DNA of 64,000 nt, from positions 3,005,001 to 3,069,000 of the forward strand of contig NZ_JAZHRU010000001.1 of assembly GCF_036924525.1 (NCBI RefSeq), read 5' to 3'. Positions 1 to 64,000 of this stretch are shown here, in pieces. How positions within the stretch are numbered: position 1 is the first letter of the stretch; each line of letters begins with the position of its first letter. The stretch is from Bradyrhizobium sp. AZCC 1719. GTDB taxonomy: Bacteria > Pseudomonadota > Alphaproteobacteria > Rhizobiales > Xanthobacteraceae. The position numbers and the translations under genes are program-made. The notes under the pieces are model-generated. The model was not told the DNA's origin and did no database searches. It saw only the letters and a program-made list of their open reading frames with translations.

Positions 1-418
1 GCCCGATCGTGACCATGGTCTGGCGCAGATCCTGCCCTTCCATGCGGCGAAAGACGACGATCTGCAGGACGATGCCGACCAGCGCCACACCGACAAACGC
101 GATGATGAAACCGAGCACCCATGAACCGGTCCAGGCGCTGATGGCGTAACCGATGTAGCCGCCGAACAGATAAAGCGAGCCATGCGCCAGATTGACGTTG
201 CGCATCAGCCCGAAGATGAGCGTGAAGCCGCTGGCCACCAGGAAGTAAAGGCTGCCGAGCGTGATGCCGTTGAACAGGGCGTTGAGAAAGACCCGCTTCC
301 TGCCGATCGCCTCTTCGAGGCCGGGCGGCCAGACGGCAAGGATCAGCCACAACAACACCGCGACCGCGATCAGCAGGATCAGCGCCCATGCCGGATGGCG
401 TTCGATGAATCGTGTCAC
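1..418 (-). CDS. Branched-chain amino acid-type ABC transporter permease (LivH-like), 3' part outside window
   Basis: Only the first 139 or so codons are inside the window; the gene runs off the left edge. Translating the minus strand from a GTG at 418 gives an N-terminal hydrophobic helix (about residues 8-30, rich in L, I, V, A, W) and then the block ALFNGITLGSLYFLVASGF, which with the following FGLMRNVNLAHGSLYLFGGY is the usual entry to LivH-family inner-membrane permeases. These proteins form the membrane channel of high-affinity ABC importers for branched-chain amino acids or related small acids. No ATG is in frame; the GTG is the best start, though the nearest purine-rich stretch (GGAGGA) lies rather far upstream, so the start is uncertain. 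The LivK-like gene downstream in coordinates (1515-2765, same strand) is the likely binding partner, with an AraC gene between them. Confidence 0.8.
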   Translation of the reverse strand, partial: MTRFIERHPAWALILLIAVAVLLWLILAVWPPGLEEAIGRKRVFLNALFNGITLGSLYFLVASGFTLIFGLMRNVNLAHGSLYLFGGYIGYAISAWTGSWVLGFIIAFVGVALVGIVLQIVVFRRMEGQDLRQTMVTIG

Positions 419-547
419 GGTAGCAGCCCGGCCGTCGCCATACCATCCTCCCAGACGCCGCGGCCGTTTCGGCTCGCGTTTTGGGGCATCCTAACGGCGC
501 CGCGGACCTTGCACTTGATTGTCAGTATCTTTTCGCACCAGGTGCGC

Positions 548-1375
548 TCAAGGGCGCAAGACTTTGGCGGCGCGGCGGTATTCAGTCGGCGCCATCCCGA
601 CATTGGCCGCGAAGAAGCGGGTGAAACCGCTCTGGGAGGAGAAGCCGAGATCGAAGCCGATATCGGCGATCGGCACTTCGGTCGCGACCAGGGCGTCCAG
701 CGCCTGTTCCATGATCAGTGTATTGAGATAGAGGTTCGGCGTGACGCCGGTCTGGGTGCGGAACAGCCGGTAGAAGTGCGGGCGCGATAGCCCGGAGGCC
801 CGCGCGATCGAATCCAGCTCGATCTCGGCGCCCGGGCTTTCGGACATCAGCTTGATGGATTTGCGAACGCGAAAGTCGGTGACGGCGGTGGCGGTGCGCG
901 TCTCCTGCACCGGCTCGAACGTCTGCCAGCTTTCGTCATAACAACTGTCGATCAACTGCCTGAGCTCGCAGTCTAGGCTGCTCAGCGAAGGCGCGCCGCA
1001 CACCAGCGCGGCAGAGCGGCGAATATGCCTGTCGAGCGTGGCCGTACGCTTAAAGCAGGTGCGGCCGAACCGCAGGCTGTGGGCGCGGGCCGCATCGGGG
1101 GCGAACCATTCGGCGTTGACGTAAAGGACGAAGAAGATCGCCCCGTTCTCCATGTCCGTCGGGACAAAATTGTGCGGTTCCCAGGGGTTGACGGCAACAA
1201 TGGAGTCTTCCGCAAGCAGCCAGCGCTCATCGCACACATCAATGCGTGCTGGCGTTCCACCGACATGAAAAATCAGGTGCCCTTCGCGATGCGCGTGCAT
1301 GTTGAAGGGGCGGTTCAACTGATAGACCGTCGCGCGACCGAACCGGCCGTGGAAGACGGCGAGAGCCTTGCTCAT
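548..1375 (-). CDS. AraC family transcriptional regulator
   Basis: A 275-residue protein. The N-terminal half (about 1-150) looks like the cupin-type ligand-sensing domain of AraC regulators, with NMHAHREGHLIFH as the histidine-containing strand. The C-terminal ~100 residues hold two helix-turn-helix units: ELDSIARASGLSRPHFYRLFR is followed by PIADIGFDLGFSSQSGFTRFF, the second being the classic AraC signature. It lies between a LivK-like binding protein gene and a LivH-like permease gene on the same strand, so it probably controls this transport system in response to the transported compound. That role is inference from position only. ATG at 1375 is the only convincing start. Confidence 0.9.
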   Translation of the reverse strand: MSKALAVFHGRFGRATVYQLNRPFNMHAHREGHLIFHVGGTPARIDVCDERWLLAEDSIVAVNPWEPHNFVPTDMENGAIFFVLYVNAEWFAPDAARAHSLRFGRTCFKRTATLDRHIRRSAALVCGAPSLSSLDCELRQLIDSCYDESWQTFEPVQETRTATAVTDFRVRKSIKLMSESPGAEIELDSIARASGLSRPHFYRLFRTQTGVTPNLYLNTLIMEQALDALVATEVPIADIGFDLGFSSQSGFTRFFAANVGMAPTEYRRAAKVLRP

Positions 1376-1471
1376 GCCTTCCCTCCCGCGGGATGTTCTT
1401 GTCTTTTCAACCAGCGTTCAACATCCGCCGCGAGAATGCAAGGGAAGATCAAGGGAAGGTCACGTCCGGCC

Positions 1472-1496
1472 CGGGCCCCGGCACGACCGGGGCCCG
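1472..1496 (-). terminator. GC-rich perfect hairpin between the LivK-like and AraC genes
   Basis: Arms CGGGCCCCGG (1472-1481) and CCGGGGCCCG (1487-1496) pair perfectly around a 5-base loop. The hairpin lies just after the stop of the LivK-like gene, reading leftward. No T run follows, so it may be a weak terminator or an mRNA-stabilising hairpin rather than a classic intrinsic terminator. Confidence 0.45.
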
Positions 1497-1514
1497 TTCG
1501 CAAATGCGAAGAAC

Positions 1515-2765
1515 TCAGTATTTCTTGCACTCCGGAACCGTCCGGCTCGGCAGGCCGATCTTTGAGAACACTGCCGGGTCGTAGCCGAGCGTCTGGTTCA
1601 CGTTCGGAATGACCTTCACAACCTTGCTGAACAAGGCGCCCTTGCCGTCATCCACCACCTCGGTGACGAAGTTGGTTCCGATCGCCTGGCGGTTGGAGTC
1701 GAGCTTGATCTTGCCGTTGGGCGCGTCGAGCTCGATCTTGGCGAGGGCTTCCTTGAGCTTCGCCTGGTTGTTGCTGAGGTCGCCATTGACCTGACGCAGC
1801 GCCAGGATGAGCGCCATCGTCGAGTTGTAGTAGTTGGTGGCGAGCAGTGACGGGCTGGGGAACCGCTTGTTCGGCGGGAAGGCGTCCTGATAAGCCTTCA
1901 CGAATTTCTGCCAGCCTGCATCCTCCCAGGTATCGGCCTGACCGCTCGCCGCGATGGTGCCGAGCAGCGCATTCTTGGCGTTACCCTTGGCGGAGAGGAT
2001 GGTCTGGTCGACCATGATCGAGCCGCCCATCAGATGCGCCTTGCCGCCAGCCTGCTGATACTGGTTCAGGAAATTGACGGCATCCGCGCCGCCAAGGCCG
2101 AGATAGATCGCATCGACGTCGTCGGGCAGGGCGGCGATGACGGAGGCAAAGTCCTTGGTGCCGAGCGGCACCCATTGCCGGTTGGTGACCTGTCCGCCGG
2201 CGCCGCAGAACTCGAGCACCAGCCCGAACACCTGCGTGTAGATGAACGAATAGTCTTCGCCCACCGTTGCGATTTTTCGGTAACCCTTGGTGTCGTAAGC
2301 GTATTTGCCGAGGCCTACCTGCCACTGGGCGCCATCCATGTTGTAGCGGAAGAAGTTCGGCGCCGGATCGACATAAGTGGTTTCCTGCGCGCCGGAAGCA
2401 GCGTTCACAAAGGTCAGCTCGGGGCGCGTCTTGGCAAAGTTCTTGACCGCAATGCCTTCGTCACCGGACAAGGGCGAAAGCAGGACATGGACCTTGTCCT
2501 GTTCGATCAGCTTGCGCACGGCACGAACCGCGGAGTCGGGCGTGGCATCCGTAGAGGCAATGATGAATTCGATTTCCTTGTCGCCGACCTTCTTGCCGAG
2601 CGTGTTGATCGCGGTTTGATGCCCGCGGATTCCGTCCTCGCCGAGCACCGTATAGGTACCTTCGAGGGTCGCGGTGACGCCGACCTTGATCTTCTCTTGA
2701 GCTAAGGCGGCGCCGGAAAGCAACAGGCTGCTCAGCGCGACCAGTCCCGCACAGCTTCTAAACAT
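1515..2765 (-). CDS. ABC transporter periplasmic substrate-binding protein (LivK-like, Peripla_BP_6)
   Basis: The reading frame is open to 2828, but the ATG at 2765 is chosen: it has a strong ribosome site (GGGAGGGG, 4 bases upstream) and opens directly into a Sec signal peptide (MFRSCAGLVALSSLLLSGAALAQ, cut after AQ). The mature protein starts EKIKVGVTATLEGTYTVLGEDG, the standard opening of type I periplasmic binding proteins of the branched-chain amino acid family. Length, 416 residues, is usual. Further family features are LLSPLSGDEGIAV and the long region ending in a ligand-closure lobe. The substrate cannot be read from sequence. The LivH-like permease at the left window edge is on the same strand and is the likely partner. 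Confidence 0.9.
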   Translation of the reverse strand: MFRSCAGLVALSSLLLSGAALAQEKIKVGVTATLEGTYTVLGEDGIRGHQTAINTLGKKVGDKEIEFIIASTDATPDSAVRAVRKLIEQDKVHVLLSPLSGDEGIAVKNFAKTRPELTFVNAASGAQETTYVDPAPNFFRYNMDGAQWQVGLGKYAYDTKGYRKIATVGEDYSFIYTQVFGLVLEFCGAGGQVTNRQWVPLGTKDFASVIAALPDDVDAIYLGLGGADAVNFLNQYQQAGGKAHLMGGSIMVDQTILSAKGNAKNALLGTIAASGQADTWEDAGWQKFVKAYQDAFPPNKRFPSPSLLATNYYNSTMALILALRQVNGDLSNNQAKLKEALAKIELDAPNGKIKLDSNRQAIGTNFVTEVVDDGKGALFSKVVKVIPNVNQTLGYDPAVFSKIGLPSRTVPECKKY

Positions 2766-3276
2766 CGAACCCCTCCCTTGTATCGCCAGTTTTTCTATAG
2801 GTCGTTCCGAAATCGCCATGCCCTTCACAGTGCATTGCGACCGGGACCGCCGGGCGAAAAACTAGCCGATGACTGAGGCGGCGCGCGCAGCTTCGCCCGC
2901 TGCAACTTGACCGGTAGTCTCATTTTGCATGCTGCGCCGCGACGAGATTTGCGGCGATTCAGGGCGCAAGGCCACAGGCAGGTTTGAAGATGCTGCGGGA
3001 ACGCACGAGGTCTTCCGAGCCGAGGCGGGCGAAGCCTAGCCGGCCGGCTGCCAGCCACGGAGCCAAAGCGCAGATGCGAAAATGCCCCTGGAAACGATCG
3101 AGCCCGCGGCAACGCCGGCGGTACACCGGTCATTCCCGATGATCTGCCGTTTTGGCTTGACCGCGGTGTGCAGTGTTTCTACGTCCATCCGGATTCGTTC
3201 TTCGCATCGGACTGGCAGGCGTCAAGGTGCTCGGACGGCAGTGGGACCCGCCCGCACACAAGGAGAAGATCTCGCC
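2766..3276. other. Divergent intergenic region with possible gene remnant
   Basis: This 511-bp stretch separates the minus-strand LivK-like gene from the plus-strand SDR gene, so it must hold both promoters. From about 3111 to 3240 the plus strand, in frame with codon 3129, reads like protein (PVIPDDLPFWLDRGVQC followed by an aromatic, hydrophobic stretch). There is no start codon and the frame runs into low-complexity Arg/Ser codons. I read this as a possible decayed 3' end of an enzyme gene, identity unknown. The open frame on the minus strand at 2825-3133 has Arg/Pro-rich composition typical of GC-rich shadows and is not accepted. Confidence 0.3.
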
Positions 3277-4044
3277 GTGGCATTTGAACTGTTCAATCTA
3301 GCCGGCAAACGAGCGCTCGTCACAGGATCGTCCCAGGGGATCGGCCTCGCCATCGCGCGAGGGCTCGCCGAGCATGGCGCCTCCGTGGTCCTGAATGGAC
3401 GGGAGCGCAGCAAGCTTGAGGCCGCCGCCGCAAGCTTGACCGCAGCCGGGCACAAGGTTGCGGTCGCCGGTTTCGACGTCACCGTCGCCGAGGATGTCCG
3501 CGAAGGAGTTGCGACAATCGAACGGACGGATGGGGCGATCGATATTCTCGTCAACAACGCCGGCATGCAGTTTCGCACGCCGCTTGAGGATTTCCCGGCG
3601 GAGAAGTGGGAGCAACTCCTCAGGACCAATGTCTCGAGCGCCTTCTATGTCGGCCAGGCTGTCGCGCGCCACATGATCCCGCGCGGAAAGGGCAAGATCA
3701 TCAACATCGCCTCGGTTCAGAGCGAGTTGGCCCGCCCGGGCATTGCCCCGTACACCGCTACCAAGGGAGCGATCAAGAATCTCACGCGCGGCATGTGCGC
3801 CGATTGGGCCAAGCACGGACTGCAGATCAATGCCATCGCGCCGGGTTACTTCAAGACCCCGCTGAATCAAGCGCTGGTCGACGATCCCCAGTTTTCAGCG
3901 TGGCTGGAGAAGCGGACGCCGGCCTCGCGCTGGGGCAACGTGGACGAACTGATCGGCGCCGCCGTCTTTCTGTCGGGAGATGCCTCGTCCTTCGTCAACG
4001 GGCATACGCTTTATGTCGATGGTGGTATCACGACCTGTCTTTAA
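3277..4044 (+). CDS. SDR family oxidoreductase (gluconate 5-dehydrogenase-like)
   Basis: A classical short-chain dehydrogenase of 255 residues. It has the Rossmann motif TGSSQGIGLAIA (TGxxxGIG), the structural NNAG, the Ser of the catalytic triad in INIASVQS, and the YTATK motif (Tyr-xxx-Lys). The C-terminal VDGG motif is present. The opening FNLAGKRALVTGSSQGIG resembles gluconate 5-dehydrogenase / 2-deoxy-D-gluconate 3-dehydrogenase type enzymes, so a sugar-acid substrate with NAD(P) is likely but not proven. The frame is open from 3082, but the GTG at 3277 is preferred: AAGGAGAAG lies 8-10 bases upstream and homology begins there. The 3' end overlaps the convergent RTX-repeat gene by 17 bp. 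Confidence 0.88.
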   Translation: MAFELFNLAGKRALVTGSSQGIGLAIARGLAEHGASVVLNGRERSKLEAAAASLTAAGHKVAVAGFDVTVAEDVREGVATIERTDGAIDILVNNAGMQFRTPLEDFPAEKWEQLLRTNVSSAFYVGQAVARHMIPRGKGKIINIASVQSELARPGIAPYTATKGAIKNLTRGMCADWAKHGLQINAIAPGYFKTPLNQALVDDPQFSAWLEKRTPASRWGNVDELIGAAVFLSGDASSFVNGHTLYVDGGITTCL

Positions 4045-5044
4045 TTGTTGGCCCTTCGCCTGACCGCGCACGCAAGGCACTGAACGTATCGACCTTGATT
4101 TCGGCGCTTGAGCCATCGGCGAAGGAAAGGTTTACCGGATGGAAGCCGATATCCAACGTCAACTGGTCCGACCCGTCTCCGAAGGACACTGTCGCGACGT
4201 TTCCTGATATCGTGACGTTCATATTCTCGGCCGACAAGCCCGCGCCCAGTTTGATGGTAACGTCGCGGTTGGTGAAGACGGTATCCTTGCCGTCGCCGGC
4301 GTTGAACAGGATTGTGGAGCCCCGGTCAGCGCGAATTGTATCGTCGCCCGTACCGCCGCTGACGATCGTTCCGTTGTCCGCATCGACGGTGTCGTTACCG
4401 GCACCGCCCTCGACATAACTGCCGACGAGAGCTGAGATGGAATCATTACCGTCACCACCATAGGCGCGGCTGTCGGACCATACCGAGATCGTGTCATTCC
4501 CTGCGCCGCCGTCGACCAGGCTCTCCGACCAGGCGCTGATCGTGTCGTTTCCGGCTCCGCCCATCGTCACGGTATTTGACCAGGCGCGTACCATGTCGTC
4601 GCCGTCGCCGGCATCCACGGCGCTATCGGACCAGACGTCGATCTGGTCGTTGCCGGCGCCGCCATAGACAGCCGATCCCGACCAAGCACGGAGCGAGTCA
4701 TTACCCGCGCCACCATCGACAACGCTATCGGACCAGGCATCGATCGTATCGTTGCCGTCGCCGCCATCGGCGAGAGTCTTGCTCCAACCGGACAGCGCGT
4801 CGTCGCCGTCGGTCCCCGGCCGATATGACATTCCCAGTTCCTGCAACCGCAGCAAGAACGCCTGCACCACCGGCGATTGCCCGATGCTGCCGGTGGACGG
4901 GGTTGCAGGTCCGCCTTGCGATTTCTCGTTCGATGAAGCCTGATGGTTGGACGCCAGCGTGGCCAAAAGCCTGGGCGGCTCCGGCGGCTGCGGCAACGAC
5001 CAGGGTCGGAACGATGGGGAAAGAGGATTGTAGAGCACTCTCAT
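4028..5044 (-). CDS. Protein with RTX-like (hemolysin-type calcium-binding) repeats
   Basis: The 338-residue product (counted from the ATG at 5044; a TTG at 5080 would add 12) has a Pro/Ser-rich N-terminus of about 75 residues and then about ten imperfect 18-residue repeats. Each repeat pairs one RTX nonapeptide (GGAGNDTI-like) with a second half of the type AWSDSVVD. RTX repeats bind calcium and are typical of proteins sent out by type I secretion. The last ~80 residues (strand-rich, with FGDGSDQLTLD) resemble the C-terminal part of such proteins, where the uncleaved secretion signal would lie. No ABC exporter or membrane fusion gene is adjacent. The Trp-Ser insert is unusual (see findings). 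Function unknown; probably secreted or surface-bound. Confidence 0.75.
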   Translation of the reverse strand: MRVLYNPLSPSFRPWSLPQPPEPPRLLATLASNHQASSNEKSQGGPATPSTGSIGQSPVVQAFLLRLQELGMSYRPGTDGDDALSGWSKTLADGGDGNDTIDAWSDSVVDGGAGNDSLRAWSGSAVYGGAGNDQIDVWSDSAVDAGDGDDMVRAWSNTVTMGGAGNDTISAWSESLVDGGAGNDTISVWSDSRAYGGDGNDSISALVGSYVEGGAGNDTVDADNGTIVSGGTGDDTIRADRGSTILFNAGDGKDTVFTNRDVTIKLGAGLSAENMNVTISGNVATVSFGDGSDQLTLDIGFHPVNLSFADGSSAEIKVDTFSALRARSGEGPTIKDRS

Positions 5045-5220
5045 GGCGGCATTTCCAAACCCAGTTGCCGCCCTCTGCAAGCGGCGACATGCTGTGAAGA
5101 TGCCTGAACGGTATCGCGATGCTCCTAAGAAATAATTACTCGTCTACCTAAGGATGTATCGAAGGATGCTTGTCGGCAGCATTATTATTTCGGGTGAGTG
5201 AGCGTCGTCTGCGAAAATAG

Positions 5221-5249
5221 CAGCGTCCGGCAATCAACGCCGGACGCTG
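5221..5249 (-). terminator. Probable intrinsic terminator of the dctPQM operon
   Basis: A perfect 11-bp stem, CAGCGTCCGGC (5221-5231) with GCCGGACGCTG (5239-5249), and a 7-base loop. It lies 22 bp past the dctP stop reading leftward. On the minus strand the hairpin is followed by CTATTTTC, a short T-rich tail. Confidence 0.7.
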
Positions 5250-5270
5250 CGAGCGCGCGACAATGTGGTC

Positions 5271-6245
5271 TTACTTCTTATAGGCGGCGATCACGGCTTC
5301 ACCGTCGGCGCCCGCCTTCTTGAGCCAGTCGGCCGTCAACTGCTCGCCGATCTTCTCGAGGCCGGACTTCAGCGCCGGAGGTGGCGGCAGCACTTTCATT
5401 TTGTTGGCCTGAAGCTGTTCGAGATACCACTTCGCCTTTTCTTCTGCGAGCTTCCAGCCGCGCTCTTCGGCGACTGCCGCGGCCTTCAGGATCGCGTCCT
5501 GCGTCGGCTTGTCGAGCGCGTCGAACGCCGCCTTGTTCACGAAGGTGACGTTCTTCGGAATCCAGGCTTGCGTATCATAGAAATGCGTCATGGTTTCCCA
5601 CGACTTGCTGTCGTAGCCGGTCGAGCCCGAGGTCATGAACGCGTTCACAACGCCGGTGGCCAGCGCCTGCGGCAGTTCCGCCGCCTGGATGGTGACGGGT
5701 TGCGCGCCGACGAGTTCGGCGATGCGCGAGGTGCCGACGTTATAGGCGCGCCACTTCAGGCCTTTCATATCCTCGACCGTGTTGAGGTCCTTCTTGGCAT
5801 AAATGCCCTGTGGCCCCCACGGCACCGCGAACAGAAGCATCAGTCCCTGCGAGGCGAGCTTCTTTTCGATGGCAGGCTTCGAGGCGAGCCACAGCTTCTT
5901 GGCTGCCGGATAGCTCGTCGCCAGGAAGGGGATTACGTCGATACCGAACATCGGATCTTCGTTCTCGTGCAGCGAAATCAGAACCTCGCCGGCCTGCGCC
6001 TGGCCGGTGGCGACCGCGCGCTTGATTTCCGGCGCCTTGAACAGCGACGCGGCGGGATGCACGGTGATCTGCAGCTTGTTGCCGGTGGCATCGGCAACGT
6101 CCTTGGCGAACGCGATCAGATTCACCGAATGCGGATTGTCCGCCGGATAGGCCGCCGGAAGATTCCATTTTGTCTGCGCCATTGCGGGGGCGGCCAGCGC
6201 CGCGATGCAGGCGGCCAATGCGTACGTCTTTATAAGTCTGAACAT
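5271..6245 (-). CDS. dctP: TRAP transporter substrate-binding protein DctP
   Basis: A 324-residue periplasmic solute receptor of a tripartite ATP-independent periplasmic transporter. A Sec signal peptide (about residues 1-23, ending AMAQ) is followed by KWNLPAAYPADNPHSVNLIAF, a usual DctP opening. The region KGLKWRAYNVGTSRIAELVGA contains the conserved Arg that binds the ligand's carboxylate in this family, and LPQALATGVVNAFMTSG is the family's helix after it. Ribosome site AAGG precedes the ATG at 6245. It is the third gene of a dctQ-dctM-dctP operon, 14 bp after dctM. An organic acid substrate is likely; the exact compound cannot be told. Confidence 0.93.
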   Translation of the reverse strand: MFRLIKTYALAACIAALAAPAMAQTKWNLPAAYPADNPHSVNLIAFAKDVADATGNKLQITVHPAASLFKAPEIKRAVATGQAQAGEVLISLHENEDPMFGIDVIPFLATSYPAAKKLWLASKPAIEKKLASQGLMLLFAVPWGPQGIYAKKDLNTVEDMKGLKWRAYNVGTSRIAELVGAQPVTIQAAELPQALATGVVNAFMTSGSTGYDSKSWETMTHFYDTQAWIPKNVTFVNKAAFDALDKPTQDAILKAAAVAEERGWKLAEEKAKWYLEQLQANKMKVLPPPPALKSGLEKIGEQLTADWLKKAGADGEAVIAAYKK

Positions 6246-6259
6246 GACAATACCTTTCT

Positions 6260-7567
6260 CTAGCCAGGGAACGCGATCCGCGGCAGCACCATCACGATAT
6301 CAGGAAAGACCGTGATGAGGGCAACCGCCAGAACGAGCAAGAAGAAGAACGGCAGGGCCGCCTTGGCGACGGTGTTGGAATCCTTGCCGCTCATGGTCTG
6401 CAGGACGAACAGGTTGAAGCCGACGGGCGGAGAGACTTCCGCCATTTCCACCACCAGCACCAGGAAGATTCCGAACCAGACCAGATCGAAGCCGGCCTGC
6501 TTTACCATCGGGATGACGATGGCGGTCGTCAGCACGATCATGGAGATGCCGTCGAGCGCCGTGCCGAGCACGACGTACATCACGGTCAGCGCCGCAATCA
6601 GCGCATAGGGGCTGAGCTGGAGGCCGTTCACCCAGTTCGCGAGCGCCATCGGGATGCCGGTATAGGCCATCGACGTGCCCATGTAGGAGGCGCCCGCCAG
6701 GATCAGCAGGATCATGCAATTGACCCGCGTCGCGCCCATGACGCTCGCCCAGAACGATTGCCAGGTCAGCGCGCCCTGCCACCATGCAATCGCGAGCGAT
6801 CCCAACACGCCCCAGGCCGCGCATTCCGTCGCCGTCGCCCAGCCCATCAGCAGCGACAGAAAGACGAAAATGATCAGCAGCAGGCAAGGAATGAGATTGA
6901 GCGACTCGGCAACACGCCTGCGAAAGCTCATGGACGGTTCGGCTGGCGGCGTGTTTCTCGGATTGGCGAGCGACCAGATCGCGATGTAGCCGGAATAGAG
7001 CGCCATCACCAACATACCCGGCAGAAACCCGGCGAGGAAGACCTGAATGATGGAGACGTTCGCCTGCACGGCGTAGACCACCATGGTGATCGACGGCGGG
7101 ATGAGAATGCCGAGCGTGCCCGCGCCTGCCAGCGAGCCGAGGCTCAAGCCTTCGTCATAGCCGCGCTTCTTCAATTCGGGCAGGGCGATCTTGGCAACCG
7201 TGGCGCAGGTCGCGGCTGATGATCCCGAGACCGAACCGAACACGCCGCAGGCGAGGACATTGACGTGCATGAGCCGGCCCGGCAGCCAGTTCAGCCACGG
7301 CGCAAACCCGCGGAACATTTCCTCCGACAGGCGCGTGCGGAACAGGATTTCGCCCATCCAGATGAAGAGTGGCAACGCTGCGAGCGACCAGGATGCGCTG
7401 TTGCCCCACACAGTCGTCGCCAGCACGCTGCCGGCCGGAATGCCGCCGGCGGCGAATTGCATGCCGGCCCATCCCGTCGCCATCAGCGCGACGGCGATCC
7501 AGACGCCGGCGCCAAGTAGCAGCGCCAGGAATCCGAGCAGGATGGCGGCGATGGAAAGCAGCTCCAT
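6260..7567 (-). CDS. dctM: TRAP transporter large permease DctM
   Basis: A 435-residue, very hydrophobic inner-membrane protein with about 12 predicted helices, the usual size and layout of DctM, the ion-coupled channel subunit of TRAP transporters. Typical segments are LFIWMGEILFRTRLSEEMF, GSVSGSSAATCATVAKIALP, GTLGILIPPSITMVVYAV and EVSPPVGFNLFVLQ. The frame is open to 7660, but the ATG at 7567 (MELLSIAAILLGF) is preferred because it starts the first membrane helix and leaves a single base after the dctQ stop codon (7569), a normal coupled arrangement. Confidence 0.95.
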   Translation of the reverse strand: MELLSIAAILLGFLALLLGAGVWIAVALMATGWAGMQFAAGGIPAGSVLATTVWGNSASWSLAALPLFIWMGEILFRTRLSEEMFRGFAPWLNWLPGRLMHVNVLACGVFGSVSGSSAATCATVAKIALPELKKRGYDEGLSLGSLAGAGTLGILIPPSITMVVYAVQANVSIIQVFLAGFLPGMLVMALYSGYIAIWSLANPRNTPPAEPSMSFRRRVAESLNLIPCLLLIIFVFLSLLMGWATATECAAWGVLGSLAIAWWQGALTWQSFWASVMGATRVNCMILLILAGASYMGTSMAYTGIPMALANWVNGLQLSPYALIAALTVMYVVLGTALDGISMIVLTTAIVIPMVKQAGFDLVWFGIFLVLVVEMAEVSPPVGFNLFVLQTMSGKDSNTVAKAALPFFFLLVLAVALITVFPDIVMVLPRIAFPG

Positions 7568-7568
7568 C

Positions 7569-8114
7569 TCAGACCCCGCTCTGCATGGCACGCTCGATGA
7601 TTTCCTCGGCGCTCTGCGCCTTCGGTAATTCGTAGCGCGGCGCAAAGCCGCGCAGCACATGGATCAACTCATCCACGAAGGCGATGAAAAGAATCGCGAG
7701 GCCGCCGCTGTAGCCGAGCTGCGGAATCCACAGTGGCACCGCGATGACGCCCTGCGAAATGTCGGAAAACTTCCACGACTGCCAGGTCATGATCGCGGCA
7801 TGCCAGGCGAAAAAGCCGATGAAGCCGACACCGACCAGGAGGGCTGCGATCTCGACATAATGGCGCACATTATCGTTGAGGCGGTCGATCAACAGGCCGA
7901 CGCGGATCATCTCGCCGTGCTTGAACGTATGCGCGAGCCCGAGGAAGGCGGTCGCCGCCATGCACCAGGAGATGAAATCGTCGCCCGCTGGAATATTGAT
8001 GCCAAACGGCCGGCCGCCCGACAGCAGCAGCATCAGGACGAAAATCGCAATGAGGAAAAGTCCGGCGAGATAGCCGGAGAAAAGGTAGAGCCGATCGAGA
8101 AACACGCGGATCAT
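7569..8114 (-). CDS. dctQ: TRAP transporter small permease DctQ
   Basis: A 181-residue membrane protein with four predicted helices (near residues 13-32, 48-66, 85-107 and 131-151), the standard DctQ layout. The second helix region contains DDFISWCMAATAFLGLAHTFKHGEMIRV, matching the family pattern in which a conserved Glu/Arg follows a short loop. A good ribosome site (AAGGAC) stands before the ATG at 8114. It is the first gene of the dctQMP operon and works with DctM as the membrane part of the transporter. Confidence 0.92.
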   Translation of the reverse strand: MIRVFLDRLYLFSGYLAGLFLIAIFVLMLLLSGGRPFGINIPAGDDFISWCMAATAFLGLAHTFKHGEMIRVGLLIDRLNDNVRHYVEIAALLVGVGFIGFFAWHAAIMTWQSWKFSDISQGVIAVPLWIPQLGYSGGLAILFIAFVDELIHVLRGFAPRYELPKAQSAEEIIERAMQSGV

Positions 8115-8530
8115 AATGAGTCCTTACCCCTCGCACGCATACTGCCCGGAAGCAATAGACGTACCACTTCCCGTGATTGTTACCTGCCGGAAAAGGCCCG
8201 GTCGCCCCTGGCCGAGCCGAAATCTGACGACTGAAATCAGTCCCCAGACGACAAGGACAGGTTTTCGGAGTTGCGCCGGAACGTCAAGGCGGGGGAATCG
8301 GATCCTGCTGATCCGAGTCCGGTATGGTGAGTTGCGATCGCTGGCTGGCTTCCGCTGGACGGTGGCAACTTGAGGATGTATAGGGACCCAGTATGCATTT
8401 GCCGTAGGTCATTTGACGGTTGCGGTCGAGAAGTCTTCGTTCGGCTGCATCTCATATTTGTTTCAGGGCGGTCGCTCATTGAGATTGTAAGCTCAGCGAT
8501 GGCGGCCGTTGCAGCGCTGATGGGGTCATT
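8115..8530. other. Divergent intergenic region upstream of dctQ
   Basis: 416 bp between the dctQMP operon (minus) and a plus-strand membrane-protein gene. No convincing gene is visible; the minus-strand open frame at 8237-8566 has no family features and overlaps the start of the neighbour. An inverted repeat TCGGATC / GATCCGA (8298-8304 and 8310-8316, 5-bp spacer) could be an operator. Promoters for both sides must lie here. Confidence 0.4.
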
Positions 8531-9601
8531 ATGAAGTTGCAAGACAGTGAGCGTGAGGCATTGCATAACTCGGCCGTTCTTCTCAAGTTTGCTGCCGAGA
8601 GCCCCAAGACGACCCCCGACGATATTGTCTCGTCGTTGGTCGCGGCGTGGGACGCAGCCGATCAGAATCAGTGGTCGCCTGCGATATCAATCCAGTTTTG
8701 GACGGCATACAGCAAGCTTTGTGATCTCATAAAGCCAATCTCTATGGACACGGTGTCCATGATCCAACCAGCCGCAACTCCCCAGAATAGCTGGTGGGAC
8801 TGGTGGACGGACGGCCGATCCCGAGCACAAATTCACGCCCGGAGGTATTTGATCCTCTTGTTGTTCCTGGTGACGTGTGCCGTGGCATTTGGATTCATAG
8901 CGGGCACTTCGGGCAAACTCAGCGAGGATATCGAGAAGCTCATGGCGGAGGGCGACGTACTTGCTCCCCAGATCAGCTCGCAAATTTCGGACGTCAAGAT
9001 TGATCTCGATGGTCTAAACGCGGAAGCCGGATCCTTGATGCTCGATCTCGACGATAAGCACATCACCAAGGAAACGAGACAGAAGATCGACGATCTGCGA
9101 GCGAAGCTCCAAACGCTGTACTGGATATCGGATCAGCTTAATTCCAAGGTCAGTGCGATTTCGACGGTCACCAGCTTCAAGCCTATTCACTACGAGGTGG
9201 GTGACCTTTCGCGACTTCCCGTCTTGGATAATGGCTACGACAATGTCAGAAACTACTATCGGACGCGCCGGCAAATTCGCGAAGCGCAGCAAAAAGTGGC
9301 GCTCTTGAACGGGATCTACAATGCACTCGTTCCGCTTTTGTTGGGTGCGGTCGGTGCAGGGACTTATGTGCTCCGGCTGACGTCGGAGCAAATCAAGGAC
9401 ACGACGTTCGCGTCCTCGTCTCCGATCAGGCATGTCGTCCGCATTGCGCTTGGAAGTCTCGCCGGTCTGGCGATCGGGCTCGGTGGGTTCAACAATGAGC
9501 TTAACCTGTCGTCTGCCGCCTTGTCGTTCTTAGCAGGATATGCGGTCGAGCCGGTTTTCTCGACGTTGGACGGGATCGCTGAGAAGTTCAGGCGGACTTA
9601 G
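8531..9601 (+). CDS. Membrane protein of unknown function with internal coiled coil
   Basis: A 356-residue protein I cannot name. Residues 1-100 are soluble with a Trp-rich patch (NSWWDWWTDG, about 86-95). A first membrane helix lies near 106-124 (YLILLLFLVTCAVAFGFIA). Then comes a long helical, probably coiled-coil region (about 130-260, with IDLDGLNAEAGSLMLDLDD and RQKIDDLRAKL). The last 95 residues hold hydrophobic segments near 263-282, 303-322 and 330-348, ending in SSAALSFLAGYAVEPVFSTLD, a C-terminal pattern (FLAGY-x-V-E-x-x-F) I have seen in other uncharacterised membrane proteins. It stands alone, convergent with cbbR. Codon use looks less GC-biased than in the cbb operon, which may point to later acquisition. 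Confidence 0.75.
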   Translation: MKLQDSEREALHNSAVLLKFAAESPKTTPDDIVSSLVAAWDAADQNQWSPAISIQFWTAYSKLCDLIKPISMDTVSMIQPAATPQNSWWDWWTDGRSRAQIHARRYLILLLFLVTCAVAFGFIAGTSGKLSEDIEKLMAEGDVLAPQISSQISDVKIDLDGLNAEAGSLMLDLDDKHITKETRQKIDDLRAKLQTLYWISDQLNSKVSAISTVTSFKPIHYEVGDLSRLPVLDNGYDNVRNYYRTRRQIREAQQKVALLNGIYNALVPLLLGAVGAGTYVLRLTSEQIKDTTFASSSPIRHVVRIALGSLAGLAIGLGGFNNELNLSSAALSFLAGYAVEPVFSTLDGIAEKFRRT

Positions 9602-9714
9602 GGAGAAACGGAGGCGGTTCAATCTCCGCGGTGATGAAGGGCAGTCTTTGCCTTTGACCGGACGGAATCTTGGCCCGCGTCCTCCTCTAGCGCCAGGCGT
9701 CATTGAAGAGCGCG

Positions 9715-10686
9715 TCAGCCGCGACTGGCGCGGCCCGACGGCCGGGTGAGACGTATCCGACGGTGGGTGCGGGGCAGAAACTGCTTGCCCCTGGCGCTGA
9801 GGAAATCGAGCATCGCCTGCGCCGGCGGCAGCAACACCTTGTCCTTGCGTGCAAGCGCGAACCACTGCCGCACGATCGGCAGGCCATCGACGTCCAGGGT
9901 GACCAGGCGCCGTTCGTCGAGCTCGGTCGCGACCGTGTGCGCAGAGAGAAAGGCGATGCCCAGCCCTGCGATCACCGCCTGCTTGATGGTCTCGTTGCTG
10001 CTCATGGCGAGGCCGATCTTGGGGCGGATACCCGACGTCTCGAACAATTGCTCCATCAGCCCGCGCGTTCCAGACCCCGGCTCGCGCGTCAGGAAGGTTT
10101 CGCCGGCAAGCTCGCGCGGCGCGATGCGGGATTTCCGCGCCAGCCGATGCGCGGTCGGCGCGATGATGACGTGGGGATGATCGCCGATCAGGTGGACGTT
10201 CATGTCGATGTCGGCGGGCGGGCGGCCCATGATCGCGAAGTCGAGATCGTAGCCGCGTAGTGCCTCGCCGACCTCCTGACGGTTGCCGATCGAGAGCGTG
10301 ATTTCGACGTTCGGATAGAGCTTCGAGAATCCGGAGATCATGAACGGCACGAAATATTTCGCGGTCGAGACCGCGCCAATCGAGATGCGGCCCGCGGTCT
10401 TTCCCGCCATCATCTCCAACGTGGTCTCGCAGTCGGTGATCGCCGCCTCGATCCGCTCGGCGAGCGCCAATACCTCGCGCCCGGCATCCGTCAGCAGCAT
10501 GCCGTCGCCGGTGCGCTGGATCAGCGGCAATCCTGCGACCGCCTGCAGGTTGCGTAGCTGCAGCGTTACCGCGGGCTGTGTCAGGTATAGCTGCTTCGAT
10601 GCCGCGGTCACCGACCGGTGCTTCTGCACGGCGGCCAGCGCGCGCAATTGGCGGATGGTCAATTCGCGCAACAAACGGCCGGCCAT
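9715..10686 (-). CDS. cbbR: LysR-type regulator of the Calvin cycle operon, CbbR
   Basis: A 323-residue LysR protein. The N-terminal winged helix-turn-helix (about 8-67) includes ALAAVQKHRSVTAASKQLYL and TQPAVTLQLRNLQ, as in CbbR. The effector domain follows (about 95-300), with IGAVSTAKYFVPFMISGF and EPGSGTRGLMEQLF, both well kept in CbbR of autotrophic proteobacteria. The gene is divergent from cbbF with a 145-bp shared control region, the normal place for CbbR. The protein activates the cbb operon and senses metabolites such as RuBP or NADPH in related species (family knowledge). The C-terminus carries a basic tail (PRTHRRIRLTRPSGRASRG) beyond the effector domain. Confidence 0.95.
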   Translation of the reverse strand: MAGRLLRELTIRQLRALAAVQKHRSVTAASKQLYLTQPAVTLQLRNLQAVAGLPLIQRTGDGMLLTDAGREVLALAERIEAAITDCETTLEMMAGKTAGRISIGAVSTAKYFVPFMISGFSKLYPNVEITLSIGNRQEVGEALRGYDLDFAIMGRPPADIDMNVHLIGDHPHVIIAPTAHRLARKSRIAPRELAGETFLTREPGSGTRGLMEQLFETSGIRPKIGLAMSSNETIKQAVIAGLGIAFLSAHTVATELDERRLVTLDVDGLPIVRQWFALARKDKVLLPPAQAMLDFLSARGKQFLPRTHRRIRLTRPSGRASRG

Positions 10687-10831
10687 GGCACGCCTCCATT
10701 ATAACAAAAACTTTGCTCAGGCCAAAGATAACAAAATTTCCCTAATTCGGCAAACTGCGCTTGCTTAAGAGCGCGGGTCGCCGATCGGCGGACGCTTCGA
10801 CAGCGCCGAGAGAGCGCACCGGGAGACGGCC
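10687..10831. promoter_or_regulatory. cbbR-cbbF divergent control region with repeats, probable CbbR site
   Basis: An AT-rich island in a GC-rich genome. It has a direct repeat ATAACAAAA at 10701-10709 and 10728-10736 (27 bp apart, about 2.5 turns) and, between the copies, a perfect inverted repeat CTTTG (10711-10715) / CAAAG (10723-10727). This is the layout expected for paired LysR half-sites. A cbbF ribosome site (GGGAGACGG) ends the region. The CbbR assignment is inference from position and symmetry. Confidence 0.65.
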
Positions 10832-11869
10832 ATGGACGAACGCGTGACGCTGCGTTCACATCTCGAGAAGTCTATTGCGCAGATCCCGCATGGCGCGGCG
10901 GTCGGTGCGGTGATCGAGGCCATTGCCACTGCTGCAATCGAGCTCGCCGCGCTGATTGCGAATGGGCCGCTCGCTGATATCACCGGACGAGACGGCGGCA
11001 TCAATTCCGACGGCGACCGGCAGAAAGACATCGACATCGTCGCCGACGAAATGATGCGCCGTGCGCTGCGCGACGCGCCGGTGGCGGCGGTCCTTTCCGA
11101 GGAGGCGGCGCTGCCGGAAACCTTGCGGCCCGAGGCGCACCTGTGCGTTGCGATCGATCCGCTCGACGGATCGGCCAATCTCGAAAACAACATCTCGATC
11201 GGCACCATCTTTTCGATCCGCCCGAGAGGCAATGACATCCTTTCGACTTTCTTTGAGCCCGGCACGGCGCAATGCGCGGCGGGATTTTTCGTCTACGGTC
11301 CACAAACCACGCTGGTCCTCGCGCTCAACGCGCGCGTCGATATCTTCATTCTCGACCGGCGCGCGGGGGAATTTCTGCTAATCCGGCAGGCCGTGCAGGT
11401 CGCACGCGATACGCCGGAGTTCGCCATCAACGCGTCCAATCGCCGGCACTGGCATGGTCCCGTTCGCGCCTACATCGATGAATGTCTCGCCGGTACCAGC
11501 GGTGGCGGCGAGGCGGATTTCAACATGCGCTGGATCGGTTCGCTGGTTGCGGAATCGCTTCGCATTCTGGCGCGCGGCGGCGTGTTTCTCTATCCGGCCG
11601 ATGCCCGCCCCAGCTATCGCGAAGGGCGGATTCGCCTGCTGTACGAGGCCCATCCGATGGCGCTGGTAATGGAATGGGCGGGCGGCGCGGCCTCGACCGG
11701 ACGGCGGCGAATTCTGGAAGTGGCTGCGAGAACGCCGCACCAGCGAGTGCCGCTGATCATGGGTTCTTTGCGTGGCGTGCGCGACATCGCTGCCATTCAC
11801 GAAAGGATCGAGCCGATGTTCGACAATAGCGATGCGCCGCTGTTCGCGCGGCGCGGCCTGTTCCGCTGA
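10832..11869 (+). CDS. cbbF: Class I fructose-1,6-bisphosphatase (cbb operon)
   Basis: A 345-residue enzyme that splits fructose 1,6-bisphosphate (and, in bacterial Calvin cycles, often sedoheptulose bisphosphate) to release phosphate. The metal-binding motif AIDPLDGSANLENNISIGTIF contains DPLDGS, and the upstream acidic pair (LSEEAALPE) supplies further metal ligands. The active-site region near the C-terminus (YPADARPSYREGRIRLLYEAHP, with MALVMEWAGG following) matches class I FBPases. First gene of the cbb operon, preceded by a good ribosome site and the CbbR control region, and 12 bp before cbbP. Confidence 0.96.
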   Translation: MDERVTLRSHLEKSIAQIPHGAAVGAVIEAIATAAIELAALIANGPLADITGRDGGINSDGDRQKDIDIVADEMMRRALRDAPVAAVLSEEAALPETLRPEAHLCVAIDPLDGSANLENNISIGTIFSIRPRGNDILSTFFEPGTAQCAAGFFVYGPQTTLVLALNARVDIFILDRRAGEFLLIRQAVQVARDTPEFAINASNRRHWHGPVRAYIDECLAGTSGGGEADFNMRWIGSLVAESLRILARGGVFLYPADARPSYREGRIRLLYEAHPMALVMEWAGGAASTGRRRILEVAARTPHQRVPLIMGSLRGVRDIAAIHERIEPMFDNSDAPLFARRGLFR

Positions 11870-11881
11870 CGGAGCATCACG

Positions 11882-12757
11882 ATGTCGCGGGCTCATCCCA
11901 TCATATCGATCACGGGTTCGTCGGGCGCCGGCACCACGTCGGTGAAGAAGACGTTCGAGCAGATTTTCCGCCGCGAAAAGGTGGTTGCGGCCTACATCGA
12001 AGGCGATGCCTTCCATCGTTACAATCGTTTCGAGATGCGCACCAAAATGCTGGAGGAGGCCGAGCGCGGCAACAAGCATTTCAGCCATTTCAGTCCGGAA
12101 ACCAACTTGTTCGAGGAACTCGAAAAAGTGTTTCGCGATTACGGTGAATCCGGCACCGGAATGACGCGTCATTACGTCCACGACGACGAAGAGGCGAAGC
12201 TGTACGGCGCCAAGCCAGGTACATTCACCGAATGGGACCAATTGCCGGCAGGCTCCGACTTGCTGTTTTACGAAGGGTTGCACGGCGCGGTCGTGACCGA
12301 TAAGGTCAACGTGGCGCAGCATGCCGATCTCAAGATCGGCGTGGTGCCGGTGATCAACCTGGAATGGATCCAGAAGCTGCATCGCGATCGTCGCGACCGC
12401 GGCTATACCGCCGAGGCGGTGACCGACACCATCCTGCGGCGAATGCCGGATTATGTGAACTACATCTGTCCGCAGTTCGCCGAGACCGACATCAATTTCC
12501 AGCGCGTGCCGACCGTCGATACGTCGAACCCGTTCATCGCGCGGTGGATTCCGACGCCCGATGAATCGATGGTGGTGATCCGCCTCAAGAATCCGCGCGG
12601 CATCGATTTTCCCTATCTGCTGTCGATGATTCCGCACAGCTTCATGTCGCGCGCCAATTCGATCGTGATCCACGGGGCAAAGCTCGACCTGGCGATGCAG
12701 CTCATCCTCACACCACTGATCCTGCAACTGATGGAACGCAAGAGGCGCACGATATGA
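11882..12757 (+). CDS. cbbP: Phosphoribulokinase
   Basis: A 291-residue enzyme that phosphorylates ribulose 5-phosphate with ATP to make the RuBisCO substrate RuBP. The P-loop [14 protein letters not shown] is near residue 12, and [19 protein letters not shown] carries the conserved active-site segment. Length is that of the octameric bacterial (not plant-type) enzyme, which is typically activated by NADH. It overlaps cbbT by 4 bp (ATGA at 12754), so translation is probably coupled. Confidence 0.97.
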
Positions 12758-14790
12758 ATGCTCCCGCTCTGTCCCGCATAGCCAGCCGCCCGGATCTGTC
12801 ACACGCAGAGATGGCCAACGCGATACGCTTCCTGGCGATCGACGCCGTTGAAAAGGCGAAGTCCGGTCATCCGGGCATGCCGATGGGTATGGCGGACGTC
12901 GCGACCGTTCTGTTTTCGCGCTTCCTCAAATTCGATCCTTCGGACCCGGCGTGGCCGGATCGCGACCGCTTCGTGCTGTCGGCCGGCCACGGCTCGATGC
13001 TGCTGTATGCGCTTCTGCACCTGACGGGCTACGAAGGCATGACGCTGGATGAGCTCAGGGCCTTCCGGCAGTGGGCGTCGAAGACGCCCGGACACCCCGA
13101 ATATGGCCATACGGCGGGCGTCGAGACGACCACCGGACCTCTCGGGCAGGGCATCGCCACGGCCGTCGGTATGGCGCTGGCCGAGCGGCTGATGAACGCC
13201 CGTTTTGGCGACGACTGCGTTGACCATTACACCTATGTAATCGCCGGCGACGGCTGCCTGATGGAGGGGATCAGCCACGAGGCGATCTCGCTGGCCGGGC
13301 ATCTCAGGCTCAATCGCCTGATCGTGCTGTTCGACGACAACGAAATCTCGATCGACGGCGCCACGTCGCTGTCATGTTCGGATGATCAGCTCGCTCGGTT
13401 CAGGGCCGCGGGTTGGTCGGCCAGCCGAATCGACGGCCACGATCCCGAAGCGATCGCGGCCGCGATCGAGCGGGCACGCAACAGCGACCGGCCGTCGCTG
13501 ATAGCCTGCCGCACAATCATCGGCTTCGGTGCGCCGAACCGTCAGGGTACCGAGAAAGTCCATGGCGCGCCGCTGGGTGGCGAAGAAGCCGCCAAAACGC
13601 GCGATGCGTTGAACTGGCCGCACGCGCCGTTCGAGATCCCGGAAGCCGTGCTCGCGCAGTGGCGTCGGGCAGGCCGCCGCGGGCATGCCGCGCGCCGCTG
13701 CTGGATCGAACGGACCAAGCGTCTGAGTTCGGATTCCCGTTCGCCATTTCACGATGCGCTGAATCGCAACCTGCCATGCAGCTATGCGCAAGCGATGACA
13801 AAGCTGCGCGATGACTTCGCAGCCGAGCGGCCGAATATTGCCACCCGGCAGGCGTCGCAGCGCGTGATTGATGCAATCGCAGAGGCACTGCCCAATCTGC
13901 TCGGAGGCTCGGCGGATCTCACGCATTCCAACCTGACGCGGGCCAGGACCCAGCGACCGGTACAGCCCGGCTCATTTGCAGGCAGCTATGTTCACTATGG
14001 CGTCCGCGAGCACGCCATGGCGGCGGCGATGAACGGCATCGCGCTGCATGGCGGCTTCATCCCCTATGGCGGCACGTTCCTCAGCTTCGCCGATTACAGC
14101 CGTCCGGCGATCCGGCTGGCAGCGCTGATGAATATTCGCGTCATCCATGTGATGACGCACGACTCCATCGGGCTGGGCGAGGATGGTCCCACCCACCAGC
14201 CGGTCGAACATCTGGCATCGCTTCGAGCGATCCCCAATCTGCTGGTCTTCCGACCGGGCGATGCCGTCGAGACCGCCGAGGCGTGGGACTGCGCGCTACG
14301 GGCGCAGGCCAGTCCGTCCGTGCTGTGTCTGTCGCGGCAAGCGCTGCCTGCCTTCCGTGAAGGCGGTGGCGGCAATCTGGTCGCACGCGGCGCCTATGTC
14401 GTCGTCGAGCCGGAGAGCGGACGCGATGTCACGCTGATTGCGACCGGGTCGGAGGTCTCGATCGCCATCGCGGCTGCGAAAACGCTCGCAAAGGACAATG
14501 TCCGCGCGGCCGTCGTCTCGGCCCCGTGCTTCGAACTGTTTCGTCGGCAGTCGCACGAGTACCGGGCGGAGGTTCTTGGAGATGCCCCGCGGATCGGGGT
14601 CGAAGCAGCGGTTGAAGGAGAATGGGCGCGCTGGCTCGGCGACGGCGGCGAATTCGTCGGTATGACCGGCTTTGGCGCATCTGCGCCGGCGGAAACGCTT
14701 TACCGCGAATTCGGCATCACCGAGAACGCCGTCGCCATAGCGGCCATGCGCTGCATCGCGCGGTCAAGGATGGCGGCAACCTGGGCATGA
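12754..14790 (+). CDS. cbbT: Transketolase (cbb operon)
   Basis: A 678-residue thiamine-diphosphate enzyme that moves two-carbon units in the Calvin cycle. Typical blocks are the N-terminal [14 protein letters not shown], the TPP/Mg-binding segment starting [13 protein letters not shown] and continuing to the conserved Asn of DDNEIS, and in the second half [18 protein letters not shown] with the catalytic Glu, then [20 protein letters not shown]. The final domain ends in [15 protein letters not shown]. The middle (about 300-345) has an Arg-rich stretch ([15 protein letters not shown]) that looks less conserved but keeps the frame. It starts inside cbbP by a 4-bp overlap. Confidence 0.96.
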
Positions 14791-14823
14791 CGGTCACACG
14801 AGAGCAATGATACGGAGACTGCG

Positions 14824-17425
<2,602 letters not shown>

Positions 17426-17437
17426 GGAGCGGAAATC

Positions 17438-17857
17438 ATGCGCATTACCCAAGGCTGCTTCTCGTTTCTGCCCGATCTCACCGACGAGCAGATCTCGCGC
17501 CAGGTGCAATACTGCCTGGAGAACGGATGGGCGGTGAACATCGAATTCACCGACGATCCGCATCCCCGCAACAATTTTTGGGAAATGTGGGGATTGCCGA
17601 TGTTCGACCTCCGCGACGCCGCCGGCGTGATGATGGAGCTGAACCAATGCCGCAAGGTGTATGGTGACAGATACATCCGGTTGTCGGCGTTCGATTCCAG
17701 TCACGGCTGGGAATCGGTGCGGCTGTCCTTCATCGTCAACCGACCGAAGGAGGAACCCGGCTTCCGCCTCGAGCGGCACGAAGTTGCCGGCCGCAACATC
17801 CGCTACACGACCAAATCATACGCCGCCGACCGCCCCGAGGGCCGGCGTTACGCTTAG
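17438..17857 (+). CDS. cbbS: RuBisCO small subunit, form IC
   Basis: A 139-residue small subunit that caps the large-subunit octamer. It begins [19 protein letters not shown], the invariant opening of red-type small subunits, and has the longer C-terminal hairpin typical of form IC/ID ([19 protein letters not shown]). GGAGCGG precedes the ATG. A strong hairpin terminator lies 64 bp after the stop (see 17921-17955), so this is the likely main 3' end of the operon transcript. Confidence 0.97.
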
Positions 17858-17920
17858 CAAGTTACCCGGTCCGACAGACGAGTTCTCCCTGATCGTGCCT
17901 TGCGTCTGCCGGATGCACTG

Positions 17921-17955
17921 CTCCGTCGCTGTGGAAGCGGCGACGGAGTTTTTTT
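17921..17955 (+). terminator. Strong intrinsic terminator between cbbS and cbbX
   Basis: Perfect 9-bp stem CTCCGTCGC (17921-17929) / GCGACGGAG (17940-17948), a 10-base loop, and seven T directly after (17949-17955). It lies 64 bp past cbbS and 35 bp before the chosen cbbX start. It should end most transcripts after cbbLS and leave cbbX with read-through expression, or with its own promoter. Confidence 0.85.
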
Positions 17956-17989
17956 CAGACTGCGCGTGCATTGCGTCGAGGTTTGCCAG

Positions 17990-18904
17990 ATGGACTTGGA
18001 TACCGCCGACATGACAGACACGGTCAACCTCCGCGAGGAGCTCGAAGCCGTCGGCATCGAGGAAATCCTCACGCAGCTCGACCGCGAGCTGATCGGGCTG
18101 GTGCCCGTGAAAACCCGTATCCGCGAAATCGCATCGCTCTTGCTGATCGAACGTATCCGCAAGCGGCTTAACCTGACATCGGAGGTGCCGACATTGCACA
18201 TGTCGTTCACCGGTAATCCCGGCACCGGCAAGACCACGGTGGCGCTGCGGATCGCGAGCATTCTCCACAGGCTCGGTTTCGTGCGTCGCGGCCAGGTGGT
18301 GTCGGTTACCCGCGATGAGCTGGTTGGGCAATATATCGGCCACACCGCGCCCAAGACCAAGGAGGTGCTGAAGAAGGCGATGGGCGGCGTGCTTTTCATC
18401 GACGAAGCCTATTATCTCCACCGGCCCGACAACGAACGCGACTACGGTCAGGAAGCGATCGAGATTCTGCTGCAGGTGATGGAAACCCAGCGCGAGGATC
18501 TCGTGGTGATTCTTGCCGGTTACGGCGATCGAATGGATAAGTTCTTCGCCAGCAATCCCGGCTTCCGTTCTCGCATCGCCCATCACATCGATTTTCCGGA
18601 CTATTCGGAGCCAGAATTGCTTGCCATAGCCGAGCTGATGCTGCGCGACATGAACTACAAATTCAGCGCCGAGGCGCGTCAGGCGTTCATCCGCTACATC
18701 GCGCTGCGCAAGACCCAGCCGCTGTTCTCCAACGCGCGCTCGATCCGAAACGCGCTCGACCGCATGCGCCTGCGCCAGGCCAATCGTCTCGTTGCCAATC
18801 TCGATCGTGTGCTGACGGCTGACGATATCATGTCCCTGGAGGCGTCAGACGTGCTCGCCAGCCGGGTCTTTCTGAAGGACCAGTCGACGGTTCGCTCCGA
18901 GTGA
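17990..18904 (+). CDS. cbbX: RuBisCO activase CbbX (AAA+ ATPase, red type)
   Basis: A 304-residue hexameric AAA+ motor that pulls on the RuBisCO large-subunit C-terminus to release inhibitory sugar phosphates. Walker A is [15 protein letters not shown], Walker [12 protein letters not shown]; sensor and arginine-finger regions follow ([17 protein letters not shown]). The open frame begins at 17900, but codons before 17990 overlap the terminator hairpin and lack homology. Starts at 17990 (MDLDTADM) and 18011 ([11 protein letters not shown]) are both possible; neither has a strong ribosome site. Last gene of the cbb cluster. Confidence 0.95.
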
Positions 18905-18912
18905 AGAGGAAC

Positions 18913-18995
18913 AAGGGCCCGATCATTGATTTTGCTGCATTTTCGTTGGAAATTGATCGTGTTCGTTGCGTTCTGGTGAGATTGTTTCTGATGCG
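18913..18995. repeat. Degenerate copy of a dispersed ~100-bp element
   Basis: The stretch starting near TGATTTTGCTGC and ending near GATTGTTTCTGATGCGA aligns with the element at 45281-45382 (there TGATTTCGCTGC ... GTCGTTTCTGGTGCGA) with scattered mismatches. The better-kept copies are next to a tRNA-derived core and look like attachment-site arms. This copy has no core sequence. Confidence 0.5.
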
Positions 18996-19022
18996 ATAGA
19001 TTGGAGGACCGAGGATTGACGC

Positions 19023-20057
19023 ATGAGGACGAACGCGAACGTTGAACTCGATGCCGGCAGCAAGACATTTGCCTCCGGTCTACTGCCGGATTTGATAGCC
19101 GCATTACGCCGTAGCCGTCAGGGCGATCTGCTGGCCGTGATCAGCGGCGATCCAAGTATCGGCCCCGAACTCGAGGCATGGTGTCGCTTCACCCGCAACA
19201 GCCTGGTCGACACAGCAGTCGAAGACGGCCGCACGCGATGGGTGCTTCGGTACGGAGAGGCGCCGGAGAATGTAGGTGAAGATCGACCTGTCGGCTCTCG
19301 ATTATGGCTTTACACCAACTTCGATTGCAACCTGAGTTGCGACTATTGCTGCGTGCGCTCGTCACCCAAGGCTCCGCGGCGGGCGCTCGGCGTCGAGCGG
19401 GTGCGGCGGATTGCGATCGAGGCGGCAGAGCTCGGCGTAAAGGAAATATTTGTGACCGGTGGTGAGCCATTCATGCTGCCGGATATCGGCGAAATCATTG
19501 CCGCATGTGCTGTGGCGGCGCCGACCACGGTTCTCACCAATGGTATGCTGTTTGCCGGGCGCCGGCTCGAAGCACTGCGCTCATTGCCTCACGAGCGCGT
19601 CACCCTGCAGATCAGCCTCGACAGTCCGACGCCGGAGCGCCACGACAACCATCGTGGAAAGGGGACGTGGGCGCGCGCCTGGAAAGGAATCGAGCGGGCC
19701 CGCGCCGAAGGATTCCGCGTGCGATTGGCGGCGACAGTGTCAACTGACGCGGAGGCCGAAGAGTTCCGCGGCTTCCTTGACACCCATCACGTCAGCGAGG
19801 AGAACCGGGTGATCAGGCGAATTGCGCTGCGAGGCGCCGCGACGCGGGGCATCGCTGTGGCAAGGGCAGACCTGGTGCCCGAGGTGACGATCACGGCGGA
19901 AGGCGTGTTCTGGCATCCGGTCGGCGCCGAGGATAGCGATCTATTGGTCAGCGGCGAAATCTTTCCGCTCGCCGAATCCTTCGCGGCCGTTCGCCGCGCC
20001 TTCGATCGCGAATCTGAGCATCAGCGCCGGTTGGCGACGATTTTTAATTGCGCCTGA
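19023..20057 (+). CDS. TusA-like domain fused to a radical SAM enzyme
   Basis: A 344-residue two-domain protein. Residues 1-80 follow the TusA/SirA pattern: LDA near the start, a long helix (LLPDLIAALRRSRQGD), then LLAVISGDPSIGPELEAWCRF and a final strand. The Cys-Pro of true TusA sulfur carriers is missing (SKTFASG stands there). Residues about 90-300 are a radical SAM domain with the cluster motif C102-x3-C106-x2-C109 in NFDCNLSCDYCC, followed by FVTGGEPFMLPDIGEII (GGEP binds SAM's methionine end). No SPASM-type Cys cluster is seen at the C-terminus. It lies 118 bp after cbbX and faces the binding-protein gene at 20078. The reaction is unknown; a peptide or small-molecule modification is possible. 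Confidence 0.8.
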   Translation: MRTNANVELDAGSKTFASGLLPDLIAALRRSRQGDLLAVISGDPSIGPELEAWCRFTRNSLVDTAVEDGRTRWVLRYGEAPENVGEDRPVGSRLWLYTNFDCNLSCDYCCVRSSPKAPRRALGVERVRRIAIEAAELGVKEIFVTGGEPFMLPDIGEIIAACAVAAPTTVLTNGMLFAGRRLEALRSLPHERVTLQISLDSPTPERHDNHRGKGTWARAWKGIERARAEGFRVRLAATVSTDAEAEEFRGFLDTHHVSEENRVIRRIALRGAATRGIAVARADLVPEVTITAEGVFWHPVGAEDSDLLVSGEIFPLAESFAAVRRAFDRESEHQRRLATIFNCA

Positions 20058-20077
20058 TGAGATAGCGGAGGGGGCGT

Positions 20078-20917
20078 TTACGGCCGCTCTAAAAAGCCCT
20101 GCTGCGCCGACGCTTCCCGCAGTGACGCATATGCTTCAAGCTGTGGCGCGACCCACTGGCGCAACCCTTCGGCCTCGAGCACGGAACGATGGATCGGGTT
20201 ATCGAAGCTCATGGCGAAGAGAGCCTTGGCAAACTGCTGCTCCAGCGCCGGGTCGAGATCGGACCGAGCTGTGAACATGCAGTGATTGAAGGGCGGCGAA
20301 CTCCATATCTCCGTTAGCGCACCTTCCGGCACCAGGCGCTGGGCGCGCACGGCATCCCAGAAGGGGCTGCCGATGGCGCCGGCATCGGCGCGACCGTCGA
20401 GCACCGCGCGAATGACCTCGGACTCGCTCGTCCCGGTATCACCGTGCTTGCCTACGTCGCTGTTGAAGCGCAGCGTTCGATAGTCCTTCCCCTCAGCCAT
20501 CCCGTCGCGCCCGAGAAAATACACTGGAAGGATAGCCGCATGGCCACTGTCACGGCTGCCGAGCGCGAGGGTGCGGTTCTTCAGATCGGCAAGCCTGGCG
20601 ACAGGTCCGCCGGTTACCGCGACGATCTTGGTCATCCAGCCCACATCGGTGTCGCGCATCGCGATGGGCCGGCAACGCCGATCGCTCCACGCCTCGGACT
20701 GGATAAAAGCGAGGTTCGTATTCCATCCGATGTCGATGCGCGGCAGCGCATCGCCGGGCAGGGCAAGGAGGGCCGCGACTTGCGCCTCGTAGCTCTGAAA
20801 CAACACCACCTCGACGGGGAGATGAGCTTCCTCGTGAAAGTACCGCCGCATCCCCTCCCAGATACTGACCACCTTTGGATCATATGCGACCGCACCTAAC
20901 CAGATCGTCCGGCTCAT
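20078..20917 (-). CDS. PhnD/SsuA-like substrate-binding protein without signal peptide
   Basis: A 279-residue protein with the type II binding-protein fold of the phosphate/phosphonate/sulfonate group (COG3221-like): WLGAVAYDPKVVSIWEGM opens the first lobe, DIGWNTNLAFIQSEA and LADLKNRTLALGSRDSGHA follow, and VLDGRADAGAIGSPFWDAV is the usual second-lobe signature. Unlike normal binding proteins, it starts directly with MSRTIWLG and has no signal peptide, so it should be cytosolic; no permease or ATPase is adjacent. It is 76 bp after an acyl-CoA-dehydrogenase-like gene on the same strand, probably one operon. It may be a sensor, a chaperone or an enzyme subunit rather than a transporter part. 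Confidence 0.75.
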   Translation of the reverse strand: MSRTIWLGAVAYDPKVVSIWEGMRRYFHEEAHLPVEVVLFQSYEAQVAALLALPGDALPRIDIGWNTNLAFIQSEAWSDRRCRPIAMRDTDVGWMTKIVAVTGGPVARLADLKNRTLALGSRDSGHAAILPVYFLGRDGMAEGKDYRTLRFNSDVGKHGDTGTSESEVIRAVLDGRADAGAIGSPFWDAVRAQRLVPEGALTEIWSSPPFNHCMFTARSDLDPALEQQFAKALFAMSFDNPIHRSVLEAEGLRQWVAPQLEAYASLREASAQQGFLERP

Positions 20918-20993
20918 GATGGCCTCACCTGTCGCGCTTGAAGTTCAGATACGATCAATTCGCTTGCCGAAGTTTCCGAACGCGTCACCGCAC

Positions 20994-22139
20994 TCAGAAC
21001 AACGGTATTCCCAAAATGGCCTTGCCGATGAAGTCGCGCAGAACATCGCCCGTCGGCGCCATGACAGCGCCGGCATGGGCATCGCGGAACAGTCGCTCGA
21101 TGGAAAGATGCTTTGAGAACGCCGCGCCTCCGCACACCCGCATCGCGGCCGAGGTGACGGCGATCGCGGCCTCACCTGCCGCCGCCTTGCTCTCGAGCAC
21201 GCGCAGCATGGTGGTCTCCCGGGGACGCTCAAGGTGATCGACGAGATCGTCGATGCGCGCCGCAAGCCCGTCCGTTTCGATCTGCATCGTCGCAAGTTGA
21301 GCGCGAAGCGTCTGCAGGCTCTCGCCGAGGGTCTGGCCCAAATGATCGAAGCGCGCGCTGTTGAGATGAGACGCCGTGCCCGCGACTGCGGCCCGGCAAA
21401 GCCCGAGCGCGACCGCCGAGGTTCCAAGGTTGAACAGCGGAAGCACGATTTCCAGCATGGCCTTGAAGCCGGCGCCGTCATCCGTCAGCTGGAGACCGGG
21501 GGCAATCTCGCAATCTTCGAGGGTCATCGGCGCGGAAGCATTGGCGCGCATCCCGAGACCATCCCACGGGCCGGCGACCGACAGCCCGGGCGTATCGCTG
21601 GCGACGAGATAGAGCGTCGAATCCGTTGCAGTCGTGCCTTCAGGAGACAGCGCCGAGACCACATAGCTTTGTGCGTGACCCGCGCTCGTCACCCACGATT
21701 TCTTCGCCGTGAGATGCACGTTGGCAGCGTTGCGCCTTGCTCGCGAAACGGGCGCCCAGAAGTGACTGCGCGATCCGGCTTCGCTGAATGCCAGGGTGGT
21801 CAGGTGTCTTCCCGCCGAAATGTCCTTTAGCGTCTCCGCGACCGTGGCCCCCGGACGGGCCGCCGCAATCGTCGCGGTCGCGCACGCGTGCATCAAATAG
21901 ACCATCGCCGCTGACGCGTCCGCTTCCGCAAACGTCGTGATGACAGCGGCGAGGGTCCGCGGTCCCAGGGCCGCGCCGCCTACCTCGGCGGGCAGCATGA
22001 GCCCCAGCAGCCCCGCCGGCCCGAGCGCCGCGATGGCCTCCGACGAAAATCGCCCTTCCTTGTCGTTTTGCCTGGCCGCCGGCGCCAGGATGCGATCGGC
22101 GATGTCCTTGGCATTCGAAACTGCAGTCGCATGATCCAT
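20994..22139 (-). CDS. Acyl-CoA dehydrogenase family flavoprotein
   Basis: A 381-residue protein of the FAD-dependent acyl-CoA dehydrogenase fold. Helical N-terminal part (AAARQNDKEGRFSSEAIAAL), then the middle beta domain with LTTLAFSEAGSRSHFWAP and AKKSWVTSAGHAQSYVVSAL, and a C-terminal helical part ending MRVCGGAAFSKHLSIERLFRDAHAGAVMAPTGD, which matches the FAD-binding C-terminal signature. The subgroup that includes SfnC/DszC-like monooxygenases also shares these features, so it may be an oxygenase rather than a beta-oxidation enzyme. ATG at 22139 is chosen over an upstream GTG at 22169. First gene of a likely two-gene operon with the binding-protein gene at 20078. Confidence 0.85.
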   Translation of the reverse strand: MDHATAVSNAKDIADRILAPAARQNDKEGRFSSEAIAALGPAGLLGLMLPAEVGGAALGPRTLAAVITTFAEADASAAMVYLMHACATATIAAARPGATVAETLKDISAGRHLTTLAFSEAGSRSHFWAPVSRARRNAANVHLTAKKSWVTSAGHAQSYVVSALSPEGTTATDSTLYLVASDTPGLSVAGPWDGLGMRANASAPMTLEDCEIAPGLQLTDDGAGFKAMLEIVLPLFNLGTSAVALGLCRAAVAGTASHLNSARFDHLGQTLGESLQTLRAQLATMQIETDGLAARIDDLVDHLERPRETTMLRVLESKAAAGEAAIAVTSAAMRVCGGAAFSKHLSIERLFRDAHAGAVMAPTGDVLRDFIGKAILGIPLF

Positions 22140-22169
22140 GACGACCCCCGACATCCAGGCGCTGACCAC

Positions 22170-22192
22170 CGGGTTCGAGAACGTCGAACCCG
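22170..22192. promoter_or_regulatory. Perfect inverted repeat upstream of the acyl-CoA-dehydrogenase-like gene
   Basis: Arms CGGGTTCGA (22170-22178) and TCGAACCCG (22184-22192) with a 5-bp spacer lie 30 bp before the start of the divergent gene at 22139. The size and spacing suit a dimeric repressor site. No regulator gene is next to it. Confidence 0.45.
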
Positions 22193-22519
22193 CTCTCGGC
22201 TGCCAATGCTATGCGAGCCGCACCAAGGGATCAACACGATCAGCTCTGGACATGGAAAACTATTGCCATGCCGGCAGCAAGTACGGGGGAAGGCAATTAC
22301 GTTCTTCAAAGCCGGTTTGTTACGTCACTCGGAAGTTTTTTTTCATCGACGACGCGCGTCCTTGAAACCGCACCCAGCGGGCGGCGCTTGCCCGCTGTCG
22401 GGTGGAACGCTACCAATGACCAGCAAGGCGTAACGAGGCTGTCTGATGATGGCAAGCTTTCATGACCACGCGCTGCAAATGATCGCGATCGCCGATCCCC
22501 TGCGATCCCGGCCGCTGCC

Positions 22520-23224
22520 GTGAGCAGCGCAGCGATCGGAATCATTGGCAAGGCGCCGCAGCCCGGCCGCTCAAAAACGCGCCTTGCAACGGCCGTTGGC
22601 GCCACCACCGCTTCCGAGCTGTCTGCCTGCTTTCTGCGCGACGTCGCCGCAGCCATTGAGGCGGTGCCCGAGGCGCTCGGCAGGCGCGGCTATGGCGTCT
22701 ATGCGCCGGCAGGAGCCGAAGACATCATGCGGCAGCTACTTCCGGCAGGATTCGGACTGTTGTTGCAGGTCGGCGACGATCTCGGACACGTGCTGATCGG
22801 TGCGACGCGTGCGCTCCTGGGTGCCGGACATGACTGCGTCCTGCTCGTCAATGGCGACAGTCCGACCTTGCCGCCTCGTTTCCTTGTGCGGGCAATCGAA
22901 GCCCTGCGCGAGCCCGGTGATCGTATGGTGCTTGGGCCTGCGAGCGACGGCGGCTACTATCTCATTGGGCTGAAGAAGGCGCATCAGCATCTGTTTACGC
23001 GCATCGCGTGGGGAACGGAAACCGTTGCCCGCAGCACATGTGACCGAGCCGCCGAGATTGGTCTTGCCACGACGCTGCTTCCGGAATGGTACGATGTCGA
23101 CGATATCGAGAGCTTGGGTTGGCTGCAGGAGGAACTCGCCGGCGCTTCTACACGCTTTCGTGCAGGCGGATTTGCTCCCGCGAGCCGGGCCTTTCTCAAG
23201 GCCGGGCTCCAGATAAGCCCGTGA
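22520..23224 (+). CDS. DUF2064 / TIGR04282-type nucleotidyl- or glycosyltransferase
   Basis: A 234-residue protein with a GT-A-like fold. The opening AAIGIIGKAPQPGRSKTRLA matches the TIGR04282 family (DUF2064; called transferase 1, rSAM/selenodomain-associated), and LLVNGDSPTLPPRF plus GPASDGGYYLIGLKK are the central signatures for nucleotide-sugar and metal binding. GTG at 22520 is the only fitting start. First gene of a four-gene operon: the next gene starts 4 bp after its stop. Presence beside radical SAM enzymes agrees with how this family was named. Substrate unknown. Confidence 0.85.
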   Translation: MSSAAIGIIGKAPQPGRSKTRLATAVGATTASELSACFLRDVAAAIEAVPEALGRRGYGVYAPAGAEDIMRQLLPAGFGLLLQVGDDLGHVLIGATRALLGAGHDCVLLVNGDSPTLPPRFLVRAIEALREPGDRMVLGPASDGGYYLIGLKKAHQHLFTRIAWGTETVARSTCDRAAEIGLATTLLPEWYDVDDIESLGWLQEELAGASTRFRAGGFAPASRAFLKAGLQISP

Positions 23225-23228
23225 ACTG

Positions 23229-24593
23229 ATGGCTGGGAAAATTTCGAACCAATCCGGTCGACTGGCGCGTGCCGCCAAGCATGTTGCTCCCCTTCATCTC
23301 TTGGCTGTCATCGGTGTCGTCATCGTCGGCATGACGTTCGTAACCCCCTTTGCGTTCGAGACTCTCGGTGACAATGCCTTCATCGCGCTGACCATCCCTG
23401 TGGGTCTCTTGACGCTTGCCGCGACGGACCTCGCCGAGCGCGCTCCGCAGAAACACGCGCTCTGGCTCGTGTTTGGATGTGCGATCATTCTGAGAGGCTA
23501 TGTGCTGCTGTTCGATCCGCTCCTGTCCAGTGACATCTATCGCTATATCTGGGACGGCAGGGTTCAGGCCGCCGGCATCAACCCCTATCGCTATTTCCCG
23601 GCCGACGAGACGCTGGCATTTCTGCGCGATGGAACGATCTTCCCCCATATCAACCGGGCCGATACGGCCGTCACCATCTATCCCCCGGTGGCGCAATTTT
23701 TCTTCCTCCTTGTCACGCGGCTAAGCGAAAGCGTTACAGTGATGCGTCTCGCGCTGCTGGGGTGCGAGGTCGTGACCGTGACACTGATCATGCTCCTGCT
23801 GCGTCGAACCAACCGCCCGGTGACGCGCGTGGTCGCCTATCTCTGGCATCCGCTTCCCTTGTGGGAGATTGCCAACAACGGCCACGTCGACGCGCTGATG
23901 GTGACGCTGATGATGCTTGGCCTATGGATCGCCTTGACCGGCCGAGCGCTTGCGGGGGCGGTTGTGATTGCGTTTTCGATACTGGTGAAACCCTATGTTG
24001 CGCCGGTGCTGGCCGGAATCTGGCGGCCATGGGACTTCAAGATGCCGCTCGTCGTGATCGCGGTCATTGCGCTCTGTTATCTTCCCTATTTGTCGGTCGG
24101 GTGGGGCGTTCTCGGATTCCTGACCCAAGGCTATCTGACGGAACAGGGCATCAGTGGCGGCAACGATCTCTGGCTGTTGTCACTTTGGCGCCTTGTGTTC
24201 GGCTATCATGAAGGTGATGTTGCCGCCTACGTTGCACTGGCAGCGCTGGCTCTTTGGTTCACGGGGCTCTCCGTGGCCCGCAGCTCTCATCACAGCATCG
24301 CATCCAGTCTTGCCGACATCAACATGCTGTTACTTCTCACGCTCCTGTTGTTGTCGCCCAACTATCCCTGGCATTTTCTAGCTATAATGCCGTTTGTCGC
24401 CCTGTGTGGATCCGCGCCTGGTTGGGCGGTTTCGATCGGAGCGCTGTTGCTGTCCGAACAGCTCGATTGGGATTTCTACATTCCGAGAATTGTGAGCAAA
24501 TCAATTCTGTTCGGAGGTCTTTTCCTAGCTTGCGCCTTTACGGCATGGAGGGCCCGCATGCAGCGGACTGCAGATTCCGGGGCATCGCAATGA
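23229..24593 (+). CDS. Polytopic membrane glycosyltransferase (GT87-like)
   Basis: A 454-residue integral membrane protein with about 11-13 hydrophobic helices. The loop after the second or third helix reads DPLLSSDIYRYIWDGRVQAAG and then INPYRYFPADE, typical of GT-C fold enzymes of the GT87/DUF2029 type, which use a polyprenyl-phosphate sugar on the periplasmic side; the acidic residues of this loop are the usual catalytic site. Second gene of the operon. Its last codon overlaps the next start (ATGA at 24590), so the two are probably coupled. A GT2 enzyme of the polyprenyl-phosphate-sugar synthase type at the operon's end could make its donor (inference). Confidence 0.85.
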   Translation: MAGKISNQSGRLARAAKHVAPLHLLAVIGVVIVGMTFVTPFAFETLGDNAFIALTIPVGLLTLAATDLAERAPQKHALWLVFGCAIILRGYVLLFDPLLSSDIYRYIWDGRVQAAGINPYRYFPADETLAFLRDGTIFPHINRADTAVTIYPPVAQFFFLLVTRLSESVTVMRLALLGCEVVTVTLIMLLLRRTNRPVTRVVAYLWHPLPLWEIANNGHVDALMVTLMMLGLWIALTGRALAGAVVIAFSILVKPYVAPVLAGIWRPWDFKMPLVVIAVIALCYLPYLSVGWGVLGFLTQGYLTEQGISGGNDLWLLSLWRLVFGYHEGDVAAYVALAALALWFTGLSVARSSHHSIASSLADINMLLLLTLLLLSPNYPWHFLAIMPFVALCGSAPGWAVSIGALLLSEQLDWDFYIPRIVSKSILFGGLFLACAFTAWRARMQRTADSGASQ

Positions 24594-25669
24594 ACATTTC
24601 CGGCGAAGTGCAGGGCACTGGCGCGCCCTTCGATCCGCGCCGCTATCACGAGTCGGTCGCGGCCGAGCGTACCGAGATCGCACAGCGTCCGCCGGTCTGC
24701 CTTTATCTGGAAGTGACCAACCGCTGCAATCTGCTGTGCACCACCTGTCCTCGCACCTACGAGGAGCTTGAGCCGCCGGCAGACATGAGCTGGGACCTGT
24801 TCACGTCGATTGTCGATCAGGTACCTGCTCTGGCGCGCGCGGTTCTGCACGGAGTCGGCGAGCCGATGCTGGTCGCGAACTTGCCCCGAATGGTGAGACA
24901 CCTGAAGGACCGCGGCGTCTACGTACTGTTCAATACCAATGGAACGGTCCTCAGTGAGCGCAATGGCCGTGCGCTGATCGATGCCGGGCTGGATGAACTG
25001 CGTGTGTCGCTCGACGCGTCGAACCGCGAGAGCTTCAAGGCGATCCGCGGCAGGGATTATTTCGGCCGCATCATCCGCAACGTGCGCGCGTTTCGCGAAC
25101 TGCAGGAAAGAGAGGGACATGCCAGCCCGCTGGTTTCCATGTGGCTCACGGGCCTGAAGGAGACGGTGGCGGAACTGCCGGCATTTGTGAAAGTTGCAGC
25201 CGAGAGCGGGGTCAGGGAGGTCTATCTGCAGCGGCTTGTGTTCTTCACTGAATCGGCCATCGGCAAGGCACGTCCGGATCAGGCCCTGTTCGACCGCCTG
25301 ACACAGGAGGAAGCGGTCTATCTCAAACAGGCTGAGGAATTGGCGCGTTCCCTTGGCGTAACCTTCAGTGCGTCGGGCGCAGCGAGCGAGCCGGAGTTGA
25401 GTTTGAAGGGCAGCGTCGACGGTTCGCCGTGGTCGTTGTGCCGGCGGCCATGGTCGCTGATGTACTTCACGGCCAACGGCCGGGCCTTGCCGTGCTGCAT
25501 CGCGCCGTTTTCGCAGCATGGCTATGACAATTATACGCTCGGCCATGCAGGGCAGCAGTCGCTGCCGGATATCTGGAACGGGCCTGCCTATCGGGACTTT
25601 CGTACGGCGCTGCTTTCGGACAAGCCTCCCAAGGCGTGCGCCAATTGCGGCCTGCGCTGGAGCCTGTGA
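24590..25669 (+). CDS. Radical SAM enzyme with SPASM-like C-terminal domain
   Basis: A 359-residue protein. LYLEVTNRCNLLCTTCPRTY has the cluster-binding C46-x3-C50-x2-C53. HGVGEPML stands at the SAM-binding GGEP position (here with Val-Gly-Glu-Pro). The C-terminal part contains several Cys typical of auxiliary clusters: SPWSLCRRPWSLMYF, GRALPCCIAPF, and KACANCGLRW, with YTLGHAGQQSLPDIWNG between, a SPASM hallmark. Such enzymes modify peptides or small substrates. ATG at 24590 is chosen since it overlaps the previous stop and starts the homologous part. The following gene begins inside its stop (GTGA at 25666). Confidence 0.87.
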   Translation: MNISGEVQGTGAPFDPRRYHESVAAERTEIAQRPPVCLYLEVTNRCNLLCTTCPRTYEELEPPADMSWDLFTSIVDQVPALARAVLHGVGEPMLVANLPRMVRHLKDRGVYVLFNTNGTVLSERNGRALIDAGLDELRVSLDASNRESFKAIRGRDYFGRIIRNVRAFRELQEREGHASPLVSMWLTGLKETVAELPAFVKVAAESGVREVYLQRLVFFTESAIGKARPDQALFDRLTQEEAVYLKQAEELARSLGVTFSASGAASEPELSLKGSVDGSPWSLCRRPWSLMYFTANGRALPCCIAPFSQHGYDNYTLGHAGQQSLPDIWNGPAYRDFRTALLSDKPPKACANCGLRWSL

Positions 25670-26412
25670 GCGAGGTGGCCCAGGAGATCGGCGTACCGAG
25701 CCGCTCGCCGGTCGTCTCGGCGGTCATTCCGTGCCTCGACGAGGAAACAGCAATTGGCCAGGTCGTCGCCGCGGTGCTGGCGCATAATGTGAGTGAAGTC
25801 ATCGTCGTCGACGGGGGCTCACGGGACCGTACGACTGAGCGGGCTGAGGCCGCGGGAGCTCGGGTGATCATCGAGCCGCGGCGAGGCTACGGTCGCGCCA
25901 TCCAGGCAGGCATCGCCGCTGCGCGCAACGATGCCGACATTCTCGTCTTCCTCGATGGCGACGGCAGCGATCCCGCCGAATTCATTCCTGAACTGCTGTC
26001 GCCGATCGTCGCGGGGCGGGCTGTCTTCGTTCTCGGCTCGCGGATCCGTGGGGAACGCGAGCCAGGCAGCCTCGCGCCTCAGCAGGTCGTCGCGGGCCAT
26101 GTTGGCGGGCTCCTCCTGCGACTCTTCTATGGCGCAAGCTTCACCGACCTGTCGCCGTTTCGTGCCGTCCGCCGGGATGAACTCACACGTCTCGGCATGA
26201 AGGAAGAGACATATGGCTGGAACCTGGAAATGCTGATGCGGGTCGCGGCCGCCCGTCTTCCGGCACTGGAAATCGCCGTTGGGCAGCGGCGCCGGATCGG
26301 GGGCGTATCGAAGGTCTCCGGCAATCTCATTGCGGGCGTCAAGGCCGCGTGGTCCATTTCGACGACGTTCGTTCGCCTCGCGCTTGAACTGCGAACACCT
26401 CGTAAACAATAA
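25666..26412 (+). CDS. Family 2 glycosyltransferase (polyprenyl-phosphate sugar synthase-like)
   Basis: A 248-residue cytosolic GT-A enzyme. VVSAVIPCLDEETAIGQVV and IVVDGGSRDRTTERA form the nucleotide-binding half; LVFLDGDGSDPAEF holds the DxD-type metal site. The protein lacks the C-terminal membrane helices of DPM1/ArnC relatives of longer form, but the pattern (RRGYGRAIQAGIAAA, VLGSRIRGEREPGSL, FRAVRRDEL, YGWNLEMLMRVAA) is that of dolichyl- or undecaprenyl-phosphate sugar synthases. GTG at 25666 overlaps the preceding stop by GTGA. Last gene of the four-gene operon; convergent with the methyltransferase gene 10 bp away. Confidence 0.87.
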   Translation: MSEVAQEIGVPSRSPVVSAVIPCLDEETAIGQVVAAVLAHNVSEVIVVDGGSRDRTTERAEAAGARVIIEPRRGYGRAIQAGIAAARNDADILVFLDGDGSDPAEFIPELLSPIVAGRAVFVLGSRIRGEREPGSLAPQQVVAGHVGGLLLRLFYGASFTDLSPFRAVRRDELTRLGMKEETYGWNLEMLMRVAAARLPALEIAVGQRRRIGGVSKVSGNLIAGVKAAWSISTTFVRLALELRTPRKQ

Positions 26413-26422
26413 AGGTCGGTGG

Positions 26423-27166
26423 TCAGCGCGCACCGGCGCGATGGGCGCAAGCAACGATCTCCCCAGGCGATTTCCGTCCCTCTTGGCCCGGTGGCGAAAA
26501 CACCGCGAGATATCCGGTATCACCCGCAAGCTGATGCGTAGCGATCTCGCGATAGCCGACGGCGGACAGTTCGCAACGCAGGAGTTCAATTGGCGTGCCG
26601 TGCTCCGACGTCGGACGCTCGAGGTCGACAATTCCAACCTGCGCGCCAGGCTTCAAGGCACGCGCGAGATTGTACATGAACGCATAGGGTTGGGCGATCT
26701 CGTGATATACGTGCACGAGGATCGCTGCATCGAGCGATGCAGCGGGCAGGCGCGGGTCGTGCGGTTCGCCCAACGCGAATTTGACATTTGTCAGCTTCAG
26801 GCGATGCGTTCGCCTGGCGAGCGCGCGGAGGTAACTTCGCGTAACGTCCTGGGCGATGACGGAGCCGGTGGGACCGACGAAACGGGAGAGACGGACCGTG
26901 TGGTAGCCGGCGCCGGCGCCAATGTCGCCGATCGTCATGCCTGGCTTGAGTTCAAGAAGGCGGGCGAGCTCACCGGCCTCATTCAGTGAATCGCGTCGCT
27001 CCTCGGAGGAACGGCTGGGGCTGACGATCTGCGCAACTGCGCGCTGAGGCGAGGGAAACGCCCTAGCAGCGACTCCTGGCGGACCCAGATAGCCAATGTC
27101 AGCGGCGTGTCCGCAGGTTGCGCCCAAGCCGACAAGAAGCGTCACTGCGCGGGCCAGTGCCATCAT
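26423..27166 (-). CDS. Class I SAM-dependent methyltransferase with an export signal
   Basis: A 247-residue protein. LELKPGMTIGDIGAGAGYHT is the SAM-binding motif I (DIGAGAGYH), and LDAAILVHVYHEIAQP resembles motif IV of COG4798-type methyltransferases. The N-terminus, MMALARAVTLLVGLGATCGHA, is a clear Sec-type signal peptide, which is odd because SAM is cytosolic. A cleaved, exported protein of this kind has been annotated in several genomes without known function. Start at 27166 is preferred: GGGAGACGG lies just upstream. The longer frame to 27181 would bury this ribosome site. It probably shares an operon with the DoxX gene 30 bp upstream. Confidence 0.8.
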   Translation of the reverse strand: MMALARAVTLLVGLGATCGHAADIGYLGPPGVAARAFPSPQRAVAQIVSPSRSSEERRDSLNEAGELARLLELKPGMTIGDIGAGAGYHTVRLSRFVGPTGSVIAQDVTRSYLRALARRTHRLKLTNVKFALGEPHDPRLPAASLDAAILVHVYHEIAQPYAFMYNLARALKPGAQVGIVDLERPTSEHGTPIELLRCELSAVGYREIATHQLAGDTGYLAVFSPPGQEGRKSPGEIVACAHRAGAR

Positions 27167-27196
27167 CTGTCCGTCTCCCACGCAAACCGATACCGA

Positions 27197-27859
27197 CTAG
27201 CCCGCCATGTTGAAGAACCAGCCGATGAAACCCTTCCCGTCGCGCACGGCGGGCACGTTGCGGCGCAACCAGGCATCAAAGCCGAGACTGCGGCCGGCGG
27301 CCTCTAGCACAAAGAGGAACATCAGCAGGGCCAGGAATATGTACGACCACGGCCACTCGGCCGGATCGCCCGGCCGATAGATGCCGAGCCAGAGTTGCAA
27401 CACATAGGCGAGGGCCAGCACGCCCACGAAGCGCACCGCAAGCCCCAGCATCATCGATCCAGCGAACACCAGCTCGGCGAGAAAAACAATTGGCCCAAAG
27501 ACCTTCATGTTTGGTAGCACGACCTCCTTCAGGAAGGTGCTGTGAAACTCGAATGCAGCGCGGGTCGTTTCCTGTTCGGTCCAGTATTGCAGACCACCGG
27601 ACACGGGCAGCGGGAGTTTCCACAACATGCCCTCAAACCACATGCAGCCGATCAGGACCCGGACCAACCAGACTCCAACATGTCGGCCGGTCCGTTGCGC
27701 CGGATCCTCCCGCCAGTTCTGGAAGGCCACAGCGATACTGGCGAGAAGCAGCGCCCAGAACAACGCCAGGATCAGATAGCGCCAGCTTCCCAGAGTGAGG
27801 TAATCACCGGTAGTTGCGGTCAGGAACTGCCAAATATCGGTAAAGGGATTTTTGGGCAT
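27197..27859 (-). CDS. DoxX family membrane protein
   Basis: A 220-residue protein with four to five predicted helices (near 26-46, 64-82, 123-145, 152-168 and 178-197). RVLIGCMWFEGMLWKLPLP and PIVFLAELVFAGSMMLGLAVRFVG are the usual DoxX/TQO-small-subunit-like segments. Members are linked to thiosulfate:quinone oxidation or to redox protection, but most are uncharacterised. It stands just before the exported methyltransferase gene on the same strand, with a good GGGAG site before its ATG. Confidence 0.8.
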   Translation of the reverse strand: MPKNPFTDIWQFLTATTGDYLTLGSWRYLILALFWALLLASIAVAFQNWREDPAQRTGRHVGVWLVRVLIGCMWFEGMLWKLPLPVSGGLQYWTEQETTRAAFEFHSTFLKEVVLPNMKVFGPIVFLAELVFAGSMMLGLAVRFVGVLALAYVLQLWLGIYRPGDPAEWPWSYIFLALLMFLFVLEAAGRSLGFDAWLRRNVPAVRDGKGFIGWFFNMAG

Positions 27860-28013
27860 GCACGGGCTCCCAAAGGATCGAATAATGGTTCTACGTATCG
27901 ATCGACCAAATCGTTACTCTGCCGTGTCGGCTGGATGACTATACCACCGCATGGGCGATCGGTGGCCCGGCTGTGGTCCAGCTTTCGGTCGCCAGCCCGC
28001 GATCAGTTAGCTG

Positions 28014-29027
28014 TCAAAACGTCTCGGTAATCTTGGTCAGGCGAGGGGGGCGATCCGGGTCAAATCCGCAGGCGCGCGCCGTTTGCTCGATCATCCGATA
28101 GGCCGGCACGAGCATGGTGATCGGGTCGGTGGCGGGGTCATCCTCGGCCAACCAGGGCAGCGAGCCATGCGGTCCGCCGCATAGATGCAGCGCGATCTTT
28201 TGCTCGCGCAATTCCTCTGCCAGCGCGTCCACCGTAACAGCCGTTTCATCCATGAGGCGCATCATGATAACCGGCGTGCGGGATGACAACGCGGCGCGCG
28301 GCCCATGCTGCAGCTCGGCGGCGCTCAGACCAATGGAAGGCAGGCGCAGGATTTCCGAAAGTTTGAGCGCGATCTCCCGCGCCGAGCCCAGGCCGAGGCC
28401 CCGCGCCGCCACAAACACGGCTGACGCCTTGGCGAGATCATCGGCAATCTCGGACCAGTCGAGCGCCATCGCGCGGTGCAGGCGCTCGGGTAGCCTGTCG
28501 AGAGCCGACCGCAGCGCACGATCTTCCGCCAGTTCGGCAACAAGTTCGGCGCCAGCGGCCATCGAGCCAATCACCGTCTTGGTCGCCGCTACGGAGTGCT
28601 CTTGGCCGGCTTCGATCGGAACGACGAACTCCGCTTCGTCAGCCACCGGCGAGGGCGTCGCGTTGACGATGGCGATGGTGCGGGCGCCAGCGGCGCGCGC
28701 CGACCTGGTCGCTGCGACAAGATCCGGACTGCGCCCGGATTGCGAGATCACGATGAACAGCGCATGGCGCAGCATCAAGGGCGTGCGAAATGCGGTGATC
28801 ACCGAAGGAGCGCTGGCTGAAACGGCAAGGCGAAGCCGCGTCTCGACGAGGTATCTCAAGAAAACCCCGGCATGCCCGGAGCTTCCCCGGCCGCACACGA
28901 CGCACAGGGGGGCGGAGCCAATCCCGATCCGCTGTGCGATGTCGCGCGTGGCAGGGCGGTTACGGACAATCTTGGCGACAACATCCGCGCTTTCGCCGAT
29001 TTCGCTTGCCATCGCGGATGTCGTCAC
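28014..29027 (-). CDS. SIS-domain amino-sugar phosphate deaminase/isomerase (NagB-II type)
   Basis: A 337-residue protein with two SIS domains as in the isomerase half of GlmS. VCGRGSSGHAGVFLRY and VISQSGRSPDLVAATR form the first sugar-phosphate site; FVAARGLGLGSAREIALKLSEIL and LSAAELQHGPRAAL the second. The C-terminal DPDRPPRLTKITETF is the tail motif of glucosamine-6-phosphate deaminase type II (AgaS/NagB-II). It probably converts glucosamine 6-phosphate to fructose 6-phosphate and ammonia. The GTG start at 29027 overlaps the murQ stop (GTGA), and the kinase and murQ lie upstream in the same operon. Confidence 0.88.
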   Translation of the reverse strand: MTTSAMASEIGESADVVAKIVRNRPATRDIAQRIGIGSAPLCVVCGRGSSGHAGVFLRYLVETRLRLAVSASAPSVITAFRTPLMLRHALFIVISQSGRSPDLVAATRSARAAGARTIAIVNATPSPVADEAEFVVPIEAGQEHSVAATKTVIGSMAAGAELVAELAEDRALRSALDRLPERLHRAMALDWSEIADDLAKASAVFVAARGLGLGSAREIALKLSEILRLPSIGLSAAELQHGPRAALSSRTPVIMMRLMDETAVTVDALAEELREQKIALHLCGGPHGSLPWLAEDDPATDPITMLVPAYRMIEQTARACGFDPDRPPRLTKITETF

Positions 29028-29968
29028 GGCTCGACCGCTCCGCCTTGCTTGCGCGGCGCCGCTTCCTTGGGATGCCGGTTGCGTTCCTTGGTGAGCTCGG
29101 CAAACACGCGCCGCAGGTTGCCGTCACAGTTTTTCAGAATCGTCTCGGCATCAACCCTGTCGAGACCCAACGCCAGAAGGCCTGCCGTCTTGATGTCTCC
29201 CTCGGCCTGCTCAAGCGAGCGTGCCGCGTGCGACGGATCACAGTGCGCGATTTGCGCCACCATGGCCTCGGCGCGCCGCTTCAGCTTGGCATTGGTCGGC
29301 TGCATGTTCACCATCATGCCGCGATACACCCGGCCAAGGCGCAGCATGATCCCTGAGGAGATCAGGTTGAGCACAATCTTCTGCGCGGTGCCCGCCTTCA
29401 TCCGCGTGGAGCCGGCGATCAGCTCGCGGCCGGTCTCGATCAGGATCGGAAACTTTGCCGATGCCAGCAGTGCGGTGCCGGGATTGTTGGCAACACCGAT
29501 CGTCACCGCACCGAAAGAGCCTGCCTGCTGCAGCGCCGCGACCGTGAATGGCGTTGTCCCGCTGGCGGCAACGGCGATCACCACGTCGTGCGCTGTGAGC
29601 CGCGCGGCATTGATCTGCGTGACCGCATCTTCGACATCATCCTCCGCGCCCTCGATGCTGGTGACGAACGCGCTGTCTCCGCCGGCGACGATGAAGCGGA
29701 CGCGCTCGTTGGGCCAGGCGAAGGTCGGCGTCAGCTCGGCGCCGTCCTGGACCGCCACGCGGCCCGAGGTGCCGGCGCCGACATACACAATGCGTCCGCG
29801 ATCGCCCAGCGCCGCCTTGGCTCCTTCGGTCGCCGCCGTGATCGCGGGAAGGGCATGGCCGATCGCCGCGACTGCCGCGAGCTGGCCCTCCCACATCGCT
29901 TCCATCGCTGACGTCAGCGGCCATGCATCAAGATCGGCAAAGCGGGGATCGACTTCTTCGGTGGCCAT
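29024..29968 (-). CDS. murQ: N-acetylmuramic acid 6-phosphate etherase
   Basis: A 314-residue SIS-fold lyase that removes the D-lactyl ether from MurNAc 6-phosphate to give GlcNAc 6-phosphate, in cell-wall sugar recycling or use. Signatures: IVYVGAGTSGRVAVQDGAEL, FIVAGGDSAFVTSIEGAEDD (with the Glu-Asp pair), AASGTTPFTVAALQQA and STRMKAGTAQKIVLNLISSG. The frame is open to 30112, but the upstream part is a repeat-derived stretch; ATG at 29968 starts the homologous MATEEVDPRFADLD, 19 bp after the kinase stop. Confidence 0.94.
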   Translation of the reverse strand: MATEEVDPRFADLDAWPLTSAMEAMWEGQLAAVAAIGHALPAITAATEGAKAALGDRGRIVYVGAGTSGRVAVQDGAELTPTFAWPNERVRFIVAGGDSAFVTSIEGAEDDVEDAVTQINAARLTAHDVVIAVAASGTTPFTVAALQQAGSFGAVTIGVANNPGTALLASAKFPILIETGRELIAGSTRMKAGTAQKIVLNLISSGIMLRLGRVYRGMMVNMQPTNAKLKRRAEAMVAQIAHCDPSHAARSLEQAEGDIKTAGLLALGLDRVDAETILKNCDGNLRRVFAELTKERNRHPKEAAPRKQGGAVEP

Positions 29969-29987
29969 ATAGTTGATCCATGCGCCA

Positions 29988-30941
29988 TCAAACGCGGAAC
30001 TTTGAAGCCTGTTCCTGGTCAGCTTCTCTCTCGGGCAGTTCTCTCTCGGGCAGTTCTCTCTTGGGCAGGTCAAGCCGCCCTCGCGCCACCAGTAACGCGC
30101 CGGCTGCCGCATCGGCGTCGGGACACCTCAGGCGGGCGCGCAGGTCAGGCGTCAGCCAGGGCGTAATGGCATCCGCGAGCCCGCCCACCAGCGAGAGCCG
30201 GTCAATTCCTCGCGCCAGGAACAGATCGAGCAGATCGCCAATGGCATCGGCCGCGCGTTCCACAATGCGACGGCCGACCGGATCGCCCTGATTGGCGTGC
30301 CGCATCACGATCGGCGCGAACGCAGCGTAGTCCGTGGCCCTGGCTTCTTCAGACCAAGCCACCGCCTGATAAGGATCATGATCGAATGCGCCCAGCACCT
30401 CTGAAAGCAATGGGGTCAGCTCGCCGCGGCGATCCGCGGCCCGCAACGCCAGTCGAACAACCTGCAGGCCGATGTCGGCACCGCTGCCTTCGTCCGACAC
30501 GGGAAAGCCGTAACCGGCGAGACGGATTTCGTGGCCGTCGATCAGGCCGACACCCACCGAACCTGTGCCGGCTACCACTATGGCCCCGTCCGCGCCGCTA
30601 TGGGCGCCGAGACAGGCCGCCAGGCCGTCGCTGATGAAGATGACGGACGCAAAGGGATGCGCGATCTTGTTGAGCGCCGCTTCCGCGCCCCGGCGACCAA
30701 GACCGGCAAGGCCAATTCCGGCGTGCATCTGCGCGAAATCCTCGCGCGTCAGTCCGGCCTGTGCGGCTGCCGCTTCAGTGGCCTCCATGATGGATCGCCA
30801 GGCCTTCTCGAAGCCAATCCGCGTCGTGGCAGGCCCTGAGCTCGCTGCACCGAGTACCCTGCCGTTTTCGTCCTCGATCCGGGCGCGGCAGCGGGTTCCG
30901 CCGCCATCAATGCCGAGATACGTGGTACCTTTTGTTCCCAT
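29988..30941 (-). CDS. N-acetylglucosamine/MurNAc kinase, BadF/BcrA-type ATPase fold
   Basis: A 317-residue sugar kinase of the ASKHA fold. YLGIDGGGTRCRARIEDE is the phosphate-1 motif, and IVVAGTGSVGVGLIDG with GSGADIGLQVVRLALR the phosphate-2 and sugar-binding segments. Close relatives phosphorylate GlcNAc, glucosamine or MurNAc. As first gene of the operon before murQ and the SIS deaminase, it would supply MurNAc-6-P or GlcNAc-6-P. The C-terminus carries a threefold tandem repeat in DNA (30024-30068) that adds ELPERELPER-like residues of low complexity. Confidence 0.87.
   Translation of the reverse strand: MGTKGTTYLGIDGGGTRCRARIEDENGRVLGAASSGPATTRIGFEKAWRSIMEATEAAAAQAGLTREDFAQMHAGIGLAGLGRRGAEAALNKIAHPFASVIFISDGLAACLGAHSGADGAIVVAGTGSVGVGLIDGHEIRLAGYGFPVSDEGSGADIGLQVVRLALRAADRRGELTPLLSEVLGAFDHDPYQAVAWSEEARATDYAAFAPIVMRHANQGDPVGRRIVERAADAIGDLLDLFLARGIDRLSLVGGLADAITPWLTPDLRARLRCPDADAAAGALLVARGRLDLPKRELPERELPEREADQEQASKFRV
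30024..30068. repeat. Three tandem 15-bp units in the 3' end of the kinase gene
   Basis: The unit ttctctctcgggcag occurs three times in a row (30024, 30039, 30054; third copy with one change). Fifteen bases keep the reading frame, so the kinase gains RELPE-type pentapeptides at its end. Copy number is likely to vary between strains. Confidence 0.85.
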
Positions 30942-31050
30942 GGAAAGTTAACGCGAAGGTTTCGCTCCGGGTCCTCCCAAAGCGCCTTGGTGTACATATG
31001 AAGTCTTGTACGGGACTCGTCTCACGAGTCCGTGACTGCCATTCGGATCA
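30942..31050. promoter_or_regulatory. Divergent amino-sugar operon control region with inverted repeats
   Basis: A perfect inverted repeat GGACTCGT (31013-31020) / ACGAGTCC (31024-31031) with a 3-bp centre, and another, GTACA / TGTAC with 10 bp between, close to 30992-31011. They sit between the kinase-murQ-SIS operon and nagA, so one regulator could control both directions. No GntR or LacI regulator gene is adjacent. Confidence 0.5.
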
Positions 31051-32229
31051 GTGCTGATGGGCCATGTTGGTTCTTCCTCTCTCACGATTGCCGCGCAGCA
31101 CATCTTTGATGGTGCCGAGATGGGCGGGCCGGGGTCGGTCACGATCTCGCACGGGCGGATTGAAAGCATCACCTTCGGCGAGGCGGAGGCGCGCGCCTCA
31201 ATTCACCTTCCCCGAGATGCGATCCTTGCACCCGGATTCATCGACATCCAGGTAAACGGAGGCGGGGGCGTTCTTCTCAACGACCAGCCAACGGAGGCTG
31301 GCGTTCGGCGCATCGTCGAGGCGCACCGCAAGGCGGGGACCACGGGCTGCTTGCCCACCCTCATCACCGATCGCAGCGAGGTCATCGAGCGATTGGCTGC
31401 AGTCGCCCAGGCTAGTCTGAAGATTCCCGGTGTTCTCGGCTTTCATCTGGAAGGACCGGCCCTCAACAGGTCTCGCAAGGGCATTCATCCGGAAGCCGAG
31501 ATACGCGTGCCCGATCGGCGTGATCTCGCCGCGATCAAAAGTATTGGGGGCCGTGGCCGCTCCATTGTGACCTTGGCCCCGGAATGCGTCCCCGCGTCCA
31601 TGATCGATGAATTGATCGGTGCCGGATTGCGTATCGCGGCCGGCCACAGCGACGCCACCGCCGCCGAAATCGGGCAGGCGGTCGATCGCGGTGTCTCGGG
31701 GGTCACCCATCTGTTCAATGCCATGTCACAGTTGAACGCCCGGGAACCGGGCTTGGTGGGCGCCGCGCTGGCGGATGACCGGCTGTTTGCAGGGATCATC
31801 TGCGACGGCATCCACGTTGACCGCACCGGTTTGCGTGTTGCTTTCCGCTGCAAGGGGCGCGATCGATTGATGCTGGTCACCGATGCCATGCCATTGGCGG
31901 GCACGAACGGCCGGCAGTTCATGCTGCAAGGAAGGCAGATCACGTTGCAAGAAAATCGCCTGACTGGCCCCGATGGCACGCTCGCGGGCGCTCACCTCAC
32001 CATGATCGAGGCGGTGCGCAACGCTGTTGCGCTGCTCGGAATCTCCCTTGTCGATGCCCTCATCATGGCCTCTCGGACGCCGGCGGCATTTCTGGGCCTT
32101 GAGTCCGAGCTTGGACGGATCGCGCCCGGATACCGCGCGGACCTTGTCGCCTTCAATCCGAACTTTGAAGTCGTCGGCACATGGATAGGCGGTATCGGTT
32201 CGATGAGCGAGGCTTCTTACCGAGGTTAG
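31051..32229 (+). CDS. nagA: N-acetylglucosamine-6-phosphate deacetylase
   Basis: A 392-residue amidohydrolase that yields glucosamine 6-phosphate and acetate. Motifs in order: GFIDIQVNGGGGV, GFHLEGPALNRSRKGIH (metal-binding HxExP), AAGHSDATAAEI, GVTHLFNAMSQLNAREPG (substrate and metal His) and LVTDAMPLAGT with the catalytic Asp. The start may be the GTG at 31051 or the ATG at 31057. With the divergent kinase, murQ and NagB-II-type genes it completes a route from MurNAc or GlcNAc to fructose 6-phosphate. The next gene starts with no gap after its stop. Confidence 0.94.
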   Translation: MLMGHVGSSSLTIAAQHIFDGAEMGGPGSVTISHGRIESITFGEAEARASIHLPRDAILAPGFIDIQVNGGGGVLLNDQPTEAGVRRIVEAHRKAGTTGCLPTLITDRSEVIERLAAVAQASLKIPGVLGFHLEGPALNRSRKGIHPEAEIRVPDRRDLAAIKSIGGRGRSIVTLAPECVPASMIDELIGAGLRIAAGHSDATAAEIGQAVDRGVSGVTHLFNAMSQLNAREPGLVGAALADDRLFAGIICDGIHVDRTGLRVAFRCKGRDRLMLVTDAMPLAGTNGRQFMLQGRQITLQENRLTGPDGTLAGAHLTMIEAVRNAVALLGISLVDALIMASRTPAAFLGLESELGRIAPGYRADLVAFNPNFEVVGTWIGGIGSMSEASYRG

Positions 32230-33432
32230 ATGCGCAACCATCCCATCATCGTGCAAAAATATGGCGGTGTCTGCCTTGAAACACCGGAGAAAATTCGCGC
32301 GGTTGCGCGCAGTCTCGCCGACCTGCATGGCCGTGGTCATCGTGTCGTGGCGATCGTCTCCGCCATGGGCAAGACCACCGACCAACTGATCCAGATGGCT
32401 TATCAGGTAAGTCCTGCTCCCAATCGCCGTGAACTCGACATGCTGCTAACGACCGGTGAGCGCATCAGCATGTCACTGATGAGCATGGCGCTTTCCGATC
32501 TCGGCGTGCCCGCGATCAGCTTCACCGGCAGCCAGGCCGGCGTGATGACCGACGACTCCCATTCCTCCGCACGCATTCTGGATGTACGGCCCATTCGCGT
32601 GCGTGAGGAACTTGATCGTGGACGCGTCGTGGTGCTGGCAGGATTTCAGGGCGTTAACGCGGCGACCCGGGAAATCACCACGCTCGGCCGGGGCGGCAGC
32701 GACACCACGGCCGTTGCGATGGCCGCGGCGTTGAAGGCCGAACGCTGTGAAATCATCAAAGAGGTCGACGGAATTTGTTCGGCCGATCCGCGCATCGTGC
32801 CGGATGCAAGGCCCCTGCGGCGAGTGGACTTCGCATCCCTGTCCGAGATGTGCTTCTGGGGTGCAAAGATCCTGCATTTTCGCAGCGTAGAGCTGGCGCA
32901 AAGTCAGGATGTGCCTCTGGTTCTCAAGCAGTGGGGTGGCGTCGAACACAGCACGCAGGTGACGAAAGAGGTTGCAGACATGGAAAACGGAAGGGTTCTG
33001 GCCGTCAATTCGATGGCTCGCATCGAGCATGTGGAAATCGATTCCAAAGATCTCAATCACGGGTTCGAGAAATTCGCGCAGCATCTCAAGCAAAACAGCC
33101 TGTCCTGGCCGCAGCTCCTGGCATCACACTTCACTGCGGGAAAGACCAGCATGACCGTAGCCTGTGATTCAGAGTGGCTTGACGCCCTGTTGCGCACGCT
33201 GGAGCATGCCGCGGATCTGCGCACGCAGCGCGAGGCTTCAAGTTCGGTTAGTCTCACCTGCTTCGGCGGCGTCTCGTCGGAATTGCCGTTCAAGGCGTTG
33301 CAGGTTCTCGGACAGCACGGGATTGTCCCCGACACTTACGTGTTGTCGCCGCATTCGGTCAGTCTGTTTGTCCCCGTGGAGAACCGGGAGGCCGCGGTTA
33401 AGGCGTTGCATTCGCTTGTTCAGCAAGCATAG
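32230..33432 (+). CDS. Aspartate kinase-like protein
   Basis: A 400-residue amino-acid kinase family protein. [20 protein letters not shown] has the KYGG motif (KFGGxS in LysC; here Val-Cys replaces the usual Thr-Ser), and [17 protein letters not shown] plus [22 protein letters not shown] [13 protein letters not shown] are the aspartate-binding parts. The C-terminal ~130 residues have two ACT-like repeats, here divergent. It would phosphorylate aspartate for lysine/threonine synthesis or, as seen in some secondary-metabolite clusters, for another product. It follows nagA with zero gap, an odd place for a biosynthetic enzyme. Confidence 0.85.
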
Positions 33433-33875
33433 CTTCGAGAAGCGGCAGGGATCGCTTCCGCTTAGGTTGTTCCCGTGTTCCAGCCCACAATGAGCTGCCA
33501 AAATCGAAAGGGCCGCCTCGCAGGTCGGCCTTTCGATATGCAATCGCCAGAGATGGTTAGGGCGCGAACTTGCAGTTAATGCGCAGCTCGCATCTGCGAA
33601 CGATAAAGCTGAAAGTTCAATCCTCTATTCGTGCTGTTGTTCGGGGTTGATCTACGCCGGAATGCCGACAGGGCGGGTCGCGTCGATCTTCACGTGCTCC
33701 TTCGATCTGCAGAAAGCTTAGGCGTTCTTTTTCTGTTGATCTGATAAGCGATACGATGGAGAATGTTCCCGTTCCTAGAGAAGAATCTCGAGCACGAAAC
33801 TTCCAGGCGAATGCTTGAGGGACCGGAAATCCGGTAATCTCGGATGGTCGGTCTCGCAGTGGCTCCGAGACGATC
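33433..33875. other. Intergenic region, no gene seen apart from a terminator
   Basis: 443 bp between the aspartate kinase and the efflux genes. A hairpin (33503-33537) is the only clear structure. The minus-strand open frame at 33617-33928 has no family features. The promoter of the efflux operon should lie near the right end. Confidence 0.4.
33503..33537 (+). terminator. Probable terminator hairpin after the nagA-aspartate kinase pair
   Basis: ATCGAAAGGGCCG (33503-33515) pairs with CGGCCTTTCGAT (33526-33537), with one bulged G and a 10-base loop. No long T run follows, so strength is uncertain. Confidence 0.55.
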
Positions 33876-35078
33876 ATGATGACGTTATCGGCTCTCTCTG
33901 ACGGCAACGGAACCCGCGGGCTGTGCATGCGAGCCGTTGGTCTGATACGGGCGCGCTGCCTGATCCATATCGCTTTGACTGCATCGTCATTATTGCTTTT
34001 CGATATTGCCGCATTTGCTCAGGCGCCGACGAGCCCCCCACCGGCCGTATCCGTCGTTGCGGTCAGCATGGAAGACGTCGCGCAGAACGTCGAGTTCATC
34101 GGCCGCGTCGAAGCCATACAGCAGGTCGACGTGCGAGCGCGCGTGCAGGGATTCCTGGAGAAAGTAGCATTTACGGAAGGGCAGGACGTCAAGGCGGACG
34201 ATCTCCTCTTCACGATCGAGCGGGATCAATACGAGGCCGCGCTCCTGCAGGCCAACTCACAGCAAGCCAGTGCAGAAGCGAACCTGCGAAATGCGCAACT
34301 GACTCTGGAACGACGTCAGCAGCTCTACGAGCGAGAGTCGGGAACCCGTGCTGACCTCGATCTGGCTATTGCCAATCGTGACACAGCGGCCGCCTCTGTC
34401 GAGTCCGCCAAGGCGGCAGTACGCACGGCCGAACTCAATCTGGGCTACACACGCATCGTCTCGCCAATTACCGGCAGAATCGGAAAGCCAAGCCTCACAA
34501 GAGGCAATGTCGTCGGTCCCGAGTCTGGTACGCTCGCACGGGTGGTTCAGCTTGATCCGATACGGGTCCTGTTTTCGATCAGCGAGCGAGACTTCGTCAG
34601 CACGGTCCAGCAAGAGCGCGGAGCAGCGCTCGAGCAGATCAATGCGAGTTTCGTCCCTACACTCCGGCTGCCCAACGGCACGGTTTACGCTGACCAGGGC
34701 AGGATTGATTTCGTCGGCAACGAGATCGACCAGGCGACCGGCACGTTGCCGGTTCGCGCACGATTTGCGAATCCGGCCGGCGTGTTATTGCCTGGGGGAA
34801 CGGTTTCGGTGAGGGTTCGGCCGGCGGAAGCCAAACGCATGCCGCTGGTGCCCGCGCAGGCGGTTCAGGAAAATCGACAGGGCAAGTTTGTTCTGGTCGT
34901 GGGGGCTGATAACCGCGTCGAGCAGCGTCTGATCAAGGCTACCCAGCAAATCGGCCAGAACTGGGCCGTCGATGACGGCCTGAAAGCTGGAGAAAGCGTG
35001 ATCGTGGAGGGCCTGCAAAAGGTGCGCCCAGGGGCGCAGGTTCAGGCCGTGCCTGCCGCTTCCGCCAAAGCTCAATGA
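33876..35078 (+). CDS. RND efflux periplasmic adaptor (membrane fusion protein)
   Basis: A 400-residue adaptor of the AcrA/MexA type. Signal-like helix [22 protein letters not shown] near residues 28-49; then [26 protein letters not shown] (lipoyl domain), coiled-coil hairpin with [20 protein letters not shown], and [17 protein letters not shown] (second lipoyl half), followed by the beta-barrel part. The conserved lipobox Cys of AcrA is not evident. The start at 33876 or the ATG at 33927 (giving a shorter signal peptide) is not decided by ribosome sites. The pump gene follows after 4 bp; no outer-membrane channel gene is adjacent. Confidence 0.92.
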
Positions 35079-35082
35079 CGCC

Positions 35083-38000
35083 ATGTCCCACTTCTTCATC
35101 GACAGACCGAACTTCGCCATCGTCATTTCGATCGTGATGGTGCTGGCCGGGCTGCTGGCGATGACCGTGATTCCGGTCGCTCAATACCCGGATATTACCC
35201 CTCCACAGGTTCAGGTGTCCGCCACCTATTCCGGCGCCAACGCACAGGATGTCGCCAATTCAGTGGCGGCGCCGGTCGAGGCTGAAGTCAATGGCGTCGA
35301 GAACATGCTCTATATGGAATCGACCAGCTCGAATAACGGCATCTATTCGTTGTCCGTGAGTTTTGCTGTCGGCACCAATCCCGATATTGCGGCAGTGAAC
35401 GTTCAGAACCGCGTCTCTCTCGCGCTCCCCCGGGTACCTAGCGAGGTCACACAGCTCGGCATCTCGAGCAAGAAGAGATCGTCAAACATCCTGCTCGGCG
35501 TGAATATCTACTCCCCGAACGGGACACACGACGGCATCTTTCTCAGCAATTATGCCACGATCAATATCCGCGATGCTCTGGCGCGCGTGAACGGCGTCGG
35601 CGAGGCCACGGTTCTCGGCGCCCTCGACTACAGCATGCGGATGTGGATGGATCCGGTCCGGATGAACGCGCTTGGTATCACGAGCACGGACGTCACCACT
35701 GCGATCAGCCAGCAGAACCTGCAGGCGGCGGCCGGCCAGATCGGCAGCGCTCCCGTGGGTACCGACCAGCAGCAGCAGTTGACCATTGTCGCCAAAGGCC
35801 GCCTGCAAACGCCGGCTGAATTCGAGAATATCATTGTGCGCACGAACCCTCAGGGGGCGGTCGTGCGCATAAAGGACATCGCTCGCGTCGAGCTGGGAGC
35901 CGACAGCTACGATGTTCAGTCGAAACTCGGCGGGAAGCCCACTGCATTTGTGGTCATATACCAGGCGCCGGGCGCCAACGCGTTGCAAGTCGCAAATGCG
36001 GTGCGCGCAGAGCTCGATCGCCTGTCGCAGCGGTTTCCGCCTGACGTCGTTCACAGCATCATCTTTGACACGACCGAGTTCGTGTCAGCTACGATCGAAG
36101 AAATCCTGCACACGCTTGCGATCACGTTCGCGCTCGTCGTCGCTGTCGTCTATCTCTTCCTTCAGGACTGGCGAGCAACACTGATCCCGACGTTGACCAT
36201 TCCGGTGTCATTGGTCGGCGTGATGGCCATTTTGTACGTCTTGGGCTATTCAGCCAACACGATCTCGCTCTTTGCGATCGTGCTGGCCATTACCCTCGTC
36301 GTCGATGACTCGATCGTCGTCGTCGAAAACGTGCAGCGCGTCATGGAAGAAGACCCCTCGCTTTCCGCGCGCGAGGCCACGCGCGTCGCGATGGGGCAGA
36401 TCACTGGTGCAATCATCGCCACCACTCTTGTTCTGGCCGCGATCTTCGTGCCTGTCGCGTTCCTGGGAGGCATTACCGGGCAGCTTTACCGGCAGTTCTC
36501 CGTCACGATCGCTTTCTCCGTAGCCCTGTCTGGCGTGAACGCGCTGACCTTGAGTCCAGCGCTTTGTGCGCTGATCCTGCGCCGCCCCCGTCATGCCAGT
36601 CGCGGCCCGTTCGGACTGTTCAATCGGCTTCTCAACGGCGTTCGCGACAGGTACGGATCCGTGGTGGGATGGCTCGGCGCGCGCCTGATCGTCATGTCCG
36701 TCTTGTTCCTCGGTGTTGGCGCGGGCGTATATTTCGGGCTGACTCGGCTGCCGGGCGGTTTCCTCCCGGAAGAGGATCAAGGCTATTTCTTCGTCAACGT
36801 TCAATTGCCAGATGCGGCATCGCTCAATCGCACAGAGGGTGTGCTTGGTCAGGTGCGTGATCTATTGAACGGATCGGAGAGCGTGAAAAACATCATCACC
36901 GTGGCCGGCTTCAGCCTGTTGGGCCAGGCACAGGCATCAAACACCGGCATGGCCATCGTGGTGCTCAAACCCTGGAGGGAGCGCACGCGCCCGGACCAAA
37001 CCGTCCAAGGCATGATTGCAGGCCTGACGCCGCGCCTCGCGGCAGTTGCCGCAGCAAACATCATTGCGTTTAACCCGCCGTCCATTCCCGGGCTTGGTAC
37101 GGCCGGCGGATTCGACATGCGACTGCAGGGCTTGGAAGGCCAGTCGTCGCAGGCAATGGTGGCCGCAGCCAACGGCCTTCTCTATGCAGCCAACCAGGCA
37201 CCGGAGATCGCGAGGGCCTTCACCACCTTCTCGGCCAGCGTTCCGCAGATCTATGTGGATGTTGATCGGACCAAAAGCCAGTTGCTCAATGTCCCGGTAT
37301 CGCAGGTTTTTGCGACCTTGCAGGCCCATTTGGGCTCGCAATATGTAAACGACTTCAATCTATCCAGTCGAGTCTATCGCGTCAGGGTGCAGGATGAGGG
37401 CAGGTTCCGCTACCGGGGCGATCAGATCAACGATCTCCACGTTCGCAGCACGACGGGAGAGATGGTGCCTCTGCGCACGCTCGTCACATTGACAACGACG
37501 TTCGGTCCGCAGCTTGTCACTCGGTTCAATCTATTCCCGTCCGTCACTATCAATGGCTCGGCGGCACCGAGCGCGAGTTCGGGGCAGGCGCTTTCCGCGA
37601 TGGAGCGCGTCGCCAATAGTGAGCTGCCGGAAGGTTTCGGCGTTGCCTGGTCTGGAATTTCATTCCAGGAAAAGCTCGTGAGCGGTCAGGCAGTCCTGGT
37701 CTACGCACTGGCTCTGCTGTTCGCCTATCTCTTCCTCGTGGCCCAGTACGAGAGCTGGTCGCTGCCGTTGTCGGTGGTTTTCTCGGTGTTGTTTGCCGTC
37801 GCCGGTGCCGTCCTCGCTCTCTGGATCGCTCGCCTTGACAACAACATCTATGCACAGATTGGGCTGGTCCTGCTGGTGGGCCTCGCCGCGAAGAATGCGA
37901 TTCTGATCGTCGAGTTCGCCAAGGAACAGCATGAAGCCGGCTTGTCTCCGCACGACGCGGCGATTGCCGGCGCCAAGCAGCGTTTCCGGCCGGTGCTGAT

Positions 38001-38226
38001 GACCGCTCTTGCATTCATCTTCGGTGTGTTGCCCCTCGTGGTCGCCACCGGCGCCGGTGCCGGCAGCAGACGAGCGCTCGGCACACCGGTCTGGGGCGGC
38101 ATGCTCGCAGCGACGTTGATCGGCATTATCTTCATTCCACCTCTCTATGTGCTGTTCGAGGCTTTGCGTGAACGTCTTGCTCGCAAACGGGCGCCGGAAC
38201 TCGCGGCGTCGCCTCCCGCCGAATAG
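35083..38226 (+). CDS. RND multidrug efflux transporter (HAE1, AcrB/MexB-like)
   Basis: A 1047-residue inner-membrane proton-driven pump with 12 helices and two large periplasmic loops, the usual size. [19 protein letters not shown] is the standard opening. Within helix 4 the proton-relay pair is kept in [23 protein letters not shown] (Asp-Asp). The helix 10 segment [21 protein letters not shown] carries the relay Lys. Substrates are probably hydrophobic drugs or solvents (family knowledge). It forms an operon with the adaptor gene and would need TolC-like help encoded elsewhere. Confidence 0.96.
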
Positions 38227-38549
38227 CTTTGCTCTCCCACGGCGGCTCGCCGCCACTGCTTCGACGGCGGGTTGCATATTGGTGAGATCGTTACGGCGCG
38301 AAACTGGTGCGGTGGCTTTCAGGGCCATGTTTCCAGTTTATTCGCGCCCCATTGCCGGCCGATCATACCCCACGTCCGTGGAGCTAGGAGTTGTCACCGC
38401 GGGCCAAAACCTCTCGGGAATGGAACAGGTCGCTCGGCAAACGGTTGAGCACATTGCATCGCCGTGAGCGTCTCCGCGCTGCCAAGAACTGACCGCGTTC
38501 ATAACGCGCCAGCGCTGACGTCAAAACCTCGGTTAAGCGACAACAAGCG
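38227..38549. other. Intergenic region with a fragment of the dispersed att-arm element
   Basis: 323 bp without a supported gene. Around 38295-38316 the sequence GCGCGAAACTGGTGCGGTGG matches the end of the element at 40448-40549 (GGTGCGAAACTGGTGCGGTA). This suggests a broken copy of the same dispersed sequence just outside the island. Nothing else is recognised. Confidence 0.4.
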
Positions 38550-39785
38550 ATGGAAGCGGAAATGGTTCGTAGGAACTTGTCTTTCAGCTGCCGCCGGGCG
38601 TCGATCATGGTCACCACGATCGCTTCGATGATCGCAAGTGGCGCGCAGACAGAGATCATGAATCCCCCAGGTCAGGCCCCTTCTGCGGACCGGGCTGCCA
38701 CCCTGATGCGTCAGGTTGCCGATACCGGAGGCGGCGGTGGGCCTGGAAAATTCCCCGATCTTGCCGAAAAAGTTGGACCAGCCGTGATTGGGGTCAGCTC
38801 CAAAGCGGCGCCGAATTCCAAAACCTTGCCCGACCAACCGTTAGAGTTCGATACGCCTGACGAGAGTCCTTCGAAAAAGGGGATGCCAGCACCGGGTGGG
38901 GCTGATCAAGGGAAGGCACCGAAAACAATCGAAATGATCACGATTGGATCAGGCTTCTTTATCTCCCCGGACGGTTTTGCCGTGACCAGCAGTCACATCG
39001 TGGAAGACGACGATACGGCCGAGATCCGCACCAATGACGGCAAGACCTACACTGCGAAGGTGGTCGGAACAGATTCGTTGAGTGGTCTTGCTTTGATCAA
39101 AGTCGAAGGGCGCAACGACTTCAGCTACGTGAAAGTCGCCGACCAACCGCCGCGCGTCGGTGATTGGGTGCTCACTGCTGGCAATGCGTTCGGTCTCGGG
39201 GGCACGGTCACCGCCGGCATTGTTTCAGCGCGCGAGCGCAATATCGAGACCGGTTCCGCGGAGGATTTCATCCAGATCGATGCGTCGATCAACAAGGGTG
39301 ATTCCGGCGGTCCGAGCTTTGATGCCCGCGGCGAAGTCATCGGCGTCAATGGCATGATCTTTTCACCTTCCGGAGGCTCGGTTGGCGTCGCTTTTGCGAT
39401 CCCCGCCGACACGGTCAAGGCAGTGATACCGCAACTGAAAGACAAGGGCATAGTCACGCGCGGATCGATAGGCGCTCGGGTTCAATCGGTCACTCCCGAC
39501 CTTGCCGACAGTCTTGGTGTGAACAATGTCCGCGGCGCGATTGTGGCGAGCGTTCAAGATAACGGTCCGGCCGCGAAGGCCGGATTGAGAAGCGGAGACG
39601 TGATCACTTCGCTGGAAGGAGAGCCGATCAAAAACGCCAACGAGTTTTCCAGGAAGATCCATGCGATGGCGCCGGGCGCTTCGATCCGGCTTGCGATGCT
39701 TCGGGATAGACAGGAGAACTCGTTGAGCGTGACCTTGAGCCAGCTGCCCAATCAACCCAAGCCACCTGCGCGTATTCCAAGATGA
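38550..39785 (+). CDS. Deg/HtrA-like protease homolog with one PDZ domain, catalytic Asp replaced
   Basis: A 411-residue Deg-type protein. An N-terminal hydrophobic stretch (about 17-33) may be a weak signal. The trypsin-like domain keeps His149 (AVTSSHIVEDD) and Ser252 in NKGDSGGPSFD, but the position of the catalytic Asp, normally TDLAL, is Gly179 in DSLSGLALIKV; spacing to His (30) and Ser (73) matches DegP. One PDZ domain follows (about 305-400: IVASVQDNGPAAKAGLRSGD). It may be a non-proteolytic chaperone or a weak protease. Alternative starts are 38562 and 38607. It follows the RND genes by 323 bp. Confidence 0.88.
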   Translation: MEAEMVRRNLSFSCRRASIMVTTIASMIASGAQTEIMNPPGQAPSADRAATLMRQVADTGGGGGPGKFPDLAEKVGPAVIGVSSKAAPNSKTLPDQPLEFDTPDESPSKKGMPAPGGADQGKAPKTIEMITIGSGFFISPDGFAVTSSHIVEDDDTAEIRTNDGKTYTAKVVGTDSLSGLALIKVEGRNDFSYVKVADQPPRVGDWVLTAGNAFGLGGTVTAGIVSARERNIETGSAEDFIQIDASINKGDSGGPSFDARGEVIGVNGMIFSPSGGSVGVAFAIPADTVKAVIPQLKDKGIVTRGSIGARVQSVTPDLADSLGVNNVRGAIVASVQDNGPAAKAGLRSGDVITSLEGEPIKNANEFSRKIHAMAPGASIRLAMLRDRQENSLSVTLSQLPNQPKPPARIPR

Positions 39786-39864
39786 GTCGGTCGCTGTCGA
39801 TCGGTCGATGAAGGGAGGGATTCCGTCCGCGCAGATCCCAGGAAGACCAGAATGGAGTGAATAA

Positions 39865-40302
39865 ATGTGTGACTACAGCCTGCATGCCGTCCGATCGCGT
39901 CCCGCAAGGGTGGGGGATATGCTGGTAACAGGTGAATTCCCCAATGCCGTGACGCGCGGTTTCTCTGCGGTCGGAGAGCCGGGAATCGCTGTGTGCCTCT
40001 TGCCCGGTACCGAGCTTGCCTTCGGCGAGGACGCCGTGTGCGATCATCCATTCGCGAAACTCTTCCCAACAATGCGATTCGGCAGCATTGGGGCGCGGCT
40101 TGCGCGTTTCCGGCACATTAATCAAGGATTGACCGATACGCACCACGATGCCCTGGAGTTTGCAAACGGCGAAGTCGTGCTTCTCACAAAGCTGCGTCCC
40201 GGTCAGACAGCAACGGTGCTACAGCTACCTGCACAGTACAATGCCGACGGACAGCTCCCAGGCGCCAGATCGCTCAATGCGCCCATCGATGGGAGCGGTT
40301 GA
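39865..40302 (+). CDS. Conserved hypothetical protein
   Basis: A 145-residue protein starting MCDYSLHAVRSRPARVGDML. I recall similar short proteins (MCDYSLH opening) in Bradyrhizobium-type genomes, with no known function. No signal peptide or membrane helix. Two conserved-looking Cys-containing stretches (GIAVCLLPGTELAFG, FGEDAVCDHPF) could bind metal, but this is speculation. Codon use fits the neighbourhood. Ends 97 bp before the tRNA fragment. Confidence 0.7.
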   Translation: MCDYSLHAVRSRPARVGDMLVTGEFPNAVTRGFSAVGEPGIAVCLLPGTELAFGEDAVCDHPFAKLFPTMRFGSIGARLARFRHINQGLTDTHHDALEFANGEVVLLTKLRPGQTATVLQLPAQYNADGQLPGARSLNAPIDGSG

Positions 40303-40399
40303 TTCACGAGTGGCTTGCCGGGCCGCAGTTACAGCAGCAGACCCGCCTTCGCCGTTGGGCTCCGGCCCGGCAAAGTTCACTCGCGTCGCTAGTGAGGGC

Positions 40400-40447
40400 T
40401 GGTGGGCCCGGCAGGACTCGAACCTGCAACCAGACCGTTATGAGCGG
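40400..40447 (-). pseudogene. 3' fragment of tRNA(CAU), left attachment-like site
   Basis: All 48 bases from the CCA end through the T arm and variable loop to the anticodon stem are identical to 59409-59456. The D arm and 5' acceptor strand are missing, so this is not a functional tRNA. The last 16 bases (agaccgttatgagcgg, 40432-40447) are the shared core. Identity stops abruptly on both sides. Confidence 0.85.
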
Positions 40448-40549
40448 GAGGATATCCGCCAGATTCGTTGATCTTTCGGTTTCGGTCGATTTTCGGCTCG
40501 GTTCATTGCGCTTTGTCGAGGCCGTTTCTGGTGCGAAACTGGTGCGGTA
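40448..40549. repeat. Attachment-arm-like repeat next to the tRNA fragment
   Basis: About 100 bp directly after the core, starting GAGGATATCC and ending in TTTCTGGTGCGAAACTGGTG. It aligns with 45281-45382, which also follows a core copy, and more weakly with 18913-18995. Its end contains a tandem GGTGCGAAACT/GGTGCGG motif. It looks like the element-side arm of an integration site. Confidence 0.6.
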
Positions 40550-40847
40550 ACGCGGAGGGGCTGCACGGCCATCGTCTTGCGTCATTTGTCATTTGACTCG
40601 CGAGATGTCAGGCGTTCATCGTTAAGTTGCTTTTGAGGTTCTCGAGCCCGTGGGGGATCCGCCCGGCACTTGTCGAAAACGGATACAGAATGGCGGTGGC
40701 TCGATTTCGGGAGTTGCCAACTTACCGAGGCCGGATCGCGAACCAGCTTCCGCCGTTCGTGCACTCCTAACGATAGTGCTGTTATCACTCGCGAGCGCGC
40801 TAAGTACCGACTGTAGTTCTGGTTTTCCCAAAAGCTGGAGCACTAGA

Positions 40848-42293
40848 ATGATTCCTCCACGCACATGTCAGCCGGAATACGATTCGATCGCGAATAGATC
40901 ACGCATGGGCATAGCCGGCCTGGCCGCACTCGCTCTTGGGGCGCTCCCGTCGATCGCGTTCGGCGCCGAAAAGCCGGCGCTGAGTCCGGACGCAGCAACG
41001 CCCCTCGTAACGACTTCGCGCATCTCTGCGACGGTCGAGTTCGGCCTGCCGGCTCTCGCTGCGGCGATCGAGCGGGATATTCCAAAGCGGCTTGCCACCA
41101 TCGACGAGCGTGTCAACTGCGTTCATCGTCGTGTTTTCATCTTCCGCGTTAACGCCAATTGCGACGTCTGGGGTTTCGTCGACCGGACCAGCCCGGTCTC
41201 GCTGTATGGCCGGGGCGACCGCGTCTTCGGAGCGGTCTCAATATATGGCGCCGCCGAGGGCCAGGGAGCCAATCGTTTCACGGCGCGTATTCGCGGCGAC
41301 ACCGAGGCGCGCGCGACGATCGAGGTTGAAGCGCGCCCCGAGCTGCGGCGGGATGGGTCGCTCCAGCTAAACATCAGCGACTCCTTCCACTGGAGCGAAC
41401 ATCCCTACCTTCACGTGCTCGGCCGCGAGTTTGACCTTGCACCCTATGTCGAGCCCAACATCCGGACGCAGCTAGGCCGCATCCGGTCGCGGGCGCTGGC
41501 GGCGGCGCGCGCACTCGACCTGCACGGCAAGGCCGAGACGGCGTGGCGTCATGCATTTGAGCCCATCAAACTCGCGGAGGATCCGCCGGTCTGGCTGCAA
41601 CTGACCCCGCAGAGTGCGGCTTTTGCGGGTGTCCGCGCCAATGCCAAGGTATTGTGGGGATCGCTTGAACTTACTGGCTCCGCCGAAACCGTGATCGGGC
41701 AGCAGCCGCCGGCTGTCGCGGCGACGGCCCTGCCGCCGCTCGGCACCGCGGTGGCCGAGCCGGGCACCTTCGATGTCATTCTTCCCGTCCGCATCAACTA
41801 CGACGCGCTCAAGGACAAGATAAGCCAGGCGATCGCAGCCGTGCCGGCGCAGGACACGTCCGTGCGCGAGGTTCAGGTTTATCCATCGTCGGGTAAACTC
41901 GTGATCGGCTTGCGCATCGCAAAGAGCTCGGACACCGATTCCAACGCAGGCCAATGGACCTATCTCTCCACCACGCCAAAGGTCGATAGTAACAATAAGA
42001 CCGTCGGCCTCTCCGAAATCGATCTGACAACTCCATCAGACGACAGCCAGGTTGGATCTGCCGTGCAACAGCTCGCGGCGCAATTGAAGAATGTCGCTAA
42101 TCTCGACTACGGCATCTCCTACCAGAACCTGCTCATGGCAGCGAACGAACGCCTGACGCGCCCGCTGAAGGACGGCTTTCGCATGGAGGGCCATCTCGAC
42201 TCGGCAAGGCTCGAAAAAGTGCAATTGCTGCGCGAAGGCATCCTGATTGCCCTTCATGCCAGCGGCGGTCTGAAGATACTTTACGAACTGTGA
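40848..42293 (+). CDS. DUF4403 family protein, probably exported
   Basis: A 481-residue protein. ATG at 40848 has a CTGGAG ribosome site; a second start at 40905 would begin closer to the hydrophobic signal-like stretch (GIAGLAALALGALPSIAFGA). The rest matches the DUF4403 pattern: an alternating strand-rich protein with ISATVEFGLPALAAAIERDIP and repeated beta segments, including two halves that each bind a long hydrophobic groove (FTARIRGDTEARATIEVEA; TFDVILPVRINYDALKDKI). Possibly a lipid-handling periplasmic protein (a TULIP-like fold has been suggested for the family; I am not certain). It is the first gene inside the island and 4 bp before the lipase-like gene. Confidence 0.75.
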   Translation: MIPPRTCQPEYDSIANRSRMGIAGLAALALGALPSIAFGAEKPALSPDAATPLVTTSRISATVEFGLPALAAAIERDIPKRLATIDERVNCVHRRVFIFRVNANCDVWGFVDRTSPVSLYGRGDRVFGAVSIYGAAEGQGANRFTARIRGDTEARATIEVEARPELRRDGSLQLNISDSFHWSEHPYLHVLGREFDLAPYVEPNIRTQLGRIRSRALAAARALDLHGKAETAWRHAFEPIKLAEDPPVWLQLTPQSAAFAGVRANAKVLWGSLELTGSAETVIGQQPPAVAATALPPLGTAVAEPGTFDVILPVRINYDALKDKISQAIAAVPAQDTSVREVQVYPSSGKLVIGLRIAKSSDTDSNAGQWTYLSTTPKVDSNNKTVGLSEIDLTTPSDDSQVGSAVQQLAAQLKNVANLDYGISYQNLLMAANERLTRPLKDGFRMEGHLDSARLEKVQLLREGILIALHASGGLKILYEL

Positions 42294-42297
42294 GCAC

Positions 42298-43518
42298 GTG
42301 AGCTGGATCATGCGATGCTTCACCGCCAACTACAGGCGCCGCTGCCAAGGCAAATGGATGCTGAATGCGCTCGTCGCGGCCGCGGCCGTCGTTGCCTTGG
42401 CGCAAATAGCGTCGGCCCAGACGGCATTCTATGATGCGCCGGAATCGTTGCTTGCCGGTGCCCCGGGCAGCTTGGTGCGGCAGGAGCCGATGGACGGCGC
42501 TCCGCTCGGCGCCTCCACCTACCGCGTGCTCTATCGGTCGACGGGGCTGAATGGTCGGCCGATCTTTGTGTCCGGCGTCGTCATTGTTCCGCAAGGCGCG
42601 CCCCCGCCCGGCGGTCGTCCGATCGTTGCCTGGGCACATCCTACATCGGGCATCGTCCCGCGCTGCGCGCCGTCGCTCGCCATTTTTCTGTTTCAGCAGA
42701 TCCAGGGCCTTCGCTCGATGATCTCCCGTGGCTTCGTCGTGGCGGCGACCGATTATCCGGGGCTCGGCACGCCGGGCCCGCATCCTTATCTCGTAGGTGA
42801 GAGCGAAGGTCGCGCCGTGATCGATATCGTGCGCGCGGCACGCTCCCTTCCCCGCGCAGGCGAGGGCAAGGACTTCACGGTGTGGGGACATTCGCAAGGC
42901 GGGCAAGCCGCGCTCTTTGCCGGGATGATGGCGAACGCCTACGCCCCTGAGCTGAGGCTTCTCGGCGTCGCCGCGGCGGCGCCGGCGACAGATCTTGCGA
43001 AGCTGATGAGTGACGATATCAACTCGATCGGCGGCGGCAAGAACATCACGGCGATGACGCTATGGTCGTGGCACCGGGTCTACGGAGCCGCCATCGACAA
43101 GGTCGTCGATCCGCGCGCCATGCCCGCGATCGACAGGCTGGCTCAAGAATGCATCGAAGGGCCTTTCGACCTGATCGTCAGGCAGAGAACAGGGAGGCCG
43201 CTCGAGCAATATTTTTTGACGGTGCAAGATCCGACCAAGGCCGAACCTTGGCGCTCGCTTCTCGAACAGAACAGCACCGGCATGCTCTCCCCTGAGATCC
43301 CCATCTTTCTGGCGCAGGGGACCAACGACCAGATCATCCAGCCCGCGGTTACCCAGACCTACATGGACAAGCTGTGCAAGGCCGGCAGCAAGGTGAGGAT
43401 GATCACGCTGCCCGGTATCGGCCACGCACGCGCCGCGCAAGCTAGCACGATGGCGGCGGTGAACTGGATGACTGACCGCTTTGCCGGGAAAACACCTCCG
43501 GACGATTGCGTCAGATAG
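42298..43518 (+). CDS. Secreted lipase-like alpha/beta hydrolase
   Basis: A 406-residue protein with a signal peptide (LVAAAAVVALAQIASAQ, ending near residue 37). The nucleophile elbow is VWGHSQGGQAALFA (Ser in GHSQG); the Asp (IFLAQGTNDQIIQP) and His (LPGIGHARAAQAS) complete a Ser-Asp-His triad. The arrangement resembles the secretory lipase (LIP) family, better known in fungi but present in bacteria. Substrates are probably esters or triglycerides. Start may be GTG 42298, ATG 42310 or ATG 42358. Its 3' end overlaps a convergent antitoxin remnant by 8 bp. Confidence 0.87.
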   Translation: MSWIMRCFTANYRRRCQGKWMLNALVAAAAVVALAQIASAQTAFYDAPESLLAGAPGSLVRQEPMDGAPLGASTYRVLYRSTGLNGRPIFVSGVVIVPQGAPPPGGRPIVAWAHPTSGIVPRCAPSLAIFLFQQIQGLRSMISRGFVVAATDYPGLGTPGPHPYLVGESEGRAVIDIVRAARSLPRAGEGKDFTVWGHSQGGQAALFAGMMANAYAPELRLLGVAAAAPATDLAKLMSDDINSIGGGKNITAMTLWSWHRVYGAAIDKVVDPRAMPAIDRLAQECIEGPFDLIVRQRTGRPLEQYFLTVQDPTKAEPWRSLLEQNSTGMLSPEIPIFLAQGTNDQIIQPAVTQTYMDKLCKAGSKVRMITLPGIGHARAAQASTMAAVNWMTDRFAGKTPPDDCVR

Positions 43519-43870
43519 GCCACCTTCGCTTCGCGATGTCCTCGGCGTCCTCGGCTAGCGCCTCCGTCGCGGTCTGCTGGGCCTCGATCCGTGTTTTTAG
43601 GGCCAACACGTCCTTCAGCTTCGCGCGGCGGTGCTTGCCCACATATCGAAATGGCAGATCGCCAATGTCCATGCGATGCACGACGAGAGGTCCGGAGATT
43701 CCAAGGATATCTGCCGCGTCGTTCGGACTGAGTTCCTGGTCCTCGGCAAGAACAGCGACTCGCTCCCCCTGGAGGAGATGACCGAGTGCAGTCTCAAGCA
43801 GCGCCGCAGCCTTTGGCGCCAGCCTGACGACCTGATCCTCGCCCGACTTGCGGCGGACGATCTGGGCAGG
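43511..43870 (-). pseudogene. Excisionase-type helix-turn-helix antitoxin remnant, no proper start
   Basis: Reading the minus strand to the TGA at 43513-43511 gives about 120 codons of good protein: VRLAPKAAALLETALGHLL, then AVLAEDQELSPNDAADILGI (helix-turn-helix), VVHRMDIGDLPFRYVGKHRR and a charged C-terminus ending AKRRWPI. This is the pattern of MerR/excisionase-like antitoxins paired with PIN-domain toxins. The frame is open up to 43951 but contains no ATG before MDIGD. An ATG in another frame (MQMESKPAARNLPR, near 43905) suggests a frameshift. No PIN toxin gene follows. Probably a broken antitoxin gene. Confidence 0.6.
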
Positions 43871-44025
43871 TTTCGGGCGGCCGGCTTGGACTCCATCTGC
43901 ATGGCGCAGCCAATTCGCGTTTCTTCGGCGTGTCGTCGTACGACAGGTGCATTACCCTGCTTCTGCCGCGAATCGGGTGGTGGTGCTATCCACCGCATTC
44001 CGATCCTTGAGTACCGGTCCAGCGC

Positions 44026-45165
44026 ATGAGCGAATATCAGTACTACGAATTTCAGGCTATCGATCGGCCTCTCGACCGCGCGGCGCAGGACGCGTTGCGA
44101 TCGATCTCATCACGGGCGCGGATCACGGCGACGAGCTTCATCAACCACTACCAATGGGGCGATCTCAAAGGCGACCCGCGCAAGTTCATGGAACGCTGGT
44201 TCGACCTCCACCTCTATCTGGCGAATTGGGGCACGCGGCGGCTGATGCTGCGGGTGCCCGCGCGATTCGTGAACCGCAAGGACATCAATCGCTTTCTTGG
44301 TGAGATCGATTGGGTCGACGTGCGGGTCTCCGGCGATAACTTGATCATCGACATTCAACGTCATGAAGAGGGGGGCTATCACGACTGGAATGATGGCTCC
44401 GGTCGGCTTGCCGCGCTCGCGCCGTTGCGAGAAGACGTGCTGTCGGGAGATCTCAGACTGTTCTATCTCCTCTGGCTGACGGCGGTGCAGGACGAGCTGA
44501 TCCCTGAGGATGAAATCGAGCCGCTGCCGGGTATAGCGCCGCTGACCGGCGGGCTCGAAGCCTTTGTCGATTTCTTTGGCATAGATCCAGACCTCGTGGA
44601 GGCGGCTGCCGAGTTGGGCGCAGATCGTACGGCAGTGTCTAAGGACGAACTGCGAAAGGCGCTTGCGGCCATTCCTGAGCGCGAGAAGGTCGAGTTGCTG
44701 CTGCGCGTTGTTGACGGCGACCCCTACGCAGGTGCCGAGCTCAGGAACAGACTTCGCAGGAAAAGCCCGGCACCTGCGACACACCGGACAGCCGGTGCAC
44801 TGCGAGTACGGGCGCAGGAGATCAGGGAAGAGCGTGAGCGTGCCGAAGCTGAACGCCGTGAAGCGGAGCGGCGCCGCCGGGCAGCGGAGGCCGAAAAAGC
44901 GCGCCGGGTGCGGCTGAAGGCTCTCAAGCAACGTGGTGCCAGCGTCTGGCGCGAGATTGAGGACGGGATCGAACGCCGCAACCCGGCGGGCTATGACCAG
45001 GCGATAAGCCTTCTCTCCGATCTTCAGGTGTTGGCTGCAGACGAGGGAAGCCAAGATGATTTCGATAGTCGCGTCGGCTCGATCCGAGCGCGCCATGAGA
45101 GGAAAGGAAAGTTCATTGAGCGGCTAAACAAGCTTGGATGCGACAGTGACGAGGGAACGGCCTGA
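44026..45165 (+). CDS. Conserved hypothetical protein with charged coiled-coil
   Basis: A 379-residue soluble protein starting MSEYQYYEFQAIDRPLDRAA. I recall related proteins with this opening in scattered bacteria, but no function. Residues 1-180 look globular (FMERWFDLHLYLANWGTRR, FLGEIDWVDVRVSGDNLII); residues about 265-310 are a charged helix rich in Arg/Glu (REERERAEAERREAERRRR). No membrane helix, no nuclease motif that I can see. It lies alone between the antitoxin remnant and the inner att-like core. The gene's distribution pattern suggests a mobile or accessory role. Confidence 0.7.
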   Translation: MSEYQYYEFQAIDRPLDRAAQDALRSISSRARITATSFINHYQWGDLKGDPRKFMERWFDLHLYLANWGTRRLMLRVPARFVNRKDINRFLGEIDWVDVRVSGDNLIIDIQRHEEGGYHDWNDGSGRLAALAPLREDVLSGDLRLFYLLWLTAVQDELIPEDEIEPLPGIAPLTGGLEAFVDFFGIDPDLVEAAAELGADRTAVSKDELRKALAAIPEREKVELLLRVVDGDPYAGAELRNRLRRKSPAPATHRTAGALRVRAQEIREERERAEAERREAERRRRAAEAEKARRVRLKALKQRGASVWREIEDGIERRNPAGYDQAISLLSDLQVLAADEGSQDDFDSRVGSIRARHERKGKFIERLNKLGCDSDEGTA

Positions 45166-45264
45166 ATGCTGGCGCGGGGCGTGATGATACACTCCTGCTG
45201 CTGATTGGCCCCGACGTGTCAATCTCTCGGCGTCGCTCGAAGAATCGCTGGGGTTGTTTTCGAT

Positions 45265-45382
45265 AGACCGTTATGAGCGGAGGATCATGATCGGGTTTGT
45301 TGATTTCGCTGCGCTTTCGGTTCAGATCGATCGCATTCGTTGCAAATTGGCAAGGTCGTTTCTGGTGCGAAACTGATGCGGT
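45265..45382. repeat. Second core plus attachment-arm-like repeat
   Basis: agaccgttatgagcgg (45265-45280) equals the tRNA core at 59441-59456 and the fragment's core at 40432-40447. The following 100 bp align with 40448-40549. Left of the core the sequence is not tRNA, so this is a core-plus-arm junction that may mark an older or stacked insertion. Confidence 0.65.
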
Positions 45383-45411
45383 TGTCCGCTCGATTGTTAT
45401 TGCGAGTATGG

Positions 45412-45440
45412 ACATTATATGGTACATGAACATTATATGG
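45412..45440 (+). promoter_or_regulatory. Direct repeat before the HigB-like toxin gene
   Basis: ACATTATATGG occurs at 45412-45422 and 45430-45440, 18 bp apart, just before the toxin ATG at 45448. Toxin-antitoxin pairs are self-repressed, so these may be operator copies overlapping the promoter. Confidence 0.5.
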
Positions 45441-45447
45441 GGCGGGA

Positions 45448-45795
45448 ATGCCAGGTAGCGGTCCGCACAAGATTCCCGTCGTGTTTTATCGGACGCCGGG
45501 CGGGGCCGAGGTCGTGCGGAACTGGCTGCGGAGCCTGCACGACGCCGATCGCCAAGCCATAGGCCTCGACCTCATGCGCGTCCAATATCGCTGGCCGGTT
45601 GGCATGCCGCTCTGCCGCGCGCTGGGCGACGGCTTGTGGGAGGTGCGCACGTCGTTGCCGAGCGGCCGGATCGCTCGCGTCCTGTTCAGCGTGCAGCAGG
45701 ACCGCATTCTGATCCTTCACGGGTTCATCAAGAAGACCCAGAAGACACCGCCGGACGACCTAGCCCTTGCGCGCCGCAGGAACCGCGAATTTTGA
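45448..45795 (+). CDS. higB: HigB/RelE-type toxin (phage Gp49-like)
   Basis: A 115-residue small basic protein. PVVFYRTPGGAEVVRNWLRSL and GLWEVRTSLPSGRIARVLF match the HigB/Gp49-like (DUF891) ribosome-dependent mRNA interferase family, with HGFIKKTQKTPPDDLALARRR as the conserved C-terminus. Family members cut mRNA during translation. Toxin-first order, with the antitoxin 17 bp after, is the HigBA arrangement. Lies just inside the inner core site, consistent with island maintenance. Confidence 0.87.
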   Translation: MPGSGPHKIPVVFYRTPGGAEVVRNWLRSLHDADRQAIGLDLMRVQYRWPVGMPLCRALGDGLWEVRTSLPSGRIARVLFSVQQDRILILHGFIKKTQKTPPDDLALARRRNREF

Positions 45796-45812
45796 AGAAT
45801 GAGGAGATCGAC

Positions 45813-46133
45813 ATGGCCAGGAAGAAGGATGCAGCCAGAAAAAAGAAAGTGATCCGTTCCACTGCCAAGCTCACCACGCTCGATGACTTCCTCGGCGAAG
45901 AAGGCACGCGCGACGAGTTCGAGGCCATCGCCGTCAAGGAAGTCCTCGCGTGGCAGATCGAGCAGGCGATGAAGGAGAAGAACATATCCCGCAACAACCT
46001 GGCCCAGCGCATGAAGACCTCGCGCAGCCAGATTGGGCGCCTGCTCGACCCAAAGGACGGCAATGTCACGCTAGCCACGCTTCAGCGCGCCGCGCGCATG
46101 GTCGGGCGGTCGCTCCGGCTAGAACTGGTTTAA
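45813..46133 (+). CDS. higA: HigA-type XRE family antitoxin
   Basis: A 106-residue protein. The helix-turn-helix is in QIEQAMKEKNISRNNLAQRM followed by SRSQIGRLLDP, as in Cro/C1-type repressors; a basic N-terminus (MARKKDAARKKKVIR) precedes. It should neutralise the toxin and repress the operon. The frame is open from 45636 but inside the toxin gene; ATG at 45813 has GAGGAG upstream. Confidence 0.88.
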   Translation: MARKKDAARKKKVIRSTAKLTTLDDFLGEEGTRDEFEAIAVKEVLAWQIEQAMKEKNISRNNLAQRMKTSRSQIGRLLDPKDGNVTLATLQRAARMVGRSLRLELV

Positions 46134-46206
46134 GAGCTATCGGACACATCGCCTATCGCGATCAGCCGAGGCCCACCAAGCGGGGCGTCTCCCCTGCTAA
46201 TCGCTA

Positions 46207-47070
46207 TCAGCTTGCCGGATTGCGCGCCGTGACGATCCACGTCGCGCTGTCGATCATCACCGACCGCTCGCCGGGGCGGCCCGCGAAGGCGGCACGAACC
46301 GCGGCCGAGGCGCGGGCGCGGATGTCGTCGGGCTGATCAGCGAGCGCGCGCGACAGCGGGCCGACCTCGAACGTCATCTTCACCGCGTCGTCGATCGCCG
46401 CGTCCCGCGTCGCGCCCTCGCCAAACGGGACGGAAGCATCGAAGGGCGCGATAGCGATATCGGTGAAGCCGGCCGCCGTCAGGATGCGAGCCACCCGCCC
46501 CCGGTCGCCGAACGAGAATGGGCCAGGCGCTTCGGGATCGGGCGGCGCCGTCGGCGGGACGATGCCTTTGATTGCGCCCATCGGCAGGCGCACCCAATCG
46601 TTCTCGGCCGCGCCACGCCAGCAGACGAAAGCGACCCGCCCGCCCGGCTGGAGCGCGCGGCGCATATGGGCGAACGCCCCTGTCGGATCGTCGAAGAACA
46701 TCACCCCGAAACGCGAGAACAGGATGTCGAACGCCCCCTCGGGCAGCTCGGCGCTGCTGGCGTCGGCCACCCGGAACAGGGCCGGCGTATCCTGTGGCGC
46801 AAGCGCGCGCGCTCGGGCGATCAGCGGTTCGGATATGTCCACGCCCAGCACTTGGCCCCCCGCGCCGACGCGGGCGGCCAGAGCCAGACTCGACGCGCCC
46901 GCGCCGCAGCCGACGTCCAGCACGCGCTCGCCCGCCGCGGGCGCGGCGGCTTCGATCGCGGCCTGGCCGAACACCGCCAGCCTGGCGTCGAGCCGGGCCT
47001 GGTGGGCGACCCAGCGCTCCCCGCTTTGGCCATTCCAGTCGGCGACCCGATCGGCATTGTGCTGTGTCAT
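46207..47070 (-). CDS. Class I SAM-dependent methyltransferase
   Basis: A 287-residue cytosolic methyltransferase. VLDVGCGAGASSLALAARV is the SAM-binding motif I; GVDISEPLIARARAL motif post-I; FDILFSRFGVMFFDDP motif IV; and LQPGGRVAFVCWR follows. The form resembles UbiE/Methyltransf_25 enzymes acting on small molecules. ATG at 47070 (MTQHNADRVADWNG) is chosen over an upstream in-frame start at 47127. Very high GC and codon use differ from the neighbouring phosphonate genes, pointing to a separate origin. Part of a minus-strand run with the ICMT-like and thioredoxin-reductase-like genes. Confidence 0.87.
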   Translation of the reverse strand: MTQHNADRVADWNGQSGERWVAHQARLDARLAVFGQAAIEAAAPAAGERVLDVGCGAGASSLALAARVGAGGQVLGVDISEPLIARARALAPQDTPALFRVADASSAELPEGAFDILFSRFGVMFFDDPTGAFAHMRRALQPGGRVAFVCWRGAAENDWVRLPMGAIKGIVPPTAPPDPEAPGPFSFGDRGRVARILTAAGFTDIAIAPFDASVPFGEGATRDAAIDDAVKMTFEVGPLSRALADQPDDIRARASAAVRAAFAGRPGERSVMIDSATWIVTARNPAS

Positions 47071-47228
47071 GACATATCCTTGTTCTGATGCGTTCTTAAC
47101 CAAGCTATCCGATGCCAAAGCGCGCATCGTCTCCAGCGATCCCGCCTCCAGCTACCCGGTGATAGCTCGCGGCAAGGAAGCCGGTGCTGGTTTATCAGAA
47201 GGCCCCGCAGGCGGCAGCGGCGGAATAG

Positions 47229-47708
47229 TCAGAGCCAGCGGCGAACCTCGGCCTTGTAGCGGCGGTAGTCGTCGCCGAACTTCGCTTCGAGATAGCGCTC
47301 CTCGCGGGCGATCACCTGCGTCTGGATCGCGATCAGCACCAACGGGAGCAAGGCGAAGGCGATCGGCCCGTCGAAGCCGATCGCAAGGCCGGCATAGATA
47401 AGCGCCATGCCGAGATACATGGGATTGCGGGTCCACCGATAAGGGCCGGTCGTTGCAATGAGGGTCGTTGGCTGCGACGGCGGAACGTTGGTGCCCAGCC
47501 GCCGGAACAGCCCCGCCGCCGCAAGCATCATCGCCGCGCCGGCAACGATCAGCAGCGCGCCTGTCGCGACCAGCAACCGCCAGTCGATGCCGAAAGAGCG
47601 CAGGGTGACGAACCGCTCCGCCGCCAGCCCCAACAGCAGCGCTCCCAGATAGACGAAGGGCGGCGGGAAGCGCACACCCGCGCTGTCCGGTTCGACGGCC
47701 ATGCTCAT
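47229..47708 (-). CDS. Isoprenylcysteine carboxyl methyltransferase family protein
   Basis: A 159-residue membrane protein with about four helices. TTGPYRWTRNPMYLGMALIY is the family hallmark (GPYrxvRHPxY), and REERYLEAKFGDDYRRYKAEV the C-terminal signature. Bacterial members methylate unknown small or lipid substrates. ATG at 47708 is chosen; a TTG at 47726 overlaps the preceding gene's stop. It is right after the thioredoxin-reductase-like gene in the same direction. Confidence 0.85.
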   Translation of the reverse strand: MSMAVEPDSAGVRFPPPFVYLGALLLGLAAERFVTLRSFGIDWRLLVATGALLIVAGAAMMLAAAGLFRRLGTNVPPSQPTTLIATTGPYRWTRNPMYLGMALIYAGLAIGFDGPIAFALLPLVLIAIQTQVIAREERYLEAKFGDDYRRYKAEVRRWL

Positions 47709-47722
47709 CTGAATCGATGCTC

Positions 47723-48619
47723 TCAAACCAGCATCGACTGCTGGGCGAAGATACCCGCCATCGCGCCCTGCGATGATGCCAGGGTGACCGATGGCGGCGT
47801 AAGAGGGTTGGCGAGGTCGCCGGCGGCGTAGATGCCGGGCATGCTGGTTTGGCGGCGCTCGTCGACCTTGAGGATGATGCCGAGGGGCGTATCGACCGTG
47901 GCGAGGCCCAGTGATTCATGCAGGCTTGCGGACGGCTTGTTGCGCGGATGCGCGAACAGGATGTCGACCGCGACATTGGGGCCGGTATCGAGCTTGACGG
48001 TGGCGCTATGGTCCCCGTGATGGGTGATCTCAGTGATCCGGCCATCGACGACAGGTGTGTTGCGGCGCGTCAGATCGGCCCGGATATCGGGTGGAATGTC
48101 ATGACCATCGGCGAAGACCGTCAACCTGTCGGTCCAATCGTGGAACAGCCTGACCTGATTGTGCGACTGCGGGCCGGACCAGACGAGGCCCCAATGCTGG
48201 CCGGCGACTTCAAAGCCGTCGCAATAGGGGCAGGGCACGATGGACGTGCCCCAGCCTTCGGCAAAGCCCGGAATATCAGGCATCTGGTCGGCGACGCCAT
48301 AGCTCAGGATCAGGCGACGCGCCCCAAGGCTTGCGCCATCGGAAGTGAGGACGGTGAAATCGTCGATGGCGCCGGAGACGCTGTCGGCCCGGGCATTGAC
48401 CAGCTTGATCGTGGGATAACGCGCCAGCTGCTGCCGCGCCTCGGCCAGGATGGCCAGCGGTGGCTTGTGATCGTGGCCGAGCAGGCCGTGCGAGTGGCCG
48501 GCGAAGCGGTTGCGCGGCAGCCCGGTGTCGAGAACGGTGACCTTGCGGCGGGCACGGCCGAGCTGCAGGGCGCCGGCGAGACCGGCAAAGCTGCCGCCGA
48601 TAATGATGACGTCATCCAT
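47723..48619 (-). CDS. Thioredoxin reductase-like NAD(P)/FAD oxidoreductase
   Basis: A 298-residue flavoprotein. VIIIGGSFAGLAGALQLGRA is the FAD-binding dinucleotide motif; VPCPYCDGFEVAG holds the redox pair CxxC; and YAAGDLANPLTPPSVTLASSQG is the C-terminal FAD motif. The size and motifs fit the compact TrxR-like group (as in TrxB homologs beside TetR-regulated operons). It is divergent from a TetR remnant; its 5' end and promoter are duplicated at 50151-50444. Confidence 0.9.
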   Translation of the reverse strand: MDDVIIIGGSFAGLAGALQLGRARRKVTVLDTGLPRNRFAGHSHGLLGHDHKPPLAILAEARQQLARYPTIKLVNARADSVSGAIDDFTVLTSDGASLGARRLILSYGVADQMPDIPGFAEGWGTSIVPCPYCDGFEVAGQHWGLVWSGPQSHNQVRLFHDWTDRLTVFADGHDIPPDIRADLTRRNTPVVDGRITEITHHGDHSATVKLDTGPNVAVDILFAHPRNKPSASLHESLGLATVDTPLGIILKVDERRQTSMPGIYAAGDLANPLTPPSVTLASSQGAMAGIFAQQSMLV

Positions 48620-48760
48620 GGTTATGGGCTCCGTTTGGAGGACAGTTGAAACCTACCCATTGGCTTGCACATTTCAGACACTGCATGGTATCGTAATTCA
48701 AGAATTAGAATACTGTCAAGTACTGGAATTGCGGCGACCGAAAACAGACAGGGACGGGCC
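48457..48760. repeat. Left copy of a ~300-bp direct duplication
   Basis: From gcggtggcttgtgatc to the remains of a TetR start, this segment is about 85% identical by eye to 50151-50444. It includes the 5' end of the oxidoreductase gene, the shared promoter with a palindromic operator, and the first codons of the divergent regulator. The MFS transporter gene lies between the two copies. Confidence 0.8.
48688..48713. promoter_or_regulatory. Palindromic operator, left copy
   Basis: GTATCGTAATT (48688-48698) faces AATTAGAATAC (48703-48713) across 4 bp; 9 of 11 positions are symmetric. The same site occurs at 50372-50397. It lies between the oxidoreductase start and the TetR remnant, so it is the likely binding site of the TetR protein encoded at 50418. 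Confidence 0.6.
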
Positions 48761-48775
48761 CGCCGACGCCGGCGG
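48734..48775 (+). pseudogene. TetR N-terminal remnant
   Basis: The codons correspond to the start of the intact TetR gene at 50418, but GTG has become GCG and similarity ends after about 14 codons. This is the leftover of the second copy in the duplication. Confidence 0.65.
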
Positions 48776-48897
48776 GCTCGGGAGAAGGCACAATCGTCAA
48801 ACTGGCGAAGTTTGCCGTGTTTGCCCGACGGCGTAAGCCGGACTTCGCAAAGCTGACGAGCGATTGAAAAGAAACGCGCGCGGAGTCATGCGCCAAA

Positions 48898-50091
48898 TCA
48901 AGATCCCGGCCGCGCGTACAGGCCAAGAGCCAGCAGGGAAAACGCGCTCATCACGATGCCCAGCGCCAACATCGCTTCATGTGACACTGCGGCAGCAAGC
49001 CATACGCCGATCGCGGCGATCATCATCTGCAAGAAACCCAGCAGCGCCGAGGCGGCGCCGGCCTTCTCCCCGAATGGAGAAAGCGCCCGCGCAGTGGCCA
49101 GTGGAATGACAACACCCATCCCGAGAAGAACAACGCACATCGCGGCCAGAAAAGGCAGGAAAGTCGGGCTTATTATCGCGATGAGCAGGATCGCAAGGTT
49201 GCTGGCGGCCGCCGCGCACAAACCGGCCCGGATCGGGCCATCGAGCCCGTAGCGTGGTGCCAATCTTGATGCAAGCATACCCGCGGCGGATACGATGAAG
49301 ACGGTGCCGGCGAAAAAGAGGCCTAGCTGGATCGGCGTGAAGTGCAGCGCTTCGATGAATAGGCGCGGTGCCGCCGAAAACAATGAGAACATGCCCCCTA
49401 TGCAGAGGCTCGAGGTGGTCGCGGGGATCGCGAAGCGACGGTCGCCAATCAAGCCGGCATAGGTCCTGCCGATGGCAACTGGGTTGAGCGGCGTGCGGGT
49501 CGAATTGTGGGTTTCGCCGAGAACGATGCCGTAGGCAACGGCGCTGACGGCAGCAAAGGCCGCGACCAGCGCGAATTGGGCGCGCCAGCCCAGGCTGTGG
49601 TCGAGTGCGCCGCCAAGCAGTGGCGAGAACCCGGCAGCAGCGGACATCACCATCATGATGAGCGCCATCGCGCGTGCCAGCGCTGGGCCGCTAAACAAGT
49701 CGCGGGCGATGGCGCGAGACAGCACTGCCGTCGCGCAAGCACCTGTTGCCTGCACGACGCGGCCGACAAGGAGATTAGGCAGGTCGGTCGCCAGACCGCA
49801 CCAGGCGCTGCCCGCGAAGAACACGGCAAATCCGATCAGGACCGGCCAACGTCTTCCGTAGCGATCCGAAAGCGGTCCGACCAGGAGCTGGCCCAAGCCG
49901 AATACCGCAAGAAAAACGGTGATGGCGGACGTGACCGCCGCAGTCGTGACATTCAATGAGATCGCAATGTGCGGCAGAGACGGCAGCAGGATGTTGGTCG
50001 CCAGCGTTCCCATCGCGGTTAGGACGGAAAGGACGGCGATGGGCAGGGCGCTGGAGGCGGGAATGCGCAGGGGATTGACCAGGTCAGCCAT
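48898..50091 (-). CDS. MFS drug exporter (Bcr/CflA-like)
   Basis: A 397-residue inner-membrane protein with 12 predicted helices. GPLSDRYGRRWPVLIGFAVF is motif A between helices 2 and 3; SALPIAVLSVLTAMGTLATNILLPSLP opens as in Bcr/CflA family drug:proton antiporters. VVQATGACATAVLSRAIARD is the helix 4/5 signature of this subfamily. It lies between the two copies of the duplicated promoter, and the right copy stands directly upstream of it, so TetR (50418) probably represses it. Confidence 0.92.
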   Translation of the reverse strand: MADLVNPLRIPASSALPIAVLSVLTAMGTLATNILLPSLPHIAISLNVTTAAVTSAITVFLAVFGLGQLLVGPLSDRYGRRWPVLIGFAVFFAGSAWCGLATDLPNLLVGRVVQATGACATAVLSRAIARDLFSGPALARAMALIMMVMSAAAGFSPLLGGALDHSLGWRAQFALVAAFAAVSAVAYGIVLGETHNSTRTPLNPVAIGRTYAGLIGDRRFAIPATTSSLCIGGMFSLFSAAPRLFIEALHFTPIQLGLFFAGTVFIVSAAGMLASRLAPRYGLDGPIRAGLCAAAASNLAILLIAIISPTFLPFLAAMCVVLLGMGVVIPLATARALSPFGEKAGAASALLGFLQMMIAAIGVWLAAAVSHEAMLALGIVMSAFSLLALGLYARPGS

Positions 50092-50121
50092 CGGAGCTTT
50101 CCGGTATGAGGGATAGGTACG

Positions 50122-50310
50122 TTAAGGCGGCGAGTGACGCGGTGCGCGTCGCGGTGGCTTGTGATCGTGGCCGAGCAGCCCATGCGAATGGCCGGCGAAG
50201 CGGTTGCGCGGCAGGCCGGCATCGAGAACGGTGACCTTGCGGCGGGCACGGCCGAGCTGCAGGGCGCCGGCGAGACCGGCAAAGCTGCCGCCGATGATGA
50301 CGTCGTCCAT
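50122..50310 (-). pseudogene. Truncated thioredoxin reductase-like gene
   Basis: Starts MDDVIIGGSFAGLAGAL, one Ile shorter than the intact gene at 48619, and stays similar up to GHDHKPP. After that (50150 leftwards) it runs into unrelated codons and a stop. It is what remains of the oxidoreductase gene in the right copy of the duplication, lying between MFS and TetR. Confidence 0.8.
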
Positions 50311-50444
50311 GGTGATGGGCTCCGTGTTGTGGATGGGCTGGGCCTGGCTTGCACATTTTGGACACTGTATGGTATCGTAATTCAATAATTAGGATACTGT
50401 CAAGGACTGGAATTGTCGTGACCGAAATTAGCCAGGGCCGGCGC
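50151..50444. repeat. Right copy of the ~300-bp direct duplication
   Basis: Counterpart of 48457-48760. Here the regulator side is intact and the oxidoreductase side is cut, the reverse of the left copy, as expected if the MFS gene was inserted by a duplication or recombination between repeats. Confidence 0.8.
50372..50397. promoter_or_regulatory. Palindromic operator, right copy
   Basis: GTATCGTAATT (50372-50382) faces AATTAGGATAC (50387-50397) with a 4-bp centre; 10 of 11 positions are symmetric. It lies 20 bp before the TetR start and is the probable TetR operator. Confidence 0.65.
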
Positions 50445-51101
50445 GGCCGGCCCGCCAACCAGGCGCTTGGCCAAACGATCGTCGACGCCGCGCGCGAACT
50501 CTTTGTGGAGTTGGGTTTTCAAGCGACGACATTGGACAAGGTCGCCCAGCGGGCGAAGATATCCAAGCTCAGCATCTATCGGCACTTCGAGAACAAGGAG
50601 GCGCTGTTCAGCGCGGCCATCGCGGCCGGCTGCCATCAGTTGTTTGCACCACAGGCCCTTCTTGAAGGCGTCGACGGTTCGGCCGAAGATCAGCTCATGG
50701 CGGTGGGATCATCACTGCTTCGCACGCTGTTGAGATCAGACGTCCGCAGTGTCGAAGCCATGGTAATGGCCGACAAGACGAATCAAAACTCGTTAAGCAA
50801 GCTCCATTACGAAGCCGGCCCCGCCCATGTCATCGCCCAAATTGAGGCCCTGTTGCGTCAGTTGCACGCGAAGGCGGTTCTGAACGTGCCCGATCCTCTC
50901 CGGTCCGCCCGCTTGTTTGCCGCGCTTTTCAAAGGATCCGATCTCCTGATTATCGCACGCTTCGATCAGGCGAGAGCAGAGGACGACAAAGAAATCGAAT
51001 CCTATTGCCGGTCGGCCGTCGCCATGTTCATCGCCGCGCACGGTGGCAACGACCACGGGGGCGGATATTTGCCGGCCCCAAGGTCAAAAAACAAAATTTG
51101 A
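50418..51101 (+). CDS. TetR family transcriptional repressor
   Basis: A 227-residue regulator. The helix-turn-helix is FVELGFQATTLDKVAQRAKI then SKLSIYRHFENKEALFSAAI, typical TetR. The C-terminal ligand domain resembles AefR-like TetR proteins (QLMAVGSSLLRTLLRSDV). GTG at 50418 fits the duplicated remnant's start (GCG at 48734) and the homology; the frame is open from 50349. It should repress the MFS and the thioredoxin-reductase-like genes through the two palindromes. Confidence 0.9.
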   Translation: MTEISQGRRGRPANQALGQTIVDAARELFVELGFQATTLDKVAQRAKISKLSIYRHFENKEALFSAAIAAGCHQLFAPQALLEGVDGSAEDQLMAVGSSLLRTLLRSDVRSVEAMVMADKTNQNSLSKLHYEAGPAHVIAQIEALLRQLHAKAVLNVPDPLRSARLFAALFKGSDLLIIARFDQARAEDDKEIESYCRSAVAMFIAAHGGNDHGGGYLPAPRSKNKI

Positions 51102-51431
51102 ATCGTGCGTGACCGATGTTGTCAAAATAACCGAGACCGGTTTGAAAATCATGGAGGCTGAAGAGCTTTCGATTGGCGACAAGATCGCGGAAAAAATACG
51201 CTTGTTGAACTATCGGTTGCGATACCAGTCCGCACGATGACCCTCGGCAGCGCATTTCCCCGAATCCAGTCCGCCTTCGCCCTGCGGGCTTCGGCTTGAC
51301 AGCCTTCGTTCGCTTCGCTGGGAGTTCGTGGCACGGGCTTGCCCAGCCGGAGCTCGCGAAGCGACGTTAGGATCGAAAAAGACCCCCTCGGCTCTTTCGC
51401 GCTCAGCTCAACCCAATTACGTCGAATGACG
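51102..51431. other. Intergenic region between TetR and the phosphonate LysR gene
   Basis: 330 bp without a supported gene. 51265-51365 has a GC-rich, partly palindromic stretch (CCTGCGGGCTTCGGC, AGCTCGCGAAGC) like the extragenic sequences next to tRNAs in this window (40345-40390 and 59280-59408). It may be another fragment of such a repeat. No terminator with a T run is seen. Confidence 0.4.
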
Positions 51432-52310
51432 CTACTTCGTATTGGAAACCTTTGTCTTACGCACGACTTCGAGAAACGCGCGGATGATCCGGCTGGTTTC
51501 GCGTTTCCGCAAAATCACAACATGCGCATAGGTGAAGATTCCCGCATTACTGATTGGGATGAGGCGCAGAGAAGAGTCTGGAACGAACTCGGCTTCGGAG
51601 ACGTAGCTTATGCCCAACCCGCGAATGACGGCTTCGCGGATCGCCTCGCGGCTTCCGATCTCCATGACGATGCGCGGCTTGATCTTTGCCTTAGCGAGCG
51701 CTTGCTCGAACGCGCGTCGCGTCGTAGAGCCGGTCTCACGGATAATTAGTGGTTCGCCTTCGAGTTCGGAGATCTTGACGCTCTTCTGCTTCGCCAGCGG
51801 ATGATCGGTGCGCACAAAGACGCCGACTGGATGGCGTCTATATGGAAGAGTGAGAAGACGATCGTCCTCATCAATGTGCGCTAGCACCGCGATGTCGCTC
51901 TTGTAGTCAAGAAGATCATCGAGGACCTCGTGCGAGTTGCCGAGCTTCACGGCGAGTTCGATCCCCGGATAGGCGCGATTGAAGGCCGCAAGCATCTCGG
52001 TGACGTGATAGGGGCCGACCGCGCCAATCGAAAGCCGACCGGTCTTGAGCTCGCGCGACTGCTCCAGGAATGCGACCGCTTCTTCTTCCTCGGCAAACAG
52101 GCGCGACGTAATCGCCAGTAGTTGCCGTCCCGTGTCGGTCAACTCGCGGCGGCGGCCCTTCTTGATGAAGAGCTCGACGCCGTACTCCTCCTCCAGCGCG
52201 CCGACCTGGGCCGTCAGCGTCGGCTGCGTGATGTGAACTGCATCCGACGCGGCATTGAAGCCGCCTGCAGTCGCCACAGCATGGAAGGAGCGAATCTGGG
52301 TATATCGCAT
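51432..52310 (-). CDS. LysR family regulator of the phosphonate cluster
   Basis: A 292-residue LysR protein. The N-terminal helix-turn-helix is SFHAVATAGGFNAASDAVHI then TQPTLTAQVGALEEEYGV. The effector domain has GAVGPYHVTEMLAAFNRAYPG and IIRETGSTTRRAFEQAL. LysR proteins of this subgroup are found beside 2-aminoethylphosphonate genes in rhizobia and pseudomonads. It is divergent from the Fe-ADH gene with 136 bp between. It probably activates the operon in response to a phosphonate, independent of phosphate starvation; I did not find a clear Pho box. Confidence 0.9.
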   Translation of the reverse strand: MRYTQIRSFHAVATAGGFNAASDAVHITQPTLTAQVGALEEEYGVELFIKKGRRRELTDTGRQLLAITSRLFAEEEEAVAFLEQSRELKTGRLSIGAVGPYHVTEMLAAFNRAYPGIELAVKLGNSHEVLDDLLDYKSDIAVLAHIDEDDRLLTLPYRRHPVGVFVRTDHPLAKQKSVKISELEGEPLIIRETGSTTRRAFEQALAKAKIKPRIVMEIGSREAIREAVIRGLGISYVSEAEFVPDSSLRLIPISNAGIFTYAHVVILRKRETSRIIRAFLEVVRKTKVSNTK

Positions 52311-52446
52311 AGAACAAATCTATCTATTTCTCTGAAAAAATCAATTTGTCGATGTAACAGCGTTCAGCAATGGTCCGGACCACAACGAGCGCTCACGAGA
52401 AGCGCGGAAGCAGCAGCGCTTCAGGCGCGATCAAGGGTGGAACGTT
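52311..52446. promoter_or_regulatory. LysR/Fe-ADH divergent control region
   Basis: 136 bp with an AT-rich left half and a perfect 12-bp palindrome TGGTCCGGACCA at 52371-52382. It holds the promoters for LysR and for the phosphonate operon. No match to the Pho box consensus was seen by eye. Confidence 0.55.
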
Positions 52447-53538
52447 ATGCGGTGGGCCTACTGGAATCCCGTAAAAGTTCGCTTCGGCGCAGGGACATTC
52501 GATGAAGTCGGAGGTCTGATCGGCAAGCGCCGCTATGCCCTCGTGACCTATAATCAACCGATTTTCAACGACCTGGCGGCGCGCCTTACAAAGGTCGCGG
52601 GCGAGCCGGTTGCCGTCATCGACAATATCGAGACCAACCCGGACTGCGCCGATCTGGTGAATTCCTGCCGTGTCTTCGGCGCTGCAACGCAAGCGCCTGA
52701 AGTCATCGTTGCCCTCGGTGGAGGCTCGATGATGGATGCGGCCAAGGTGCTGGCTGGAAGCAAGGGCGACTTCGAGAATGTCCGCCGCCATCTTACCGAG
52801 AAGGCCCCGCTGGACACGTCGGCGATCGTGCCGATCATTGCGGTGCCGACTACTTCCGGAACAGGCAGCGAAGTCACCCATTGGGCAACCGTGTGGGATT
52901 CGGCCAACGGCAGCAAGTATTCGCTGGCGCATCCGTTGCTCTATCCCGAAGCCGCCGTGCTCGATCCGCAGCTTATCCTTGGGGCGCCGCGAGGGCTGAC
53001 CCTGGCGACCGGTCTCGACTCCCTGTCACATGCGCTCGAGAGCATCTGGAACGTCAACGCCAACTCGGTCTCGGCCGGCTTCGCGGTCGAGGCCGCGCGC
53101 GAGATCATCGAAACGCTGCCGCGCCTGCTCGACAATCTCGGCGATATCGATCTGCGCACCCGTCAGGCGCGCGGCAGCCTGCTCGCCGGCTTCGCTTTCT
53201 CGCAGACCAAGACGGCTTTGGCCCACAACATCTCCTACGACATTACGCTGAAGATCGGACTGATCCACGGCATCGCCTGTTCGTTCTCGCTGCCGATCGT
53301 GATGGGGTGGGCAATAGGCAATAGCCCCGACTGCGACGCCGCACTGCGCCGCATCTTTGGCCCGGACCTCAGCGAAGGTGTCCGCAAGCTGCGGTCTTTC
53401 CTCGAGGGGATCGGCGTCAAGACTGATCCTGCCACCTACGGCGTTTCGCCGGCGGAATGGACACGCCTGGTCGAGAAGGCGCTGGAAGGCGAGCGCGGCA
53501 GGAATTTCATTGGAAGGCAGACGGTCAAGGCAGCGTAG
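52447..53538 (+). CDS. Iron-type alcohol dehydrogenase, probable phosphonoacetaldehyde reductase / 2-hydroxyethylphosphonate dehydrogenase
   Basis: A 363-residue group III (iron-dependent) alcohol dehydrogenase. ALGGGSMMDAAKV is the NAD(P)-binding motif, VPTTSGTGSEVT the second. Metal ligands are all in place: Asp191 and His195 (TGLDSLSHALE), His260 (LAHNISYD) and His274 (LIHGIAC), with the same spacing as in FucO. The opening MRWAYWNPVKVRFGAG resembles phosphonoacetaldehyde reductases (PhpC-like) that interconvert phosphonoacetaldehyde and 2-hydroxyethylphosphonate. Placement directly before phnDCE, phnA and phnY supports a catabolic role: oxidation of hydroxyethylphosphonate to the PhnY substrate. 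The ADH assignment is firm; the substrate is inference. Confidence 0.85.
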   Translation: MRWAYWNPVKVRFGAGTFDEVGGLIGKRRYALVTYNQPIFNDLAARLTKVAGEPVAVIDNIETNPDCADLVNSCRVFGAATQAPEVIVALGGGSMMDAAKVLAGSKGDFENVRRHLTEKAPLDTSAIVPIIAVPTTSGTGSEVTHWATVWDSANGSKYSLAHPLLYPEAAVLDPQLILGAPRGLTLATGLDSLSHALESIWNVNANSVSAGFAVEAAREIIETLPRLLDNLGDIDLRTRQARGSLLAGFAFSQTKTALAHNISYDITLKIGLIHGIACSFSLPIVMGWAIGNSPDCDAALRRIFGPDLSEGVRKLRSFLEGIGVKTDPATYGVSPAEWTRLVEKALEGERGRNFIGRQTVKAA

Positions 53539-53620
53539 TGAAACAGACCTAGAGGCGAACACGCCCATCACAAACCACCGGCAATGGTCAAAAAGACCAA
53601 CGGAATCACAGGAGGAAAAC

Positions 53621-54496
53621 ATGAACATCACGCGTCGGAAAATGCTCGTCGGGTCCGTTGCTGTGGCCGGCGCCTTGGTCGCCATGCCGAATGTGTTGCG
53701 TGCAGAGGGTGTGATCCGCGTCGGTCTCATTCCATCAGAAGATTCTCGCGCGATGCTGGCGTCGAGCCAGCAGCTGCTCGATGCGCTCGAAAAGAATCTC
53801 GGCATGAAGGTGCAGGGGTTCGTTGCCGCCGACTACAACGGCGTCATCGAGGCGATGCGCGCCGGTCACATCGAGGTAGCCTATCTCGGACCGTTCTCCT
53901 ATGTGCTCGGCGCCTCCGTGGCCAACATCGAGGCGTTTGCTACCGCCGAGACACAAAAGTCCGGACGTACTTTCTATCACAGCCAGATCATCACACGGAA
54001 AGACAGTGGCATCAAGGACATCAACGATCTGAAGGGCAGGACCTTCGCGTTCGTCGATCCGTCTTCGACTTCCGGCCATCTCTTCCCCAAGGCCGGCCTG
54101 CTCAAGCTCGGAATCGACCCGGAGAAGTTCTTCGGCCGCGTTCTTTTCACCGGCTCGCACGATGCCAACGCACTGGCGGTCGCCAACAAGCGTGTCGACG
54201 CGGCCACCATCGCTGACCGCATCTTCGACGCCGCAGTGCAGAAGAATCTCGTCAAGCGCGAGGACATCCACGTCGTGTGGAGTTCTGACCCGATCCCGGA
54301 ATCGCCGACGGTGTGGCGCAAGAATCTGACACCGGAACTGAAGGCAAAGATCAAGACCGCGTTCTTGAACATCAAGGACATCACCTGGGCCGACCAGGGC
54401 AAGCTCAACCGCTTCGTCGAAACCAACGATGCAGCCTACGATGTGATTCGGGATACCGCAAAGGCGCTCAATCTCGATCTGAAAAAGATGAAATGA
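53621..54496 (+). CDS. phnD: Phosphonate ABC transporter substrate-binding protein
   Basis: A 291-residue periplasmic protein. GGAGG precedes the ATG. The leader (MNITRRKMLVGSVAVAGALV) has a twin-arginine-like TRRKMLV, so Tat export is possible. VIRVGLIPSEDSRAML, EVAYLGPFSYVLGA and FVDPSSTSGHLFPKAG are the phosphonate/phosphate-ester pocket motifs of PhnD, and NKRVDAATIADRIFD follows. The ligand is likely a C2 phosphonate such as hydroxyethyl- or aminoethylphosphonate or phosphonoacetate. Confidence 0.95.
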   Translation: MNITRRKMLVGSVAVAGALVAMPNVLRAEGVIRVGLIPSEDSRAMLASSQQLLDALEKNLGMKVQGFVAADYNGVIEAMRAGHIEVAYLGPFSYVLGASVANIEAFATAETQKSGRTFYHSQIITRKDSGIKDINDLKGRTFAFVDPSSTSGHLFPKAGLLKLGIDPEKFFGRVLFTGSHDANALAVANKRVDAATIADRIFDAAVQKNLVKREDIHVVWSSDPIPESPTVWRKNLTPELKAKIKTAFLNIKDITWADQGKLNRFVETNDAAYDVIRDTAKALNLDLKKMK

Positions 54497-54547
54497 GCCC
54501 GCTGCGCTGACCCGCCGTAACCAACCCTCCGGCATAGGATTGCTCAG

Positions 54548-55369
54548 ATGATCAAGATCGCAGGTTTGAAGAAATCTTACGGCGGGAAGCCGGTGCTCCA
54601 GGGCATCGACCTCGAAGTCAAGTCAGGCGAATTCCTCGTCGTGCTGGGGCCGAGCGGCGCCGGAAAATCCACCATGCTCCGTTGCATCAACGGCCTCACG
54701 CCGCCGGACGCCGGCCAGATCGTCATCGACGGCACGATCTTCGACTCCAAACGCGCGGCCGGCGGACGCTTGCGCCCGGTCGCGATGATCTTCCAGCACC
54801 ACAACCTGGTAAAGCGACTCACCGTACTCAAGAACATCCTGGTCGGTCGCATGGCCGGGATGTCGTCGATCCTCTCGGCGCTTCAAATCTTCCCGACGAA
54901 GGACGTCGAGATCGCAATGGAATGTCTTCAGCGCGTCGAGCTGACACACAAGGCAATGGCGCGCGCCGACCAGCTCTCCGGCGGCGAGCAGCAGCGCATC
55001 GGCATTGCCCGTGCGCTGGCCCAACGCCCGGCGGTCATCCTGTGCGACGAGCCGGTGGCCAGCCTCGACCCGAAAACCTCGCGTGTCGTGCTCGGCTATC
55101 TCAAGACGATCTGCAAGGAAGAAGGCATCGCCGTCATCTGCAATCTGCATCAGGTCGACTACGCAGTCGAATTTGGCGAGCGCATCGTTGGTCTCTCGGG
55201 CGGCAAAGTGGTGTTCGACGATACGCCGGACCACCTCACTGTCGACGTCGTGCACCAGATCTATCCGGGATTGGAAGATCCGGGCGTCGCCCGCGTGTTG
55301 CGGCCGAATGCCGGCCCACGCCTGGTGTCGAATTCGCTCGATCCCATCGCCCTTGCGGCATCCGCCTGA
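54548..55369 (+). CDS. phnC: Phosphonate ABC transporter ATP-binding protein
   Basis: A 273-residue ATPase. Walker A is LGPSGAGKSTMLRC, the ABC signature LSGGEQQRIGIARAL, Walker B ILCDEPVASLDP, and the switch His in CNLHQVDYA. GRMAGMSSILSALQIFPTKD is the PhnC insertion between Q-loop and signature. The C-terminal ~20 residues (GPRLVSNSLDPIALAA) extend past the core fold. It powers import through PhnE, which begins 13 bp after its stop. Confidence 0.96.
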   Translation: MIKIAGLKKSYGGKPVLQGIDLEVKSGEFLVVLGPSGAGKSTMLRCINGLTPPDAGQIVIDGTIFDSKRAAGGRLRPVAMIFQHHNLVKRLTVLKNILVGRMAGMSSILSALQIFPTKDVEIAMECLQRVELTHKAMARADQLSGGEQQRIGIARALAQRPAVILCDEPVASLDPKTSRVVLGYLKTICKEEGIAVICNLHQVDYAVEFGERIVGLSGGKVVFDDTPDHLTVDVVHQIYPGLEDPGVARVLRPNAGPRLVSNSLDPIALAASA

Positions 55370-55382
55370 GCAGGAGACGACC

Positions 55383-56180
55383 ATGTCCAGCTACCAACTC
55401 GTTCTTCGTCCGCCTCAGGGCCGCTTCGGCTGGTGGGGCACCGGCGTCCTCGGTCTGGTGATCGTGGGCTTCCTCTATTGGGCTGCAGTCGGATCGCAGA
55501 TCAACGCGGCCAATCTCTGGAACGGCATCCCTTATATGTGGGACTTTCTGGTCCGCATGATGCCGCCGAATCCGGAGTTCATTGAGAAGCTCTGGCGGCC
55601 CGCGCTGGAAAGCCTGCAGGTCGCGATCTGGGGAACGTTGCTCGGCGTGGCGATCTCGCTGCCGATCAGCTTTTTTGCGGCTCGCAACCTTTCACCGCAT
55701 CCGGCGATTTATCACTTCACCCGCCAAGTGCTGAACTGCATGCGCGGCATCAACGAGATTATCCTGGCGCTGATCTTCGTCGCCGCCATCGGCCTCGGCC
55801 CGTTCGCCGGCGTGCTCGCTCTCGCCATCCACGGCGCGGGTATGCTCGGCAAGTTCTTTGCCGAAGCCATGGAAGACATCGACGAAGGTCCGCTCGAAGC
55901 GTTCCGCTCGGCGGCCGCCGGCCCGTTCAAGACCTTCTTCTTCGGCGTGCTGCCGCAAGTGCTGCCGGCCTGGCTCGGTACCATCTTCTACCGTCTCGAG
56001 ACCAACGTGCGCCAATCCACCGTGCTCGGCATGGTCGGCGCGGGCGGCATCGGTTTCGAACTCGTGTCCTCGATGAAGCTGTTCCAATATCAGGACACGG
56101 CGACCTGCATCCTGGTCATCCTTGCGATGGTGTTGGTCACCGACCTCCTTTCCTCCCGCGTCCGCTCGATGATCCGCTGA
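55383..56180 (+). CDS. phnE: Phosphonate ABC transporter permease
   Basis: A 265-residue inner-membrane protein with about six helices. QVAIWGTLLGVAISLPISFF and RGINEIILALIFVAAIGLGP are usual for PhnE; the coupling loop contains EAMEDIDEGPLEAFRSAAAGP (EAA motif). TVLGMVGAGGIGFEL is the standard helix near the C-terminus. The frame is open back to 55005 inside phnC, but ATG at 55383 with GGAGACGACC upstream is right. A 115-bp gap follows before phnA, which could hold a secondary promoter. Confidence 0.95.
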   Translation: MSSYQLVLRPPQGRFGWWGTGVLGLVIVGFLYWAAVGSQINAANLWNGIPYMWDFLVRMMPPNPEFIEKLWRPALESLQVAIWGTLLGVAISLPISFFAARNLSPHPAIYHFTRQVLNCMRGINEIILALIFVAAIGLGPFAGVLALAIHGAGMLGKFFAEAMEDIDEGPLEAFRSAAAGPFKTFFFGVLPQVLPAWLGTIFYRLETNVRQSTVLGMVGAGGIGFELVSSMKLFQYQDTATCILVILAMVLVTDLLSSRVRSMIR

Positions 56181-56295
56181 CGCAACTCGGCCGGCACCGA
56201 ACATTGCCGGGCACTTTATCCGCCTCTCGGTATTGCCGGGAAAAGGTACCCCCTTAGAGCGTCACCGCGTGGCGCAACACTGGAAAGGATGAGCC

Positions 56296-57540
56296 ATGCT
56301 CACACGTACTCCCGCTTTCGTGACGACGAATGGCCGAAGCTATCGCGTCCCCAATACCCCGACCGTCGTCATTTGTATCGACGGTTCCGAGCCCGGCTAT
56401 ATCGAGCGCGCTATCGAGAAGGGACTCTGCCCCAACCTCGAACGGATACTGAAGACCGGCACGAACACGCTCGCGCTGTCGGTGATCCCGAGTTTCACAA
56501 ACCCGAACAACCTGTCGATCATCACCGGCCGACCGCCGGCCGTGCACGGCATCGCCGGCAACTTCTTCTATGACCGCGAGGCAAAGCAGGAAGTAATGAT
56601 GAACGACGCCCGCTTTCTGCGCGCACCCACGATCCTCGCCGAGTTCCAGAAGGCCGGCAGCAAGGTCGCCATGGTGACCGCGAAGGACAAGTTGCGCACG
56701 CTGCTGGGGAAGGGCCTCGACTTCCAAAAGGGAACCGCCATCGCGTTCTCGTCGGAGAAGGCCGACAAGGCCAACATGGCCGAAAACGGCATCGAAAACG
56801 TGCTCGAATTCGTCGGCATGAAGTTGCCGGAAGTCTATTCGGCCGATCTGTCGGAGTTCGTCTTCGCGGCCGGCGTCGAGCTGCTCAAGACCTTCCGGCC
56901 GGACGTGATGTATCTTTCGACCACGGACTACGTGCAGCACAAGGCGGCGCCGGGTTCTGCGATCGCCGACAGCTTCTACAAGATGTTCGACCGCTACGTC
57001 GGAGAGCTCGATGCGCTGGGCTGCGTGCTGGTGATGACCGCCGATCACGGCATGAACGACAAACATCTGCCAAACGGCGAGCCGGACGTCATCTACCTGC
57101 AGGAGATCCTTGACGGGAAATTCGGTGCCGGGATGACGCGCGTGATTCTGCCGATCACAGACCCGTACGTCGCGCATCATGGTGCGCTCGGCTCATTCGC
57201 GACTGTCTACGTCGATAACGACAAGCGGCAAGCCGTGCTCGATCACATCAAGACTATCGCGGGGGTCGAGGTTGCGATCCCGGCGGAAGAGGCGTGCAAG
57301 CGGTTCGAGCTTCCGGCCGACCGTATTGGCGACGTCGTCGTGCTGTCGTCGAAACACAAGGTGCTCGGCACCTCCGCCGCCAAGCACGATCTGTCGGGAC
57401 TAACTGAGCCGCTGCGTTCGCACGGCGGTCTCACGGAGCAGACCGTGCCGATGATCGCGAATCGAAAGATCGTGGTTCCTGCCGGCCGTACGCTGCGCAA
57501 TTTCGACGTATTCGACGTCGCGTTGAATCTCGTAGCCTGA
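56296..57540 (+). CDS. phnA: Phosphonoacetate hydrolase
   Basis: A 414-residue zinc hydrolase of the alkaline phosphatase superfamily that splits phosphonoacetate into acetate and phosphate. Active-site residues can be placed from the sequence: Asp29 (VICIDGSEP), nucleophile Thr68 (SFTNPNN), Asp211 and His215 (TTDYVQHK), Asp250-His251 (TADHGMND) and His376 (SHGGLTEQ). The numbers agree, or nearly agree, with the Sinorhizobium meliloti enzyme as I recall it. GGATGAGCC precedes the ATG. phnY follows after 11 bp. Confidence 0.97.
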
Positions 57541-57551
57541 GGATCGATGCC

Positions 57552-59003
57552 ATGAACGTGCCTTTCAGTTACGCAGCAAAGCGAGAGGCGTTGCGCATTG
57601 CCGGCAAACACGTCACGACCGACGATGTGATCGAGGTCCGCAATCCCTACGACGGGTCGCTCGTCGGCACCGTGCCGGCAGCGCGCCCCGAACACGTGCG
57701 CGAAGCGTTTGGCAAGGCGAAAGCGTTCAAGCCAAAACTGTCGCGCTTCGAGCGTCAGCAAATTCTGCAGAAGGCTGCTGAACTGCTGCGCGGTCGGCGC
57801 GCATCCTTCGCGCGTATCATATCCGCGGAGTCCGGCCTCTGCTGGAAGGACGCGATCTACGAGTCGACGCGCGCCTACGACGTCTGGTCGTTCGCCGCAC
57901 AACTCGCGGTCAAGGACGACGGCGAGTCCTATGCCTGCGACATCTCGCCGAACGGCAAGGCGCGCCGTATCCACACGCTGCGGACCCCGTTGCTGGGCGT
58001 CATCTCGGCGATCACGCCATTCAATCATCCGCTCAACATGGTGAGCCACAAGCTCGCGCCTGCGATCGCAACGAACAACCGGGTCGTTCTCAAACCGACT
58101 GAGCTGACTCCGCTGACCGCACTTGCACTCGCGGACGTGCTCTACGAAGCGGGACTGCCGCCTGAGATGCTCTCCGTGGTCACGGGTAATCCGTCCACGA
58201 TGGGTGATGCGATGATCACGGATCCGGACGCAGACCTGGTTACTTTCACGGGCTCCGTTCGGGTCGGCAAGCACATCGCCCGCACCGCAGGCTACAAGCG
58301 TATCGTGCTCGAACTCGGCGGCAACGATCCGCTGATCGTCATGGAGGACGCCGACCTCGACAAGGCGGCCGAGCTGGCCGTGCAGGGCGCGACGAAGAAT
58401 TCGGGCCAGCGCTGCACAGCGGTGAAGCGCATTCTCGTCGTCGAGAAGATCGCCGATGAATTCTCGAAATGCGTGCTCGAAAAGGCCAGGAAGCTGAAAT
58501 GCGGTGACCCGGCCGATCCGGAAACCGATGTTGGCACGGTCATCAATGAACGATCCGCTGTTCTGTTCGAGAACCGTGTCAATGACGCGGTGACGAAGGG
58601 CGCCGAGCTGCTTCACGGCAACGATCGCCAGGGCGCCCTTTATGCCCCAACCGTCGTCGACCGCGTGCCGTACGATTGCGAACTCGTGCATGAGGAGACG
58701 TTTGGACCAGTGATCCCGATGATTCGCTGTCCGAACGACATCGCAGAGGTGATCCGCATTTCAAATTCGACAGCCTACGGGCTGTCTTCCGGAGTTTGCA
58801 CAAATCGCCTCGATTACATTACGCGCTTCATCAACGAACTTGAGGTCGGCACCGTGAACGTGTGGGAGGTGCCGGGCTATCGCACCGAGATGTCGCCGTT
58901 CGGCGGCATCAAGGACTCCGGGCAGGGCTACAAGGAGGGAGTTGTGGAGGCCATGAAAGGGTTCACCAACGTCCGGACGTACTCGCTGCCCTGGCAGGGT
59001 TAA
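57552..59003 (+). CDS. phnY: Phosphonoacetaldehyde dehydrogenase
   Basis: A 483-residue aldehyde dehydrogenase family enzyme that oxidises phosphonoacetaldehyde to phosphonoacetate with NAD+. Catalytic Cys288 is in [10 protein letters not shown] (with the Arg just before it) and the general base Glu254 in [27 protein letters not shown] and [12 protein letters not shown] are the cofactor-binding parts. The [10 protein letters not shown] form with Arg next to Cys is typical of phosphonate-specific members. Last gene of the cluster; its product feeds PhnA. No PhnW transaminase or PhnX hydrolase gene is nearby. Confidence 0.96.
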
Positions 59004-59349
59004 GTTGTTGCGGAGCCGCTCATGCTTTTTTGAGAGACTTGGCTCAACCCCCGATTGAAGGAGGTCGGGGCAATTCAGTTGTGGGTAAGGATTTTTGCCT
59101 GCAATCGCGCCGAAGAGCCCGTTGTCGGGCAGGCCCATGGGCGTTTTTCAAATTGCGCGATCATTGAATAGTGCCCCTGATTTGCCCGACGTGTCAAAAT
59201 GTTCTCGCGGGATTGCAAGCATCCATGCCAGCGACCATTGCTACTTTGCATGGGGTTGTTTTCGAGATTTTGGTTGGGACCGCAGGGCGGTCCGCCCTTC
59301 GCCGCTCCAGTCCGTCTTCGCTTTCGCTTTGCTCAAGCTACGCCGGACA

Positions 59350-59411
59350 CCACGCTTCACCCTTCGGCCCCGCGTGGCTGCGCCACGCGTAGCCCGAAGG
59401 GCGAAGCGTGG
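59350..59411 (-). terminator. Long imperfect hairpin directly after the tRNA 3' end
   Basis: Arms 59350-59377 and 59383-59411 pair over nearly their whole length (CCACGCTTCACCCTTCGG with its partner CCGAAGGGCGAAGCGTGG, then CCGCGTGG with CCACGCG) around a 5-base loop. It starts at the tRNA CCA end on the minus strand. It may stop tRNA transcription or be a repeat linked to the integration site. 59004-59349 before it shows nothing else I can support. Confidence 0.55.
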
Positions 59412-59484
59412 TGGGCCCGGCAGGACTCGAACCTGCAACCAGACCGTTATGAGCGGCCGGCTCTAACCATTGAGCTACAGGCCC
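59409..59484 (-). tRNA. tRNA with CAU anticodon (probably Ile2, lysidine type; Met possible)
   Basis: Minus strand gives a complete cloverleaf of 76 bases including encoded CCA: acceptor GGGCCTG pairs with CGGGCCC (one G-U), D arm GTAGCTCAATGGTTAGAGC, anticodon loop CTCATAA, and T arm GCAGGTTCGAGTCCTGC. Loop and stem resemble Ile2 tRNAs read by TilS-modified CAU; elongator Met is the alternative. Its 3' 48 bases are duplicated at 40400-40447. Confidence 0.93.
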
Positions 59485-59656
59485 CGCCGCGGAGCGGCCG
59501 CGGGGAGAGGGCGGCCGGCAACGGTGCCGCCATCGTTTACAGGCATGACAGCGATACGGCAATGCCGACCTTCCGGGCCGAAACGCGCTTTCACAAGCGC
59601 TCGGGCTTGCCTACAACCTTCCGTGCATCATCGTCACCGAACGTTTGAGGCCAACA

Positions 59657-60622
59657 ATGAAACTCGCTGGGATTGCCTGCGCCGGCCTGCTGCTGCTTGC
59701 GGGCAGCGCCGGGGCACAGGAGGGAGGCAAGGCCATTACCAAAACCACGATCAGCCTGGGAACCGCGACGCCGGGCGGCGGGTTTCCGGTTTATGGCAAT
59801 GCATTTGCGGAAGTGATGAATGCCGCCGATCCGGCGCTGTCGATCGACCCGCGCAACACCAAGGGCTCCAACGAAAACATTCCGCTGCTGGAATCCGGCC
59901 AGCTCGATATCGCGCTGGTGGCGGGGGAGCCCGCCTACGAAGCCTTCATGGGCATCGGCCGGCCGGCGACGAAGCTGAAAATCCTGACCGCGATGTATTC
60001 CAGCCCCGGCATGTTCGTGGTGCGGGCGGACAGTCCCTACAAGACGATCAGGGATCTGGTCGGCCAGCCGGTTGCGTTCGGCGCGAAGGGCTCGGGCCTG
60101 CCGATCCTGTCGCGCTATATCCTCGACGGCATCGGGCTGAAGCAGGACGAGGACTTCAAGTCGATCTATCTCGACCGCGCCGGCGACGGCCCCGCCATGG
60201 TCCAGGACGGTCGCGCCGCCGCGCTGTGGGGCGCGGGCGTCGGCTGGCCCGGCTTTGCGGCGATGGTGCAAGCTCCCGGCGGCGCGCGATTTATCGCACC
60301 CGATGCCAGTGAGATCGCGCGCGTCCGTGCCAAGCATACGTTCCTTAAACCGCTGACGGTCCCCGCCAACAGCTATCCGAACCAGCCGGCCGCGATCGAT
60401 TCCATAGGCTCCTGGAGCTTTGTGCTGGCGCGTGAAAGCCTGCCCGACGACGTCGCCTACCGGTTGGCGCGCACGCTGCATGGGCAGGAGGCCGCGCTGT
60501 GCAAGAAGCTGCCGCAGGCCTGCGAGACCACGGCTGCGAACACGGTTGCGGCGGCGCCGAATGCGGGACTGATCCATCCCGGCGTGATGAAGTACTTCCG
60601 CGAGGCGGGGGTGGTGAAATGA
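59657..60622 (+). CDS. TAXI family TRAP transporter solute-binding protein
   Basis: A 321-residue periplasmic protein. Signal peptide MKLAGIACAGLLLLAGSAGA (cut near residue 22, before QEGGK). ISLGTATPGGGFPVYGNAFAEV is the TAXI-type opening (GTA-x-GG), and GSNENIPLLESGQLDIALV the next conserved block (SVENI/L-like). No fused 4TM-12TM permease gene is adjacent, so the permease may be elsewhere. ATG at 59657 is preferred over 59645 as it begins the signal peptide. Confidence 0.9.
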   Translation: MKLAGIACAGLLLLAGSAGAQEGGKAITKTTISLGTATPGGGFPVYGNAFAEVMNAADPALSIDPRNTKGSNENIPLLESGQLDIALVAGEPAYEAFMGIGRPATKLKILTAMYSSPGMFVVRADSPYKTIRDLVGQPVAFGAKGSGLPILSRYILDGIGLKQDEDFKSIYLDRAGDGPAMVQDGRAAALWGAGVGWPGFAAMVQAPGGARFIAPDASEIARVRAKHTFLKPLTVPANSYPNQPAAIDSIGSWSFVLARESLPDDVAYRLARTLHGQEAALCKKLPQACETTAANTVAAAPNAGLIHPGVMKYFREAGVVK

Positions 60623-60662
60623 CCTTTGCCTTGGCTTGCGCGTCAGCGCGAGGCAACGCAAC

Positions 60663-60761
60663 GGTCATCCCGGGGCGCGAGCAAAGCGAGCGAACCCGGG
60701 ATCTCGAGATTCTCAGGTGCGCAATTGCGCACCATAGTTCGCTTGCGCGCCCCGGAATGAC
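60663..60761. repeat. Extragenic palindromic repeat element
   Basis: A ~100-bp imperfect palindrome: GGTCATCCCGGGGCGCGAGC at one end and GCTTGCGCGCCCCGGAATGAC at the other, with GCGCAATTGCGC and ATCTCGAGAT inside. I recognise this type as a high-copy extragenic repeat of Bradyrhizobium and relatives (from memory). It lies between convergent genes. Confidence 0.75.
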
Positions 60762-60771
60762 TGCTACGCAG

Positions 60772-61983
60772 TCACTTTTTCGCCATCGCGCACGCCGGAT
60801 CGGGCGGGCCGAACGCTTCGTCGCCGGAGATCTTGGCGAGGATCTGATAGTAGTCCCACGGATATTTCGATTCATCCGGCTTCTTGACCTGCACCAGCCA
60901 CAGGTCGTGCACCATCAGATTGTCCTCGCGCAGTTTGCCGTTGCGGGAGAAGAAATCCTCGATCGGCTTTTCGCGCATCTTCGCTGCTACCTTCAGCGGC
61001 TCGTCGGTGCCGGCTTCCTTGATGGCGTTGAGATAGCTCATGACCGAGGAGTAGACGCCGGCCTGCCACATCGTCGGCATCCGGTTCATCTTGGCGAAGT
61101 AGCGCTTCGACCATTCGCGGGTCTTGTCGTCCATGTCCCAATAGAACGACGTCGTCAGCAACAGCCCCTGCGCTGCCGGTAACCCAAGCGAATGGATGTC
61201 GGTGATCAACGCGAGCAGCGCGGCCATCTGCTGGCCGCCCTTGAAGACGCCGAACTCCGCGCCGGTCTTGATCTCGTTCATGTTGTTCGGAGGACCGGCG
61301 GCAATGCCGATGATCTTGGCTTTTGAGGCCTGGGCCTGCAGCACGAAGGATGACAGATCAGGCGTGGCAAGCGGCGGGCGCACCGAGCCCAGCACCTTGC
61401 CGCCATTGGCCGTGACGACGGTGGAAGCATCGCGCTCCAGCGAGTGACCGAACGCATAGTCGTCGGTGATGAAGAACCAGCTATCGCCGCCGCGCTTCAC
61501 CACCGCCTGCGCGGTGCCGACCGCCAGCGCGCGGGTATCGAACACCCACTGTATCGCGTGTGGCGAACAGAACTTGCCGTGGAAGTCTGCGGTGCCGGTC
61601 GAGTGCACGATCAACAGCTTCTTCTTTTCGTTGGTGATGTTCTGCACCGCAAGCCCGACCGCGGAAACCGGAACGTCGAGGATCACGTCGACCTGATCGA
61701 CGTCATACCAGCGCCGCGCGATGCCGCCGCCGATATCCGGCTTCAACTGGTGATCGCCGACGATGATGCTGATCGGCTTGCCCAGCACCTTGCCGCCGAA
61801 ATCGTCCACCGCCATTTGTGCGGCAGTGACCGAGCCCTGGCCGGTCGCCGTGGCCGCCGGGCCATTCATGTCAGTGAGAACGCCGAGCTTGACGACGTCG
61901 TCCGAGACTTGGGCGAGCGCGGCGGTCGATGCCAGCAGCGCGGCCATGAGCACGGCAAGCCTGGATAGTTTCCTGGCGAACAT
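60772..61983 (-). CDS. ABC transporter substrate-binding protein (LivK-like)
   Basis: A 403-residue periplasmic binding protein of the Peripla_BP_6 type. Signal peptide (LSRLAVLMAALLASTAALAQ) followed by VVKLGVLTDMNGPAATATGQG. YDVDQVDVILDVPVSAVGLAV, DSWFFITDDYAFGHSLERDAS and IGIAAGPPNNMNEIKTGAEFG are usual of ABC binding proteins annotated for aromatic or urea/amide-type solutes. It stands alone, without permease or ATPase genes, facing the TAXI gene and divergent from the moeA-like gene. Substrate unknown. Confidence 0.9.
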   Translation of the reverse strand: MFARKLSRLAVLMAALLASTAALAQVSDDVVKLGVLTDMNGPAATATGQGSVTAAQMAVDDFGGKVLGKPISIIVGDHQLKPDIGGGIARRWYDVDQVDVILDVPVSAVGLAVQNITNEKKKLLIVHSTGTADFHGKFCSPHAIQWVFDTRALAVGTAQAVVKRGGDSWFFITDDYAFGHSLERDASTVVTANGGKVLGSVRPPLATPDLSSFVLQAQASKAKIIGIAAGPPNNMNEIKTGAEFGVFKGGQQMAALLALITDIHSLGLPAAQGLLLTTSFYWDMDDKTREWSKRYFAKMNRMPTMWQAGVYSSVMSYLNAIKEAGTDEPLKVAAKMREKPIEDFFSRNGKLREDNLMVHDLWLVQVKKPDESKYPWDYYQILAKISGDEAFGPPDPACAMAKK

Positions 61984-62165
61984 CCTGTCTTCTCCCTAGG
62001 AATCAGCACATTGGCCGTTGGTGTTTTCAGGCGGTTGGTTTCGCCAATTGGTCTCATTTGCAACTATTTCGCGCCGACGTCAACGTGGGTCGGATGGGCT
62101 AAACCACGCGCGCGATATCCGGTTCTATTTATTTTCCGCCCGATTCAGGGCATAGGCGAGCCTCA

Positions 62166-63278
62166 ATGACTCCGAACCAGCGCTTGCCGATTTCGCTGAC
62201 GCCGCTCGATGTGGCGCTCGCCGCGTTGCTGGAGGGCGTGGACCCGGTCGCGCCGGTGGAACTGACATTGGCGGAAGCGCTGCGCTGTATTGCCGCGGAT
62301 ATGCCGGGGCTCGACGCCCACCCGCCGCGCGATATCGCTGCCGCGGACGGCTATGCATTGCGCGCGCGCGACCTTGTCGGCGCATCCTCCTATTCGCCGC
62401 TGCCATTAACGGCGACGCCGGTGTGGGTCGAGGCCGGCGAGATCATTCCTGACAACTGCGACTGCGTGCTGGATTCAGATTCTGTCGAGATGTCCGGTCC
62501 GCTCGTGCAGGTGCTGGCGGAGGCGATCCCGGGGCAGGGCGTGCGCCGCACCGGCAGCGATATCGCAGCGGGCAGCCGTCTCGTTGAAGCCGGCCGGCGC
62601 GTGCTGCCGCGCCATCTGATGATCGCCCGCGCCGCAGGAATGGCGCGATTGAGCGTGCGCCGTCCGCGCCTGCACATCGTCAATATTCCCGGCGGCACGG
62701 TAACCGCGGATCTGGTTGCCGAGAGCGCGCGGGCCGCGGGCGGTGAGGTCGTCTTGGTCGCGGCTGCAGGTCGCGATGCCGCATCGATTACCGCGGCGAT
62801 CGATGACGGTGCGTGCGATCTGCTGCTGATCGTCGGCGGCTCCGGTGTCGGACGCACCGACACGGCGGTGACGGCATTGGGCGCGCGCGGGAAGATTCTC
62901 GCACATGGCATTGCCCTGCAACCAGGTCGCACTTCGGCCGTTGGTCGTGCACGCAAGACGCCGGTCGTGGTGTTGCCAGGCGCGCCCGACCAAGCCTTGG
63001 CGGCGTGGTGGACGCTCGCGCTTCCCGCGCTCGATCGTTTATCGGGCCGCCGGCGGCGCAGCACGCTCAATCTGCCGCTGGCGCGCAAGATTGCTTCAAG
63101 CGTCGGCATTGCCGAGATCGTGCTGCTGGAACGAGAGCAGGATACCTGGGTCCCGCTGGCGGTGGGCGAATTGTCGCTCGATGCGATTGCGCGCGCCGAG
63201 GCCTGGCTCGCGGTGCCCGCCGGCTCGGAAGGATTTGCGGCGGGCACCCGGGTCGATGCCTATATGTTGCAGGAGTGA
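62166..63278 (+). CDS. MoeA-like molybdopterin-binding protein
   Basis: A 370-residue protein of the MoeA fold. AADGYALRARDLVGASSY is the MoeA N-terminal block (normally DGYA-x-R), VWVEAGEIIPDNCDCVLD the domain II piece, and ILAHGIALQPGRTSAVGRAR then PVVVLPGAPDQALAAWWTL the MPT-binding MogA-like domain (GxPxxP region changed to GAPDQAL). IVGGSGVGRTDTAV replaces the usual GGxSxGxxD. It is shorter and more diverged than the next gene, so it may be an accessory MoeA paralogue for a particular molybdoenzyme. Next gene starts 1 bp after its stop. Confidence 0.82.
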   Translation: MTPNQRLPISLTPLDVALAALLEGVDPVAPVELTLAEALRCIAADMPGLDAHPPRDIAAADGYALRARDLVGASSYSPLPLTATPVWVEAGEIIPDNCDCVLDSDSVEMSGPLVQVLAEAIPGQGVRRTGSDIAAGSRLVEAGRRVLPRHLMIARAAGMARLSVRRPRLHIVNIPGGTVTADLVAESARAAGGEVVLVAAAGRDAASITAAIDDGACDLLLIVGGSGVGRTDTAVTALGARGKILAHGIALQPGRTSAVGRARKTPVVVLPGAPDQALAAWWTLALPALDRLSGRRRRSTLNLPLARKIASSVGIAEIVLLEREQDTWVPLAVGELSLDAIARAEAWLAVPAGSEGFAAGTRVDAYMLQE

Positions 63279-63279
63279 T

Positions 63280-64000
63280 ATGGGTTCGGGAATGACGAAT
63301 ACGCCCTCGCCGAAAGGCGGCGACAATATCGATCAGGATCAATTCCTGACTATCCTGTCGCGAGAGGATGCGCTGGCGCGGTTTGAAGCCGCGCTGTTTC
63401 CGCGTGCGGTCGCGAGCGAGAAGCGCTCGCTTGCGGACGCGCTCGGCTGCGCGCTTGCCGAGGACGTCGTGGCGCCGATCGATGTGCCGCCATTCGATCG
63501 CTCTAATGTCGATGGCTTTGCGGTGCGTTCGGCCGACCTTGCTTCGGCCGGCGAGGCTTCACCGGTGCGCGTGATGCTGAACGACGAAGCGATCGCGTGC
63601 GGCACCGCCCCAACGCGGCCGGTCCTGTCGGGAACAGCCACGCCGATCGCGACCGGCGGTCCGGTGCCGCGCGGGGCGGACGCCGTTGTCATGGTCGAGC
63701 ATACCCAGCCGGCGGGACATCGTGCGATCGACGTCCGCCGCGCCGCTTCGCCCGGGCAATTCGTGTCCTATGCCGGCTCCGATATCGCCCGTGGCGAGGC
63801 GCTGCTGCGCGCCGGGACCATCATCGGCTCGCGCGAGATCGGGATGCTGGCGGCCTGCGGCATCGCGGAGGTGACCGTCGCGCAGCGGTCGCGCGTTGCG
63901 ATCATTTCCACCGGCGACGAACTGGTGCAGCCCGGCCATTCCCTGCGGCCGGCCGCGATCTACGACACCAACGGCGCGATCGTCACGGCGGCGATCACGG
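63280..64000 (+). CDS. Molybdopterin molybdenumtransferase MoeA-like, 3' part outside window
   Basis: About 240 codons are visible; the gene runs off the right edge. LGCALAEDVVAPIDVPPFDRSNVDGFAVRSADL is the signature MoeA start; PIATGGPVPRGADAVVMVEH and FVSYAGSDIARGEALLRAGT follow; VAIISTGDELVQPG begins the MPT-binding domain. MoeA inserts molybdate into molybdopterin. ATG at 63280, right after the upstream MoeA-like gene's stop, fits; ATG at 63292 is an alternative. Fusions of MoeA with a C-terminal LysR-substrate-like domain exist, but the end is not visible here. Confidence 0.9.
   Translation, partial: MGSGMTNTPSPKGGDNIDQDQFLTILSREDALARFEAALFPRAVASEKRSLADALGCALAEDVVAPIDVPPFDRSNVDGFAVRSADLASAGEASPVRVMLNDEAIACGTAPTRPVLSGTATPIATGGPVPRGADAVVMVEHTQPAGHRAIDVRRAASPGQFVSYAGSDIARGEALLRAGTIIGSREIGMLAACGIAEVTVAQRSRVAIISTGDELVQPGHSLRPAAIYDTNGAIVTAAIT

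Follow-up and report, generated by a model that had tools for sequence, protein, structure and literature searches.

A phosphonate operon in Bradyrhizobium with an iron-containing alcohol dehydrogenase and a predicted role in 2-hydroxyethylphosphonate catabolism

The soil bacterium Bradyrhizobium sp. AZCC 1719 carries a phosphonate operon that, with a probability of roughly 0.77, is dedicated to the catabolism of 2-hydroxyethylphosphonate (HEP), a natural compound with a carbon-phosphorus bond. In the pathway that we infer from its sequence, the transporter PhnDCE would import HEP, and an iron-containing alcohol dehydrogenase (Fe-ADH) would oxidize it with NAD(P)+ to phosphonoacetaldehyde (PAA). 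PhnY would then convert PAA irreversibly to phosphonoacetate, pulling the unfavorable alcohol oxidation forward, and PhnA would split phosphonoacetate into acetate and phosphate. A divergent LysR-type protein is predicted to control the operon through a T-N11-A box. That the Fe-ADH would work oxidatively and feed PhnY and PhnA is the best-supported reading, and it is well supported by comparison.

Within marine organic matter of high molecular weight, HEP ranks among the most abundant phosphonates according to passages of PMC8931226, and passages of PMC5649143 describe its degradation by C-P lyase with release of ethylene. A hydrolytic route, if true, would release no gas and might be induced by its substrate instead of being tied to phosphate starvation, as passages of PMC9381506 describe for phosphonohydrolases under LysR control. 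Such a route could also escape surveys that use phnW or C-P lyase as a marker of phosphonate use. Finally, it would reverse the direction that PMC9381506, a published survey, suggests for such ADH genes, making them a mark of consumers rather than producers. The synthesis of HEP is described in part of PMC12366243.

Results

Between positions 51432 and 59003 of the window (the whole 64 kb stretch of DNA analyzed here), the gene order is LysR < > Fe-ADH-phnD-phnC-phnE-phnA-phnY. All seven open reading frames of the operon proposed in the first-pass annotation are present, and six of the seven products, all but LysR, score above curated NCBIfam cut-offs. The first gene on the forward strand (52447..53538) encodes an iron-containing (type III) alcohol dehydrogenase, the predicted HEP dehydrogenase. 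It belongs to TIGR03405 (450.4 bits, cut-off 423.7), and phnDCE, phnA, and phnY adjoin it. On the same strand follow the substrate-binding protein PhnD of a phosphonate ABC transporter (53621..54496; TIGR03431, 276.8 bits, cut-off 261.1), its ATPase subunit PhnC (54548..55369; TIGR02315, 303.7 bits, cut-off 266.1), and its permease subunit PhnE (55383..56180; TIGR01097, 296.5 bits, cut-off 216.7). Two of these starts are corrected, most likely to 53621 for phnD and 55383 for phnE. The forward-strand genes end with the phosphonoacetate hydrolase PhnA (56296..57540; TIGR02335, 555.4 bits, cut-off 407.55) and the phosphonoacetaldehyde dehydrogenase PhnY (57552..59003; TIGR03250, 780.5 bits, cut-off 635.65).

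The active-site residues claimed earlier for PhnA, PhnY, and the Fe-ADH agree with alignments to solved enzymes. PhnA (549.8 bits against 3szy) and PhnY (656 bits against 4i3t) align over nearly their full lengths, including the motifs that we take to be catalytic. Residues D191, H195, H260, and H274 of the Fe-ADH align with what we assume to be the four metal ligands of FucO, giving an Asp-His-His-His type III site. The nearest solved relative of PhnD is PtxB (5o2j, 170 bits).

The LysR-type gene diverges from the others (51432..52310, reverse strand), and its product scores 318.6 bits on TIGR03339 (phn_lysR), under the cut-off of 341.1. A candidate operator at 52309..52323, an ATAG-N7-CTAT dyad of the T-N11-A type, overlaps the LysR start codon. 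Within the 64 kb window this dyad occurs once (0.10 expected), it is kept in all eight aligned intergenic regions, and 17 of the 73 intergenic regions between a divergent LysR and the ADH have it, against 0.24 expected. Of the 89 loci compared (the best 80 of 582 relatives from genomes plus 9 plasmid loci), 64 have a divergent LysR within 600 bases of the ADH. LysR is probably the regulator of the operon, acting through this putative box. A scan for promoter-like sites (3 found, 1.5 expected) and terminator-like sites (3 found, 7.2 expected) was uninformative.

The reported lack of PhnW and PhnX extends from the operon to the complete 7.2 Mb genome, where the best matches, at 98.2 bits for PhnW (cut-off 400.8) and 41.5 for PhnX (cut-off 220), stay below the cut-offs. 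Such matches mean little because all 14 control genomes also give them for both models. A PhnW hidden elsewhere in the genome is thereby ruled out, and with it one of the three findings that the first-pass annotation had named as refuting its reading. The genome likewise holds no PEP mutase (PepM) over its cut-off (best 86.5 against 319.55; 6 of the 14 control genomes give sub-cut-off matches), which rules out the ADH as part of a phosphonate biosynthesis cluster there, and no HpnW-type FAD oxidase over its cut-off (48.5 against 285.1). A PbfA-like gene is absent from the operon, as the first reading of the sequence had it. C-P lyase is present in the genome, as judged by PhnJ.

The Fe-ADH had been likened to phosphonoacetaldehyde reductases, which is only loosely right. 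Our reference for this group is L171, a reductase from Roseovarius aestuarii that lies in a pepM-ppd cluster, a neighborhood seen for L171 itself only and not for its relatives, and is named phosphonoacetaldehyde reductase. L171-type reductases are the nearest group to the window ADH among the few sequences used, and both have S159, W201, T256, Y264, T267, R350, and N353, each found in at most two of six other Fe-ADHs. These residues, among them R350, which aligns with Cys361 of FucO, would fit a HEP/PAA substrate pair common to both groups. The window ADH nevertheless lies in a separate clade and is 26–31% identical to L171 and its relatives in the rows compared (29% to L171). Against the first-pass annotation's condition that the ADH should not fall away from phosphonoacetaldehyde reductases, the phylogeny thus gives a mixed answer. 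The two clades have supports of 98 and 100 and long branches in a tree of 126 rows (six near-duplicates dropped) that has few outgroups and does not include PhpC/FomC sequences. L171 also scores 163 on TIGR03405, against the cut-off of 423.7.

Position 195 is histidine in 107 of 107 TIGR03405-type rows (the window ADH included, near-duplicates among them) and glutamine in 120 of 120 L171-type rows (the best 120 of 4638 relatives), Gln195 being a feature seen in these rows and not an established definition of the PhpC type. On plasmids, five PepM regions had no Fe-ADH at E 1e-6, and two distant Fe-ADHs had no phosphonate genes annotated nearby. Counted against the HEP reading are the reversibility of ADH reactions and the name “phosphonoacetaldehyde reductase” that NCBI gives to some members of the group.

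The arrangement is no one-off; it recurs in other bacteria and is widespread. The 89 ADH loci compared comprise 9 plasmid loci and 80 genome loci, the latter being the best 80 of 582 relatives of a query alignment that held phosphonate-cluster ADHs and hence a non-random sample. Loci L018, L019, L024, and L140 retain the complete gene order in a comparison that used four PhnW references. Within 10 kb of the ADH, these 89 loci carry PhnA in 33 cases (31 of them also with PhnY), PhnX in 9, and PhnW in 2, while 47 have none of PhnA, PhnX, and PhnW. The ADH adjoins PhnX in place of PhnA-PhnY at some loci, and the ADH tree contains at least four changes between PhnA and PhnX partners. The two partners are thus interchangeable, with PAA as the intermediate common to both routes. 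Since the steady companion of the ADH is a consumer of PAA, we infer that the ADH would make PAA from HEP. The importer genes in the same operon were also counted for this reading.

Genomes with partnerless loci were followed up, leaving out 8 of the 47 (three plasmids and five short contigs). The 38 genomes with such an orphan locus include 32 that carry PhnA elsewhere and 2 more that carry PhnX; the other 4 have neither over cut-off and count as misses. In three of these misses, L071, L076, and L089, the contig breaks off near the place where relatives have PhnA, which leaves room for an assembly gap. Also counted against the HEP reading, 6 of the 79 genomes with the ADH (from 80 entries, with at least two duplicates among them, G006/G421 and G094/G416) have a PepM above its cut-off; one of the six is Bradyrhizobium sp. 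LMTR 3, a close relative, with 328.6 bits against 319.55.

Some of these clusters raise the idea that the ADH oxidizes an ester or other derivative of HEP instead of free HEP. An oligopeptide-type importer occurs in 9 of the 89 clusters (same sample), 8 of which are without PhnDCE; a PHP-domain protein homologue is present in 5 of the 9, and two phosphodiesterases in one, from Variovorax (L015). Passages of PMC5649143 and PMC9381506 also describe marine high-molecular-weight HEP as esters. For the window operon this is very improbable: it has PhnDCE and no esterase, and free acids are the substrates of PhnX, PhnY, and PhnA, which means that any ester must be cleaved at some point.

A fairer sample than the 80 best-relative genome loci is a set of 397 genomes of the order, on which Fisher tests ignore ancestry and a genus-level count is a partial correction only. 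PhnA is present in 18 of 18 ADH-bearing genomes against 86 of 397 overall, and in 10 of 10 ADH genera against 40 of 141, so that a chance association of ADH and PhnA is rejected. Of the 93 PhnA loci in the sample, 53 have PhnW nearby, 10 have the ADH, 1 has both, and 29 have neither. A search for Fe-ADH beside phnA-phnY in the absence of phnW, proposed with the original annotation, thus finds the pattern recurrently: 10 of 11 ADH-adjacent PhnA loci have no PhnW within 12 kb.

The 29 PhnA loci with neither gene are common enough to suggest that the operon takes up phosphonoacetate or PAA itself, with the ADH acting on another alcohol or being a dispensable accessory; PhnD could, moreover, bind several phosphonates. 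We consider this improbable. PhnY would be idle if phosphonoacetate were the sole substrate, the ADH also pairs with PhnX, and the ADH and PhnW seldom occur together at a PhnA locus (1 of 93 loci; Fisher p 5.9e-4, ancestry ignored). Twelve of the 29 loci, hand-picked and not random, one of them on a 4.9 kb contig of little informative value, have no PhnY within 5 kb, and in two of these PhnY lies about 7 kb away.

The claim that the ADH replaces PhnW holds for the AZCC 1719 locus and genome but is too broad for the order, where PhnW is also present in 10 of the 18 ADH genomes, in 9 of the 10 on another contig or 200 kb off. PhnW is commoner in ADH genomes than in the background (Fisher p 0.002, ancestry ignored), and the ADH there could act on PhnW-derived PAA. 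This bears on a reverse direction, in which the ADH would reduce surplus or PhnW-derived PAA to HEP. Its purpose might be to turn aminoethylphosphonate into HEP, to vent an overflow, or to detoxify. Thermodynamics favors alcohol formation, and the distant relative L171, with its pepM-ppd cluster and reductase name, points the same way. Part of PMC9381506 suggests that PhnW and PhpC make HEP where phpC lies in catabolic operons. We nevertheless think a reductive role, in any of these variants, unlikely. PhnW gives no match at E below 1e-80 in AZCC 1719 and seven others of the 18 genomes, and PepM exceeds its cut-off in none of the 18; the usual sources of PAA are therefore missing. In addition, the importer genes and PhnY-PhnA of the same operon would compete for PAA.

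Discussion

We favor a dedicated HEP-catabolic operon in AZCC 1719. Taken as a whole, the wider reading is somewhat better than an even bet: a modular system for HEP mineralization would be widespread in Proteobacteria, with the Fe-ADHs of the TIGR03405 clade as committed HEP dehydrogenases. Its importers would be interchangeable (PhnDCE, PhnDC with two PhnE-like permeases, an oligopeptide-type ABC transporter, or an MFS transporter), as would its PAA-cleaving ends (PhnY-PhnA or PhnX), and some clusters would add phosphoesterases for esterified HEP. The system would let bacteria use HEP without the gas release of C-P lyase, and the His/Gln difference at the metal site would divide oxidative from biosynthetic enzymes.

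The first-pass annotation did not know this arrangement as an established pathway. We found no report of a HEP dehydrogenase pathway among the literature matches listed, which cover few subscription papers and are not proof of absence, and the main text of a 2023 review (PMC10574752), as far as its wording goes, contains neither “hydroxyethyl” nor “alcohol dehydrogenase”. The genes themselves had been noticed: the family already exists as TIGR03405, and part of PMC9381506 remarks on such ADH genes in catabolic operons and suggests the opposite direction. Routes into PAA are known; what is probably new is entry by an alcohol dehydrogenase in place of the usual transaminase.

The closest known system is PhnWYA of Sinorhizobium meliloti, which converts aminoethylphosphonate to acetate and phosphate with the same PhnY and PhnA families and the same PAA and phosphonoacetate intermediates. 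AZCC 1719 differs in having no PhnW in operon or genome; with the PAA-forming step assigned to the Fe-ADH, the substrate would be HEP, not aminoethylphosphonate. Also similar are the Pbf enzymes, which, according to parts of PMC8154272, PMC10590968, and PMC12366243, feed PAA into PhnYA or PhnX (the lyase PbfA, the FAD oxidoreductases PbfB-D, and the racemase PbfF, which acts with PbfA). There too the clusters with phnYA or phnX recurrently hold one more enzyme, which converts another natural phosphonate to PAA, and most PbfD2 clusters described in those parts also are without phnW, but the enzyme superfamilies and substrates differ. For PbfF, HEP oxidation was considered, tested, and excluded in the portion of PMC12366243 concerned; neither its main text nor that of PMC10590968 uses the term “iron-containing”. 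By score the window ADH is a member of TIGR03405 (Phn_Fe-ADH, “iron-containing alcohol dehydrogenase PsrA”), for which the NCBIfam output names no reaction and our literature search found no paper explaining the name PsrA.

Reductases of the PhpC/FomC type (CDD cd08182), placed in antibiotic biosynthesis by passages of PMC5125639, are also type III Fe-ADHs with the same predicted HEP/PAA pair, and S159, W201, Y264, T267, R350, and N353 of the window ADH recur in the pepM-linked L171 and its relatives. They work reductively beside pepM and ppd, whereas the window ADH sits in a genome with no PepM over cut-off; with L171 as a stand-in, it is set apart by a separate clade and by His195 in place of Gln. 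The C-P lyase route, which passages of PMC5649143 describe as converting HEP to phosphate and ethylene, likewise uses HEP as a phosphorus source, and AZCC 1719 has PhnJ. That route is Pho-controlled, relies on radical chemistry, and releases ethylene, whereas the window operon would yield acetate and no gas.

The operon and its genomic setting

All seven open reading frames described in the first-pass annotation are present in the window. A LysR-type regulator gene (51432–52310, minus strand) lies divergent to six plus-strand genes separated by 11 to 115 bases: those for an iron-containing alcohol dehydrogenase (Fe-ADH; 52447–53538), PhnD (53621–54496), PhnC (54548–55369), PhnE (55383–56180), PhnA (56296–57540) and PhnY (57552–59003). 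Six of the seven products exceed curated NCBIfam cut-offs, the exception being LysR (318.6 on the phosphonate-associated LysR model; cut-off 341.1). PhnA aligns with the solved enzyme 3szy, and PhnY with 4i3t, over almost the entire length. The top solved match of PhnD is the phosphite-binding PtxB, whose 170 bits tell little about the PhnD ligand. The ADH falls in TIGR03405 ("Phn_Fe-ADH"; current title "iron-containing alcohol dehydrogenase PsrA"), and its closest named relatives among the matches listed (best 80 of 582) come from Bradyrhizobium, at 96% and 94% identity.

The window sits in a complete, single-contig genome of 7.2 Mb, throughout which PhnW, PhnX, PEP mutase and an HpnW-type FAD oxidoreductase are all missing above cut-off. 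The lack of PhnW and PhnX reported for the operon thus holds genome-wide. The genome also encodes the C-P lyase PhnJ (490 bits), so the organism may already use 2-hydroxyethylphosphonate (HEP) by the radical route; C-P lyase is described, in the part of PMC5649143 consulted, as using HEP with release of ethylene. Elsewhere the window carries Calvin-cycle genes (fructose bisphosphatase, transketolase and RuBisCO large chain; 10832–17425) and an AcrB-type RND efflux pump of 1047 residues (35083–38226).

The ADH recurs beside enzymes that consume phosphonoacetaldehyde

On annotated plasmids of Ensifer, Leisingera and Variovorax, the ADH adjoins phnA-phnY with no annotated phnW, so the arrangement sought in the first-pass annotation exists beyond this genome. 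It adjoins phnX on annotated plasmids of Agrobacterium and Comamonas, and on two Vibrio pelagius plasmids it is found with only a PhnD-type binding protein, phnC and phnE. None of these seven annotated stretches has a phnW annotation; two more plasmid loci with the ADH are unannotated.

We examined 89 loci, comprising the best 80 of 582 relatives (one genome scanned per species) and these 9 plasmid loci. PhnA occurs within 10 kb of the ADH at 33 loci (31 also with PhnY), PhnX at 9 and PhnW at 2, one with PhnA-PhnY and the other with PhnX. All three are missing at the other 47. Follow-up of 39 of these, representing 38 genomes, placed PhnA over cut-off elsewhere in 32 genomes and PhnX in 2 more. 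Neither is over cut-off in the remaining 4 (L071, L076, L089 and L096). The contigs of L071, L076 and L089 stop about where their relatives L075, L010 and L084 have PhnA, so an assembly gap is possible; all three are still counted as misses.

In a sample of 397 genomes from the order, the ADH (E below 1e-80) was found in 18 (17 over cut-off), PhnA in 86 (84), PhnW in 92 (87) and PhnX in 59 (58). Every ADH genome has PhnA (probability 2.4e-13, genomes taken as independent), as do all 10 ADH genera (1.4e-6). PhnW accompanies the ADH in 10 of the 18, above background (p = 0.002, genomes again taken as independent), an excess that could come from both needing PhnA. In 9 of those 10, PhnW is 200 kb distant or on a different contig, and the other 8 ADH genomes, AZCC 1719 among them, have no PhnW match. 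Within 12 kb of 93 PhnA loci, 53 have PhnW only, 10 the ADH only, 1 both and 29 neither (Fisher p = 5.9e-4 for ADH versus PhnW, uncorrected for ancestry).

Twelve loci were chosen from the 29 with PhnA only, one of them a 4.9 kb contig: PhnY lies within 5 kb in none and about 7 kb away in 2. PhnA loci of this kind (L180–L191), without PhnW, Fe-ADH or a close PhnY, mostly adjoin genes that weakly resemble an oligopeptide-type ABC importer, and perhaps serve phosphonoacetate itself.

The window ADH is distinct from a pepM-linked reductase

A rival reading is that the window ADH is of the biosynthetic phosphonoacetaldehyde reductase type. PEP mutase, however, is over cut-off in none of the 18 ADH genomes of the order sample. 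Among 79 genomes with the ADH, a set that includes at least two duplicates, 6 have PEP mutase above cut-off. These include the closely related Bradyrhizobium sp. LMTR 3 (328.6 bits, just over cut-off), in which a second PEP-mutase-like gene (280.4 bits) lies about 9 kb from the first. Roseovarius aestuarii encodes in one genome both a PepM-Ppd-Fe-ADH set (L171, 7439–11095) and a TIGR03405 ADH (427.6 bits), and is perhaps a maker and user of HEP together.

The L171 ADH shares 29% identity with the window ADH and reaches 163 on TIGR03405. A 126-row tree resolves 101 TIGR03405-type rows and 20 L171-type rows as distinct clades (support 98 and 100), which join ahead of the outgroups (support 99), an uncertain join given the long branches. 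The L171-type set, used in place of PhpC and FomC, was collected by similarity (best 120 of 4638 relatives), with the pepM neighborhood seen at L171 alone; several members carry the NCBI name phosphonoacetaldehyde reductase. The portion of PMC5125639 consulted places PhpC and FomC in cd08182.

Residue patterns both separate and unite the two clades. Position 195, a metal ligand in FucO, is His in 107 of 107 TIGR03405-type enzymes and 6 of 6 other Fe-ADHs, versus Gln in 120 of 120 L171-type enzymes, whose metal site may differ. Both phosphonate clades share thirteen positions (including S159, W201, Y264, T267, R350 and N353) that are present in at most 2 of 6 other Fe-ADHs. R350 of the window ADH aligns with a pocket cysteine of FucO and is therefore a candidate phosphonate anchor. 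The likeness to phosphonoacetaldehyde reductases first proposed survives in these shared positions, but the ADH belongs to its own clade, outside that of the pepM-linked reductase.

Regulation and cluster variants

A divergent LysR gene lies within 600 bases of the ADH at 64 of the 89 loci. ATAG-N7-CTAT at 52309–52323 is the sole copy within the window (0.10 expected) and is conserved in 8 of 8 aligned intergenic regions. Across 73 divergent LysR-ADH intergenic regions, the exact motif appears in 17, including that of the PhnX-type Agrobacterium cluster, versus 0.24 expected, and is missing in 56.

An oligopeptide-type ABC importer is present at 9 of the 89 loci, 8 of them without PhnDCE; an MFS transporter family follows in 19 loci. 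Five of the nine have a PHP-domain protein homologue (cut-off 26.4 bits; L009 exceeds it with 30.7 and L011 falls just short with 25.7), and the Variovorax locus L015 has a calcineurin-like and a type I phosphodiesterase. Such clusters (L009, L011, L021, L041, L047 and L015) suggest the use of phosphonate esters in those organisms. A Na/Pi cotransporter-like protein, which perhaps exports surplus phosphate, lies within 9 kb of the ADH at eight loci (L010, at 16457–18142, PF02690; L048, L066, L071, L074, L075, L083 and L084).

A predicted route from HEP to phosphonoacetaldehyde

The first-pass annotation proposed that the Fe-ADH replaces PhnW and oxidizes HEP to phosphonoacetaldehyde, feeding PhnY-PhnA. 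Comparison strengthens this reading, with two corrections: the clade of the ADH, and the recurrence of the module. The ADH accompanies phosphonoacetaldehyde consumers of two unrelated routes, with or without PhnW, and importers often accompany it. The simplest interpretation is that the ADH provides phosphonoacetaldehyde; HEP is the likely substrate, as the alcohol whose oxidation yields this aldehyde. From sequence comparison, we consider HEP oxidation feeding PhnY-PhnA probable, at about 0.77.

The first-pass annotation knew of no such established pathway, and the literature matches listed likewise include no publication describing HEP degradation through Fe-ADH, PhnY and PhnA. In the sections consulted, PMC9381506 reports pepM missing in 53% of phpC genomes, some with phpC within aminoethylphosphonate (AEP) catabolic operons, for which it suggests formation of HEP from AEP via PhnW and PhpC. 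PMC12366243, in the part consulted, notes that HEP oxidation would feed hydrolytic pathways and that PbfF was tested for this reaction and excluded.

The operon would represent a further entry into phosphonoacetaldehyde pathways, through a recurrent module whose ADH is already classified as TIGR03405. The ADH would oxidize HEP to phosphonoacetaldehyde, and an aldehyde dehydrogenase or hydrolase step would then follow. Alcohol oxidation here is unfavorable and the next step is irreversible. Choline oxidation likewise pairs an Fe-ADH, GbsB, with an aldehyde dehydrogenase, GbsA, and the weaker NCBIfam matches include a GbsB-type model.
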